Below are positions 1-64,000 of a stretch of DNA of 64,000 nt, piece by piece. The stretch spans positions 434,001 to 498,000 of the forward strand of contig PPXM03000011.1 in NCBI GenBank assembly GCA_003707065.3, written 5' to 3'. The notes under the pieces are model-generated. The model had not been told where the DNA came from, did not search any database, and saw nothing but the letters and a program-made list of their open reading frames with translations. A program made the translations under genes and the position numbers. This stretch comes from Trigonopsis variabilis. Lineage: Eukaryota; Ascomycota; Trigonopsidomycetes; Trigonopsidales; Trigonopsidaceae. The number at the start of each line of letters is the position of its first letter. Positions within the stretch are counted from its first letter, which is position 1.

Positions 1-1179
1 TCTCGCATCGTTCAAGCTCCAAGCATTCCAACAGTGGGCAGCACTGAGCGAGTACTTTGAAGCACTCATCGGTGAACCTGAAAGTATTCGAGATAGAAAA
101 TTTCTTTAATCTTGACCCAACCGTGCGAAAGAAATTCATCCAGCATTGATCGGTAATGAGAAAGGCGCCCCCAAGAGTTAACTGTTCCAGAGACTGAAGG
201 TTGGTGGCATAGTAGTCAAGAACATGATCTTTCAATTGCCCGCACATGTTTAGGTTTAGAGTCGTAAGTAAAGGACAATAACTAGCTATCAGTCTCAATG
301 CATCAGCACTGAGACTAGAACAATCCCAGAGACTGAGCTCTTTTAACTGAGGATCCATAAATAATCGAACCGTCTGGTCAGATAGCGAACGATTTCTTGA
401 TAAAATCCGTGCCAGCTTATCATTATTGATAGCTCCTATATCTCCAAGACTCTCCACATCATCTATATAGCGTGCTATCAAACGAATACATAAATCTTGC
501 AGTTTATGGACGGGATTATAATTAGTCTTATCCAAAAGCGCTTGCGCAACGACCTTCCGCCGTTTTCTATCAGCAGCCTGAACCTTCTTGGCCTCTTTCT
601 CCAATGACGAGTATTTAGCAGAACATTTATGGCAGAGCAGACCTTCTTTGCCGCCAGTAGCAGGTCTTGAATACACTGTGACCGTGAAGCGCACACCACA
701 TTCAGCGCAGAAATCTATAGCTCCATTGTCGGGTCTTGAATAGGGAATATCAGGAATATAATCATCACTGTCTCTTCGCTTTTTCTTTTTCATTCTTCTA
801 CTAGCAGGCCGAACAGGTTCTGCTTCTTCTTCCTCTTCTTGTTCTTGCTCTTGCCCTTCTTCGCTTGCGTGTGCTTGGTCCCTTTCCCCTTCAGCTGTAA
901 CTTCACCTGCACCTTCACCGTCGGGATTCTCGCTTTGCTCACGACTAGTAAACCAAGTCGATCTCCCACCATTAATATCTCTAGCAACGATTCCTTGTTC
1001 CTGTACCACGTCAGTTGAAGGTCCCTAGAACTTCCATACCCTCAAAAATTCAGTCAGAGCAGAGTTCCTATCAGTCAGATGAGTAGCAGATACTTCACTC
1101 ACGGTCCTCGAACTCGGCCGCCAGTCTCCCCATTATTGCGTCTCGTCCGCCGATAGCTGTTATTCCTTATTTTTAGCAT
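1..1179 (-). CDS. RAD7: RAD7-type nucleotide excision repair protein (3' end outside window)
   Basis: Rad7 works with Rad16 in global-genome nucleotide excision repair and as the LRR part of a ubiquitin ligase. The start ATG is at 1179. Two tiny introns, 1068-1102 (35 nt) and 1001-1039 (39 nt), join exons reading GRVRGP, then NSALTEFLR, then EQGI, which is the typical Rad7 N terminus. An acidic, basic-flanked low-complexity stretch follows. Next is the Cys-rich motif DFCAECGVRF...GLLCHKC (about residues 105-130), characteristic of Rad7. Leucine-rich repeats then begin (LKELSLWDCSSLSADALRL and similar) and run off the left edge, so roughly 300 or more residues are missing. No stop interrupts the visible exon 3. 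The exon structure was worked out by eye from the reverse strand. Confidence 0.88.
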
Positions 1180-2513
1180 TATAACACACGATCATCACCT
1201 ACATCTTGGGTCAAAGTTGTGGCGATGGAAGAAGATACGAAGAGATCGTTACATCCTGCCTGGGAGAACTTGTTCTTCCCAAACTGGCAAACTTACTACT
1301 TTACACCATTTGGGTTTCCGTGTACTTGGCTTATTCAACCTGCTCATCTAAAAGTTGCTATGCTATTTAATTATAAAAAATAGACCAGAAGAGAAGAGGA
1401 GGCTATCGTTTCGACCTTGCCGGTCGTCTCACGATTATGTCGAATGGTTCAGACTCATGGATACCCCTACGAGAATTGGATGCAAATAGAAGTCTCCAAT
1501 GAACTGATCCAAGCTTCGCTGCCGAGCGATTTTGATTCTTCTATCGTTCCCAGGCAAAAGCACCGCTGACGGAAAGTAGCAGTGAATCAAGAAGTTGCAT
1601 AACTACATCCAGCAGAGTAGCTAAGACGTGTTCTAAGAATCGTTCTAAGAATCAGTAGAGGCATTTAGTTCAAATTAGGGTTGCTTCAGTCTGTGCCGTA
1701 ATGAGAAATTGGTTCTCCGCGCAGGCTCGTCGTGACTGTAAGAATATTTTGAAATAGCATTTCGGAAGTTTGGAGGCAAAGAGAATGGTCAATATTTCTG
1801 CTACTTTACCAATAAGAAACGCGAAACGAAACGAATTACTGTGTGTGGTAGGCAAAGTTCGAAAATTTGACTCTTTTCCTTCTGGGCTAAGGTCGACGGT
1901 AATGATTGTATAACACTGACAAGTTTCGAGGATCTTATTCAATAATCATAAAATATCATCACTGGAAAAGTAGCTTAGGCTATTGACAGAGTCATGTCTT
2001 GCAGGGATTATTTCGTGCTCATGCTGTTTATAGCCTGGCTTCCTGATAGGTCTACCTCTGTTTCTTGCTCCATAAATTACGTAAGTTCAGAGTTGCCATT
2101 AAATCTCGGCAAATTCTTGGAACCTAAAGCTCGTTGAGATATCATTTCGGTGCATCGATAGTTAGTGGTCCTATGAGAAAGAAGATAGTCCTGAATGACC
2201 AATCGATAGATAGTTCAATAAATATAAAAAAATCAGGGTATATAAATTCATATAAAGCTCGACTATTTGTCATTTCACACATTTCTTGCGAAGCCTGACT
2301 ATTTCTTCTTTTTTGGAGCTGTACTACCTCAGAAAACATCTCCCAGGAGATCATCAAACGATAGAGTTATCGCAATTAATTCAATGAGTATTAAATAGTG
2401 TCATGATATTATCCAGGCTCAATAAAGAAGTCATATAAAGAACTAAACATGTATGTGGTCAGCAACACGCAGTGGGAAGCCAGTTTGTTACCGACGTTAC
2501 TCATCTCGTCAAT
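1180..2513. other. Intergenic region between RAD7 and SAD1
   Basis: This 1.3 kb stretch holds the divergent upstream regions of RAD7 and SAD1. It contains a short direct repeat (GTTCTAAGAATC twice near 1629-1654). Short ORFs, such as one of 52 codons starting at 1225, have no recognisable family. I see no RNA gene. Confidence 0.4.
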
Positions 2514-4043
2514 ATGACTGAACTGGATGGCCGAGCCAGGAAAAGGGTGAAATTTGAGCCCGATTCGGAGGAGCAACCGGCAGAAAAGAATGAAGGAGTT
2601 GGTATAGAAAGCCAAGCTGACGTCGATGCAAGCACCAAGGAGCACGAGATAGAAGAAGACGATGAAAGTAGTGACGACGATATAGAAACGGAACAAGAGA
2701 TCCAACAAGACTTATACCTTGAAACGATCGATAAACGGAACTTGAACTTTGACTTTGAAAAAATTTGCAGCGTTACGTTGAGCAATGTGAATGTCTATGC
2801 TTGTTTAGTGTGCGGAAAGTATTTCCAAGGCCGGGGAAAATCATCGCAAGCCTACTTACATAGCGTAAATGAGGATCATCACCCGTTTATCAATATGAAC
2901 ACATTGAAGGGTTATATCTTACCTGAGGGATACGAGATCCAATCGAGAGTCTTGGATGATATAAAATACGTGATCAATCCCACCTACACCATGGATGACA
3001 TTCGACGTTTGGACGACGTGAAATTGATGAGCTATGATTTGGACCATGAAAAGTATCGTCCGGGATTCATTGGAATGAACAACATTAAACACAATCAGTA
3101 TCTGAATGTGATTGTCCAAGCATTAGCACATGTTGAATTAGTCCGGAACTTCTTTCTTCTAATGAAGGAACAACAGCCATCTCCAAAACATCAATTGGCC
3201 GCGACTACGTCCCTATTGATCCGAAAACTGTGGAATAGCAGGCTCTTTAGGAACCACGTGAGTCCCCATGAGCTACTACAACAAGTGTCGATGCAATCCA
3301 ACAAACGCTTCAAATTGACAGAGCCGGCTGATCCTTTTGACTTTATGACTTGGTATCTGAATGCCCTCCACTTGAGTGTGGGTGGTTCAAAGTCCAAACC
3401 TTCGATAATTTACAAAGCCTTCCAAGGAAACTTGATTATAGAAAGCCAGCAAATAAAAAAGGAAGTTGGCAAAGATCGATTGCAATTCAAGCCAGGTCCA
3501 ATGGATATCCGTGTCTCTCCTTTTCTCTTCTTAAGTCTCGACTTGCCCGCTGCCCCTCTGTTCCAAGACGCCTCCGGAAGAAATCCCATCCCTCAAGTCT
3601 CGCTAAACTCCTTATTGGCCAAGTTTGATGGAGAAACACCCCAAGAACTCAGTGGACAGAGAAAGCGCTACAAACTGACTCGACTACCGCGTTATCTAAT
3701 CTTTGTCATCAAGCGTTTTTCCCATGCGGACGCTGTAGAATCTAGAAACCCGACAATTGTCACCTTCCCCTTGACAGACCTTGATATGGCTCCCTACCTC
3801 AACTCCTCTGCCCCAGACCAACATATTTACTACGACCTTATCGCCAATATAGTGCATGAGTCCGAATTCGCAATTGAAGAAGACGATGTCACGACGGTAA
3901 ATAAAAACCGTTGGAAAGTCCAGCTAAAGGATTCAACAAGAGGAGAATGGATCCAAATCCAAGATCTCGTCGTCGAGCAAATTCAGGAAGAATTGCTGGT
4001 TCTAGGCGAGTCTTACATCCAGATTTGGAAACGCAAGAACTAG
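2514..4043 (+). CDS. SAD1: SAD1/USP39-like tri-snRNP assembly protein
   Basis: Predicted 509 aa, one exon. The frame is open to 2472, but the first ATG in it is 2514. The acidic N terminus is followed by a UBP-type zinc finger (about residues 95-160, with NVYACLVCGKYFQGRG and HSVNEDHH). A ubiquitin-specific-protease fold then starts at GFIGMNNIKHNQYLNVIVQAL. Active USPs have a Cys in the GNTCYMN position. Here it is absent, as in Sad1/USP39, which are catalytically dead splicing factors needed to assemble U4 snRNP with U6 and keep the U4/U6.U5 tri-snRNP stable. The C-terminal part keeps the family block RLPRYLIFVIKRF. It acts in the nucleus. Length and domain order match the family. Confidence 0.92.
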   Translation: MTELDGRARKRVKFEPDSEEQPAEKNEGVGIESQADVDASTKEHEIEEDDESSDDDIETEQEIQQDLYLETIDKRNLNFDFEKICSVTLSNVNVYACLVCGKYFQGRGKSSQAYLHSVNEDHHPFINMNTLKGYILPEGYEIQSRVLDDIKYVINPTYTMDDIRRLDDVKLMSYDLDHEKYRPGFIGMNNIKHNQYLNVIVQALAHVELVRNFFLLMKEQQPSPKHQLAATTSLLIRKLWNSRLFRNHVSPHELLQQVSMQSNKRFKLTEPADPFDFMTWYLNALHLSVGGSKSKPSIIYKAFQGNLIIESQQIKKEVGKDRLQFKPGPMDIRVSPFLFLSLDLPAAPLFQDASGRNPIPQVSLNSLLAKFDGETPQELSGQRKRYKLTRLPRYLIFVIKRFSHADAVESRNPTIVTFPLTDLDMAPYLNSSAPDQHIYYDLIANIVHESEFAIEEDDVTTVNKNRWKVQLKDSTRGEWIQIQDLVVEQIQEELLVLGESYIQIWKRKN

Positions 4044-4439
4044 TAATGCCCTCCAAAATTGCTATGACAAGACTCCATATGTATTCTTTTGTATATTATC
4101 ACACGATTCTAACTCATGTTATCCGTATATTTAGAGCTATAACCGCAGCTCAATAATCTTATGAGAATAGGCATTCATATCATCGTTGAATCCTCACTAA
4201 AACACTACCTCTTCTACCATGTGTTTAGAAGCATCTCATCTGAAGCCATTCAACATACACAGCCAGCCCACATGATCATGGTGTATATGTCGCAGATTTC
4301 ATCCTGATTACCTTTTCTCTTTAGCTAATAGACGCTTCCAAATGACTGGTAGCCTAACGTACCCCGATTGAGCAATGCTGTTACGATGCAGTGACTCGCC
4401 CAGACAAGATGTGTAATCACGTCTTCGCTCTTACTCCCA
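4044..4439. other. Short intergenic region
   Basis: It carries the 3' end of SAD1 and the promoter of the nitronate monooxygenase gene. I see no further gene. Confidence 0.4.
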
Positions 4440-5520
4440 ATGACTCTTCACGCCGACATTCAAGAACCGCTCATTCTCGGAGCTCCAATGCGACTTTTCA
4501 GTGGCTGGAAGCTCGCAGTGGCAGTCTCCGAGGCAGGTGGTCTAGGCTTTATTGGAGCTGGTACAATTGGATTCTTTTCTTTGTGGACTAATACAAGGTT
4601 ACGATTTCGACTCTCTTCCAGCCGACCTCGGCCTGGCCGCCAAAGCGTTACAGCGCTCCCCACATGACTCACTTCCTATAGGCGTAGGGGCCATTTTGTG
4701 GAATGCCGATCCTGAGGCCTTTGTGAAAGCAATTGGGTCCTATCGCCCAGTTGCAATTTGGCTTTTTGCTCCTAAGTCGTTCGACGACATTGAACCCTGG
4801 ATTGCGACTATAAGAAAATCCCCGTCGCTGGAAACGGCAAAGATCCTCGTCCAATTGAACGATGTTTCTGAAGCAATCAAAGCTGTGGATGCTGGCGCGG
4901 ACGCTATTGTGGCTCAAGGTGTAGATGCTGGAGGTCATGGAAAAGGTACCATTGCGAGCATCATTTCTCTCGTTCCTGAGATTAAAGATGTATTACAGGC
5001 TAAAGGCAAACATGTTCCAGTCTATGCTGCCGGTGGTATCGTCGACGGAAGGGGTACTGCTGCAGCATTGGCTCTAGGAGCCGACGGAGTGGTATTAGGC
5101 ACAGCGGTAAGACAATAACTTTTTGAGTAAACTGACCCCTTCCAGCTTTTGGTTTCAGAAGAGTCAACGAGCTCGCAAAAATTTCAGCAGAAGATCATCG
5201 AGACCGAGGATGGGTCCCGAAACACCCGTCGTACTCATCTCTATGACATCGTAAGAGGAACCGGGGGCTGGCCCAAACAATACGATGGACGGGCGATCCT
5301 CAACGATACGTTCTATGACTCTGAAAATGGGGTATCTATTGAAGAGGTTACCGAGCGGTATCGAAACGGAGCAAAAGATGAAGACTATTCTCGTCTGACC
5401 GTTTTTGCAGGCACCGGCGTAGGCTTGATACATAAGGTAAAGCCCGCCAAAGAGATTATCACGGATATCAGAACTCAAGCGAAGTTGGTCCTCCAGCAGA
5501 CCGCCAAACGCTACGCTTAA
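4440..5520 (+). CDS. Nitronate monooxygenase (2-nitropropane dioxygenase family)
   Basis: FMN-dependent enzyme that oxidises alkyl nitronates such as propionate 3-nitronate. Three exons: 4440-4560, 4598-5106 and 5146-5520. The introns 4561-4597 (37 nt, branch-like ACTAAT) and 5107-5145 (39 nt) restore a continuous TIM-barrel protein of 334 aa. The first junction gives GFIGAGYDFDSL. Visible motifs are PLILGAPM near the N terminus, the phosphate/His segment GVDAGGHGKG with the likely catalytic His, and the FMN phosphate loop AAGGIVDGRGTAAALALGADGVVLGT. Length matches fungal NMOs. It is convergent with PRP28, 195 bp away. The exact physiological substrate cannot be read from the sequence. Confidence 0.88.
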
Positions 5521-5715
5521 CTGTCATCGTCTCACATCGTGGAGCATGGATGGGCATAAGCCATTTTCCTTGGTAATACGAAACGATATTATTCTAGCCG
5601 ATAAATATGACAATCAAGCGGTTAGACGCATTTTGACTGTAAAGTGAACTCGGCGATAAAGCAAAATAGAAAACAGAAAAACGAAAACAAACACCGTATA
5701 CCCATAATGTACATT

Positions 5716-7565
5716 TTATTCCTTTATCGTACCTCCCTTGACTCCTGGTTTTACCTGGGCTGCCTCGTGGCGGCGAAGCTCCTCAGGAACTTTCGACACT
5801 GACGACTTTGAAAGCATCTGCCGAAGATCGTAAAAATTATCCGAATCCTCCTCACCCAAGAAGGTGATTGCAACACCAGACTTTCCAGCCCGACCTGTTC
5901 GTCCGATTCGGTGAGTATAAGTCTCAATGTTCTTCGCCATGTTGAAATTAAGGACCAAACTGACGTCAGGAACGTCAATACCTCTTCCTGCTAGATCGGT
6001 AGCCACCAAAGCGTCTGCATCTCCATCACGCAATTGTTTTAGCGCATGTTCTCGTTGCTCTTGAGATTTGCCTCCATGAAGAATAACAGATTTCCATCCG
6101 ATGCTGTTGAGGGAATTTGCAACGGCTTGACAAGCTGTCTTGACATTACAGAAGACGATAACTGGAGGAGCAAACCTTCCTGATTTGAGAATCTCGCACA
6201 TTCGGTGCTTGCGTTTATCATCACCCGAAACAAACTCAACTCGTTGCTCTACGGTATCAACTGCCTGTCCAGCGTTGCCGACGGTCACGATTCCCGGTCG
6301 TCGGAGGTATTTCCTCGTCATTCTTTCAATTGATGGCGGCAAAGTTGCAGTAAACATCATTGTCTGCCGGTACTTGTGTCTTCCATTTTGGGAAGATTCG
6401 TGTTCAGGCTTTATGTTTGACACCGGCATGGCATCCAAGATCTTGTTGACTTGCTCTTCAAAGCCCATATCAACCATGCGATCACATTCATCCATAACGA
6501 CATAACAACATTGGCTAAAGACTAAGACCCGTCGCTCCAAGCAATCGACCAAACGACCAGGTGTCGCGATGACAATCTCGGCCCCGTCTTGCAATTTAAA
6601 TACCTGCTCCTCTATACTGTGACCTCCGACCAGCGATACGCATCTGAAACCCAAACGGCGGGCAAACTTTGTCGCCTCGCTTTCAATTTGCTGAGCCAAT
6701 TCTCTTGTTGGCGCAAGAATGACAGCATAAGGACCATCAGCCTTTGTTATACTGTTTAGTCTAGGTAACTCCATAATGTAGGAAAGTAGAGGCAAGACAA
6801 AAGCAGCAGTTTTGCCACTACCAGTCTCGGCAACACCCAATACATCTCGGTTAGATAGGGCAATAGGGATCGAAGCTCGCTGGATTGGCGTTGGCTCTTT
6901 ATATCCAACCTGGCGAATAGTATCAAGAAGTTCTTGAGGTAAACCTGATTCCCGCCATGATCTCATTGGGTTAGGCAGATGTCCTCCACGAGTTGATATG
7001 CTAAAGTCTTCTTTAAATATCCTCCAATCTCGCTCCTTCATTTGGTTCAATGGCTTTTTCGACCAATGCACATCCTCTTCCGCGGCAGTTTTCGATTTCC
7101 TGATTGCCGCCAGAGAAGGCAGGTCTTTCTTGGAATCTTGAGGCCGTTTTGCTGCCAATTCTCGGATAGGATCATGATCAGCAGCTGTATCATCCTCTGC
7201 ATTCCAGTCAAATACAAATTTCTTGTCTCCAGGTCGTCGTTTCTTGCGCTTATTGGATTCAGCATTGACTCCCAAATACTGCTGTTTTCGAAGCTCAGCT
7301 GATTTATCATCCGAATCTTCAGAAGGTGACGGCCGCTTTAACGGATTGGGGTTGGATTCGGCCTTCGCCACTGTCTTTTTCACCGTAGAATCCCCACCGT
7401 TGATACTCGACCCATCAGCCTTGCGCAGTTTCTTCGGAATATATTTAGGCTGATGTTAGATAAATCGCCTATTTATGGACTTACTTTTTCGGCTTCTTCT
7501 TTGGTCTTTTTCTTCCGGCTTAAGATCTCTTCCAAGGATAGCGGTTCCTTCCTCCCTGTTAGCAT
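5716..7565 (-). CDS. PRP28: PRP28/DDX23-type DEAD-box splicing helicase
   Basis: ATP-dependent RNA helicase that exchanges U1 for U6 at the 5' splice site. Two exons, 7485-7565 and 5716-7449, are separated by a 35-nt intron (7450-7484). The protein is about 604 aa and starts MLTGRKEPLSLEEIL, a Prp28-specific N terminus, followed by PKYIPKKLRKADG. Helicase motifs are visible: Q motif (YKEPTPIQ), motif I AETGSGKTAAF (about residue 234), PTRELA, TPGRL, TATLPP in place of SAT, VATDLAGRGIDV and HRIGRTGRAGKSG. Motif II reads DECD (about residues 347-350) instead of the usual DEAD. DECD is familiar from Sub2/UAP56 but unusual for this family. The strongest alternative is another DEAD-box subfamily, but the N terminus and TAT motif favour Prp28. 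Confidence 0.93.
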
Positions 7566-7906
7566 AATAGGTAGGTTGAGCCGGTGAAAAATTTCGGTAG
7601 CGTCGCAACGACACATGATGTATGATTCCCTACCAAATCAAGAACTGAAGTAACAGGGGCAAAAGCCTTTCAAGACTAAAAGATTCATTGTCTTAAACCT
7701 CGTCTGATTCAAAGACAAGCAAAAGTTAGGATGCAGGGGAAGGGCTAGATTACAGAGACAGATAGTAGGCAGCTACGATAACACAAGATGCATTATTAAA
7801 TTAATTAAGCCTTAAGACGTTCCATTGAGATAAAAATTGAATGTAAAGTGTTAGTACCATTTATATATGAGCCACGGAGATATAGAGAGAAAAGGGGGCT
7901 AGGCCA
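7566..7906. other. Intergenic region PRP28-SCS7
   Basis: 340 bp between two genes on the same strand. It holds the PRP28 promoter and the SCS7 3' end. No gene is seen. Confidence 0.4.
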
Positions 7907-9004
7907 CTAATTGGCTTTGGGTTTTGGGCGTTTAGAAGTATCGACGAGTTCGGTATTGAAAACGGTATCCCAGAATTTCGAAGTCACGCCAAATCCTAAT
8001 TCGTAGTTTTCATAGTGATGACGAAGGTGGTAGCTTTTGAGTTTTGCGAAATATTCGGGAAGCTTGACATGGTGAAGGAAATAGTGAGTCAAGTCGTAAC
8101 AGATGTATCCAAATATTCCTCCAGCGTAGATTGACATACCAATCCAGTAAGGGAATAACGTTTTCGCCAAGCAGTAGAAAGGATAAGCCAAAAATACGAA
8201 TAACGTCGGAGGCATGACCAGTCGATATCGGTCCATGGGGAGATAATGGTGGACACCGTGGAGCAAGAAGTGAAGGGTGTAACAGAGCTGATGCTCGGGC
8301 AAATAATAATCAAGATGGAAAAGAAATCGATGAAGGCAATATTCCACAAAAGTCCAGATAAAAAGGCCAAGTGCAAACAGGAACGCCACAGCATACACGG
8401 GCAAGTGCGCACAGCAGTTGATCAAGCCAAAGATAACACAAGGGCCCCAAATAAGAGGAATGGCAAACCAAGGAGTCAAAGAGAGCGGTTCCAGGAAATT
8501 TCCAAACAATGGGGCACTGCCACTGCCGTAATGTCGAGGTCGATGGACTTGATCTATGTAGAATTCTTTAGTGAACTTTGAAAAGATCATCTGTGGCAAT
8601 AGCGGCCGATTTAGATCCAGAAAATTATGCTGCTTGTAATCATTTTTATAATCCGTTTGTAAAGAGAGCTCTTCTTCGCATTTCAATCCTGTGAGTTCGT
8701 AAGGCACTTCTTGTCCATCTTCATTCGTCATGAGCGTTTCTTCCTCCTCAGGGGTGGCGAGATATCCCACCAGCATCTCCTCCATCATCTCGTATGCACT
8801 TTCGCTATGAAAATGGCTGTCGCCGTCGGCCATAATCTCGGTGACATCCTTGCCTGCATAATCCAGGATCAACGATGACCCGCCCGGATGCTCTTCAAGG
8901 AACGAAGTCACATCATAGACAAGACGATTCTTAAGAGTAACATAGATGGATGACTTGGTCTTATGTCGCTCTAGTTCCGACCTTGAGATTAAAGGAACAC
9001 CCAT
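7907..9004 (-). CDS. SCS7: Sphingolipid fatty acid 2-hydroxylase (SCS7/FAH1/FA2H)
   Basis: Di-iron ER membrane enzyme that 2-hydroxylates the very-long-chain fatty acid of ceramides. 365 aa, one exon. The N-terminal cytochrome b5 domain (about residues 8-85) has the haem-binding EEHPGG and the second His in DSHFHSESA. The C-terminal hydroxylase domain has four membrane-spanning stretches and the His cluster HRFLFH, HFLLHGVHHYLPMD, HYFLHH and YHLRHHYEN. It ends KPKPKAN without an obvious KKXX signal. Fusion of cytochrome b5 to the hydroxylase is the normal arrangement, and length matches yeast Scs7. Confidence 0.95.
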   Translation of the reverse strand: MGVPLISRSELERHKTKSSIYVTLKNRLVYDVTSFLEEHPGGSSLILDYAGKDVTEIMADGDSHFHSESAYEMMEEMLVGYLATPEEEETLMTNEDGQEVPYELTGLKCEEELSLQTDYKNDYKQHNFLDLNRPLLPQMIFSKFTKEFYIDQVHRPRHYGSGSAPLFGNFLEPLSLTPWFAIPLIWGPCVIFGLINCCAHLPVYAVAFLFALGLFIWTFVEYCLHRFLFHLDYYLPEHQLCYTLHFLLHGVHHYLPMDRYRLVMPPTLFVFLAYPFYCLAKTLFPYWIGMSIYAGGIFGYICYDLTHYFLHHVKLPEYFAKLKSYHLRHHYENYELGFGVTSKFWDTVFNTELVDTSKRPKPKAN

Positions 9005-10975
9005 TAGAAGGATGAAAAAAAAGTGACACGCGTGATCTTGTATCGCCAGTTACTGTCTCGCCATGTAGTTTTTGCATTCCAACAACATAGCCCCACTCGC
9101 TCGATTCAACATTCTTTATGCTTAAAATAGACATGTTATTTAATTTTTACTGCAAATTTTCTGTAATGTTATATGACAATAGATGCCATTGATCTACAAA
9201 TTGGATATGCCTTGACAAGACTCCGCTGTCGACACGAAAATACATATGAGAAATTTAACGTAACGTCGAATACCGAGAGAGCACGGCCATGCTATAATGA
9301 AGATAGAACGTAAATGACCCTCATTAGCTTTGTACCGTCTTAGTTGCGCAGTAAAGCTATGTAACAAAACTACAACTAATAACTCACTGTATAATGTGAC
9401 CAACTGCATAAGGTTTTTCACCGAGTGAGCGAGAACAAAGGTCATGAAAACACTGCATTCAAGTGATACTTGGAAGAACGAGAAATATCCAGTTAATGAA
9501 AAGCACTGAGAGTTTCACGCACTCATGCTCAACTGTGATGGCCAATGAGCCGGATGATTGACTAATTCCTCGAGCTTTTCTGAGCTTGGTGATAAGTTCG
9601 GATAGACCCTCAATTGAGAATGGTATATATAGGGACATTACTGTTTTGCTTCAGTCAAAACTAAGCAAGCATCAGAAGATTTTAAGTGAGCAGTTTGAAT
9701 AACAAAAGATTTCCCTGCATCGAATATACTTCTCAACTTTGAAACAATCAATATGAGACAAATAGTTGTTCATGCTTTAAATTAATAGAGTGTCAACATT
9801 TGCTCTGAATTAGATGAACGGTCAATTCCAGCAGAGTCTCTTTTCGCTGATCGTGGAAAGAAAGAGCCAAGCCAGTAATTATTTTCGAGCCTAAATATCT
9901 CGGACGGCAGGAGATTGCTAATATGCATCATGTTTCATAGTGCCGTTTTTAAATGAGGTAGCTTTTCTCGCTTTCACGGTATCACAGATTACGCTGTGCA
10001 CGCGAGCACCTGCTGTCAGACATATTGTGACAAGATAATAGGACGAAGTATATTGTTCTCGTGTTCAGTGAGTTATGGGCAGTCCTTTCTTATCTCTATT
10101 TGGTTGAAGCCATCCGACGTGGCTCCACAGACTTCCAAAGTGGACTAAATAACTAATGAGCGGGTCTCGTTTAACGGAATGCTTGGTCTCAGAATGTCCA
10201 TCTGCCGTCAGATGTATCCTTTCTAAGGCTGCCATCATGCGTTGGGCCAGGAACCAGATACTGCTCAGTTTATCTCTCCTTTTCTTCCTTGCAGATAGAT
10301 TCGTTTTAATGCTATCACCTGCATTTGTCTCAGAAGCTACTATAGTCTATGTCCCGACATATTTTCAATCTTCATGAGTTTTCGATATCTCAAGCTTTCT
10401 TAGGCCATAGGGCTGAATAAAGAAGTATAGTATACACGCCAACCTATTGCCAATTATCTTGGTAAGTTTTTCTTGAAATGTGCTGCAGCCAATTAGTCAA
10501 GTTAAGCTTGATTTGGGAGATGACCAGGTGTGTTGCCGGACCCACGAAATGGGAGAAAGGCGCACGAATACTACTTTCTGGAAGAAGAAAAGTAAACACC
10601 GACGGGTTTACCATAAACTGAAAGATCATTGACCATACAAACTCCTATGTTTTTTATGAATAGCACTAATGACGAAGTAGCGTTCATATTCGCTGTTTTG
10701 ATCGCTGCTAGGATAATAATGACAAAGTTTTCAGCTCATATCGGTCTTTAGCAGGCTACATGACCGGCGTTAGCCTCTTGGAAAAACACCTGCAAGTGTC
10801 ATCTGACAAAAGTTCCATTCTCACGTTGGCATTAGGGTGCTGACTTTAACCGGTTTTTTTGAATACACGACGTTTTCATACCAAAAGAATGGTAAATTGA
10901 GCCATCTTGACGGAAATTGAATGCCAGATTAGGGTTTAGACATGAAAAATTGTTGAATGAGGCTACTACTAATGA

Positions 10976-10981
10976 CACGTG
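10976..10981. promoter_or_regulatory. CACGTG E-box
   Basis: Perfect CACGTG palindrome about 650 bp upstream of the transporter start. bHLH factors such as Pho4 or Cbf1 bind this sequence. Function is inferred only from motif and location. Confidence 0.35.
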
Positions 10982-11414
10982 TGGAATAGCCAAACTACCT
11001 TAAACAGCCAAATCAGGAAGTACCAGGATGGATCAGGCCGCCATGCTGGGACAATAATATGCGAAAAACACAAGCACGAAAAGAATAATGTCGGGATAGC
11101 AAAAAAATCGAGGCTTGGTTCAATTGATCTACAGCTTGCCAAGCAGTTCGAGAAAGTCATCGAAAATACCCAGAAAAGCTTAAACAGTCAAGCGTTTTCA
11201 GGGATGTCTTCTCTACAAAGCTTGTCTCTATTCTACATCTACGAATATCTGCGAATTTTTCGTCCTGCTACGTAGAGAAGGTCATTTACCCCATTCTCCG
11301 TAGACGCGGTTCATGGTATTACAGACTAATTCGATGAACGGCAATCCATATCGGTCCTCGGCCCTAGAACCACCGAATAGTTTTCGACCTGCTCTGCACA
11401 TCGTCGCCAATGTG

Positions 11415-11442
11415 AACGTGCACGTTGTTCGAGGCGCACGTG
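11415..11442. promoter_or_regulatory. Clustered CACGTT/CACGTG boxes (Pho4-like)
   Basis: AACGTGCACGTT at 11415-11426 is a 12-bp perfect palindrome made of two abutting CACGTT sites. It is followed 10 bp later by CACGTG at 11437-11442. The cluster lies about 190-220 bp before the ATG at 11634, a usual distance for an upstream activating site. CACGTG and CACGTT are the high- and low-affinity sites of yeast Pho4, which fits a phosphate-transporter-like gene. Cbf1-type factors bind the same core. Confidence 0.5.
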
Positions 11443-11633
11443 CGACGCCCATTGTAACGGCATAGAGTTATGCATCGGCCAATCACAGCCGGTGCCTGAG
11501 GAACGTGTCAAGCTCCCAAGGCTTGCGCCGCACGCCGCACGATTTGGCAGATGATTTTTTTTTCCCACGCTGAATCTCAGGCATCGCTTTATTAAGGCAC
11601 GGTACCCAGTGGCGTCGACGCATCACTCCAACA

Positions 11634-13759
11634 ATGGTCCAACAAGTTGAGCAAGGTCGACAGTTGAACCCTACAATGTCCTATCCCATTGACCATGCTC
11701 CTCTCCCGGGTGAAATTCCCGTTCCTCACGGTGGTCAGCACTATACCACCGTCGATGGGTACTTGATTGATGATGTATCCGAGGAAGGAGGCTTTGAGCC
11801 TGTCAAGGCCCCCGAGGGAGATGAAAAAGAGATCTTCACCTCGATGCTTCGTCCAGATGATATCTATGATGAAGATGGAACTTACTGGGCTGACTTGTCT
11901 TTCCGCAAGCAAATTAGCTTTGTGAACAAGGTTACCAATGCCGATGTTGCCAGTGACGTTCGGTTCTTCTGGGATATGTTTAAGAAGGATCCCCTCGCTC
12001 CCGTTGGATATTACTTCCGAAATGCCGTTCTTCCTGGTGCTGGTCTTGGTTTGGAAGGGTAAGATATCTCGGATGGCATCGCAATCTAACATGTAGCTAT
12101 GTCTTGTTCTCTATCGGTAATATTTCTAGTTTGTTCTCTGCTGCCTGGCCCGAGTGCTGGAAGACTTACAAGGTCTGCAACAAGACCTGGGTTGCTGCCG
12201 TCACTTATCTCGAAGTTTGCGGTATTATTGTCGGTCAGATCTTGGTTGGATTCATCGGTGATGCTATTGGACGTCGAGTTGGTTTGATTCAAGATGCTGC
12301 ATTGATGTTGTTGGGTTTGGTTATGTTGGTCGCTGCTTGGGGTACATCTTTGAATGGCTGGGTTATCTGCTACGCCTGGTGTTTGTTCATCTACTCTATC
12401 GGTGTCGGTGGTGAATATCCCATGACTGCCACCTCTGCTATGGAGAATGGTACCTCTTCTAACCGTCTTTCTTCTGCCGACGATCGTCTTCATCGTGGTC
12501 GAAAGGTCTTGAACGCTTTCTTGATGCAAGGTTGGGGTCAATTCTTCAACCAGGTCATTCTTATCCTTCTTTTGCTGATCTTCCATCACGGAAGTGGTAA
12601 CCCTCCTTACAGCAAGGTCGCCACTCAATGGACTTATCGTATTTCCTTTGCCATCCCCGCTATTGGTACTTTGTGGTTGGTCTACTACCGTACTTACAAA
12701 ATCCCCCGTCGTGCTGCTTCTCGAGAACTCGAGCTCGCCAAGAAGCGTGCCTCTGTCACTGGTTATGATTACAAGTCTTTGATGCTTATCTTCCAACATT
12801 TTGGATTCCGTGTCCTTGCTACTGCCGGTGGTTGGTTCGCCAATGATGTCTTCTTCTACGGTAACAAGTTGTTCCAGAGTCAGTTCATTAGCGCCATCGC
12901 TCCCAACAATAAATCTGTCATGGTTGGTTGGCTCTATAACCTTATCAACATTGGTGTCTCTCTTGCTGGTTATTATCTCGCTGCCTTCCTCATCGATCAT
13001 AAGTTTGTTGGACGAAAGAGAATGCAACAGCTCGGTTTCCTTATGGACTTCATTTTGTTTGTCGTTCCTGCTTTCCACTACCATTACTACAGCTCAGTTC
13101 CTCATATTCATGCCTTCCAGGCCATGTATTTCCTCTCTTCGTTCTTTAACCAGTTTGGTCCCAACTCTGTTACCTTCCTTGTCGCTGCCGAGGTCTTCCC
13201 TACTCCTATCCGTGCTACCGCCCATGGTTTCTCTGCCGCTTGGGGTAAATTGGGTGCTTTGATGGCTTCCATTCTCTATAACTACATTGATACTCAAACC
13301 AAGTTCTATGTCGTCCCTTGGTTCGGCTTGGGTGGTATGGTCCTCACCTTTTTGTTCTTGCCTGATACTACTGGTCTTGATCTTGTTGAGCAAGACCGTC
13401 GATGGGAGTTCATTCGCTCTGGTCGTGAAAATGAATACCACGGTATTGCCATTCATCCTCGTCATTTGTCCCTTTGGGAGCGATTCCGTGGCAAGGCCAA
13501 GAACTATAACCCCGAACTTGACTTCCAACAGAAGGTTCAGGAGCTTCACAAGCGATGGGGTGCCATCCAAAAGGCTAAGTTCAGCGAGTCTGATAAAGAA
13601 TCGCTCGACACCGCTGCCCATGAACATGAATATTTCTCCGATGAAGTCCATAGCTACTTTGAGCATAATTCACCTGTCATGAAACCTATCAGAAACAACC
13701 AGCCTGGTATCTTTGAGAAGTTACCTGAGGCTGGAAAGGAAAATGAGAAAAAGGAGTGA
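11634..13759 (+). CDS. MFS transporter, Pho84/PHS-like (phosphate or metabolite:H+ symporter)
   Basis: 695 aa, twelve-helix major facilitator membrane protein. Exons 11634-12058 and 12097-13759. The 38-nt intron (branch CTAAC) restores GLGLEGYVLFSIGN at the first membrane helix. The sugar_tr-type signature GFIGDAIGRRVG lies in loop 2-3, and AAEVFPTPIRATAHG precedes helix 11. The segment GVGGEYPMTATSAMENG sits where Pho84 has GIGGDYPLSAT, so Glu replaces the Asp used by phosphate:H+ symporters. About 140 residues precede the first helix, and the hydrophilic C tail is long, making the protein larger than Pho84 (587 aa). The nearest family is the fungal Pho84-like metabolite transporters. Phosphate is a guess supported by the upstream E-boxes. 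Codon use is strongly biased (many GTC, ACC, CGT), suggesting high expression. Confidence 0.8.
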
Positions 13760-14300
13760 TTTTATAAACAATCTGGGTTATATATAGAGTTTAATAATAA
13801 ATCTTGTATGTATGTCAATTCTTTCGTAGCTTGATACTGGAGGGACTCTCCTTCACTTTACCCATAATTATTTCGACGAGACCTCGTTTAACCGTCTTCG
13901 ACTAGATGAGTAGGTCGAAAACATTGAAGGACATGTCTTGTTTTGCTTTCCTCGTGTGCAAATGAACTAATGCGTAATTTCTTCACTACATCGCATCCTA
14001 TTAATGATTCGGAAGACCTAGAGATTTTCCCTAAATGCAGCGACCACCTCTCTTGTCTCAAACAACGTGCCTATGGCTGGAGCAACGGCCGTAATAATGC
14101 GGGATCTAATAGGAAGTAGTCGAGAGCCCACGTCGTTTTTCGAAAATGCTACCAATGGTCTGGTCTACTTCAAAGGTGTGATACATTTGGGCTCGCTGGC
14201 TCACTGTTCAAAATGAGATACTTTATAAACAGTTCCTGTCTCGATTTAAAATACGCTGTTTCCCGGGATCCTTTTTTATATACAATACATATGAACCATT
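13760..14300. other. Convergent 3' intergenic region
   Basis: It holds the 3' ends of the MFS gene and MEX67. AATAATAAATC just after 13793 is a possible polyadenylation element. No gene is seen. Confidence 0.35.
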
Positions 14301-16103
14301 TTATCTTGAGAAGGCCTCTGGAGGCAATCTGCCCTGGCTATGGGAAACTTTGAATGATTCAAGCGCTTGAGGATAGTTGTAATGACTTTCTTCGAGACAA
14401 AGCTTGGCGAAAGTAGCGTTCAATCCTGTTTCTTGCATCAGTTGGGAGATCAATGCCAGTTGCTCAGTTGACAAGCCTTGATTCTGCAATTCTGGGGGAA
14501 CTGAAGACGAAGGTGGAGGAGGGGTGGAAGAAGGCGCGGAGGCAGGGGGATCTTTGACAAGCCATGCACTTCTGTCTGCGACATGGGCTCTGATCGTCAT
14601 CTGATCGGACACAATTAACGGCCGGTCGCTGGGAATGAGGATCCACAGACGATCAAATGACCGTTTCGATAACACTTCATTCCGCCTCCGATTGCTGTTA
14701 CCATTACCCACTTCTTGATATTCTCCATGAGCGACAATGGCAATGGCATGATCTCCGACTGTTCGGACGTCGTGCAGCGCCCAGCTGTCGATCGCGAATA
14801 GATCGGGCTTTGAGAGATCATGTTGGGTTCGAGGAATCTTTTTCATCAAGGTCTGAATCTGGCCTGGTCCTACTGCCATTCTGTCAAGTCGTTGAGTAGG
14901 ATTGCTAGTCTTTACTAGATTTCTTGAAATAGGCAAGTATTGACTCCAACTTGAGTAACCCATATTGTGTTGACCGAGTCTTGGGTGAATTGTGACAACG
15001 GAAACAGAAAAGGTAGATTGGGGGTCGTAAAGTGGTAAAAGTTGGCTTCTATCTGTATCAAACAATGCAATGTAAGAGCCAATGAAATCAAATGCGATCT
15101 GTTTGATCTGGTCTGTCTCAAAGAAATTCGGCTGCTGACTTATAGGCAACTGGATTGGCCGTCTATCGCGGATTTGCACACCATCTAGAACTTGCAGAGA
15201 AGAAAACATCTTCTTAACATCTTCTTTATAAGATGGAGACGAAGCGACGGGGTTTCCGCTAAGTATCAGCTCATGGAGAGATTTGAACTTCGTTCTCCAT
15301 GGTTCAAGAGTTTTGACTTTTGCAATTTTATTATTTCCCAAAGATAGATTCTTCAGATTCGGGTAAGTTAAGGCTAGAGTAGTGATTGGAGTGATATCTG
15401 CAAGATCGTTATTGGATAAATCGACACTGTCTAGCGCTTTCACTGACTCTCCTGCAAGCTTCATTAAAGCCAAAAACATCTTGGAGATTGTTGAGAGCGA
15501 GGCAAACATGCCAGCTGCCACCAACGTTTGATCAGATCTAATACTACTTAGATCCAGCATTTTAAGACCCGGATTGTATCGTCTAATCAAAAATTCTTTT
15601 AATAGTGTAATCGTATTCGTCGTACTGTTAGATCCTCCTTGATTTCGTATCTCAAATCGCAGTATTTGGCCATCATACCGAACTCCAGACCATTCCACTA
15701 TAGCTTGAGCTTTATCGCCATTAACAAGAGCTGTCGTACAACCCCCTCGAGTTTGAATCTATAGATTTATTAGATAATCACATAAGATGGATAAATATAG
15801 ACTTACATTATGCAGAACTATCCCACTTCGTCTTTTGATGAAGTCTGCAACATTTCCTGGCCGAAAACTCTGTAAATAGCCCTTGATTTCTATTTCAACT
15901 TGATTGGATCCGCGATTGGTCATATCAATATCGCCATCATTCTTCTTATGAGATCTTGAAAAGGACCCATTGTCGAAGGCTCTCATGGCAGAAATTTGTA
16001 GTGAGGCCGGTAACGAGGTATCCCTTGACAACGAGCGCCCTTTTCGCGACTTGGGAGGAGTGAAACTGTCGCTACCGACGTTAAAAGGATTCCTCCGTTC
16101 CAT
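14301..16103 (-). CDS. MEX67: mRNA export receptor MEX67/NXF1
   Basis: Carries mRNPs through nuclear pores as a heterodimer with Mtr2. 584 aa. Exons 15807-16103 and 14301-15758, with a 48-nt intron (15759-15806) that joins GIVLHN to IQTRGG inside the RNA-binding domain. Domain order is as in the family: basic and Ser-rich N terminus, RRM-like fold (about residues 55-130, VEIEIKGYL to ILRFEIR), leucine-rich repeats (about 150-280, including DSVDLSNNDLADITPI and NLKNLSLGNNKIAKV), an NTF2-like domain (about 300-480, beginning IAFDFIGSYIALFD), a Pro-rich linker, and a UBA-like TAP-C domain (LSTEQLALISQLMQETGLN ... NYPQALESF) that binds FG nucleoporins. Nothing appears to be missing. Confidence 0.93.
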
Positions 16104-16399
16104 GATATATTAGTGTGACCGGTATTTTATTGTATCTCTATGATGATAATTGTGAAGAGTTCATTTGAACGCTTCAATAAGCAAATATAACTGCTACGAC
16201 TTTGTCCGGTCGAACAAAGACTCTATCTGGTCTTGGTACTCGTGACAATATTTGATTCATAAGTACTATATTTATGTGTCACTTGGTTGGATATGCACAC
16301 TTATTGTTCGCCTTTTTAATCCTGTATGGACGGTTCATTGTTCGTAATTTCTGTCGCTGGGGTGTGGCACCTGGTTCATTCATCTGAACACTTTTCTCG

Positions 16400-18124
16400 C
16401 TAGGTGTTCTTTCTCTTTGCGGATACGCTGTAGGTCTTCGGCCGAGAGTATGGGCCAAGGATACCCATTTCATCCACACGAGCAACTCGGAAATACCAGT
16501 ATTCAGGGAAAGAATGCTGCAAATTAGTCCAAGACCAGGCTTCAGCATGGCGATGGTCTCGATCGTGAGCTAGCGCATTCTCTTCAAACTGGCTGATATT
16601 CCAAACAAAAGATGTCAAAGGTCCTCTATATTGTTCCAGGTCATTGATTAGAAGGCTATACGAAGGAGAGTTTTCGGACGAACTGTCAATGTCCCAGAAT
16701 ATGTGGAACCTCGCATTGTCGTAATCAAACCAGGTCTTGGATGAAACTGTTGGAGGTTTGATGTGGGCGTTTTGTAGCTGATCCCTGGGAACTGAGGCTG
16801 TAGGTTCCAGAAGAGAAGCATACCCCCATTTCGCAATTCCATTGAGGAAGAGACCCAACAGGAGGCCTTGATAGATGAGACTGGGCGTATTCTTCACCGA
16901 CGCCCCAGGAAGCAATAACAGCGCGAGGAGATAATGATGAAGTCGAAGACTAAGGCCTGGAAGCAACGAAAGAAGAACGAGGGAGCCCAGAGCAATTGTG
17001 TAGAATCGTGTCAGCTCCCTGGCCTGGTTGGTCTTGATAGCGTCTTTTGCTTGCTGAATGGCACACAATGAGACGATGCAGACGATGCAAAACGCAGTGA
17101 AAGCTGCACCTGGTAGAGTTTGGAAGTCGGAAAGGGTAAAACGATCAATAGGAAGTCTTTCAAAAGTATAGTTCATCAAAAGACCTAGCCAATAGGCCAG
17201 AGTGTAAAAGATTAAGGTCATCGGCTTAGCAATGGAAAGAATGGGCTGCGATATGAAGTGGAAAATGAAAGCTCCAATGAAGATAGTGGGAAAAAACCGT
17301 TCAATTCCAAGAGAGGTGAGAAGCGCAAGTTTGCTCGCCAACCCGGGTGGCACGTAAGGAGGATCAGATATCAAAGCCACCGTCCAGAATCCCATAACAA
17401 AAGGGAACCAAAACATAAATTTAGTAGATTGACCAGCAAAAGGAATGACAACCAAGCTGATTATCATATTGAGGGCAATCAGACTCAGACGATGATCAGT
17501 GCATCCCTTACAGGGTTCATCGTGTCTGAGAAAGGTAAAAGACCAAGGATAGAGAGAGTCGAATGGAAGAGACGAGATAGAGTTAAATTTGAATGAAGGG
17601 TAAGTCAGAGGTAAGGAAGCCCATTGCAGAAGCCCACACCCACCGTTAGAGTTGGACACTACACCCGCTTGGACCGCGGCGGCACAGACAAATGAATCTC
17701 CCCGATAATACCGATTACGAGGGTCAAGAGGGGATTTACCGGGCCCAATAATCCAACGATGGTATAAACCGGAAACGTTGCCTGCCCAGTGTTCGTCGTC
17801 GTATACCGTGGACTGGTAGGCACAACTAGCCGGGCAACGGAAAGCTACAATTCCCGCGCGTCCCACAGGAGGAGGTAGGACTCCATTGCATTCAAGATCA
17901 ATTGCATCGTACCGGCCCACTTGCCCCGTCCTTGTGTAGTGATGTGTCGTGCTGATTAACACCCAGAGGAACCATAGCGATAGGATCGAAATCGACGTGA
18001 CCAACCGACGACGGAGGCCCCGGGAAGGTACTTGCCCTGATTCAAGATCCACAGGCTGCTGCCATGACGAGGTCAGCCGACTAAGAGCCGATAATGATGG
18101 AGATAAAGATTTCCTCCGAGCCAT
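16400..18124 (-). CDS. LCCL-domain multi-pass membrane protein
   Basis: 574 aa from the first ATG at 18124 (the frame is open slightly further upstream without an ATG). One N-terminal membrane segment (about residues 40-60) is followed by an LCCL domain (about 75-180) with the conserved blocks GIVAFRCPASC, STVYDDEHW, YRGDSFVCAAAVQAGV and GGCG. A C-terminal region with eight or nine hydrophobic helices follows, ending in a soluble tail. This LCCL plus membrane architecture is a known fungal family of unknown biochemical role, found in endomembranes or vacuole-like compartments. Cys residues in the LCCL part suggest it faces the lumen or outside. Confidence 0.82.
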   Translation of the reverse strand: MARRKSLSPSLSALSRLTSSWQQPVDLESGQVPSRGLRRRLVTSISILSLWFLWVLISTTHHYTRTGQVGRYDAIDLECNGVLPPPVGRAGIVAFRCPASCAYQSTVYDDEHWAGNVSGLYHRWIIGPGKSPLDPRNRYYRGDSFVCAAAVQAGVVSNSNGGCGLLQWASLPLTYPSFKFNSISSLPFDSLYPWSFTFLRHDEPCKGCTDHRLSLIALNMIISLVVIPFAGQSTKFMFWFPFVMGFWTVALISDPPYVPPGLASKLALLTSLGIERFFPTIFIGAFIFHFISQPILSIAKPMTLIFYTLAYWLGLLMNYTFERLPIDRFTLSDFQTLPGAAFTAFCIVCIVSLCAIQQAKDAIKTNQARELTRFYTIALGSLVLLSLLPGLSLRLHHYLLALLLLPGASVKNTPSLIYQGLLLGLFLNGIAKWGYASLLEPTASVPRDQLQNAHIKPPTVSSKTWFDYDNARFHIFWDIDSSSENSPSYSLLINDLEQYRGPLTSFVWNISQFEENALAHDRDHRHAEAWSWTNLQHSFPEYWYFRVARVDEMGILGPYSRPKTYSVSAKRKNT

Positions 18125-20745
18125 ACCAAGTTCCTGGCCGAAAAGGTCCCGTTGCAACTATTCGGGATTAGGGGACCTTTGGCTCGTGCCCTGAGGACAC
18201 GCGAGCTGCCCAAAATGATTCCTCCCGTAAAATAAGCTTAAGCATCTCGAACATACACTTATCTGAGTTTATCTAAAAATCCAAGAGAAAGAGTTTTAGT
18301 GAAGCCTTTCGAAGCCCAAATGACGGGCACGCTGATGAGATAGTCACGCATTGCATTGTTATTCAACCATTGAGACAGTCGAAATCAAGGAAATTAGGAT
18401 AGGATGTCCGTATTTAAAGTCTCAGTCTTTTAGTTTTCGAGCATCTATGCATGCCGGACTCAATGAGCGGGAAAAGATACCAGTTTGCTCATCATGGAAA
18501 CGAGAACTTCAGACTTCGTCCAACATTGCAGTCCCCTGTTCTCATCAGGTGCACCAATTGAGCCCTATGCAGTTTTATAAATTAGACAGGTGTTTACCGC
18601 CTATAGGATTAAACATGTTTAGGACGGTAGTTATCAGCAATTGCGCAAAGCAAATGACTCGATAGTAAAGAGAGCCTGTGGGACCTCAGATCATGTACAT
18701 CAGAGAGCAACCAATACGCATCATTTGTAATAAAAACCTCGAAGAGAAAGTGTAGGCACGACTTATAGCTCTTCCCCTTAGATCACCAAGACATTTCGAC
18801 AAGGTGCGGCTAGCTGCTTGCTTTCTATATTCTTTTGCAGGCCCAGTTTGGCTTTTAATTCGAACTACGAGAATGTGGCTAATATCAGGCGTTTTAATTG
18901 TATTAGGGGGTTCATGTCTAGATTGTAACGCTCAAGTAGCCTCATCTACAGACCAGCATGAATGTGAATCTTTCCTGTAACAACCTTCTGCCTCAGGACT
19001 AGGAGAAAGCAGGACATGTACTTCAATCCGTATATTGCAAAGATCTCCGCTAGGAAGAAACTGCTAGTTGGCCTAATCGGGTGCTCGAATGCGGAGCCAA
19101 AAAAGACCATCAGGTAGCGATACCCAGATTCTCGGAACAATGGATGAAAAGAGCGCGTGAAAGTGCCGTGTGACCATATCCTCACGATGGCATGACTATG
19201 CTAATAGTATGAGTCAAAAAAAGTAAAGAAAACTGTCAACGTATAAAAATCCTAGGTGATGTCTGTGACATCTGCCTATCGTTGGTTGTTGCAATTAGTA
19301 GATCTATTTATTCTTAAAGACAGAAAGAACTGTGTCGCGACCATTGGCATTGGAAGGAAACTTCCCGGTAACCAAAGAAAACGCAATTGATTGCTAGCCA
19401 AGACTAGATCGGATGTTAATGAGATCGCAACCTGCTTGTCCATTCATTTTGCGCTGGTAGATGATCTGAGATCCTCATGACGCAGAGAAAGGTCGAGACA
19501 TCAGAAGCCAGGCAGTTGAACCTCATTGTATTGGTTCTGGAGAAAACTTTTTATAATCAAGTATGCCAACCCAGGCGCAGTAAAAACTATGTACACACAC
19601 ACTTGCTTCTAATCCCCACATCTGCTCCGCATCCTCTAATCTCTGACTCCTAGCTGAACAGCCGGGTTTTAGAACGCCAAGGCTCAAACGAGCGATGTTT
19701 GATGTCTGGAGCGGCGAAGTGATAGATAAGAAAGTTGCCCAATTTGTCAGCGCAATAGTCATCGAACACGCCATACAGACAACAGGGATCTTGGTTTATT
19801 TCAAAGAAAACCAACAAAGTCTCGGCTTAAAACGGAATATACTCTCTCACGTTTGAAAAGAAAGATATTCCTTTATTTTTAACCCCGAAAAGAGACTTTT
19901 TTGTCCGAGATTGTTAGAAACAGGTCGAAGAAGAAAAGTGTCTGTATTGGTGAGCCAGATAGAAAAACACTGTTAAAGACTGTTTAGTTATGCCTTGAGA
20001 AAATTTTTGCCATTAACCAGAACACCTATTTGATCAAATTTTACTTATCTTGTGTCCAAATAAATCATAGTAAAGATATCGTTTCTTACAACCGGCAAGT
20101 CTCGTTATAAGAGAACTACGAAGGAAACCAAGTTTCTTTGTTGCGCTACGTCATAAAGCCTTAAAGACACGGTGAAGTTACCAAATTGATGCTGTACGGT
20201 TTTATAATTACAAACACAATTCCAATTTTACATTTTTTATCTATTCACGTTATTTTTCTCCTATTGAAACTCTGTTGGTTCTCGAAAAATCCTTATCTAT
20301 GGAGCCTGCTTTGCCGGGTGACATTTTTGGAACCAACATGATTCAACCGAGATTCACTCAAGCCCTGAAACTCATCGACATGACTCAAGTCATGACTAGG
20401 ACGAGGCGGGGAGAAAGACGAAAAGTAAAAGAGAAGGTGAAATTAAAAAAGAAAGCCAAGATCCACTACGTAGTAACTTTTACCCCTTATCAAGTAGCGC
20501 TTGGTTGGGCATGATAGCTCCCGGAAAAACTCCCAGGAGCTTAGTGGGGGTTCCTCCAATAGAGAGTCCAGCCATCAAAGGGCAATAGTGAGATCATGAC
20601 CAAGGGTCACAACTGATGGGCATGTTACCTAAGCAGGGATACCGAGAGATAAGACTTCCTTTTCTGTCAGGCCATAGACAATCTATATAATGAAAAAGGA
20701 CCCCCGATTGTTTTCCTTGTGCTCCAAGCCTAAGATCCAGCGACA
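18125..20745. other. Long gene-free region upstream of the ammonium transporter
   Basis: 2.6 kb without a convincing gene. Open frames such as 18351-18665 lack an ATG at their start or any family signature. Several GATAAG motifs occur in the right half (separate entry). The size equals that of the gene-free region before the Pho84-like transporter. Confidence 0.4.
19725..20653. promoter_or_regulatory. GATAAG sites upstream of the ammonium transporter
   Basis: GATAAG or its complement CTTATC occurs at 19725-19730, 20044-20049, 20292-20297, 20486-20491 and 20648-20653. The last is 93 bp before the ATG. These are the binding sites of nitrogen-regulating GATA factors (AreA, Gln3, Gaf1 types), which activate ammonium transporter genes in many fungi. 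A six-base motif also occurs by chance, so only the cluster near the promoter carries weight. Confidence 0.45.
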
Positions 20746-22266
20746 ATGGAATCCTTAAACATGACTACTGGGGTCCCAGAGGTGGACCCCCAATATGATA
20801 CTGCTGCTGGAGGAAACAGTTATTTTTATGATGTGAATACACCCTACTACGCGGCTAATGCATGGGGTCATGTCGCCTGGATGTTGGCTGCTACTGCTTT
20901 TGTTTATCCCATTATTCCTGGACTTGGAATTTTCTATGCTGGTCTTGCTCGAAGGAAGGCAGCTGCTACATTATTGTACTTGGGCTTTGCTGCTGGTGCT
21001 GTCACTGCCTTGCAGTGGTTTGTCTGGGGCTACTCATTGGCCTTTGCTGACAACGGCTCTGTCTTCTTGGGAACCTTAAAAAATGCTGGTCTACGAAATG
21101 TCATCGCTGAGCCTTCTGGATACATCCCCGATGCCTTATACTGCATCTATCAGTGTATGTTTGCCATGTGTACTGTCACTATTATGATTGCTGGAGGTTA
21201 CGAACGAACTCGAATTCTCCCTACGTTGATCTTCTGCTTCTGCTGGGCTACTGTTGTCTATTGCCCTATTGCCTACTGGACCTGGAACGCCAATGGTTGG
21301 TTAGCAACCTTGGGCGCCCTTGACTTTGCCGGTGGAGGACCTGTGCATATGACTTCTGGATGTGGTGCCTTGGCTTTTGCTATTGTTATTGGACGCCGAA
21401 AGGAGGGCGTCCCTGGACAAAAATATGCTTACAAATACCCTGCTCATAACACCACTCTTTGTGCTATTGGTACCGCTCTCATTTGGCTCGGTTGGTTTGG
21501 TTTCAATGGTGGATCTGCCGGTAATGCTTCTGTCCGCTCGGCATACGTCCTCATCAACACTAACTTGGCTGCTTCTACCGGTCTTCTTGGTTGGTCTATG
21601 ATGGATATGATTTTCCGAAAGGGCAAGGTTTCTCTTGTCGGTGCCTGTGAAGGAGTTGTTGCCGGTTTGGTTGGTATCACTCCTGCTGCTGGTTTCGTGC
21701 CCGTCTACTTTGCTGCTTTGATCGGTTTCCTCACTGCCGTTGGATGCTATGGCTGCAACAATGTTAACAACTGGATCCGAGTCGATGAGGGTATGGAGGC
21801 TTTCAAACTCCACACCATTGGAGGTATAATTGGATCTTTCCTGACTGGTTTGTTTGCTGCTCGTTGGGTCGCTGCCTTGGACGGTGTCACTATTGGAGCC
21901 GAAGGTTGGGTCAATCAGAACTACCGTCAATTAGGTCTCCAGCTCGCTGCCATCACATCGACTTGTCTTTGGGCTACCGTTGTATCGGTCATTCTTTTGC
22001 TGATCATCAACTACATCCCTGGTCTTCATTTCCGCGTCACCGAACAACAAGAAATTGAAGGTCTCGACAAGCACGTCTTGGCCGATGAGTCAGTCGGTGA
22101 TCGATACCTCGAGTCTCACTCTGCCGATGTGGGAGGATCTGTTCTTACTGGTCTACAAGGCAACAACTACATGACTGATGTCGAACAAGCTCCTGCTGCC
22201 GTTCCTGCTCCTGAGTCTAGTACTGGTTCCGCTGTGGAAAAGGAGGATTCTCATAGCAATGTGTAA
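20746..22266 (+). CDS. Ammonium transporter, Mep2 type (Amt/Mep/Rh family)
   Basis: 506 aa, one exon, eleven membrane helices, plasma membrane. It moves ammonium into the cell. Family signatures include FYAGLARRKAA, DFAGGGPVHMTSGCGALA and the His-containing FKLHTIGGIIGSF. Both pore histidines (one in PVHMTSG, one in KLHTIGG) are present. Mep2 keeps both, while Mep1 and Mep3 have Glu at the first position, so this is a Mep2-like transporter-sensor candidate. The hydrophilic C tail carries many Ser/Thr residues after helix 11. The GATAAG cluster upstream fits nitrogen-repressed expression. Confidence 0.93.
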   Translation: MESLNMTTGVPEVDPQYDTAAGGNSYFYDVNTPYYAANAWGHVAWMLAATAFVYPIIPGLGIFYAGLARRKAAATLLYLGFAAGAVTALQWFVWGYSLAFADNGSVFLGTLKNAGLRNVIAEPSGYIPDALYCIYQCMFAMCTVTIMIAGGYERTRILPTLIFCFCWATVVYCPIAYWTWNANGWLATLGALDFAGGGPVHMTSGCGALAFAIVIGRRKEGVPGQKYAYKYPAHNTTLCAIGTALIWLGWFGFNGGSAGNASVRSAYVLINTNLAASTGLLGWSMMDMIFRKGKVSLVGACEGVVAGLVGITPAAGFVPVYFAALIGFLTAVGCYGCNNVNNWIRVDEGMEAFKLHTIGGIIGSFLTGLFAARWVAALDGVTIGAEGWVNQNYRQLGLQLAAITSTCLWATVVSVILLLIINYIPGLHFRVTEQQEIEGLDKHVLADESVGDRYLESHSADVGGSVLTGLQGNNYMTDVEQAPAAVPAPESSTGSAVEKEDSHSNV

Positions 22267-22683
22267 ATTATGATGGTGTTAAATTCTATAACTAATTATG
22301 TTCTTACGCTGCTCTGTAGCTCTATCATTTTCTCTGTACCTCGCGCGGCTATGCCATCAATCTTTGACAGCTATATATATCGGACTCTTAGTGCCCCCAA
22401 AACCGATGCGCCGACTCATCTATCAAAGCCGCGTTACCGCCGATCTCGGGGCAAGACCAGATGACTCTACCTCTTCTCAGTGAGTGTCATTTTTGCGTTC
22501 TGGCAACTTTACAGCCACTATCAAGCATCTTGATACTATGGTCTCTAAGATTTCTTTAATAGAGATATCCGTGGCTCGGAATTGTGGCCGAAGATCCGAG
22601 AGCCCGATTTCTCCCCAACTGCAGGCACGTGACGTGGTCGTTTCTATACTGCACCCTGCGACTCCGGATCCTCCGCCATCAAC
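22267..22683. other. Intergenic region
   Basis: 416 bp with the MEP 3' end and the promoter of the Q-rich gene. Short frames here look like chance ORFs. Confidence 0.35.
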
Positions 22684-24234
22684 ATGGGACGTTCAGACCG
22701 ATATCTATCAGATTTTAATGACGACAACGACCCGTATAACGGAGGTTCGTCTGGAATGGACCGGTCGAGAGGCCGGAGCTACGACAGCGATTACAGCCGG
22801 TCAACGTCTCGTGGAAAGTCTCATGGACGGTCCAAGTCAAGAGGACCTATTCCAAGATTACATGGCCAGGTCGCTACAATGGCTCAGATAAGGCTATATT
22901 CAGTTGAAAATCAACAACTGGTGAATAAAGGTTTCAGAGATGTGGATAAAAATATCGAGGCGTTGGACATTGCTGGCGGTCATGTCGGTCGAGCTCGACA
23001 GATCCTTCAAAAGGACCTGGACCGGTCATCGAGGGGCTCAGCTAGTCCTGATGGAAGCGCACCTCCTTTACCTAATAGACCTAAGAGTTCTCCTCAGCCA
23101 GAGCTGCGAAACACTGCCAATCCATTTGAGAAGCGTGATAAACCAGTAGACGCCGAGCCTGCTGTATTTTACGGCCAGCAATTGTCTGCACAACCGACAG
23201 GATACGTACAGACGAACGGGTTTGAGCAAACACAGACACAGGTGACGGGATATCAGCAGATACAGGCTCCGCAAACTGGATATCAACAGCCAGTACAAAC
23301 ACAGGCTACAGGATATCAACAGCCGATACAATCACAGCCAACTGGCTACCAGAATTATCAAGCACAGGCTGCAGGATATCAGCAACCGTTGCAGTCGCAG
23401 CCTACTGGATATCAACAACCATTGCAGTCGCAACCTACTGGATATCAGCAGCCAGCACAGACTCAAGCTACTGGATATCAACAGCCAGCACAGACTCAAG
23501 CTACTGGATATCAACAGCCTATACAATCACAGCCGACTGGTTATCAACCCGTTTCATCTCAACCATTGACGGCCCAGCAGACTTCTTTTCAGGCAAACGT
23601 ACAGACCGCTGGTGGGTACCAGCAGACACCTCAGACTGGCTATCAGCAATATCAACAAAATGGCTATGCTACAGGCTATCAACCTCAACAGGTTTACTCT
23701 CAAAATAGTTATCAGACACCGCCTCTGGTTCAACAAACTGGATTTTCCTCCGCTTCATCGACTCCGCTTTCGTCTCAGACCACCGGCTTCCCTCAACTCT
23801 ACAACCAGACCCAAACCCAGCCTCAGTATTCACCTAATCAAATCTATCCAGTAAAGACTGCCGATAAATCTGCTATCATGTCCCTCTATCAACAACCCAC
23901 TGCCTATGGATCCAATCAGTCTCAGCCTTCTGGAGTGTATGCCCCACAGATGGGTGCCAATGGTGCCTATCCTCAACCAGCAATGGGTCAAATGCCAGCT
24001 AATGGATTATATAGCCAGATTCAAAATAATGCAACGGTTGGATCGTTTGCTCAGCCTCAGACGCAAATGTCTAATCTAGGCCTTTACGGCAATGCTCAAG
24101 GCGGTCAGTTAGCTGGCGGCTACAACCAGCCTAATTATTCTGTGCCTGTTATGTCAAACCAGTATAACAGGAACATGCAATCGGGGCGGATGAGTCCAGA
24201 CGCTTTTGGAAAGCTTAGCGCTCATACCTTTTAA
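22684..24234 (+). CDS. Q-rich protein with TGYQQP repeats, unknown function
   Basis: 516 aa, one exon, ATG at 22684. I do not recognise a named domain. The N terminus is Arg/Ser-rich (RSRGRSYDSDYSRSTSRG). A more ordered stretch follows (about residues 55-115, helical and including RLYSVENQQLVNKGF), then Pro-rich PPLPNRPKSSPQP and NPF at about 145. From about residue 188 to 290 there are roughly nine imperfect 11-residue repeats of the type TGYQQPxQxQx. The rest is Gln/Asn/Tyr-rich. NPF and QxTGY-type repeats occur in endocytic scaffolds such as Pan1 and Sla1, so a role as a low-complexity endocytosis or actin-patch protein is possible but unproven. The composition is prion-like. Confidence 0.6.
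   Translation: MGRSDRYLSDFNDDNDPYNGGSSGMDRSRGRSYDSDYSRSTSRGKSHGRSKSRGPIPRLHGQVATMAQIRLYSVENQQLVNKGFRDVDKNIEALDIAGGHVGRARQILQKDLDRSSRGSASPDGSAPPLPNRPKSSPQPELRNTANPFEKRDKPVDAEPAVFYGQQLSAQPTGYVQTNGFEQTQTQVTGYQQIQAPQTGYQQPVQTQATGYQQPIQSQPTGYQNYQAQAAGYQQPLQSQPTGYQQPLQSQPTGYQQPAQTQATGYQQPAQTQATGYQQPIQSQPTGYQPVSSQPLTAQQTSFQANVQTAGGYQQTPQTGYQQYQQNGYATGYQPQQVYSQNSYQTPPLVQQTGFSSASSTPLSSQTTGFPQLYNQTQTQPQYSPNQIYPVKTADKSAIMSLYQQPTAYGSNQSQPSGVYAPQMGANGAYPQPAMGQMPANGLYSQIQNNATVGSFAQPQTQMSNLGLYGNAQGGQLAGGYNQPNYSVPVMSNQYNRNMQSGRMSPDAFGKLSAHTF
23245..23550 (+). repeat. In-frame 33-nt tandem repeats encoding TGYQQP units
   Basis: About nine copies of a 33-nt unit (consensus start ACTGGATATCAACAG). Two adjacent copies around 23467-23532 appear identical, indicating recent duplication. 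They lie inside the Q-rich gene and keep its frame. Confidence 0.8.
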
Positions 24235-24303
24235 AGATGTACTATAGAGATTTTGCACGGCAATTTGTCTTGTGAGCAATATGCTGTAGAGCCTGCACAG
24301 AAG

Positions 24304-24780
24304 TTATGTATCTTGAACAGAGAAGAGAACCCTAATCCAGGCGCTACAGCCTCGACACTGGACAGCAATCTCGCCATTGCTGGAGTCTTCAGCTGCATGT
24401 TCGAGCATTCTTTCAGTAACAGTAAACCCTCCATCAACTCCGCAGCGACATTCTCGTTGCCAGATCCCTGAGCTCTGTCCATCTGCGTCTGTTTCTTCGA
24501 ATGCCATATCATCAAGATCGACAAACTCTCCTATAACCTGCCTCCCACCATCGTTCAGGAAAACCCTATCGTAAGACTTACGAGACTGCATATCTGAGAG
24601 CACACGGAAGGCTTCCTTTATGTTGTCTATGGACTTTCCCGAGTCAACTGTCTGAGACAGTGACTTTTTGTCGGGATGCTGAGCTAGCAACGTCACATGG
24701 TAAGCTTTCTTGATATCTGCCAGCGTGAGAGTATCAGAAAGTGGAGGTTCAGGTAATCCCAGAGTTGAATAATGGGACAT
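24304..24780 (-). CDS. DPH4: DPH4-type J protein (diphthamide synthesis)
   Basis: 158 aa from ATG 24780. The frame is open further upstream but has no better ATG. The J domain begins HYSTLGLP and carries the HPDK motif (AQHPDKKS). The C-terminal CSL/DPH zinc-binding domain shows RECRCGVDGGFTVTE and IAVQCRGCSAWIRVLF, giving the CxC and CxxC metal ligands. Dph4/Jjj3 supplies electrons or iron for Dph3 and helps the first step of diphthamide synthesis on elongation factor 2. It is convergent with the Q-rich gene, 69 bp apart, and divergent from the CobW gene, 129 bp apart. Confidence 0.92.
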   Translation of the reverse strand: MSHYSTLGLPEPPLSDTLTLADIKKAYHVTLLAQHPDKKSLSQTVDSGKSIDNIKEAFRVLSDMQSRKSYDRVFLNDGGRQVIGEFVDLDDMAFEETDADGQSSGIWQRECRCGVDGGFTVTERMLEHAAEDSSNGEIAVQCRGCSAWIRVLFSVQDT

Positions 24781-24909
24781 ACCCGAGGCTGGATCTGAGA
24801 AAAAGAGTTTCTTTTGATACCGAGTCTGTATCAGCCTCGAAAAAATCTTGTAGCGCTTCGATAATAAGAAGCTATCATCATTAGATAGCAAGGCGACGAC
24901 AGACAGTTC

Positions 24910-26068
24910 ATGGCTGAGACTAATGAGATCCCTTCGATCCCAGTGACCGTTTTTACGGGATTCCTGGGTATGTGAAAAGATATCTATCTATTAACCCTCA
25001 AGGAGCAGGGAAGACAAGTATTATCCTGAGTAAGGCGATTATCAACAGGTCTAATGGCTAGATCTACTTAAATCTCTCCCTAAAGGATATAAGATAGCCG
25101 TGCTTAAGAACGAATACGGAGATATAGCCGTCGACAGTCAGTTGGCGGCACAGCAAGGCAAAAATATTACGGGCGTAAAAGAGATTGTCAATGGGTGTAT
25201 TTGCTGTATATTGACGGGTCAAGTGACCGAAGCCATCAAAGATATTCTTTTAGATATGGATCCGGATAGAATATTCATAGAAACTTCAGGGACAGCTCTT
25301 CCCGCCGGGATCAGTTTTCAGCTACGACAACTGGGTGAAGATTTAAAGCGTGAAATTATAGACAAGAAGGCATCTGTCAAAAAGACAATACGACTAGATG
25401 GAGTGGTGAACGTTATTGACATGGAGAACTTCAACGGTAAGGATGAAAAAAATGCAACGATGCTAACTTATATAGGATATGACGATCTGAGTCCTGCTGC
25501 TACGTTACAAGCTAAATATACGGACATGATTATATTAAATAAGTGGGAGTCTATGAGTGACCGTCAGTACGATCTTGTCCTCGATAAGGTCTACGATTTG
25601 AACACTGACACACCAAAGATACAATCCGACCATGGTTCAGTCCCTTGGTCAGCCATTCTTGGTCTCGACTCTAAGCTGGGATTAGAAGAGGAGATTAAGA
25701 ACTCGCATGATGAACATCACCATGCTCAAATAGAGACATTGACTATCCGCTTCCTTGATCCATCTGGCACTTCATTTATTGACTATGGAGCTTTTGCATC
25801 CTTTCTGGAGTCTGTATCTAAAGACGAAGTATTCAGAATCAAAGCCATTCTTCGACTGTCCTGTCCTGAGTACCCTTCGGGAACTTATATTTTGAACTGG
25901 GCTTTTGGACGTTATGACTTTATATTGACCAGTGATGAAATGCTTGCCCCTTATCCTGGGCTTTGTGGCATAGGCACAGTGATGGTAGCCAAAGGTGATG
26001 GGGCCATCTGGCAGCGAAAGCTTCAGAACATACCAGGCTTGCCAAACGTGGATGTTTCACGGCAATAG
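24910..26068 (+). CDS. CobW/COG0523-type G3E GTPase
   Basis: 363 aa. Three exons: 24910-24967, 25003-25029 and 25062-26068. The introns are 35 and 32 nt, and the middle exon is only 27 nt. Splicing gives TVFTGFLGAGKTSIIL (Walker A), then LKNEYGDIAVDS (switch I), GCICC (the CxCC metal-binding motif), ETSGTALP and NKWE (base specificity). A CobW C-terminal domain follows, with a His-rich stretch DEHHH between domains. The family acts as metallochaperones, mainly for zinc. The CPELVPI motif that ZNG1 uses to bind methionine aminopeptidase is not at the N terminus (MAETNEIPSIPV), so I do not call it ZNG1. Confidence 0.88.
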
Positions 26069-26398
26069 ACAAGTCTTAACCACCATTTTATATTCCATGG
26101 AATGATCTTCTTCTCCAAGATGGGAGTTGTACCATGATTACGCTATGAGATACGAGAACTTATAACTGTATCAAGTCACCGTCCAGAGTCTGTCGAGGAG
26201 CGATAAACAATCCATTTGGCTCTGAGACAGTAATAATAAACTTGCATTTAGTAGAAGATGCCACTGCACACCTGTACATTTCAACTCGTATTTCGGGTTG
26301 TCACGACAACGTGCCGGTCGTGATTGACTTGCGGAGGACATCTCGTGGGCGATACGGTCCACCCTTGGTTGACCTTGACAGTTCGTTCCATTAGGTTC
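26069..26398. other. Intergenic region
   Basis: 330 bp promoter region of the arrestin gene. Nothing else is seen. Confidence 0.35.
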
Positions 26399-28695
26399 AT
26401 GGAGGGGAGTGAAATTCTTTCCCTTACGGCGTCCAGTAAATCGACGTCGGACACCTCCAGTCAGAGCAAGAATGGTATCAACACCATTGGGTCCAAGATC
26501 AAGACACTTGCTCTGACCATTCGACATGGAGTCGAGGAGTTCTACATCCTACTGGACGAACCACATCGCCAATGGAATCCTGGAGATATTATACGAGGTA
26601 GAATTGCTGACACGTTCGTTTGAGAGCTAACCGCATAGGCGAAGTGAACCTTGTTCTAAGTCGGAGCATCAAATCATCGAACTTGCTATTGAATCTCCAA
26701 GGTTATATCACTTTCGACAACATATTACCCCACGTCCACTCATATCGACACGACCTCTTTGAGCGCAAGTTACTGCTATGGGAAAGCGACGACTCTCATA
26801 GCTTGGAGAAAGGTCACCACAGCTTCAAGTTCGCGATTAAGTTCCCAAGAAAGGGTTTATTGAGTTCTGTGACTGTAGGTGCCATTATACACCCCTATTC
26901 CATGGCTGACCTTGTAGTTTGAACGAGGTTCTATCAATTATCGACTCGTCGCTTTCTTTAAACGGACGTCCTCTTACTCCTCCTATACCTCCCGATGTAA
27001 AAAGAATCTTTCTTTAGTTATACCATTTGACGTTTCTCGGCTGAAATCTCCCAAACCTGCTATCTTATCTCTTGATGTCCAGAAGCGGGTCCGGCAAGGA
27101 ACGATAGCCGTGATTGCTGAGCTCGGCAATGCCGGTGTCATCAAAGGAGAATTATTACCCGTTCGAATAACTGTCAGTCACGTTAGTCCTATCAAGTCCG
27201 TTAAAGGAATAGTCATGACCTTTGCCCGCATCAGTCGCTTTCTCTCAGTCGAGTAAGTCGCATAATCAGTCTTTTGGTCCCAACTAACTCTCATAGGCCA
27301 TCACCCAAAACTTTCAGGAAAGACATCTCTCAAGGCACTTATCCTCTTTATATTGACCCTGTCACGCTCTTATCCGTTACTACTGCAAACATCTCTATCC
27401 CTCCTGATATTTTCCCAACCATTGATAACAGTTCTATTTTGCAGTTCAACTATTGCTTGGAGATCCTCATTGACCTGGCTGGAGGCTTAGAAACCAACAC
27501 TAACGACGAGGCGTCGCCTACCCCGGCAGGGTTCCTCAACACTGAGGCTATTCGTCGCAAACGTGGGGTCATCACCATGATGATCGACGTCACAGTTGGA
27601 ACAGAACGGTCGCATCCTTTAACGCAAAGACCAAAGAACTTGTTTGCGCCAACTCCCGATATCATGCGTATTATTGACTCTAACTGCAAAAGTCGCACGC
27701 CTTCTTCTCCTTCTCTTTCTGCCAGTGACTCCAGAATTCAGACTATCAGGAGCCGAGCCTCAACTCAAAATAGCCTTCCTTCTTCTGTTCGATCTTTGGC
27801 AAGCGCTGACCGGCCCCCCTCTTCACCTGTCCCTTCTCAGTCTCAGCTTCAAGTTGGCCCTTCAACTGCTGCTAGCACTGTTAGGGTTCACTCTTCTCTC
27901 GACACTAATCGTCCGTCTTATCAGCAGTCATCCTCGTACTCTTATGATAGCGCTACTTCTGAAAAGGAACGACTTGCTCGAGCTTTTGAGGAAGCTGTTT
28001 TACCCTCAGAACCTCCCGACCAACAATTCGACCAGGCTCCTGTGGCTCATGTCCCTACACTTGCGAGCCCTGAATCTTACCCCTATCAACCTAACCCCGC
28101 ATACACAACCGTCTACCATTACGGATCCGATTATGACAATACTCCTTATAATTCTCACTATAATGCTTTTGATGATTCTCTCCCGCCACCGCCACATCGT
28201 TTTGAAAAACAACCTATCACCGTTGGTGATTCAAAAGACTGGACACCGTCCCAACCTGCTGAATACTCTAGCGTTTCTGTCGACCCCATTGCACCTTCGT
28301 CAGATCTTGTCGACGCGGATCTTTACAATTCTGAGACGACACTGAGCAACGAAACTCGTCAACAGAAGGAGCCAGATAAACTCGAGAAAGAAAGGATGAG
28401 ACTACATGCTATGGTGAGCAGGCCAGCTGACCTGCCGCTGCCCAACGGCGATTCGGTTCAACAGACACTCCCTGAACCTTCGGCACCCAATGTGGTTGTT
28501 GAAGAGGATGATAGGGATTCTGCTGCGAACGGAGACAACAATAATTCCAAGGGAGCTCTCAACCCTCTGAGTCATTCGGACCATGATGAGACTAAGAACC
28601 TTTCTCAGGACTATCGTCCCTCTTCCGATTCTATTTCCGTATCTGAGGATACTGAAAATAAAATCAATTCTACGAGACCATCAAAGGACGACTGA
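26399..28695 (+). CDS. Alpha-arrestin (arrestin-related trafficking adaptor)
   Basis: About 720 aa. Four exons: 26399-26597, 26639-26868 (or 26874), 26918-27252 and 27297-28695. Introns are 41, 49 (or 43) and 44 nt. The arrestin N domain runs from about WNPGDIIRGEVNLVLS to FPRKGLLSS. FERGSINYRLVAF opens the arrestin C half, which ends near residue 380 (LQFNYCLEILIDL). The long Ser/Pro-rich tail would normally hold PPxY motifs that recruit the Rsp5 ubiquitin ligase. I see only weak forms (RPSY, NPAY). Such adaptors trigger endocytosis of nutrient transporters. The second donor is ambiguous: GTGACT at 26869 and GTAGGT at 26875 both keep the frame and differ by two residues. Confidence 0.83.
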
Positions 28696-28787
28696 TTAAT
28701 ATAGAGTGAGAATGCATTTTTGGATTGTATTATATGCGCGTGTATGCCAATGTCTTATTCCGGGAGTATCATATTTGTATTTTAAGA

Positions 28788-30537
28788 TTACATGGATGGT
28801 TTAATGCTCTTGTAGTCCCTGATCGCATCGCGAATAACTTTCGCAGCTGCTACTAGTTTCTCTTCTTCGAATGGTCGCGCTACAATTTGTAAGCCCACAG
28901 GTGACCCATGAGCATCATATTCATTGTAATAGCCCTGCGACGTCATATCACCAGCACTTACCACTTGAGAGGACTTGCTGGCCTTATCGAGCGCGCAGTC
29001 AGCTTCAAGGACTGGGATAACCAAGCAACAAGCGCCCAGAGTGTTTTGAGTTCGAGCATAGCAACCGCCTAACCGGTATATATCACCTGGCCTAAATCTT
29101 GAAGCAATGAGAACAGGACTAATGTAGACATCTACTGGCTTACCACTGTTAGTAATGGAAGCTGTATCATTCCAATATGAAAGGTATCGTTCGTTAAACA
29201 GGTCGCGCTTGTGAACAAGTTTCCAGTATTCATGTAACTCTAGAGGTCTAACGGCATTATCTTTGAGTTTTTGAAGCATTGCAAGTTGAGGAACTAAAGG
29301 TTCTGCTGATGCTTCCACATTAGAGCGGATATCGTATCCTGCATCCGCCGTGAGAGCCTGCATGGTGATTTGTTCTCCTTCTTGATGAGACGGGGGATCC
29401 CAGGACAGCACTTGTACACCTGCAGCAATGAGAGCATTAGATACAAGGGAGAGAGCTCGTTTGATCGGTGGAAAGGGGGTTCGCACACCATCATGCTGAT
29501 AGATTCCAACAGTTAGGTTGCTTAACGCTTTGCCAGACTCAGGTGACCAGCAAAGCGGCACAACTTTGGGGTCAAAAGTCCAAGGTTTAGCCTCGAGTAT
29601 CACTTTCATGATGAATTCTAGATCTTCGATATGATGGCCCATCGGGCCTGCGACAGGACGGATAACTTCCTGTCCGACACATGAGTCGGTAACCTTACTG
29701 TATGTCATTCGGGGTGGGGAAGGCTTCAGGGCATATATTCCATTGAGGCAAGCGGGCTGACGTATAGATCCACCTACATCTGTACCAAAGCCTAAAACTG
29801 ACCCTCGTGCTGCAATGAGTGATGCTTCGCCTCCAGAAGATCCGCCAGCAGAATAAAGTCGATTAATAGCGTTCATTGTACTACCGTAGATATTCGAATT
29901 TGTGTCGCCTGAAAACATTCCGGGCGGGGTAGTAGTTTTGACATAGAAAACTGCACCTGCATGGCGCAAAATTGTAACCAGCAAGCTTTCTTCGTTATCA
30001 TTAGTGGGTTTATTGAGATTAGAAATGTAGCCAATGGCTGAGTCTAACCCATGGATATTGAATTGGTCCTTGAGGCTAATTGGGAGACCATGAAGAGGTC
30101 CAACTGGGCCTGATGATGCGAATTTTTTATCAAGATATAAAGCGTGGGCTCTGGCTTGATCAAATTGTATCTCTGAGCAACATTTCAGCTAAGTATTAGT
30201 GGTACTCTTGAACAATACAAACCAATTGATGCGCTAAAGCTGCTCTGTGACAAAAGGTATCACAGACCTCCACAGCCGTAAAAGCACCCGTACGTAGACC
30301 TAAAACGAGATCCACAGCAGACAGGTAAGATATTTGAAGCTCTCGTTCACTCATGAAAGAATCAATAAACACTCTGGCATTGGGAGCTTGACTGGGATTG
30401 GGAATACTTGTCAGGAGCCATTTTGAAGGAATTTTATCAGTCAAGGACTTTCGTTTCAACTCAGCCAGGCTTTCCCACGATGAATCCGAATCTTGACGGT
30501 TCAGAACAGGCTGAATGGGAGTCGTAGTGGTCAACAT
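28788..30537 (-). CDS. Amidase (acetamidase/fatty acid amide hydrolase-like)
   Basis: 571 aa. Exons 30223-30537 and 28788-30188. The 34-nt intron joins RAALAHQL to LKCCSEIQFDQA, as in fungal acetamidases. The amidase-signature catalytic triad is visible: Lys in GPLHGLPISLKDQF, the Gly/Ser loop SAGGSSGGEASL, and the nucleophile Ser in TDVGGSIRQPA. The enzyme hydrolyses simple amides to acid plus ammonia and is usually cytosolic. Only 92 bp separate it from the convergent arrestin gene. The substrate is unknown, and length matches the fungal family. Confidence 0.9.
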
Positions 30538-31192
30538 GATGGATATAACTGACCAAGAGGCAGACCACGAAATACTTCAAAGACCAATTCCACAAAAGAT
30601 AAGCTCAGATCGGCTTTGCTTTCAGAAAATCAAGATAGTAAGTGGACAATACTCATGTCAACTTAATATCTTGGGTCACTTACTCGATTTAGTATCTTCT
30701 AGGCATTTTTCCGTGCTCAGATAGCGTCAGATAGCGGGTATCACATTCAGATTCGCCTGTCTTGGGTATTTGCTTCTTCCTCATGCGCAACTGTGGCTCG
30801 CCGGGGTATGTTTCTTCTCTCGTCAGAGCGGGTTATAGGAAATAGGCAGGCGATCGCTTGTTCCTGCTTGGTTGGGTGCCCCTAGAGACGGAACGGGCAA
30901 CTAATGGGGTGGAAATGCTGGAAAATATCCCGATCGGGTCTACCTAGCAACCGCTCAAGGTGAGGCCTTCCTAATCGGTTGAACACTTACTCAATTCCAA
31001 AGCGTTATTGACAGATACGGCGCGATTGCTTACTTGGGCAAAAATGGTAGCCCTTGTCTGGGGGCATCAAAGGCTGATGATAATTTTTGTGTGGTAGATA
31101 GTATGATAAGAAAGAGATCTCGCATTGATAAGAGCTTTCTGTGCAGTTTATAATCCGAACCCTCCCAGCTGTTTGGATCCTCAGAATCTGCC
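30538..31192. other. Divergent promoter region of amidase and amino acid transporter
   Basis: 655 bp shared upstream region. I see no gene and no clear regulatory motif cluster. Confidence 0.35.
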
Positions 31193-32782
31193 ATGGAGAG
31201 TGATAAGAAAGAAACCATCTTAAGTGTTTCGACTGATGACGATGGACATTTGGAGACCTTCTTTGCTCCTCCTGATCACAGTCAAACATTCGAAACTTAT
31301 GTTCATTATGCCGAATTGGAGCGAAAGCTAGAGAGCATCGAAAGTTCCGCCGCCCATCATGATGAAGAAGAAAAGACGTCTCTTATTACGCACTTGGGAT
31401 TGGATGACCAACTTCTCGCTGCCAAAAGGTTAATGAGAACTGCAAATTGGTTCAACGTGTTCACGTTGATTACAACTGATGTTATCGGCCCTCAATCGGC
31501 TCCTTGGGCCTTTTCTCAGCTTGGCTTTGTTCCTGGTGTTCTGGTTTACTTTTTCTTTGGAATCATCTCAGTGTACACGGGTCAGCAACTCAGTACTATG
31601 TATAGCCATTTGGCTTCTTCAAAGTTCCCCATTATCACCCTTTCGTCCTTGTCCTATCGAGTCTATGGCCCTAGATGGGGGAAATGGTGCAAGGCTTTAA
31701 TCGATTCTGGTCAGATTATTCAGTTTATTGTCCTTGCGTCTAACGTGATTCTTGCCAAAGGCCAGGCTCTCTCTCAAATGTCTAAACATCGAGTCTGTTT
31801 CTCCGTTCTAATGCTACTCTTTTGCATTGGTGGTATGATTGTGAACCAAATCAGAAGTCTAAGAAACATCTCGCGAATTACGCAGTTTAACGTTTTCTTG
31901 CAGATCCTCGTCATCTCTTGTGTCTGTGGAGTTTCTGCTCATACTCTTCCTAACTATGCATCTGCTTTGTCCCAAAATGGCGTCACCGGTACCGTTGTTT
32001 CTGCAAAAGCTTTTGTCTCCAATTCACTACCCAATAAACTGGTCGGCATCATGAATGTGGTCTATGCTTATGGTGGTGCCATGATGTACGTCGAATTCAT
32101 GGCTGAAATGAAACGTCCAAACGATTTCTGGAAGGGCTTGATTGTGGCAGAATGTGTCGTTATCTTTCTCTACATTTTTTACGGTGCATTCGTTTATGGT
32201 ATGCAAGGCCAATTTGTTATCAATCCAGCAAATCAAGGACTCTCCCCCTATAAATGGCAGACAGCTACCAACTCCTTTACAATGTTTACTGGATTTGTGG
32301 CTACTGTTCTCTATGTTAATATTGGTAGCAAGGTCCTATATTATGCCGTCGTCGAGAACTTGTTTAACGGTCCCAGTATCTCTTCAGTCAAAGGCAGAGT
32401 GATCTATGGTTTGGAAGTTATTGTTTATTACGCTCTTGCTTACATACTTGCTAGCGCTATTCCTCAGTTTAGCAACATTTCCGGCTTCTTCGCTTCCATT
32501 CTTCTTCTTCCTTTTACTTATACCATCCCACCTTTTCTCATGCTTGGCTTCCAGCTTCAGTACGATGCTCTAAAGGCTGGAGTGACCTCAGTCAACTTCC
32601 GAAGCAAGCAGTGGTGGCGTGTTGCTCTTAGCCATCAATGGTACATTAAATTGTTCAACCTAGCTCTCTTTCTCGCTTCTCTTGCAGCCGTGGGACTTGG
32701 TGCGTGGTCCAGCGTTAGTGGTATGATTGACAGTTATTCGAGTGGAGCGTCCGTTGCGTTTGGCTGCAAATCTCCTGTTTGA
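31193..32782 (+). CDS. AAAP-family amino acid transporter
   Basis: 529 aa, one exon. An acidic cytosolic N tail of about 80 residues is followed by ten or eleven hydrophobic helices. The family opening NVFTLITTDVIGPQSAPWAFSQLG corresponds to the unwound first helix of the AAAP/Avt class. MNVVYAYGGAMMYVEFMAEM in the middle matches the typical helix 6 block of fungal N-amino-acid transport (mtr-like) proteins. Substrate is probably neutral or aromatic amino acids, by analogy with Neurospora Mtr. It is divergently arranged with the amidase. Confidence 0.88.
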   Translation: MESDKKETILSVSTDDDGHLETFFAPPDHSQTFETYVHYAELERKLESIESSAAHHDEEEKTSLITHLGLDDQLLAAKRLMRTANWFNVFTLITTDVIGPQSAPWAFSQLGFVPGVLVYFFFGIISVYTGQQLSTMYSHLASSKFPIITLSSLSYRVYGPRWGKWCKALIDSGQIIQFIVLASNVILAKGQALSQMSKHRVCFSVLMLLFCIGGMIVNQIRSLRNISRITQFNVFLQILVISCVCGVSAHTLPNYASALSQNGVTGTVVSAKAFVSNSLPNKLVGIMNVVYAYGGAMMYVEFMAEMKRPNDFWKGLIVAECVVIFLYIFYGAFVYGMQGQFVINPANQGLSPYKWQTATNSFTMFTGFVATVLYVNIGSKVLYYAVVENLFNGPSISSVKGRVIYGLEVIVYYALAYILASAIPQFSNISGFFASILLLPFTYTIPPFLMLGFQLQYDALKAGVTSVNFRSKQWWRVALSHQWYIKLFNLALFLASLAAVGLGAWSSVSGMIDSYSSGASVAFGCKSPV

Positions 32783-33508
32783 TCTGGATTTTTCTTTGTC
32801 TTTGCATTGTTTTGTCTTAATGAATATTGGCCTCGTGAAACTATTATCACTAGTTGTAGACAAACTAGCGCACATGTAGCACTAGACTCTTTCTTGTCCG
32901 AGTTGGGGAACGATTATGGAGGATATTGTTGTCCTACCAAAGGGGAACACAAGCATTCAGGATGCCTAAATTTGGTCTTCCATGTTCTAATGATCCTTGT
33001 AGGATCTCAATATTGAATATTCTTTTAGTTTTATAAAACCAACTATCAGACAATCGGTTACTGTGGAAATTATGATCTCTACAGGATTGGGAAAGTACAG
33101 ATGTTCTGTCAATGAGAAGGTGTATTTGTCGTGTCCACACAATTAATTTGCATTTCGTAGCAGAAACAGGTTCTATCAATGGATCAAGGGGTATTTATCG
33201 GTATACCATTCGATTTATAATATTGTTCTCTATATACTTTTGGAGAGCTATAAATGACTGTGCGAGAAAGGACCTTACCGAACTCGAAGTTAAGAAAGTA
33301 AGTTTCTGTTACCATTCAATGGCGAAGAACTCACTTTGAAACCAGTGACAAAACGTCAAGCGCTGAACGAGCATAAGTGAGAGCGTCTAGGGGGCATACA
33401 GCATGCTATTTCTGGTGCTTTCAAGATTGCTTGCTGGATGACTCATTAGTGCCTCTTATACCAACCAGATTGTGTACGGCTATTTTCTTACTGTCTGAAT
33501 CGATTTTA
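32783..33508. other. Intergenic region
   Basis: Transporter 3' end and acetyltransferase promoter. I see nothing else. Confidence 0.35.
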
Positions 33509-34072
33509 ATGCTTGAAATGGGAGAAAATCAAACCTGGGTTCACCCCAAAGGCTTTATTATTTCGACAGACCGCGGGCTGCTTTCGTTGAAAGATATAAA
33601 TTGGGCCTTTGGCCAGGAATTTATGTACTGGGCTCAACCTTTGCCTGAAGATGTCATGGAAACGATGATTAATAACTCTATTTGTTTAGGTCTCTTTAAA
33701 ATCCCCCAATCGGGGGAATTGAAAGGTATTTCTAATGGTGGTTTCGAGAAAACTTCTTCTCGTTTCAGTAATCTTTCAGAGCGTGAGCAAATAGGCTTTG
33801 CCCGTCTCGCAACGGATGGTGTTACTGTTGTATACCTTACAGACGTGTATGTGCTCCCCCAATATCGAGGTCTCGGGCTTGGAGGTGCTTTACTTGATTG
33901 TGTCAACGAGCTAACGAGCCAAATGCCTTATCTTCGTTGGCTCCTGCTTCGAACATCTCTCCAGAAAAGCAAAGAAAGTTATGAAAAAAGGCTGGGAATG
34001 CAACTACTCGACTCTAGCGATGTTAATACTGCTCCCGTAACCATGGGACGTCAAGGTCCTCGCCTCAATTAA
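33509..34072 (+). CDS. GNAT-family N-acetyltransferase
   Basis: 187 aa from ATG 33509; ATG 33518 is an alternative. The frame is open to 33377 but without an ATG. The GNAT acetyl-CoA fold is clear: IGFARLATDGVTVVYLTDVYVLPQYRG is the beta4 strand plus motif A (VLPQYRGLGLGGALL, matching Q/RxxGxG/A). This is followed by LRWLLLRTSLQKSKESYEKRLG, the usual alpha4-beta6 segment. The substrate is unknown. Confidence 0.85.
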   Translation: MLEMGENQTWVHPKGFIISTDRGLLSLKDINWAFGQEFMYWAQPLPEDVMETMINNSICLGLFKIPQSGELKGISNGGFEKTSSRFSNLSEREQIGFARLATDGVTVVYLTDVYVLPQYRGLGLGGALLDCVNELTSQMPYLRWLLLRTSLQKSKESYEKRLGMQLLDSSDVNTAPVTMGRQGPRLN

Positions 34073-35265
34073 TAAGTCTTGTTTATATAAGTTAGCTACT
34101 GTAAAGATGAAGATGATAGAAAGGATAGCGACGATGGTGCTCGCTGCTTAGCGAATTGGAGACAATGCCAATTCATTCCATAAATGGGCTCAATATGGAA
34201 TAAAGCTAACACGTTGGAAGTGAAAACTTTGCTCTTGGGTCAATTGCTTGAGCTATTCTCTCAAGTTGTTCTGACTGACTGAATGATATAATATATTTTC
34301 GAAGCGCACCGTATACTTGATTCACAGAACTTACAAGAATGACAGCACCGAATACATCAGGCGTTCACGATGATTCTGGTCATCTCTCATAATGTTTTAT
34401 TACGATCTTGGGATTTTGCAATCCTCTAGTAGAAGAGTGTTAATGGCGCAAGACAAGAAAACTAAGTCCGGGCATGCAGGAATCGGATGAGAGCGCCGCA
34501 AGCTTGTAACAACATCGCACGGCCCCGCGGTCGGTCACAAGCAGTACCAGACATGATCATGAGCGATTAGTAAGATATCACAAGAACTTGCCAAAAAAAA
34601 TATTCCACTAGTCAAAGAACCTGCATCTACTAAGTTCATTTCCTTTCTCTGCCTGACAAAGAGCATGATGGAAAGAAGATATAATGCCAGCCCTTCTATG
34701 ATGTAATGAAGATCGAAAGACTCAACGGAGACCATCTCTTCCGGCCGGCGCCCTTGAGAAGATCATCCGTAAAGAGTGACATAAACCGAAATTCAACTGT
34801 CAAAAATGTCTACAGAGATATATGGAACCAAAAGAATAGAGCTTATGTGTTTGTGTAACTCTGCCACCCCGTTGTCTCGATCGTTGTTGCAATACTTCCG
34901 ACTCTTTTGTCTGCCTGTTAAACCAACCTTTTCGTGCTATTGTAGACCCTGTTTATCCCATAGGTCCCTTTTTCAAGTAGTTTAATATATTCTTTTCAGC
35001 GCAATTGAAAAGAGCAAGAGCAGCCAACGCCTTTGCATGGTAGACACGCTAGAGAACTGTATCACTATTGTTTTGATGGTGGGGCCGGGAGCTGAAATAT
35101 CCGACCCGATTCGGAAACCGGCGTGGGTGGGGACCTCACTAGGAAACAAATTCACCCGACTATATTTTCCACCAATTCACCATCCACTTGGAGACCAATT
35201 CTCTTCTAGATTAGCTCTAAAGCTGTGGGTGTTGGGAACCACAGCTTGAATTAAACAGAGCTCAC
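34073..35265. other. Intergenic region before the PDR transporter
   Basis: 1.2 kb gene-free region, probably the regulatory region of the ABC transporter. No pleiotropic-drug-response element was identified with confidence. Confidence 0.35.
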
Positions 35266-38200
35266 ATGACTCAATCGAACGAGCCGATTAATCAGACTGA
35301 TCCGGGGAATTCAAGCGCTGAGACCCACGATGAGGTGACTTCGATGAAAATTGTCAAGCTTACGCTTAGGAGCTAAAGACGGGAAAACATGATAGAATGA
35401 GTAACATGTTTGATTTTGATGAGGAAGCCCAGGCTTTTAGAGAGCCATTAGTCAAAATGATGACTGAGCTCAAAAGAGCTGAGAAGACTCATAAGCTATC
35501 GACCGTCATAAAAAAGCTTCATCATCGAAAGAAAAATAGAAGAACAGGGACGTTTGAGGTGGATTTGAACGATTTAAAATTGGAACAACTACTGAGACGA
35601 GTCTTGAAGAAGTTTGATGAGCAAGGTTTAGACCATGACAGCTTATCGGTGATGTTTGAAGGCTTGACAGTCAAAGGTATCGCTAAGTCGGCTGCCTTCC
35701 AACCCACTGTAGGCCAATACTTAGAGTTTCCTCTCAAAATCGTCCCCACTTTGAAGAGGTTGCTTCATCCACCGTTACGTGATGTTATCAAGGACTTTGA
35801 TGGTTTGGTGAAGGCAGGCGAGATGCTGTTAGTCTTGGGCCGCCCAGGTTCAGGCTGTTCGACATTATTGCGGAGTCTCAGTGGAGAAATCGACGAATTT
35901 AAAGAAATGACGGGAAAGATTAGCTACGATGGAGTTGACCAGAAAACTATCAAAAAGCATTTCAAAGGCGAAGTCATATATGTCGGAGAAAGTAAGTTCT
36001 AATTTAAACGCTGGTACTAATATAACCTCAGTGGATAATCATTTCCCTTATCTTAACGTGGAACAGACGTTCCAGTTCGCCGCAGCTATCCGAACACCCC
36101 ATCTTCGAATAGACCAAATGTCCAGAAAAGAATATCAGCAACTATATGTCCAAGTGCTTGCCACTTTACTTGGATTAACAGATACTTATAAAACAAGAGT
36201 CGGCGATGACTTTGTTAGAGGAATTTCGGGAGGCGAAAGGAAAAGGGTTACTATTGGAGAGGCTTTAGCAACTGGAGCTACGATTATTTCGTGGGATAAT
36301 GCTACCAGAGGATTGGATTCTTCTACTGCTCTCGAATATGCTGAAGCCATCCGGGCATCTACCAATGTTTTGGGAAATATTGCTGTAGTCGCCATTTATC
36401 AGGCTGGCGAGAATATCTATCAGCTTTTCGACAAAGTGACGGTTATCTATGAAGGCCGACAGGTCTTCTTCGGCCCTATCGATAAGGGAAGGCAATATTT
36501 TGTCAATATGGGATATTACTGTCCCCCCAGACAAACAACATCAGAGTTTCTGACTGCTGTGACTGATCCTCATGGCCGATTTATCCGCGAAGGTATGGAA
36601 GGCAAAGTTCCAAGAACCCCAGATGAATTTGTTGCTTATTGGAAGAAATCTCCCGAATACGCCGAATGCATGAAAGAAATACACGACTACTCTTCAACGG
36701 TGAATCCTGATGAGACACTCAAGTTGCTGAATGAAGAAAAGTCTCAGGCACAGCAACGTCGCGTACCTCAATATTCGCCTTATCGACTGACCTATCTCAA
36801 CCAGATCTGGCTTTGTTCTTATCGAGGCTACGAACGAATTATGGGAAACAAAACTTACTATATAATCTTTGTCGGGATCTTTGTTACTCAAGCGCTGATT
36901 ATGGGATCGATGTTCTACAATATACCTAATAGCACTGTTGGATGCTTCTCTAGAGGTGGTATCATCTTCTTCGCTCTATTATTCAATGCTATGAGTTCTA
37001 TGGCTGAAATGGCCAATAATTTTGCCCAGAGACCTATCGTGTACAAGCAAAAGACATATGGAATGTATCATGCTTCAGCTGATGCTCTATCAAATCTCAT
37101 TTCGGACTTTCCCATTAAACTGATCAATTCTATCGTATTCGATGTGATCATCTATTTCCTGGCCAACCTGAAAGTCACAGCCGGACAATTCTTTTACTTT
37201 TTGTTTTTCATTTTTTGTACGACGATGGTCATGAATGTGATTTATAGGACGATTGCTACGATTTCTTTATCGCAAGAAATGGCTCTTGCTACTGGAGGTC
37301 TTATGACTCTTGTTTTGTCAATCTACACCGGTTATGTCGTTCCTAGACCAGATATGCATGGCTGGTCGAAATGGGTCACGTGGTTGAATCCAGTTTCCTA
37401 TGGCTTTGAGAATTTGATGACGAATGAATTCCACGGTAGAAGGATGGATTGCACAGACCAGCTGGTCCCCCAAGGAGGCCCATACGATAGTCTTCCCGAC
37501 ACGTACAAAGTCTGTGCGGTTGCTGGTGCCAGCACCGGAGAAAGCGTTGTCTACGGCGATGCCTATTTAAATCTGACTTACAAGTATAAGTTCACCCATT
37601 TGTGGAGAAATTTCGGAATTCTTGTTGGGTTTTGGGCTTTCTCTGTGTTCTTACTTGCACTGTCTTCTGAATACTTGAGACCTATTGCTGGTGGAGCTGA
37701 TTATCTCTTATTCAAGCGTGGCTATGATTTGACGACATTGAAAAAGGACAATGCGTATCTTGAAAAAGCTTCTGCTGATGAGGAAGATAAGACTCTTGAA
37801 AAAGTTAGCGCAGAAGAGCTTGAGAAGCGAGATGTATTTTGTTGGCGAAATCTTAACTTTGTCATTCCCGTGGCCGGTGGAGGCACAAGGACCCTCCTTG
37901 ATAATATTGAGGGTTATGTCAAGCCGGGCGTATTGACCGCTTTGATGGGTGAATCAGGTGCCGGCAAGACTACTCTCTTAAATGTCCTGGCAGAACGAGT
38001 TGATTTCGGAATAGTGACTGGGGATATGCTTGTTGACGGGAAATTGCGCGATAACAGTTTCACTCGACGGACAGGATACGTCCAACAACAGGATGTTCAT
38101 GTACCTGAATGTACTGTTCGTGAAGCTCTTCGATTTTCTGCAGATCTACGACGGCCAGCCAGTGTCTCTCAACAAGAAAAATATGATTATGTCGAAGAGG

Positions 38201-39789
38201 TGATAAAGTTGCTTGATATGGAAGATTATTCGGAAGCTATCATCGGAGAAGTTGGTCGAGGACTAAATGTCGAACAGAGAAAAAAGCTGTCGATTGGCGT
38301 GGAGCTTGCAGCAAAGCCAGACCTGTTGCTGTTTGTTGATGAGCCGACTTCTGGACTTGACTCTCAATCCTCCTGGGCGATTGTCACTTTTCTTAAGAAA
38401 CTCGCGCTTACCGGTCAAGCCATTCTCTGTACCATTCATCAACCTTCTGCCGTGCTATTTGAGCAGTTTGACAGACTGCTTCTTTTAAAACGTGGAGGAC
38501 AGGTTGTCTACTTTGGGGATATTGGCAAAGATGCTTCGGATGTCATATCTTATTTTGAGAACCATGGAGGGCCAAAATGTGATCCAACCGCCAATCCTGC
38601 AGAGTACATATTGAGCTGCGTAGGCGCAGGAGCCACGGAAAAAGCCAGTACTAATTGGCATGATATTTGGCAGGGTTCAGATGAGCAGCAATTGGTTACT
38701 AGAGAGATTGACGAGATTCTTAAAACTTCTGCTAACCGTGGTAGTGTGGTAGATACAACGGAACTTTCTAAAGAGTTTGCTGCTCCTCTTATTCAGCAAT
38801 TCAAGTTTGTTTCTCTTCGGCAAGCGGTTGTATATTGGCGCTCCCCCGAGTTCATTTTTGCAAAGTTGACTCTTTCTGTTCTTGGAGGGCTTTTGATTGG
38901 TTTTACATTTTTCAAAGCTCCAGACAATTTGACAGGTCTCCAGCAGCTGCTCTTCTCGGTCTTCATGTCGATCATTTGTACAGTTGCTATGGTCAATCAA
39001 GGACAGACGCATTTTATGAAGCTTCGAGAGGTTTACGAAGTGAGAGAAAGACAAAGTAATACGTATCATTGGTCAGTCTTTATGGCGGCTTCATTGTGTG
39101 TTGAAATTCCTTACAACATGATCTCATCCACTCTATATTACATGTGCTACTACTGGGCAGTCGGTACCTTCACCAAGCCCTCGGTTGCAGGCTTTTTCTA
39201 TTTTGTTTATGGAGTTATTATGCCTATATGGTATACGACTTTTGGTTTCGCCATTAGTGCCTTTTCCCCTGATGCTCCATCTGCAAATCTGATCTCTTCC
39301 TTTCTTTATTCCGTTATGCTGGCCTTTTGCGGTGTGCTTCAGCCTCAGAGATTGATGCCGGGTTTCTGGATATTCATGTTTAGAGTATCACCTCTGACGT
39401 ATATTGTTGAGTCCTTGTTAACTAGCGTCCTTCATGACCGCAAAGTCGTTTGTTCCACGTTTGAATTACATTACCTAACACCGCCTCCTGGTTATACTTG
39501 TGAACAGTACTTGGGACCATTTGTTGAAGCAAGCACTGGCTACCTCGCCAACTCCACAATACCTGGTGAATGTGCCTACTGCCAATACCGAGTAGGTGAT
39601 GAGTACCTCGAGTCGGTCAATTATAGCTATGGTCACCGATGGCGGAATGTTGGCCTTCTTTTTGCTTATATTGGATTTAATACGGGTATCATGATTGTCT
39701 GCTATTATATGTTCCGCGTTCGACATTACTCGCTTCCAAAGCTCAAGGGCATAAAGTCTATTTTCAGACGAAGAAAGCAAAGTGCCTGA
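35266..39789 (+). CDS. PDR-type ABC multidrug transporter (Pdr5/Cdr1-like, ABCG)
   Basis: 1482 aa full-size plasma-membrane efflux pump with NBD-TMD-NBD-TMD order. Exons 35266-35334, 35370-35991 and 36032-39789; introns 35 and 40 nt. The first short exon is inferred because splicing GAT GAG to GAG CTA keeps the frame into MSNMFDFDEEAQAF. If it is wrong, the start is 35397. NBD1 has the fungal-type degenerate Walker A GRPGSGCSTLLR (Cys for Lys, about residue 180) and a canonical signature VRGISGGERKR (about 292). NBD2 has canonical GESGAGKTTLLN (about 869) and a degenerate signature, GLNVEQRKK. This asymmetry is normal for Pdr5. It exports xenobiotics, possibly also lipids or sterols. Confidence 0.93.
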
Positions 39790-40645
39790 ATTTACTGAGC
39801 TTCTCTATTTCTGGATACAGTTCTTGTCTCTAAGTCTTGTTAACATTTTCTGCCTTGAATTGTAAGATACTTTTATAATGATAATACTGCTCGACTTTAT
39901 AGTAGCGTATTGCTATTTTTTATTTTCCGACTGTCGAATGTTAGACTTGTGCGGATTCATAGCAAAGTTAGGAGGCAGAAAGATGCACACTTGTGTGGAT
40001 GATAAAATACCACGAGAAATCGCGAATAAAGTCGTAGGCTTCTTTCTTGTTATAGCTCAACCGAGTCTATTTAGCTGTAGCTATTTCTGTTATTAATATG
40101 ACTATCAGTCTTGACGTATAGTATTCCAAGGTCTCAGTATCCGTAAATCGAGAGAGGAATACACTTCACAGGAAACCCGCTATGAAGCCCAGTGCTGACA
40201 GCTAGTACTTTATGTCCTTTGGTTGAGAGAGGCTGTAGGAGGGCTTTCTCCTATGGAGTTGCTTTATGGAATTAAAATAACAAGATATCACAGTAGAGAA
40301 TATAATTGGTTTCATTTTCAACGACGCCTATTGCTTTACTTATTAAATGTCTCAGCACTACGTATCATTATGCTAAAATCGCTTCACATTTGGCGGATCA
40401 GCTTTGGCTCCACGATGTCTTTAACCACATATTGGGCCTATATATTTTTTCCGAGATTGCTGGTATATTCGTCAAGTAAGGGAGTAAATAGATCACAGGA
40501 ATCCAAACTAGAACCAACAGCAATGTCACTGCTGACCATGTACTTATATTAAAATAGAGATCCTGATCGATTATAAGGTATTAATTACACTATCTACCTT
40601 AAAAATAGACATCGTCAATAGGCTGAAGGCCTCACAATATAGATC
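39790..40645. other. Intergenic region
   Basis: 856 bp of AT-rich DNA between the ABC transporter and the cupin gene. Small frames look random. Confidence 0.35.
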
Positions 40646-41074
40646 TTAATGAGCCTTCTTGTATTCATCGTCCGTAACTTTATCAAACCAGTTTGCAGAT
40701 TTACCATCTAAAGATTCCTGGATTGCTCGATGTGTGATGCTTGTGTTCTCAGATGCTCCGTGCCAGTGCCTGACGTTGGGAGGGGTCCATACAACACTTC
40801 CCGGGACAATCCTTCTCGCAGGTTCACCCCATTGTTGAACAAAACCAGAGCCTTCGGTAACAATTAAAAGCTGTCCTTTGGGATGACTATGCCAGGCTGT
40901 CCGTGCTCCTGGTTGGAAATTGACGTTGGCGCAGCTTAGACAAGAAGGCTCTTCTCCTTTGACCAGAATAGCCAGTTTCACCTCGCCCGTGAAAATATCG
41001 GAAGGCCCTTTTATCCATTCAAGCTTCTCCGAATCGACGATTTTGATTGACGAACTTTCTGAGGAATCAGACAT
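40646..41074 (-). CDS. Small cupin-domain protein
   Basis: 142 aa, one exon. A single cupin barrel with motif 1 TAWHSHPKGQLLIVTEGSGF (metal-binding HxH...E) and motif 2 PGSVVWTPPNVRHWHGA. The conserved tail THRAIQESLDGKSANWFDKVTDDEY resembles bacterial stand-alone cupins often linked to carboxymuconolactone-type or mandelonitrile-lyase-like proteins. It is probably cytosolic and metal-dependent. The reaction is unknown. Prokaryotic origin is possible, but I cannot test it here. Confidence 0.83.
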   Translation of the reverse strand: MSDSSESSSIKIVDSEKLEWIKGPSDIFTGEVKLAILVKGEEPSCLSCANVNFQPGARTAWHSHPKGQLLIVTEGSGFVQQWGEPARRIVPGSVVWTPPNVRHWHGASENTSITHRAIQESLDGKSANWFDKVTDDEYKKAH

Positions 41075-42525
41075 TTCTGGTAAGGCAGCAAGACAATCGC
41101 GTTAAGCTTCCTTGTCGTTCGGCACTGCTCACAATGGCGTCACCTTGATAAGCTATCGCTCATAGCTGCCGCTTGATACCCGTCCAATCCCACCAAGCAG
41201 CAAAATTTTATGGATTGATTGATTGTGAGCTTGAAAGTGCGTGGGCCCTACATTATTTTGGCGTCTGCGGCCATGACACGGAAGGACTTTATATCCTTGA
41301 TACCGCGACAGTATACCAATCATACACTCTATTCCAAACACCCTAATTAATGTCCGACCATATTTAATGGTAGTCTTGCAGTATACGAGAGTGTTGTTCG
41401 TGTCCGGATCTTGGTGCTCACCTTTCTGTATCGGCTCGGATTTGAGCACGTGCCTGGTGTCGCGATTGGAGTTGGCGATTTTTGGCTCAGCGAAGTTTTA
41501 GACTTCAAAGTTAAGGATAAAATTCATTATAGATGAAGAAACTTACACCTATATTTTTGCTCTATGGCTCAACACAAGAGGCTGAATTTCCTGGTTAATG
41601 ACGAAAATATGCAGGCGATGTACCTCTGGCCATACTAAGGAATGAATAGAATCCCAGCGGCAAAGAGCCCTCTGATAGCTTTTATATCTCCATAAGGAGG
41701 AGTTATGCCAGTATCGCTTCATTTCGTAGGGAATGACCAAACATCTACTTTTACTTTTCCTTCACCTTGACTTTAGATTCTATTAGAGCTTGTCCCAGAT
41801 GAAAGAGAGTAGATTTCAAGGTTTTGTGGTATTTTTTTGCTCCAATTCTTGACATATCCTTCTGAGCGTAGACCCTGGTATATTGAAAAGAAGACCCCAA
41901 CAGACACAGCCCGATTAATGTAGTGAATGCCGAACAGTCTTTTCTTTTATATTCACTGTAAACTCATGACTTGTCGGCGATTCATTGTCAATTGTTTTCT
42001 TAGTTGGTCACTTCTGTTACTATGCGTACATGTATGGCCCCTTCCCTGGCATTTCCTAATTAGTAATTATTCGGCAACCAGAGACCATGGACCTCCAAAC
42101 TATATCCAAAGTGTACTGTTGTTTACGCTCAAAGCAGATTCAAAAGGCAATATTGAAATCTTTCGACAGATCATGCCTACATTCGCAATATATTGCTGCT
42201 ACTTTTACGTAAACGACTCTTAATCTGTTCAAACAGTAGACTCCGAGTGAAAAGTTGCTCGTGGCCTGAAGACAGAGATCAAGGCTGGTAAACATTTATA
42301 ACCCCAGCTAATAACAAATGAAAATAAAAGTCTATGAATTCTCACTATTCTACGGCATGCGTTCACACATATGACAATGTCTGGGATGCCTTAAAACAGG
42401 AATCTTTTAGCACGAAATAGGGAGAGAGCATATACGCATATGCAAACGTACGGGAAGAATTAATTGAATGCGGAAAACATAAAACACTGCATTGCTGTAA
42501 AACATCACTCTAACCAACCCTGAGA
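41075..42525. other. Intergenic region
   Basis: 1.45 kb gene-free stretch. An ATG-started frame at 41927-42223 (98 codons) has no recognisable family and is probably chance. Confidence 0.35.
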
Positions 42526-43994
42526 TCACTGTTTTTCTCTAGCTAAGCTGACACTACCGCTACGTGTCTCCACATCTGCGTGGGAAACACTCTTTTCAAG
42601 ATTGGGTGGTTCAAGGTTTGAGTTGTCAGCCCCTAATATTACCTCCTTATCATAGAGAGTCTCATCGATTAAGAAAAGTGCCACGAGAAACATTCCAACG
42701 ATCCCTGCAAAGTAAAAGGCGAATACAAATCCCGCCACTTTGGCGAGTGGAACGGTGCCCATTGACATAACGCCAAAGCATATAGCCTCGCCGGCAGCTA
42801 GAAAAGCTCTGAAGCAACCCGTATAACTTGCACCCATGATCGGGTCATTTGAAAAGCAACCCAGGATATAAGAAATCATGTACTGGAATAGGGAGCATGA
42901 GATCCATGTCATTAAGAATGATATGAAGAGCGCCGCAAAATTTCCATCCTTCCAGTCGGTCACAGGTGGCATATCCTTTATGTCATATTTCGAGGCCTTG
43001 ACGATTTCCCAGACCCACGAGGCAATGACAAAAGAACCCACAAAAGTAAGGCCAATCAATGCACGCACTTTTCGGCTCCAGCGCTTGGAGTCGAGGATCC
43101 ACTGTAGAAAAATACCAAATGGGATTTGTAGCACAGCGGCAATAAAAGTATTGATAGATCGTGTTCGCAAATCGTTGCGAAGAGCATTTACAGTGCCGCT
43201 ATAGACCAGAAAACATTCGGACGGTAAAAAGGCCGGAATCAGCAGCCAGACACGTTTATCCTTAAGTGCTGTCCATATTCCTCTCAGGGATTGCTTGAAG
43301 CCAATAATCAATGGAGGAGGAACCTTTGAGCCATCATCGTATGTCAGCTTATCAGGTGGAAGCATTAATAGAGCGACGAGCATGATGACGCCCATAATCA
43401 CAATCAGAGCCACGTATACACCCATTGGTACTCCAGCCTCGGCCGAGATCGAGCGATCGACAATCAGAGGAATAATCGATCCAACAACAGCACCAAGAGC
43501 CAGAAGGTTGTAAGAGATAGATACATACTTTCCCTTTTCGTGCTCACGAGGATAACCCAACGAGACATATCCAGATAAAGCGAATACGAGACCAGCGCCT
43601 ATGCCGTCCATAACGCCACCAAAATAGGGATACCATGGCTTCCCTTGGCGATCATAGTACCATAATGCACCGACGTAGACTATATAACAGGCAATTCCTA
43701 GAGACCCGGTGATCTTGACACCAAAAACCTGTAGAAAACTCCCACCCATCAAAGATGATACAAACCAGATCGAGCAGAGGATTGCATTAGCCGTCTGAGT
43801 CACTTGTGAAGAGTCGGGACGCCCACCACCGGCTCCCATCAGGTTCAAAGCGATGTAGATACCGGCAGTTGCACCAAGGATAAGACCTGAAATAACCTTT
43901 ACGTTAACTTGCTGAAGTGGAACCGAAAACTTGCATTGTGCCAGAAAGGATTATGATAGCGTAGCTGTGGAAACTTGTCAGGCCAGAACTTCAT
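42526..43994 (-). CDS. Unc93-like MFS transporter (DUF895 family)
   Basis: About 481 aa if the short first exon is right: 43935-43994 and 42526-43911. The main exon is certain. It carries LILGATAGIYIALNLMGAGGGRPDS (helix 1 and the loop typical of fungal Unc93-like proteins) and eleven further hydrophobic helices. The frame has no ATG before helix 1, so an upstream exon is needed. MKFWPDKFPQLRYHNPFWHN fits well, but joining it requires a 23-nt GC..AG intron (43912-43934), which is unusually short even here. A frameshift or assembly error is the alternative. The substrate is unknown. It is divergent from the polysaccharide deacetylase gene. Confidence 0.72.
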
Positions 43995-44915
43995 CAGTTT
44001 TGAGAATGAAGCCAAGGGGGAATATACTTATATGATGCTGGATGATAACGGAGAGAAAGTTCCATCTAAGATAAACTAGATCAAAACTGTTAGCCTGTGG
44101 AACTAGCAATCATGGGTCTGTTCCCCATCGAGATAGCCTCGACATATCCAGACGAACAGCACTGCACGTTTCTCAATTAGGCAATTTCGCCCGCTCTTCC
44201 GTCGGATGTAGGCGACGACCGACGGCGTAATCCGCGATCAGTAATAGCGAGCCGCTACTGACTGCTAGTGTGAAAGCCAATAGTTTCGGTTTCTCCAGCC
44301 TGACTTTCTCGGTTTTCTAGTATATTTCGTTGGTTTTCTTCCTACGTTGTACCTAGGGTCTTCCTCTTAACCTTGTCTCCTTCTGTCGTAGCAAGCCTTC
44401 TGAACTATCCATACTAGACATACAATCGAGACCGGTTTTTCTACCCAGCAGATAGTTGACAGGCATGAACTCTAGGTTGATCTATCGAGACGTGTTACAG
44501 TTGGGACTTAGGGAGAATTGCTAAAACGGGCAGGTAACGAGTCGGACGCGGGATTTATTACGAAATTGAATCAAATCGGTGCACATTCTTGATTAGAAAG
44601 ATCAGAAACCAAAGTTGGATTATGTAGTCGCTGATGCCTCGGCATGTAATCATATTATGGAGCTTTGATCCGAGAACTAGCTTTCTCTTTCCCCACAGGT
44701 CGGCGTAACATGCAAGCAGTGCGGCTTGTCGCTATCGATAAGCTGCCACATGACGGCTATCAGGATATCAAGATTTACTAATCAGCAGCTATCTGTAATC
44801 TGAATTACGTCTTCGCTCCTGATACGCTTAATATCGGAAGTGAAACTCCTTATCTTCCCGAGAATGAAATATATTTATAGAGCTCGTGGTCTTGATAGGT
44901 ACCACAATTTTTCCT
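43995..44915. other. Divergent promoter region, Unc93-like/deacetylase
   Basis: 920 bp shared upstream region. No gene is seen. Confidence 0.35.
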
Positions 44916-45874
44916 ATGGTTAAAGACGGAGCTGTCAAGCGAGTTATTTGCGGTTTTGGTATTGACATGGATTCGGTATCCAATCCAATTGATACCAAAA
45001 CTGGCCGCAAGATCGACACATCTGCGATATCCCGTGGCGTCTATGGTGGGACCGTAGGCATGGAAAGGGTCCTCGCTCTATTCAAGAAACACAACATAAA
45101 GGCTAGCTTTTTTGTTCCTGCCCATTCGGCTCTTACTTTCCCAGACATTGTGGCCAAAGTCAGGGACGCTGGTCATGAGATGTGGGTTACCATTTATTTC
45201 TTCCAAATCTAACTTCCAGTGGATTACACGGTTATACGCATGAGCATTTCGGGGATTTGACGTATGAGCAACAGAGGGACGTTATGGCAAAGTCGATCGA
45301 TGTTCTCACCGAGGTCGCCGGAAAGCGTCCGACTGGATTTACCGCTCCAAGTTGGAGCACAAATGAACACACTGTTCGTGTTATTAAGGAGTTTGGCCTT
45401 TCTTATGATCACTCCTTTATGTATCACGATTGCCAGATGCATTACTTACCCGACTCTACCATGATGATAAAGCCAACCAACTATGCGTTAGATGCGGACG
45501 AATGGATGAGCCCAATGTCGAAGCTGGAATTAACCGATATTATTGAAATCCCGGCAAACTGGTATCTCGATGACTGGCCACCCCTTCATTTCTATACCTC
45601 AGGAACAGGCTACAATGATGTTCGCGTTATTGAGCAAATGTGGAAGGATCAGTTTGACTACTTCTATAGTCATTATGATACATTCATTTTTGCTTTGACA
45701 GGTCATCCCGATGTTAGTGGAAGAGCTCAAGTAAATATGATGCAAGACCGACTTATCCAGTACATTAATGGCCATGAAGGAGTTGAGTGGATGACTTTCA
45801 ATGACATGGCAGAGGAATTCAAGTCAGGTAAGTTTCCTGGTGTAACTATCTCTGCTGGCGCCGCGAACATGTAA
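44916..45874 (+). CDS. Polysaccharide deacetylase, PgdA/HP0310-like (NodB fold)
   Basis: 306 aa. Exons 44916-45181 and 45220-45874, with a 38-nt intron (branch CTAAC) that restores DAGHEIGLHGYTHEH. Metal-dependent NodB-fold hydrolase: catalytic and metal residues lie in GIDMDS and HGYTHE. The blocks ISRGVYGGTVGMERVL, EIPANWYLDDWPPL, QMWKDQFD and HPDVSGRAQV closely match, from memory, the Helicobacter HP0310/PgdA group rather than fungal chitin deacetylases. Related PuuE proteins hydrolyse allantoin, so the substrate could be an N-acetyl sugar or a cyclic imide/ureide. No signal peptide is seen, suggesting a cytosolic enzyme. The intron shows it is a settled fungal gene, perhaps of bacterial ancestry. 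Confidence 0.86.
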
Positions 45875-45942
45875 AATGTTTCAAAAAGAATATTCAGCAT
45901 TTAATGATCCTTCGACGTAGTAATTCACCGTACAGGATTCCA

Positions 45943-47838
45943 TTAGCCCATAGAATTTTTATTCAGAATAGATTTTAATTCATCCTCGATTTCTTTCTTC
46001 AATTGCTCGTTCTGTACGTGGACTGCCATTTCCATTTCCAGCCGAGAGAAGATTTTCCTAGCGATAACCTCGAGTGCTCGCCCACTCTGATCAACTTCAG
46101 GCCAAGCAACCCCTAAAGTTTCAAAGACTTTCATTGTGTTATCGACCAGTTCCTTTATTTTTTCCAAAGTCCAAGACTCTTGCCTCACAATCGATAGTCC
46201 TAGTCTATTCAAACTGTAAAGAAAGCATACTCCACTGATGAACGAGTGATGGCTAGCTAAAAAGACATATTTCAAAGAACCAAAATCCAAGTGTTGTTGT
46301 CTATCATAGTTTATACCAACTTTGGAAGAATAAGACAGTAATTTATGAGTGGATTCTGTAGATGGCTCTGGATTTCGATCTGAAGGTCGGTAGAGACAAA
46401 CCAGTAAAAAGTTCACTCCAGATTCACCCCAAGCCTTCAGTTCCCGTACAATTGAAGAAGAAGGATATATGATATTAGACCATTGGATAATCTCTTGATA
46501 CCAGTCCCAGATTCTTGTCTCCATATTATCTTGCCAGGAAGATAGATCCTCAAATGGACTTAATGACTTTCCCGCAAAAGACACTGCAAACATCTCTTCT
46601 TCAAGAATTCTGTATTTCAAGAATAGACTCAATGGTAACTTCAGAGGAAGACCATGAAGAGATGTTCCATGGACAATACAAGAGTCTTCTGTAATGCTTG
46701 GGAACTTGGTATCAATCATACTCGTAGATATAAGACTTTTATCCTGTATGATGAATCTAAACCCGACATCCATTTGCCAGAAAGTCCAGAATAGGCGCCT
46801 CCGTAAATCCAACTGCAGTTCATCTAGACCGAAAGCTTCGTCAGGTTCTCGATGAAGCCCTAAATCTAGTGCCATTCTTTTAGCCCAATCAAAGAAAAAA
46901 CTGATTTGAGTAATTCGAGGATTAAGATCACTATAGAGACAAATGAATAATATCATGTTGAAACCTTGAAGATCATTTGTAAAGACTTGAGGAATTGACT
47001 TGAAACAGGCCACAGCAATGGATTCATGAAATGATTTAGCGCCACGACGATTTTCATGAGTCACAGTAGTCGCTGATATAGCTAATATCATCCCGAGACT
47101 CCATAATGAGAACCCTCTACCACTATAGATAGCTGGTAATTGCTCAAAACTGTCTAGTTTTTCTGAGAAAACGAGATCGAAAAAAGCCCAGACGTATGGC
47201 TCATAAAGAAGCAGGAACTGTATATTTATGCGTTCAGTGAAATTGCGAACGAGAATAGTGGCCATATCTTTCGGAACAGACAAGACTTTGCTTTCCAAAT
47301 GATCAACTTTATCGATGGAGCTTCTCTCAGTGTCGCTGACTGAATGGGAACCCCATTGATGAATCATGCCATCCAGCGCTTCTCGCGGTTTTTGCCAAAT
47401 CTGAGTCTTCAGAACCTTTGCAATATGGAAAGGAAGATTCTCTCTTCCGGAGAAGACGAATTTGGGTATTACAAGCTTATAATCTGTTTCAGTTGAGGTA
47501 TTATCGTCCAAATATGTACGAAAAGGGTGATGGAGACTAAGAAGCACCTGACTTAGCAAGGCGAAATACTGAAAAACTCACTTTCTCCTTCGAATCAAGG
47601 CCGCGATTCTTCAAAATCTTATTCGCAAGGCTATTTCTTCGATTTTCTAGATGCTGCAGAAGGCTACGAGGCGAGCTAGAGCTAGTCATCCCCGGACCAT
47701 TACATTTAACTTTGGCGGCAATACAATTGTTGCAGGAAGGAAATCTCCTGTCACACTAAGATTAGATTCCAGTCATATTTCTCTCACCTTTTTTTTGAGC
47801 CTCCGGCATCTTTCGCAAGACAAAGTGATACGCTGCAT
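45943..47838 (-). CDS. Zn2Cys6 transcription factor with fungal_trans domain (1)
   Basis: 609 aa. Exons 47788-47838, 47582-47755 and 45943-47547; introns 32 and 34 nt. Splicing the first intron is decisive because it builds a complete zinc cluster: CERCRRLKKKCDRRFPSCNNC, then IAAKVKCNG, giving all six cysteines. A short linker is followed by the middle homology/fungal_trans domain with RRRLFWTFWQMDVGFRF (about residues 330-345). It is a nuclear regulator. Its position convergent with the deacetylase, 68 bp apart, and near permease genes suggests local pathway control, which is inference. The targets are unknown. Confidence 0.87.
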
Positions 47839-49036
47839 GTGGGAGTCGACTATTCAGAAACGTCGAACCCGCTTAAACGCGTTTATTTTTTAGGATGGAG
47901 CTCTGAGAGGCTTTTAAAACGTAGATCGATCCATTCCTATGTGAAAACGGCTGCTACTTCGCCAATAACGACGAGGGATAGAAAGATGAAAGGCTGATCG
48001 TTCGTGATACCGCACGCCTTACTGGGTTACCGACGGCGAACAGGATGGTAAATCCTCCTATGCTTTTTTTCCTATGCCATAGCCTGCTTTGCTTTGTTAT
48101 TTGTATCCTTCTCGCTCGAAAGTCAGAACTTTCCACTGGATCCTTTTATCATAACGTATCACGATGACATATGGTTTATTTTCGTCACGGAGCAGCAACT
48201 GCACTGTAACTAAGGTCAATGGTACGGATTAAGCTGATTACTGCTTCTTTCAAATACACCGAGAAGAGAATATTCTTCGTTTCTCCCCTGCATCTTCTTA
48301 GACAATTCCGGCGTCGTCCTTTTCTAATTCGAATGTCACTCACTTATTAGATATTTAGTATATTGAGATCATTCCTCAGGATACAAAAAGTCTATCATCA
48401 TAAAAGGACATGGTATCCTCCCTTATTTCCTTGCAGATGTTCTTTTTAGATTTTTGTCGCTAGACGTAGTACATTTATTTCTTCAAACTATTCCGAGAAG
48501 TGGTATCAGCATATAGACGGTACATTAACAATACTACGGAGACAAGCTACTCACAAAATGCTATTCATGAAGCAGCTTTTCCATTATACTGTTTGACCCC
48601 TAATAAATGTCATGGTCGGCAGACGACGGAAGACTCGTTATCATAAGCATCACCGAGAGCTATCTTTTCGTGCTCTACATTCCATCAGAAGCATCTATAT
48701 AATATTTAAGCTATTCCATCATCCACATGTCTCTCAGTGGACCATGAGTGAGTCAATTACGCTTGGGCTCATATCTTTAGTAATTTTTCTAGAGTATCTG
48801 ATAGTCTCGTCATTCTCGTCATTTTCAACCATTTATTCCTTAAAACTGGCTCATAATCTTCTCTTGATCCACATATATTACAAATGCTGCATAGTTATTG
48901 CAAGCCCTTGGTTCAATTAAGATCATCCTTGTCCGTGATTTCAACTAGGCCCATTGGTTTTCATAGCAGCAGGGAAACGTATGGTCGTATGATAAGTTAG
49001 TTAAAATAAAGGAAGACCGGTCTGGACGCGCACTGG
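47839..49036. other. Intergenic region
   Basis: 1.2 kb. An ATG-started frame 48612-48920 (102 codons, basic then hydrophobic) has no recognisable family. It may be chance or a small orphan gene. Confidence 0.35.
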
Positions 49037-50880
49037 CTAAGCTGAAGACCCACAAACGTCGTACCAAAAAACTCTCATGACTACTAATAGCTTAGATGTC
49101 CTTGGCCATAGATCCTTAAATTCTTCGAACATGTCTATCGCAGTCTTCAGGGTTTCTAAGCAGATATCAAGATGGAGTTCAGTCAAATTCTCGGGAAGTT
49201 TTTCCGTAATAGAGTAAGGAGGTCGATTATCATACTCTTCCCAAACCGGCCTCTCAAATTTATTCTGCATTACTATCCCGGCTACCAAGATCAGAAAGGC
49301 CCGATAAACATCCAATACTTCTCCAAACGTTATAAAATAGGTATTGCTATAGTCGTCGCTCTTCACAAGGCATAAGCGATAACTTCTAATTTTCTGTATA
49401 AATGAGATGGCAGACAACATTCCTTGTTTCACAATTTTAAAGGCAGGGCTTCCATAAGAAATGGTCGTCAGATTAACGAGAAAAACATGGCAGAGAGAGA
49501 AAAGAGTCAGATAAGACGTATCGCTTAAATCTTTCACAAGATCGCGTCCTTTATGCATGGTGACTTCTTTGCTGCGAGCCCACTGAGCAATATCCTCCAT
49601 CTTGTTTCCAAGGTAATCTTCAGTAATGGGTATATCCAGCTGCTCAAAACTGTGTAACTGGGCTCTCTGAAGATTAAGAGATTCTAGCTCAAGAATGTAT
49701 TCTATACACAATGACTAGTTATTAGAGAGAGACACACAAGTAGACATACCGAGTTCCTTAGGATAGGGCGAATTTCTGACCAGCGGCCAAGACGAAGGCA
49801 TATGTTGCTCTCTAGGAAGTAGGCAGCATAAAATAAGTTGCTCTGATGCGCGTCCGGAGAAGAACAATCAATACTTGCCAGAGCGGAGAGACTCCATCCA
49901 ACAGTATACCATAGATCAATCTCCGGTTGATCACTGAATAATGCAAGAGTACCAAGAAGGATAAAATTCTCTATAGAGTCTTCCAAAGATTCAAAAATGG
50001 ATTTTGAGTATGGTGTCTCACCGCGCCAAGGCTCAGTTAGCTCATAACACAGAGACCTTAGCGAAGTAACTAGGTTTGCATAGTGAATATTAATCTGAGC
50101 TAACCCACAGCACCCAATTGCAAGGACTGCGTACACTCTGAATAAATCGCTAACCGAAAGTACCAAGGGAGACTTCTTATCGTCAATCTGACTGCGAAAA
50201 CTCTGTAAGATGATATAAAAATCGTTCTCTTCGAAAAGGTTGAAACCAAAGATTTTATGGAATATCAGGAAAAAAATTCGCGAGATGAAATTAAGAGTAT
50301 CCAGGGGTGCGGACGCAATAGAGCGCCCTATACTAGAATTCCAGACACCGCCTAAAGGGTCTTTACCACATAATACTCGAGTATCATCCTTAGCACTAAG
50401 GCTTCGACAGACATCTTCCAATTTCCTGTTTTTCTCTTGGATCCTGAGGCATTTTAACCTTGTCTTGTGAAAATATAGCGTTAACCCTAAATTTGAGTCG
50501 AAGCATGTATTTAAAAGGCATTTAGCAATGCTAAACGCACAAGAAGGCCCATAATAATGCAGGCTCTGTTTATCATTGTCATCAGTGAAATATTCATGAC
50601 CAGATTTCAGAAAAACATCGTCTTCTTCTGCACCGTCTGCAGATATATCATCTGTATTAGCTTCAGATTGCTGTAATTCGTTCTCCAAGTCTTGAATTTC
50701 CTGAAGTAGTCTCACCAAGTATGATCGAGGGTAGCTTCGCTGAGCAATAGGATCAAAGCTCAAGCATTCTCTGACTCCAGATATTTCGCAGTTCTCGCAC
50801 TGAGGAATATTGGTGTCGCACTTTATTTTTCGTTGACGGCATCGGTTACATGAAGATATAGTCGATAACAGGCTCTCCAT
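49037..50880 (-). CDS. Zn2Cys6 transcription factor (2)
   Basis: 602 aa. Exons 49750-50880 and 49037-49714, separated by a 35-nt intron. The N-terminal zinc cluster is complete and unspliced: SCNRCRQRKIKCDTNIPQCENC, then REC (residues about 10-40). A coiled-coil-like stretch LLQEIQDLENELQQSE follows and could mediate dimerisation. The rest is a divergent fungal_trans-like region (PDAHQSNLFYAAYFLESNICLRLGR). It is nuclear. Targets are unknown. A decayed LTR begins 52 bp upstream of its ATG. Confidence 0.86.
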
Positions 50881-51593
50881 ATCATTCCGATTACAGACAC
50901 GTCCTTTTGATTGTAACGCTAAATGGTAGGCTGTTACGAATCAGTCGTAACGATTCCACCTGTCCAGCCAGCCTTCAAGGATGGTACTACGATTGGCGAA
51001 GGCTGGCAAGAGAAGTGAATTCGTTGCGACAGATTCGTTAACATCGGCTGGTGCCAGGGAACAATTGCATCTCTCACATATAGAAGACTTTTGAATTAAC
51101 GCGAAAGGCTACTACAGATACATGCTCTTCCTGTACAGGTGACTTCGTCGGAAACGACCTTGAGAGATAAACAGAGGCTTCTCTTTTTCTACTTGAATGT
51201 CTTCTGTTTCTATCAGGGAATGGCATGAACCATTCTCTTTCGAAGTAGACTGTTTCGCAAAGGTGGCTTGAACTTGACTGAAATATTAATCTATGCTTTT
51301 ATCCATACGACGTGCGCCAAGAATGAGGCATTCATTCGCATATCGTCTCCTATTTCCAAATCCGAGACGAGCTTAATTTTACTCAGATCTTGATGCTGTA
51401 ATTTGTTCGTTAGATTCTATTCGGCATACCGTCTTCATCAGTGCAAGTCTTTCTCAGGATGTATAGTGAAAGCTGCAATATGGACTGATGGTTCTACGGA
51501 TGAGATCACAATCAAAAATATACACTCAGGAACTTCTCATTCAATTCTGTTCTAGCTGTCTCATTCTATATTTTTCGACTAAATATCAACGTT
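50881..51593. other. Upstream region of TF (2), containing an LTR relic
   Basis: 713 bp between the regulator and the 3' end of the Dal5-type permease. The left half is occupied by the LTR relic described separately. Confidence 0.4.
50932..51122 (+). mobile_element. Decayed LTR relic, Ty3/Gypsy-like
   Basis: It starts TGTTACGAATCAGTCGTAAC and shares about 57 of its first 68 bases with the solo LTR at 54865. A weaker match near its right end is CTTTTGAATTA. No target duplication is visible, so the right border is approximate and the copy looks older than the other. It also contains a 10-bp inverted repeat (50967-50976 with 50998-51007). Confidence 0.5.
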
Positions 51594-53045
51594 CTACACT
51601 ACGAACCTCCAGCGGATATCTTCATCGCCTTGAAAGTCTTCTCCAGCAATAAAGGATTGATCAGGGGGAGGGCCTCCAGTGATTCGATCTCTTTTTTCAT
51701 TCTCCTTTTTGAGAATCACCCATAATGACAAAGTGGCAATCACACCACCGGCGAGAAACCCCAGCGACATGCCATGTCCGAGCCAGTATCGAGGAACTTG
51801 ATTAGGTCTGTACATTTGGCATCCAATAACGGCTCCAATATCGCCAAAAGAGATTTGAATGGCAGTAGCGACTGCTCTCTTGACTTGGCCGGAGACGTTG
51901 GATGCTACCCAGGTGAACATCAAGGAAGAAGCGGCTATCATTCCGGTAGAAGCAAAAAAAGTCCCTAGATACTGCACCCCTACACGAGGATCAGATAAAA
52001 GTAGGATATAACCAATCATTGCGACACCGAGACCCACAAGGATAAATGGTGCCCTGCGATTGTATCTTCTGGCCACAAAAGCCATGCAGACAGAGCATAG
52101 GAAAGCACACGCATTTGGAGGCACAGTCATTAGCTGTGCGTCGGCGGCACTGTAACCAAGGTTTTTGATAATCGTTGGAAGGAACAAAGATAGTGAATAC
52201 TCTGGCAGTGAAACACCCATCCACGCGAACATATACAGCCATACCTTCACATCTTTAAATGCTTTTCTGACTTCGACCCAAGAGAACTTCTCTTCACGCA
52301 TGGCATCATTGTCAGCCGAAAGAACCTCCCCGAGGACTTCTTTCTCCCGGGGAGAAAGGAAGTTGTCCTCTCTTGGAAATCGCCGAACAAGAAAGAAGCA
52401 AAAGAAAGAAAAAACAAAGGTTGCCAGACCTTCGATGACGAAAATCCAAAACCATCCGGATTTTCCTGCGATACCGTCCATGTGTCCGATTCCCCAGGCA
52501 AGCACGCCGCCAAATGCCCCAGCAATGGCAATAGATGTATTGAAGAGTGTTAATCTAATAACTAAGTCATGGCGGCTATACCACATAGACAAATAGAAAA
52601 TTGCGCCCGGGAAGACACCGGCCTCAGTAGCTCCCAGAAAGAAGCGAGCTGCCAAAAGACCACCATAGGATTTTGAAAGACCCATGAGTGTTGCAACCGT
52701 TCCCCAAAGCATCATGATGATGGGAATCCATATCCGGGGGGAAAACAGTTTGAGCATTATATTCGAAGGGATTTCAAAAGCGCAGTACCCAATGAAAAAA
52801 ACCGATAGGCAGACAAGATATTGCTCTTGGGTCATGTTTAGATCCACTGTCAAATTATCGAGTTTAGCATTTCCAATGTTCGATCTGTCCAGGTATGCAA
52901 GAAAAAAAAGGATCGAAATGGGTGGTAACACGCATAGATCAATTTTTCTGATTAGTTTTCTCTTTTCTTGGGCAGTTGCAAACTCCACAGATCTGCTTTC
53001 GATGGAGATGTGCGAATCTTCCTTGATGTAATCCTTGTCACTCAT
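51594..53045 (-). CDS. Dal5-type MFS permease (allantoate/anion:cation symporter family)
   Basis: 483 aa, one exon, twelve helices. Family marks include FFLAYLDRSNIGNAKLDNL at helix 1 and its loop, FEIPSNIMLKLFSPRIWIP after helix 2, and ARFFLGATEAGVFPGAIFYLSMWYSR at helices 4-5. This anion:cation symporter family takes up allantoate, ureidosuccinate, vitamins such as nicotinate or pantothenate, and small organic acids. The sequence does not settle which. It stands between a regulator and an SDR enzyme, a layout common in small catabolic clusters. Confidence 0.9.
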   Translation of the reverse strand: MSDKDYIKEDSHISIESRSVEFATAQEKRKLIRKIDLCVLPPISILFFLAYLDRSNIGNAKLDNLTVDLNMTQEQYLVCLSVFFIGYCAFEIPSNIMLKLFSPRIWIPIIMMLWGTVATLMGLSKSYGGLLAARFFLGATEAGVFPGAIFYLSMWYSRHDLVIRLTLFNTSIAIAGAFGGVLAWGIGHMDGIAGKSGWFWIFVIEGLATFVFSFFCFFLVRRFPREDNFLSPREKEVLGEVLSADNDAMREEKFSWVEVRKAFKDVKVWLYMFAWMGVSLPEYSLSLFLPTIIKNLGYSAADAQLMTVPPNACAFLCSVCMAFVARRYNRRAPFILVGLGVAMIGYILLLSDPRVGVQYLGTFFASTGMIAASSLMFTWVASNVSGQVKRAVATAIQISFGDIGAVIGCQMYRPNQVPRYWLGHGMSLGFLAGGVIATLSLWVILKKENEKRDRITGGPPPDQSFIAGEDFQGDEDIRWRFVV

Positions 53046-53578
53046 ACTTGAAGAATAGAATTAGAGTGGGAACTCAGAAAACAAGCTATCAAGATTCTGA
53101 TGCTCAATGGCATTATTATATTCTCCTATCTTGTCCATTTGAACCTCGATCATGAAGTGACGTGACAATTAATTACCGAATCTAGCACGTAATCGTTTGC
53201 AACCCGATCAACTTCGATTTCAATCGCTTGAGTTAACATTCAGTATTTGAGATAATAAGATAAATGAGTTCCAAGTATCTGTGCAATGTTTTATTCTTTT
53301 CATTTAGCTGTTCCTAACTGGACTGACTCTCAAAGGGACGAGCTAATGGGCTTGGCAAGCGTGGCAAGCGTGGTAACAATGTGTCTTTTTCTGGCAGAGG
53401 CAGGCGTGTGCCAAAAATCAATGTGTCAGCTCTGGCGCAAAGCGCGGAGAAAACGGAAAAAAGAGATTATTAGCCCACGATTTATTATGCGGAACGAGTT
53501 ACTGAGTGATCTATCTGGCCCATCGAAAGACTATATGAAACCAGATACCATGGACAATTGCTAAAAACCTAAAACTAG
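53046..53578. other. Intergenic region
   Basis: 533 bp promoter region of the permease. An ATG-started frame at 53286-53564 (92 codons, Lys/Arg-rich middle) matches no known family. It contains a short repeat of GCGTGGCAA. Confidence 0.35.
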
Positions 53579-54457
53579 TTACAATAATCCTTCCTTTTTC
53601 AAAAGATCTTCAGAAGCCTCGATATATTTGGTGGCATACAGATCTGTAAAGCCTTTAGAACGGATAAGAGCCTGTGCCGAATTATTGAAAATTGCGCCGT
53701 TATGGCTATCAAGCTCTGGAGCCGTCAATAATGGAGTAATAGTCTTAGCATATTGCTCAGGAGTGGCTGTAAACCAGCCAAGAACTCCTTCTACTATCCA
53801 AGACTTCCAAGAATTCGTACCGAGGAAATTGTCGCGAATTGAAGTCCTCACAAGACCAGGGTTCAGTCCATAAAAATGAACCCCTGGATATCTCTTGGCA
53901 CTGTCATAGACCAAAGCTTCATTGCCAGCAACGGTATTCATGTGTGCCTTCACGGCGCCATATCTTTTCTCCGAATTCAGATCACTGATATCTCCTAACT
54001 CGCCGCTACCAGGATAAGCCATGAAGAAAACTCTTGGAGCCAGCTCAGAAGAATTCTTGGCTTCTTGTAACTTTGGCGCAATGATACGGATCATAGCTAA
54101 ACGATTGAGAAAACTCACCGCCATGTCGCGTTCAAGGTGCTCGCCAGTCTCCTCTCTTTGTGGAGACGCAAAGATACCCGTAGTGAACAGGACAACATCA
54201 GTACGCGAAAGATCTAACTTTTCAGCAATCTCTTCGGAAGCCTTGATTGAACTTAGATCTCCTTTGATGAACTTGATGTTCTTGACGTCGCTATCTCTAA
54301 AAGTTTGACCGATGACCGTTACACTTGCCCCTCGCGAGGCGAGAACACGGCTGACTGCCCTACCTAGGCCACCGGTTCCTCCAACCACAAGAACCTCAAG
54401 AGACGCAAGGTTGAGAAGAACTTTATGGTTCCAAGAAAAATCGTGATCAACTTTCAT
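53579..54457 (-). CDS. Short-chain dehydrogenase/reductase (SDR)
   Basis: 292 aa, one exon. The NAD(P)-binding motif VVGGTGGLGRAVSRVLASRG lies at residues about 23-45. The active-site segment is YGAVKAH, with the YxxxK pair. The substrate region contains FYGLNPGLVRTSIRDNFLG. This is similar to fungal SDRs of the retinol-dehydrogenase or WW-domain oxidoreductase type. The exact alcohol or ketone substrate is unknown. It points away from Acr3, with a solo LTR between them. Confidence 0.88.
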   Translation of the reverse strand: MKVDHDFSWNHKVLLNLASLEVLVVGGTGGLGRAVSRVLASRGASVTVIGQTFRDSDVKNIKFIKGDLSSIKASEEIAEKLDLSRTDVVLFTTGIFASPQREETGEHLERDMAVSFLNRLAMIRIIAPKLQEAKNSSELAPRVFFMAYPGSGELGDISDLNSEKRYGAVKAHMNTVAGNEALVYDSAKRYPGVHFYGLNPGLVRTSIRDNFLGTNSWKSWIVEGVLGWFTATPEQYAKTITPLLTAPELDSHNGAIFNNSAQALIRSKGFTDLYATKYIEASEDLLKKEGLL

Positions 54458-55145
54458 ATCGGCAATTTCAAGATGATGGGAACAGGATGACGAGTCCCTT
54501 TATGTAGATCGGGTTGTAGCGATGCTGAGTATTGTTTACGTACCCCATGACGAGCCGCGGTTATCACATGATGATACTTTGTGGCGATCATGACTCGTAG
54601 TATTCTGAGAGCTACCGCTTATCAGAACTCGCTACGTTGGTACACTTCATGATACCAGGAATAATCCTTAGGATAGCAGCTTCGTAAGTATGATATTTGT
54701 GCTGGGCTTAGTATGACTATGCTACCTAAACTTATAAAAAAGCATTACTTAGATCGTCGTGCTTTTAAACTGCTCATTTTCTGCTTGTTTCTTGTATTAC
54801 TTTAAAGCAATAGGATTTACAGATAGTCCAGAATAAAATAGCGACTTTTCTTGTTTCCATCGCGTGTTACGAATCAGTCGTAACGGTTCCAGCTGACGGG
54901 CCAACTGTCAAGGATGGCACTACGATTGGAGATCAGGTCATTCTTTAGAGATCAGACCATTAATTGGATCACTAATCATTAATCAGGCCACTTTGAATAT
55001 GAGCTGATCCATTATCGTGTCTGTATAAGCGAGTATACTTAGACTAGAAAGATAACTTTCTTTTGAATTACATCCGCTGGTAGCAACCGCCGTAGAGATT
55101 GTTACATCGCGACGGACAACGCTACCAGTGGCGATTTTATCTAGA
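54458..55145. other. Divergent upstream region of SDR and ACR3
   Basis: 688 bp. The right third is the solo LTR described separately. The rest shows nothing I can name. Confidence 0.4.
54865..55106 (+). mobile_element. Solo LTR, Ty3/Gypsy-like, with target duplication
   Basis: 242 bp, beginning TGTTACGAATC and ending GATTGTTACA, so it has TG..CA ends with inverted TGTTAC/GTTACA-like termini. It is flanked by a perfect 5-bp direct repeat TCGCG (54860-54864 and 55107-55111), the target duplication left by integrase. No internal region is present, so it is a solo LTR made by recombination. TATA-like GTATAAGC starts at 55022. The intact borders suggest moderate to young age. The family assignment rests on the TGTTACG start and 5-bp duplication only. 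Confidence 0.75.
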
Positions 55146-56367
55146 ATGGATATAGAACTAATCGCAAATAGCCAGGTAGATGCCACTTCAAAACCTGAAA
55201 GTGAGCATCAACCGCTGCTCACCCGAAAGACTTCAGCATATGCAAATCTCGGCTGGCTTGATAGACTTCTAGCGCTATGGATCTTTCTCTCCATTGTTGT
55301 TGGGATACTTATTGGAAATTTCGCCCCGAATGTAGAAAATGTTCTCCAGAGAGGCAAGTTTATGGATGTTTCTATTCCTATAGGTAGGCAGTCACCAATG
55401 AGATTAGTTCTCACTTCTAGCGGTTGGACTACTGGTGATGATGTACCCTATCCTGTGTAAGGTTAAGTACGAATCATTAAACCAGGCACTCAACTCTCGT
55501 TCCCTATGGATTCAGCTTATTTTCAGCGTCATTGTTAACTGGATTGTCGCTCCTTTTGTTATGGTAAAGTTTACCGCGACCTGGCTCACCTCAGCTCGGC
55601 CTTGCTTGGGCTTTTCTACCTGATCAACCCGGCCTTCGGAATGGCCTTATCTTTGTGGGTATTGCCCGTTGTATTGCAATGGTAGGACAATTATAGGACG
55701 TGTTTGACTTTAGGTACTTGTCTGGACTGGACTTGCTGGAGGCGATGAAGAATACTGTGCTATTCTTGTTGCAGTGAACTCTGTACTTCAAATGGTACTT
55801 TATGCTCCTATGTCTATTTTCTTCATCAATATAATTAGTAAAAGTGACTCTGTGGCTGTTTCTTATAACACTGTTGCTCGATCTATCGGCGCTTTTTTGG
55901 GAATTCCTCTAGCGGCAGCTATTGTGACTCGCTTTTTTATTAGAGCCATAAGTGTATCGTGGTATGAGGTGACATTTATACCTAGATTGGCGCCTTTATC
56001 TTTGATTGGTCTGTTATATACAGTCATCGTCCTTTTCGCCTCACAAGGACATCAGGTTGTTCATCAAATTGTCTCTGTCCTCCGCGTTTGTGCCCCCCTT
56101 ATAGTCTATTTCACAACAATCTTTTTCTCCTGCCTTTTTGTGACTAAGAAGCTAGGCTTCGGTTATAGGTTAGCCACCGCACAAGCGTTCACTGCGGCGT
56201 CAAATAATTTTGAGCTCGCAATTGCAGTTGCAGTCGCAACCTTTGGCTCATCCAGTGACGAAGCTCTGGCAACAACGGTCGGTCCATTGATTGAAGTTCC
56301 CGTTCTCATTTCTCTTGTGTATTTGGTCCGCTGGCTTGCTGCGCGATGGAAATGGCAAGATGAATGA
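55146..56367 (+). CDS. ACR3: Arsenite efflux transporter ACR3
   Basis: 373 aa. Four exons: 55146-55383, 55421-55563, 55595-55681 and 55714-56367; introns 37, 31 and 32 nt. The frame is open to 55128, but 55146 is the first ATG. Splicing restores ten hydrophobic helices of the BART superfamily: [69 protein letters not shown] and SNNFELAIAVAVATFG. The conserved Cys in ARCIAMV (about residue 152) is the one implicated in arsenite recognition. It is a plasma-membrane exporter of As(III), probably with proton exchange. The ATG lies 39 bp after a solo LTR. Confidence 0.92.
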
Positions 56368-57123
56368 AGATGTACTAAACGCGAGTGTTTTGCAAGCGAT
56401 GAAGTTTTCTGGGTAGATATTATGGGTTTAGCGTATAGAGCTTTCTTCTTCGGGGATTTTTGCCGCATTGAGACATGATTGTGCTATGATGCTCTATGAA
56501 ATTATTGCTATAGTTTACTGTAGCTCCTAGTTTCTAATAATAATCGCAGTCGGTTCTACGCAATTTCCCGTTGCTTTCGTTTAATGGGAGTTAGGCGAAA
56601 TACTACTTTGCTTACATGATTACCTTCCCGGAGAGCACAACAAACAAGCTACTGGTTGCGAATTGCTAGCAGATTACTATCTAAGAGGCGATCCTTAGAC
56701 GTCTCCAACACCATGCACGCCAGATGCACCAGATCCATGAGCCGCTGAATTTCACTGACTCTTCACTAATAATGTCAATCCCGCTGCCAAGTGACGGCTC
56801 TGCCGTTGCCAACTGGTATTAATCAGATGCGAGTCAAGTTGTCTTTTTGTTTTTTACTTGGGATTATCAATCGAAGGAGTTAAAAGTATAAATAATGGCC
56901 TCTATCGTAGTCATCTGAATCAATAGTAAAACAAATGCAGCTAACTGGGCCAAATTTTTTATTTTCATTAACTGGACACTTTGCGAGATATATTACTCGT
57001 TAAACATTGAATTCTTCTCATTATGTTATATAATTTAGTTAATCAAATTTATGTAGATGATTAACGGAATCTATTGAATCTATACTAGCAAATGCAGAAA
57101 TCGTCAAATGAAAAACAGTTTGA
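56368..57123. other. Intergenic region, AT-rich
   Basis: 756 bp, AT-rich towards the right (56930-57070). No gene is recognised. Confidence 0.35.
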
Positions 57124-57868
57124 CTAGCTCAACAACATGCCTCCAGATGCAGAGATTGATTGCCCAGAGATCCACTGGCTGCTGCCACCAGCAAGGAATG
57201 AAACTATACCGGCGATATCTTGCACCTGGCCAAGTCGATGCTCCACCAAAGTGACGGCTTGCATATTCTTAATATTATCTTCAATCATTAAACCTTTTGA
57301 CATGTCCGTCACAATCGGTCCAGGCTCGATGGCGTTGGCAGTATGCCCATCAGCGCCCAGCTCTCCTGCAAGGACCCGCGTGATTGCCTCGATCGCGGCC
57401 TTGGACGCTCCATAGATAGATGTTCCTGGGAACTAAAGTCGAGCAACGATAGAACCGATGTTGATGATGCGTCCCGGCTTGCGCAGGTGAGGAGCAACTG
57501 CCTTTGAAAGAAAAAGGGGAGCCCGAGTGTTGACTGCAATGATTCTATCGAATGTCTCTAAAGAATTGTCGGCAAGGAGATCATTGCTTGCTACTCCAGC
57601 ATTATTAACAAGAATATCAATATAAGGTCCAAAAGCTTTCAAGGTCTCCGACACAATGATCTCAGGACTTGTGGAGTCGGCAAGATCCGAAACAACAGCA
57701 ACTGCATCGGAACTGTTCTTCAAAACTTTGATTTTTTCAATATGTGAATCAACTTCAGGCTTGCTTGTGGGGGGAAGTATAGGTCAAGACAACTTTGCTA
57801 CCTTGGTTGGCCAATTCAAGAGCAATGGCGGCACCAATCCCTCTAGAGCTGCCGAAGGAACCGACCAT
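57124..57868 (-). pseudogene. Broken short-chain dehydrogenase (3-oxoacyl-ACP reductase-like)
   Basis: Classical SDR of the glucose-1-dehydrogenase/FabG group. From the N side it shows GSSRGIGAAIALELANQG, DILVNNAGVAS, GRIINIGSIVAR, IYGASKAAIEAITRVLAGELG (catalytic YxxxK) and, at the end, GGSSQWISGQSISASGG. The first strand of the Rossmann fold is missing. The frame shifts at a run of six C/G near 57769-57774, and an in-frame TAG stands at 57433-57435. No short intron removes these. Sequencing error is possible for the homopolymer but less so for the stop. Its damaged 5' end meets the epimerase fragment head to head. Confidence 0.78.
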
Positions 57869-58566
57869 TTTTTGAGAGTTCTTTCGGGAACAGGACGTAC
57901 GTATATCAGGATGAATGGAACTGGGATCTATATGGACCTCGGGGGCGGGGTTTTAAATGAAGTCGTTCATAGCGAGAATGACGGTTGGACTCCGCTTCCT
58001 CAAATGCAACGCCGATTTGCGATTGATGAAAAAGTTCTTCAGGCTGATAACGAGGGATTGAGGACTATAATAATTCGTCCATCCATGATTTACGGCCAAG
58101 GGGCAAGCGAACAATTGCCCGTACTGTTTCGTGCCGCGCTTAAGCATGGATTTGCCGGATATTCGGCTCCCGGCGAAAATAGATACGCCAATGTTTATCT
58201 CGATGATCTTGCTCGTGTATATTTGCTGGCAATTGAAAATCCTGGCGCAAAAGGCGCATACAACGTCGCGACGTCCGAATGCGATTTCAAAACGATAAGC
58301 GAGGCAATTAGTCGTGTCGCGAATGTACCCTCTCGACCTTTTGCTAGCGCAGCAGAAGCTGTGTCTACGCTAGGGAACATCTGGACTGCAGCTATGGGAT
58401 GCAATAGCCGCAATAGCCGCGTTGATACCAGAAGAGTGAAAGATGAACTGGGCTAGGAGCCGAAAGGACCTGATTTAATTTCTGAACTCACCGAAGGCCC
58501 ATATCGTTGCATGTGGGGTGCGAAAACCATTACAGTCAATACGGGCGAGAAAACTGAGCCTGCCTA
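57840..58566 (+). pseudogene. Broken NAD-dependent epimerase/extended SDR fragment
   Basis: Recognisable from about RAAEGTDHFLRVLSGTGRTYI onward: TIIIRPSMIYGQGASEQLP, YANVYLDDLARVYLLAIENPGAKGAYN and DTRRVKDELG. The N-terminal NAD-binding GxxGxxG half is absent. The TAG at 58454-58456 stands where this family has the Trp of ELGW, and the same frame continues after it with EPKGPDLISELTEGPY, a normal C-terminal block. So this is a truncated gene with one nonsense codon. The type is closest to bacterial or fungal NAD-dependent epimerase/dehydratase proteins, judged from memory. Confidence 0.75.
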
Positions 58567-58718
58567 AAATAGTTTATTAATGTGTCATTAGATAAAATAT
58601 GATTATTTATCTACAATAAAAATAAGTTATAGTAAAGTGATATAGAAGGTTATCATTTGTCTGATGCTAATTTCTTATTGCTCCATAAGTCAATATTGAC
58701 GCCTAGAAAGAATGTGCC

Positions 58719-59219
58719 ATGAGTTCTAACTTGCAAAACTCAGCCCACGTAGCCCGTCGTTCGTTTCTTACGCATTCCGGGGCCCGTCTTGGTATTGCGG
58801 CTTTCGGATCTACGGTGGGTGGAATGCTCTCAACTTTTAAAGCCACGGCTGCACCAGTTACCAGAAGTAGTATTGCGAGATTCTGGCCGAACGGCGCGAG
58901 ACTTGTGATATCACTTTCCATGCAGTTTGAGGGGGGCGGAACCGTAACGGTGCACGGACCCATCCACCTAGGCGCCCCCGCCCCAGAGACATACGTCACA
59001 ATAGGGATATCACTGAAATGTATCAGTAAAATGTTGCGGATTCTTCTCATCTTCATCCGTCCAAAGGTAACCCACGCTTACATAGCCGAACCTTATTGCA
59101 AACATGGATCAAGTCTCTCTTTTACAGTTAGTTATTCACGGCTGTCATCAGCTTGTATCACAGCAACAATGCAAACTAGAAAGGCACGCGGCGTCGAAAA
59201 TGCTAATAGTGTTGACTAA
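58719..59219 (+). pseudogene. Fragment of bacterial-type polysaccharide deacetylase with Tat-like signal
   Basis: The frame starts at ATG 58719. Residues 13-17 read RRSFL, followed by a moderately hydrophobic stretch and ATAAPV, which looks like a bacterial twin-arginine export signal. Next comes RFWPNGARLVISLSMQFEGGG, the opening strand of PuuE/NodB-like polysaccharide deacetylases. After about residue 75 the frame no longer resembles the family and the catalytic HxxxH block is absent, so I regard it as a fragment. Tat signals have no role in fungal secretion. This suggests bacterial ancestry, but the identification rests on short motifs. Confidence 0.45.
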
Positions 59220-59836
59220 TGTATACTAATGGCAAGGGGCCAACACGCGATAGTCAAGGCTGACTAGCTTTTATTGAGATAAGGCAAACAGGACAGTAGT
59301 CTATGTACGGTATCAAGACACTTTCCAAAGTGTCTACGCTGAGGATACTGACATAAGCAATCTGTCCTGTATTTCATGTTAGTTAGTGAATATATAGGGA
59401 CTCTTGACACACATGTCGAGTGCAAGGTCTCCGAGAAGAGAGCGAATAGGAAAGAGTAGTGTATGCTAAAAGGCAGTCTAATAAGCAAATAAGCAAATGA
59501 ATATTGCATTTAATCTTTTATAGGGCCACTAATGGATGCATCCATCCTACATCTCAACAGCTTTGGTCTTAAACGATAACGGCTGAAACAGATTGAAACA
59601 GTGTATGATACGATGGCATGTGACAGCCTAAGGAAGTAAAGCCAGGAACAAGGCAAAGACTCTGAGAATAAAGACAAATGAGACATTCACCGTCATTGTG
59701 TAGCAAATCTTGGAGACCGGTCATGGCAGCATCAGAAGTGGTTCTTTATGTTCTGATGCAGGTCATAGTGGCATCAATATCGTACGAAAGATGAATATAA
59801 AGCCGCCTGCTTTAGCCTGGTCCAAGCATATTCAAA
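59220..59836. other. Intergenic region before the nuclease-kinase gene
   Basis: It contains two related 20-bp segments starting GGTCAT (59720 and 59761) in the presumed promoter. A stretch 59378-59558 has LTR-like ends, but no target duplication was found. Confidence 0.35.
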
Positions 59837-61790
59837 ATGCAATCTTTCCAAGAACCATCTAAAGAAGATTCCAGGACGCAGTCCATGAAAGTCAAAGCCG
59901 GGGCTGACCTGAAAATATTGACCGATGAGTTTGCATCAGGCGAAGCCAAAAATGCCTCAATATCACGGCAAAAAGGGGCCCACGATAATTCCGTCAGAAT
60001 GGCTGCTGGTCAAAACAGCACAAACGCCGCCTCTCTTGCATTTTGGCAGACCGTTATCCTTACAAGATCCACTGTCCAAATGCTGATGGTGGGGCGCGGA
60101 TATATTATTGATGAATCACTGTGGGCCTTTCTCCTAAAAGAACTTGGTCCTGATCGCATCAACAGCATCCTTTCTGTTGATCAGGATGCTATCAAGCAGG
60201 AACTTGCGCCCCAAAAAACGCTTCCAGAGAAACCGCCTGAGAAAACGGTACGCGAGTATCTGCAACAGATTTGGACGTCTGCATCCAACGCCAGTCCCCG
60301 CAATCCAGATATTCAGATGGTATCCAGTACGGTAGTATCAATTAACCACGGTCGTCGAGAAGTTGACTTTGGCGTCAAGATCGCGAAGGAGAATGGCAAA
60401 GATGCTACTAAACACCCTCTGTCGGATCTTGTACTCATCCTTGAGTTCAAACAAAACGAAAAAGCAGAGGTTGCTGAGATCGCTCTGGAGCAGGTGGTCG
60501 AGTTAGCCATGCAAGTCCTTGACCATGATCTCTCCCGTTTTTTCGTCTTAGCGGGCCGAATCAATGGCTGGAAGATGATACCTCTTATGGTGGACAGAAC
60601 CGGAATTTTCAACTTCTCTGAGGTTGATATAGCAAGCAACCCCTTTGATTTGTGGCGTATTTTTAGGTCAATACAATTGTCAACACTAGAGAATCTAGGC
60701 GTGATGAAGAAGTGGTCGTTTCGTCCTCCTCAGATGGTGGGTGCGGTGTGGGTGATGGATGCAAAGTTAGTCTGCCAAAGAGCTCTCGAATTCCAACTGA
60801 GTAGGACTGTATTCCAAGGATCGGACGCTTCTGGGCGAACCGTTTTCATAAAGGACCACTGGGTCCGAATTGACAGACCCTCCGAAGGTGAAATCTTACG
60901 GGCCATACAGACTCATCAGCCGTCTACCTATCTTCCTAGGCTTCTGACCATCGTTAGACAAAAACAAACCACGACGCTAGCAAATCTTCGCGGTTCGCTC
61001 GTAAAGAAACCTACAGTCCACGCTGGTGCATTGTATAACTTTGGCGCCCTTGACTTACCACCCATACTCCAACGGGAGCGCATTGTCACAGTTTGGGCGG
61101 GAGACCCTCTCCTCATGGCAGTATCTAATGTCCGAGACATGGTGACTGCTTTAAGAGACAGCATCATTGGTAAGAAATCGATATTACTCTCTTGTCTAAC
61201 ATACAGGTCACCTTCATCTTTTTAAATTTGGTGTCTTACATCGAGATGTGAGTTTAGCGAATATTGTGTTCGATCCTCAGTTGAAAAGAGGGAGCTTGAT
61301 TGATCTTGGGAATGCGGTCTTTTATAACACCGCTCGGATGGGAGGTACTATTCTTGGAACGAGACTATTTATGTCATGTGAGGTCCTTTCAAAGGAAACC
61401 TACTCCGTTCTAAGTGAGCTTGAATCCTTTTTTTTTGTGCTAGTCTGGCTGGTCTATGGTCATGATTTTCACGATGGGAAATTGAAAGAGCTCAAGGATG
61501 ACGATGAGGGCCATAATTGGGCTTTTGAAAAGCTCTCCGACAAAAAGCACGAAATAAAATACGTCCTAATCCAGCGCCTTATGTCTTCTCCCCCTGAGGG
61601 AATTATTGATCAAGCAAAGCCCCTACGGCCATCTTTTGTGGGACTTCAATGTGTGATTAACAAATGGGCTGATCTTCTCATCAAGTATTCTATACCTAGA
61701 AATATGCTGAACTGCTCTAATGAGCAGCTCTATGAAATGGTTCTTGGCTTGCTCGATGATTTCTTGAACTCTTCGGACGCCGAAGAGTAA
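59837..61790 (+). CDS. PD-(D/E)XK nuclease-like plus FunK1-type kinase fusion protein
   Basis: 638 aa. Exons 59837-61169 and 61207-61790. The 37-nt intron (branch CTAAC) restores GHLHLFKFGVLHRDVSLANIV. The N-terminal half (about residues 130-270) has the pattern of restriction-like nucleases: VDFGV (Asp about 175) and LILEFKQ (ExK about 203), then VVELAMQVLDHDLSRFFVLAG. The C-terminal half is a FunK1 fungal protein kinase: VFIKDHW (beta-3 Lys, about 336), EGEILRAI, the catalytic loop HRDVSLAN (about 456) and LIDLGNA in place of DFG. Such nuclease-kinase fusions resemble Crinkler-like effector or conflict proteins. All core kinase residues seem present and the gene looks whole. Substrates are unknown. 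Confidence 0.8.
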
Positions 61791-62661
61791 AATGGGAAGA
61801 CCGTGTACCATATGAATACATTGATATCTCGATCGCGTGTACTAGTGTTGTTTGATGGACTAGCACAGTTACAAACTGCTTCGCTACCCGGATGATTTTC
61901 TATCCGAAAGGAAAAATGAACAAGAAAGCAACAATTAGCACATTCAGATGGACGCTGCCAGAGAGCTGGAAAACTTGTATTGTACGAATAACTGAAGCTA
62001 TATAGTTGAAATTTTATTGCACAACTAGCTCCTTGAATATTGCCTCTTTTTAATAATAGCAGACCTTGGATCTGAATGATACAAAGCTACTCGGGAGCAA
62101 GACCTCCATCGTGAACCCAAATAATTCTGACTCATGATTTCTCTCTATATGTTATGCCAGAAGCTATTCGAGAACGTGCTTCAAACTGCCTGAACATTCA
62201 TAGAATATTGAAAGAGTTTTTTTCCCCGCCAAAAACATATTATGTGCACAACTTCCAAAGATTACAGCCTTATTGCATTAATTTGTGCTTTTCGACAAGA
62301 CGTTCAAATGTCTCACGAAGCGATTGACTAAGGACTCGCTTAGGTATGTACATATATGACACTTCTTAGACTATGCCGGATTGATATTTTTATGTTACGT
62401 ATTGGCCTCAGAAAACGATACATAGCGTATTCAACGAGGGAAGTACATCTGTAGGCAATAGGAGCGCATTCATAGAATATTTGAAGTAGTTTATCCTTTC
62501 GAACTGGTTTTTTTGAAATGTGAATTCTTAGCTGAGTTTCAGGAACTACGACTGAGTATCGACAGGAGCTCGTTAAGTCAGACTGTCTGCGGTCATGGCG
62601 AAGTTGCTCAAGTTACTCAACGATATACAAAAGAAATGAGGCGAGTACCTTAGAAAAAAGG
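61791..62661. other. Intergenic region between nuclease-family copies
   Basis: 871 bp of AT-rich DNA without a recognisable gene. Confidence 0.35.
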
Positions 62662-63408
62662 ATGTTTCAGATCAGCTCAGCGTCTGAGCCCTACACCGAC
62701 CTCAACGAGCTCCAGTCGGTAATTGACTGTCGACTGGATGCAACTAGCAAGGTAAAAGCCGCAGACAAAGGTGCCCGCGAGGAACTCCTCTTCACAAACA
62801 GGAGAGAGGTCCTTAAAAGATGGTCAATCGGCCAAAAAGTCAAGGAGGTTCGCCTGTATATGAGAGAGTACCTGAGTGAGCATCGGTATGCTTTCGAGTG
62901 TTCATTTTCAGAGTTTCTTCAAGTAGGTCCTTTTGTGGCCAAAGCTGGGCCGAGGAAATACGAAAGATCCAACGACTTTTGCGGTTGGTCGTTGGACTTG
63001 GAAAACGATAGTCCGAGTGAAGCCCAAATGACGGGATACTTGAAGAACTGCTGGAATCATCTTTCAGGTCTGTCTGGGACTAACTATAATCTGAAAGATG
63101 ATTTGACGCTCACAGATGCCTACGGGAAAAGGCAGCTTGATCTTTGCATTGCGTTGGGAGAGGGGGAAAGTTGGGAAAACACAGTATTTGTCTGTGAACT
63201 TAAGCAAGGAGAGGTATCCGAAAAAGCCCTGCAGCAAGCAGCAGATGTGGGGATTCAGATCCTTAACTGTGATCTCTCTCGGAGGTTTCTCTTCCTATCT
63301 GTCGTGACAGGCTGTACGATGAGGCCATATTTGCTAGATAGGGCGGGAGTCTTTTTCTTCCTTATATTCAACGTCACTGATAAAGAGGAATTATCCAAGT
63401 TCTTTTAG
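62662..63408 (+). CDS. Nuclease-half-only relative of the nuclease-kinase gene
   Basis: 248 aa frame with ATG 62662. It aligns in design with the first half of the fusion gene at 59837: a helical N terminus with WSLDLENDSPSEAQMTGYLKNCWNHL, then the nuclease pattern RQLDLCIALG (Asp about 159) and VFVCELKQ (ExK about 178), then LQQAADVGIQILNCDLSRRFLFLSVVTG and RPYLLDRAGVFFF. No kinase half follows, so it is a partial copy, either a relic or a shortened protein. The downstream arm up to about 63530 also matches the inverted copy. Confidence 0.6.
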   Translation: MFQISSASEPYTDLNELQSVIDCRLDATSKVKAADKGAREELLFTNRREVLKRWSIGQKVKEVRLYMREYLSEHRYAFECSFSEFLQVGPFVAKAGPRKYERSNDFCGWSLDLENDSPSEAQMTGYLKNCWNHLSGLSGTNYNLKDDLTLTDAYGKRQLDLCIALGEGESWENTVFVCELKQGEVSEKALQQAADVGIQILNCDLSRRFLFLSVVTGCTMRPYLLDRAGVFFFLIFNVTDKEELSKFF

Positions 63409-64000
63409 GCCCTACAAACGGCAACGCCTCTCAGCTTGTGCATCCAGTCGGCGAGCTGCACTTGGAAGACCAACGACATGAGCCACGTGGCCCAGTTGAA
63501 GGTTGTCGAGAGGCCGTTTGGCAGGGTCAATAGATCGTCCAGGTGAACAGGAATTTTATCAATTTCTGGAGGAGCATATTTACTGTTCCAAATTTCTTAC
63601 ACCTTTTTGCAGATAGCGTCCGCGTCCGCAAAAGGCCGCTCTGCCAAAGGCGGCTTGGCGCCTTTAACTCGCTAACGCAGCTCATGTCGTTGATCTGCAA
63701 TACCCAGAAAACCAGGATAACTCCTCCTTATCTGTGAAATTGAATGTTGGAAAGGAGAAGATTCCTGCGCCATCTAGCAGATACGGTCTCATCGTACAGC
63801 CTGTCACGACAGATAGAAAGACAGAACCCCTAGAGAGATCTCGATTGAGAACTTGGACACCCAGCTCAGTCGCCTACTCGAGCGCTGTTTTAAATATCTC
63901 GCATTTTTTGAGCTCAAAAACAACACTAGGTTTTCCCAGGTTTGCTTTCTCCCAACGTGATAAAAAGGTCGACCCGCCTTTTTCCGTAGGCATCCGAAAG
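63108..64000. repeat. Large imperfect inverted repeat
   Basis: The arms 63108-63530 (+) and about 63636-64000 (-) are diverged copies of the same nuclease-gene segment, with a spacer of roughly 100 bp. The left arm has extra sequence near 63409-63455 that the right arm lacks. Confidence 0.65.
63636..64000 (-). pseudogene. Broken inverted copy of the nuclease-family gene (continues past window)
   Basis: Read on the reverse strand, the end of the window repeats the nuclease core of the 62662 gene. Shared blocks are ATGCCTACGG, TTGGGAGA, GAGCTCAA/GAACTTAA, GTCGTGACAGGCTGTACGATGAG and the YLLD-encoding stretch. The copy is clearly diverged and broken in more than one place, so it is treated as a fossil. 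Its 5' part lies outside the window. Confidence 0.65.

Follow-up and report, generated by a model that had tools for sequence, protein, structure and literature searches.

An open FunK1-family gene with a nuclease-like half in an expanded, largely decayed family, and a possible toxin/antidote function

The stretch of DNA analysed here (the window; 64,000 nucleotides, C11:434001-498000) contains 18 long single-exon frames of at least 330 aa, and it ends in a group of related genes. The earlier note described this group as an intact 638-aa fusion of a restriction-like nuclease to a FunK1 kinase, accompanied by two damaged copies, and suggested a locus in birth-and-death evolution that might act in nuclear conflict, incompatibility or host interaction. 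What kind of gene is the intact copy, and what could a genome gain or suffer from such a family? The first part of the question can be answered plainly: the intact copy, g01, is an open FunK1-family gene inside an expanded and largely decayed family. It is a known kind of gene, a new FunK1 member, found in an unusual setting.

Structure of the gene and its damaged neighbours

The frame list and a splice model place g01 at 59837-61790 of the window on the forward strand, as an open gene of 2 exons with a product of 638 aa (Table 1). The FunK1 profile of Pfam, PF17667 (Pkinase_fungal), scores 62.7 bits on exon 1 and 68 bits on the exon-2 frame, against a cut-off of 24.1, and PF00069 also matches exon 2. 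The intron lies immediately 5' of the kinase catalytic loop. The motif residues of the N-terminal half are D177, E203, K205 and Q219; those of the kinase are K339, the HRD triad and the DLG aspartate, D477. From residue 456 the loop reads HRDVSLAN, with a serine instead of the usual lysine; this HRDxSxxN serine is given as a mark of FunK1 in an excerpt of PMC3203195. The 638-aa product stands as first described: the gene is open across its two exons, D...ExK and HRDVSLAN are in place, and PF17667 is above its cut-off in both exons.

PF17667 was matched by all ten members scanned, and in g01 the match starts at residue 177, which is profile position 3. Since the match begins there, the D...ExK region forms part of the Pfam model for FunK1, and a nuclease-like half joined to a kinase appears to be usual in the family and not a peculiarity of g01. 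FunK1 proteins may already be among the restriction-enzyme-plus-kinase proteins treated by Zhang et al. 2016. No word beginning with 'nuclease' was found in the FunK1 papers PMC3203195 or PMC5852033.

Table 1. Features of g01 and of the damaged copies downstream (positions in the window unless a contig is named)
Feature	Position	Strand	Basis
g01 exon 1: N-terminal region, PD-(D/E)XK-like domain, kinase N-lobe	59837..61169	+	open frame, splice model, PF17667
g01 stretch of 420 bp identical in g02 (C15), covering the nuclease motif	60160..60579	+	
g01 nuclease-like domain, about residues 140-285	60254..60691	+	motif; low-confidence model
g01 D...ExK motif, D177 to K205	60365..60451	+	motif positions
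g01 intron, 37-nt phase-1, at the family-wide site	61170..61206	+	splice model
g01 exon 2: kinase C-lobe with HRDVSLAN and DLG, up to the stop	61207..61790	+	PF17667, PF00069
g01 HRD, residues 456-458	61239..61247	+	motif positions
g13 (copy 2): nuclease half that keeps D...ELK and is cut short by a stop	62662..63408	+	open frame, PF17667
g13, degenerate continuation with kinase-linker-like letters in another frame	63409..63543	+	by eye
g19 (copy 3), inverted broken nuclease half	63685..64000, on to about C11:498234	-	inverted repeat

The predicted arrangement of the N-terminal half of g01 is the one expected of PD-(D/E)XK nucleases; as evidence for the fold, this is suggestive but not conclusive. 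Two structure models, each with a pLDDT of 51, have the helix/strand order that is right for this fold. In the low-confidence model of residues 105-300, D177 and E203/K205 sit on neighbouring strands, E70-81 and E93-101. The best Foldseek matches were mainly TDP2, none of them with E<=0.001. Profile comparison by hhalign with two families, Mrr and HsdR, gave a Prob of 0.1 and nothing above the shuffled controls; against Mrr, 8 or more of the 40 column shuffles outscored the real profile. The restriction-like core proposed for this half is weakly supported by the two low-confidence models, and is not refuted by them.

The second copy, g13, had been read as a nuclease half alone. Its open frame (62536-63405, first ATG at 62662) does keep D...ELK and matches PF17667 with E=1e-5, but a degenerate linker-like stretch and a kinase remnant lie downstream. 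The remnant, which carries HRS, is found at C11:498412-498639, just beyond the window end, where PF17667 gives E=0.086; we infer that it belongs to g13. The third copy, g19, is broken and inverted as claimed, 63188-63401 and 63710-63923 forming an inverted repeat with the second (72% over 214 nt). However, it does not appear to be separate: g13 and g19 together look like a single wrecked locus, namely a gene torn by inverted duplication of its own nuclease half. Fragments crowd the final 14 kb of C11. The small remnants at C11:498.4, 504.4 and 506.1 kb, all but the first identified by eye, were excluded from the locus count given below.

Family census and turnover

The assembly of 11,351,025 bases in 15 contigs contains 28 family loci, as counted from exon-1 matches and a PF17667 profile search. 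Exon 1 of g01 returned 25 rows with E-values from 0 to 6.4e-4, which excludes chance. The profile search returned 50 rows, 9 of which were dropped before the count (C6:362310, C4:461255, C1:180741, C2:801140, C2:1031114, C9:220733, C2:570090, C3:522994 and C5:187869); these match by the kinase end alone and look like ordinary kinases. The genome probably belongs to an early-branching budding yeast. Its Rpb2 piece scores 770.6, 757.8 and 751.7 bits against chains of Komagataella, S. cerevisiae and S. pombe, and its complex I 49-kDa piece 551 bits against Yarrowia entries and 540 against the next two fungi; eight P450 rows and the long single-exon frames of the window agree with such a placement. 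Ten of the family loci are on C11 and four on C15, with two each on C2, C5, C9, C12 and C14, and one each on C4, C6, C7 and C13.

Eleven of the 28 loci are open through both halves (g01, g02, g04, g05, g10, g14, g15, g16, g17, g18 and g20), while 17 are not; the start codons of most loci are provisional. The first codons of g02 were lost through a 366-bp inversion relative to g03. Frames remain open in g03, which is without residues 110-381, and in g25, which is without the nuclease part; the other loci are broken, fragmentary or cut off at contig ends. Among the 18 loci run through the splice script, 16 have a phase-1 intron of 34-38 nt at the same site (as the second-ranked candidate in g18 and g25), and the site was not found in g09 and g26, both of which are disrupted. 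Given that introns are retained and flanks are shared, the copies probably arose by duplication at the DNA level rather than by retroposition. The census bears out the proposal of a multi-copy family in birth-and-death evolution, and with 28 related loci g01 is no single-copy housekeeping kinase.

When loci less than 10 kb apart are joined, 19 clusters result, and for 10 of them a contig end is no more than 15 kb away; sequence this close to an end makes up 4% of the assembly (P=6e-10 by a binomial calculation with uniform placement). Neither end of C11 carries a telomere repeat, and three contigs start or stop inside family genes; hence, the end bias may partly reflect assembly breakage.

Probable gene conversion, selection and motif states

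Of the 1824 coding sites that can be aligned between g01 and g02 (on C15), 92 differ. Outside the identical 420-bp run, windows of the two genes are 82-97.5% identical. Shuffling matched the run in 0/20000 trials when sites were permuted, in 5/20000 with 30-nt blocks and in 72/20000 with 60-nt blocks. The simplest reading is that recent gene conversion has probably homogenised the nuclease segment of the two genes. Comparable identity is reported, in an excerpt of PMC6660238, for the killing domain of Spok3 (in one strain) and Spok4.

The dN/dS ratio is 0.88 for g01-g02, 0.41 for g15-g16, and 0.23-0.33 in four of five more distant pairs, the fifth being saturated. The value for g15-g16 and those for the distant pairs indicate that purifying selection acts. 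Two parts of the g01-g02 alignment gave 1.48 and 1.57, each on about 5 synonymous changes, and positive selection is not claimed. These ratios also bear on the view that the loci are mostly relics of a formerly useful family, now functionless and decaying, in which g01 has so far escaped breakage. The 17 loci that are not open through both halves and the fragment-crowded end of C11 would fit such a view, yet g01 and g14 still have an open frame, the intron and the two motifs, and dN/dS in the more distant pairs lies well below 1 (though it is 0.88 in g01-g02), so that we consider it unlikely.

The state of the two catalytic motifs was read by eye. D and (D/E)xK are both kept in the open genes g01, g02, g14 and g20 and in the broken loci g07, g13, g19 and g21. 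D is kept with a broken (D/E)xK in the open g04 (DLQ), g05 (KVK) and g10 (KLE), as well as in the broken g09 (KLK), g24 (DLN) and g06 (ELE). D is lost in g15, g16 and g18, the last without the lysine too, and in the broken g22 and g26; g17 has no readable nuclease motif. On the kinase side, HRD is kept in g01, g02, g03, g14, g15, g16, g17, g18 and g20, and in the broken or partial g06, g22, g23, g24, g26 and g27. It is changed in the open frames of g04, g05, g10 (HRG) and g25 (HRN), in the broken g07, g09 (HRG) and g12 (HRN), and in the remnant beside g13. The DFG aspartate has become Asn in g20, g10, g25 and g12, and Gly in g27.

All four open genes with the nuclease motif also keep HRD, and every open gene that has lost the HRD aspartate has a nuclease motif that is itself broken or absent. 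In a tree of 16 rows (IQ-TREE), a branch (95/94) separates the HRD-less g04, g05, g10 and g25 from the remaining rows, the genes that bear a nuclease motif are dispersed, and g17 has a long branch; nuclease loss with HRD kept is found elsewhere on the tree (g15/g16/g18 and g17). HRD loss in open genes is thus one tree event, and the 'coupling' of the two motifs counts as a single observation. The opposite combination, a kept nuclease motif with a changed HRD, occurs in two broken loci, g07 (HRG) and the g13 locus (HRS remnant). Moreover, in g20 the nuclease motif and HRD are retained but the DFG aspartate is replaced by Asn; to judge from these residues, an open frame may encode an active nuclease together with a weak kinase.

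The persistence of HRD in most open genes, even in those without a nuclease motif (g15, g16, g17 and g18), is what ordinary intracellular signalling kinases would show, with an old nuclease-like domain kept for binding or regulation and duplication as niche adaptation. The low dN/dS of g15-g16 and of the distant pairs agrees with this, as do the developmental or stress roles proposed for FunK1 in excerpts of PMC6001611, PMC3591445 and PMC3203195. On the other hand, decay is heavy, the kinase motif has been lost from frames that stay open (g04, g05, g10 and g25), and the nuclease motif kept by four open genes is the very part that is identical in g01 and g02. We regard a signalling role as possible, though on the unlikely side, and rank it next after a SPOK-type function.

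A SPOK-type toxin/antidote reading

The best-supported mechanism, with a probability that we put at about 0.4, is by analogy: the g01 protein would be a single-gene poison-and-antidote of the SPOK type. According to excerpts of PMC6660238 and PMC12693581, a change of the SPOK nuclease lysine K240 abolishes killing, and a change of the kinase residue D667 or removal of the kinase leads to toxicity, which wild-type SPOK suppresses. SPOK kills through DNA damage, as stated in part of PMC9972908. In g01, the PD-(D/E)XK-like domain would likewise damage nuclear DNA when unchecked, and the FunK1 kinase of the same chain, acting both in cis and in trans, would restrain it by adding phosphate to the protein or to the target of the protein. 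Carriers, whether cells or spores, would be protected and non-carriers harmed by carried-over protein; we propose that copies would in consequence spread selfishly, multiply and then decay. The putatively nuclease-dead, kinase-live g15, g16, g18 and g17 would be resistance-only copies, and g04, g05 and g10, with both motifs broken, would be relics or newly employed. The turnover of the family and its contig-end position suit a selfish family of this kind. The motif pattern of the open genes, the homogenised nuclease segment of g01 and g02, and the Paracoccidioides findings cited below also fit, whereas g20, the two broken loci with a changed HRD (g07 and g13) and the weak fold evidence speak against it.

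As in the SPOK proteins of Podospora and their Fusarium relatives, the g01 chain runs from an N-terminal region through a PD-(D/E)XK-like domain, whose lysine is of the catalytic type, to a kinase whose aspartate is so too, and the gene is multi-copy, a likeness drawn from published descriptions of SPOK rather than its sequence and, on our side, from a motif and a weak model for the nuclease part. Unlike SPOK, the family shows no cysteine cluster C-x3-C-x13-C-x5-H-x7-H before the kinase in any of the 12 models searched (0/12), and the D-to-K spacing is 28 residues in g01 as against about 21 in SPOK3 (219-240, in an excerpt of PMC6660238). FunK1 and Spok never occurred in the same paper in the literature searched. 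An extension of the SPOK-type reading holds that FunK1 kinases overall are SPOK-like selfish genes, every stage being present in this genome: killers (g01, g14), resistance-only copies (g15, g16, g18, g17), dead relics (g04, g05, g10) and wreckage (g13/g19). We find this extension doubtful.

Two other roles have been considered for proteins of this build. An intracellular nuclease for defence or genome conflict, aimed at incoming DNA or at transposons and switched by the kinase, is proposed for restriction-enzyme-plus-kinase proteins generally in a portion of PMC5289972; here, no element-directed feature was found close to the family genes and no targeting domain by Pfam, and we think this role quite unlikely for g01. 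The same portion of PMC5289972 describes the pairing of a restriction-enzyme domain with a kinase at the C-terminus of Crinkler (CRN/CR) proteins such as CRN8, and the earlier note had placed the family in the Crinkler-like group. Despite this shared pairing, the members scanned here showed no header domain and no sign of secretion. At the N-terminus of ten members, neither a Crinkler header nor any Pfam domain other than PF17667 rose above chance at E<=1 (headers that lack a Pfam model could escape this search), and a crude hydropathy check found no hydrophobic, signal-like N-terminal stretch in 12 models, the top 12-residue mean being 1.27 (g04); the start codons of the models are uncertain. 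Membership of the Crinkler effectors in the narrow sense is thus not upheld, and a host-directed effector is highly improbable. What survives of the earlier conflict proposal is the possibility of a nuclear conflict, for which SPOK toxin/antidote genes are the better precedent. A scan for HET domains found none in this genome, but control genomes gave no signal either, and the result carries no weight here.

With its HRDxSxxN serine and its lineage-specific expansion, the family resembles FunK1 elsewhere. In Paracoccidioides, FunK1 genes are described as enriched in non-syntenic regions, with none predicted to be secreted (excerpt of PMC3203195). Available parts of PMC3203195, PMC6001611, PMC3591445 and PMC5852033 present FunK1 as confined to multicellular or complex fungi, lineage-expanded and of no known function. 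Unlike the families so described (PMC3203195 and PMC6001611, in the same parts), the present one resides in a compact, intron-poor, yeast-like genome, and no FunK1/PF17667 paper on a budding yeast was recognisable by title among the matches listed.

Taken together, 28 FunK1-family loci in a compact, probably yeast genome call the multicellularity idea into question and offer a simpler system. If the FunK1 family is a selfish toxin/antidote family, killing would be testable in a simple fungus. Should the nuclease half prove to kill and the kinase half to protect, supposed signalling kinases would have to be regarded as selfish or conflict genes.

FunK1 gene clusters and duplicated blocks

The contig end that contains g01, the open 638-aa family gene, is crowded with FunK1 genes and fragments, and a frame judged by eye to be aminotransferase-like sits amid them, beyond the window. 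Elsewhere on C11 (contig PPXM03000011.1), four family genes are clustered, one of them inverted relative to the others, and blocks ~91-93% identical are common to three of the four. A further block, ~88% identical with its flanks included, is duplicated between two other contigs; the C2 copy (family gene g14) is open, whereas the C4 copy (g24) is broken.

Locations of the features described
Feature	Location
End of C11	C11:493.8-507.2 kb (window 59.8 kb to past its end)
Aminotransferase-like frame	C11:499694-500398
Four-gene cluster (L010, L014-L016, L018-L020)	C11:114-128 kb
Duplicated block	C2:222 kb (L011); C4:715 kb (L028)
68-bp direct repeat	window 50932-50999; 54865-54932
170-aa frame	window 58707-59219
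287-bp insertion	window 59272-59558

Sequences upstream of g01

The copies of the direct repeat are 85% identical and 3.9 kb apart, with regulator-, transporter- and dehydrogenase-like frames between them. The 170-aa frame begins with a bacterial-looking, Tat-like RRSFL stretch and has no Pfam matches at E<=1.

The 5′ flank of g01 carries an insertion bordered by a 6-bp target duplication. Seven genome matches were found, itself included, and the flanks of the relatives g02 and g03 hold empty sites for it. The insertion is perhaps a short non-autonomous element or a solo LTR.
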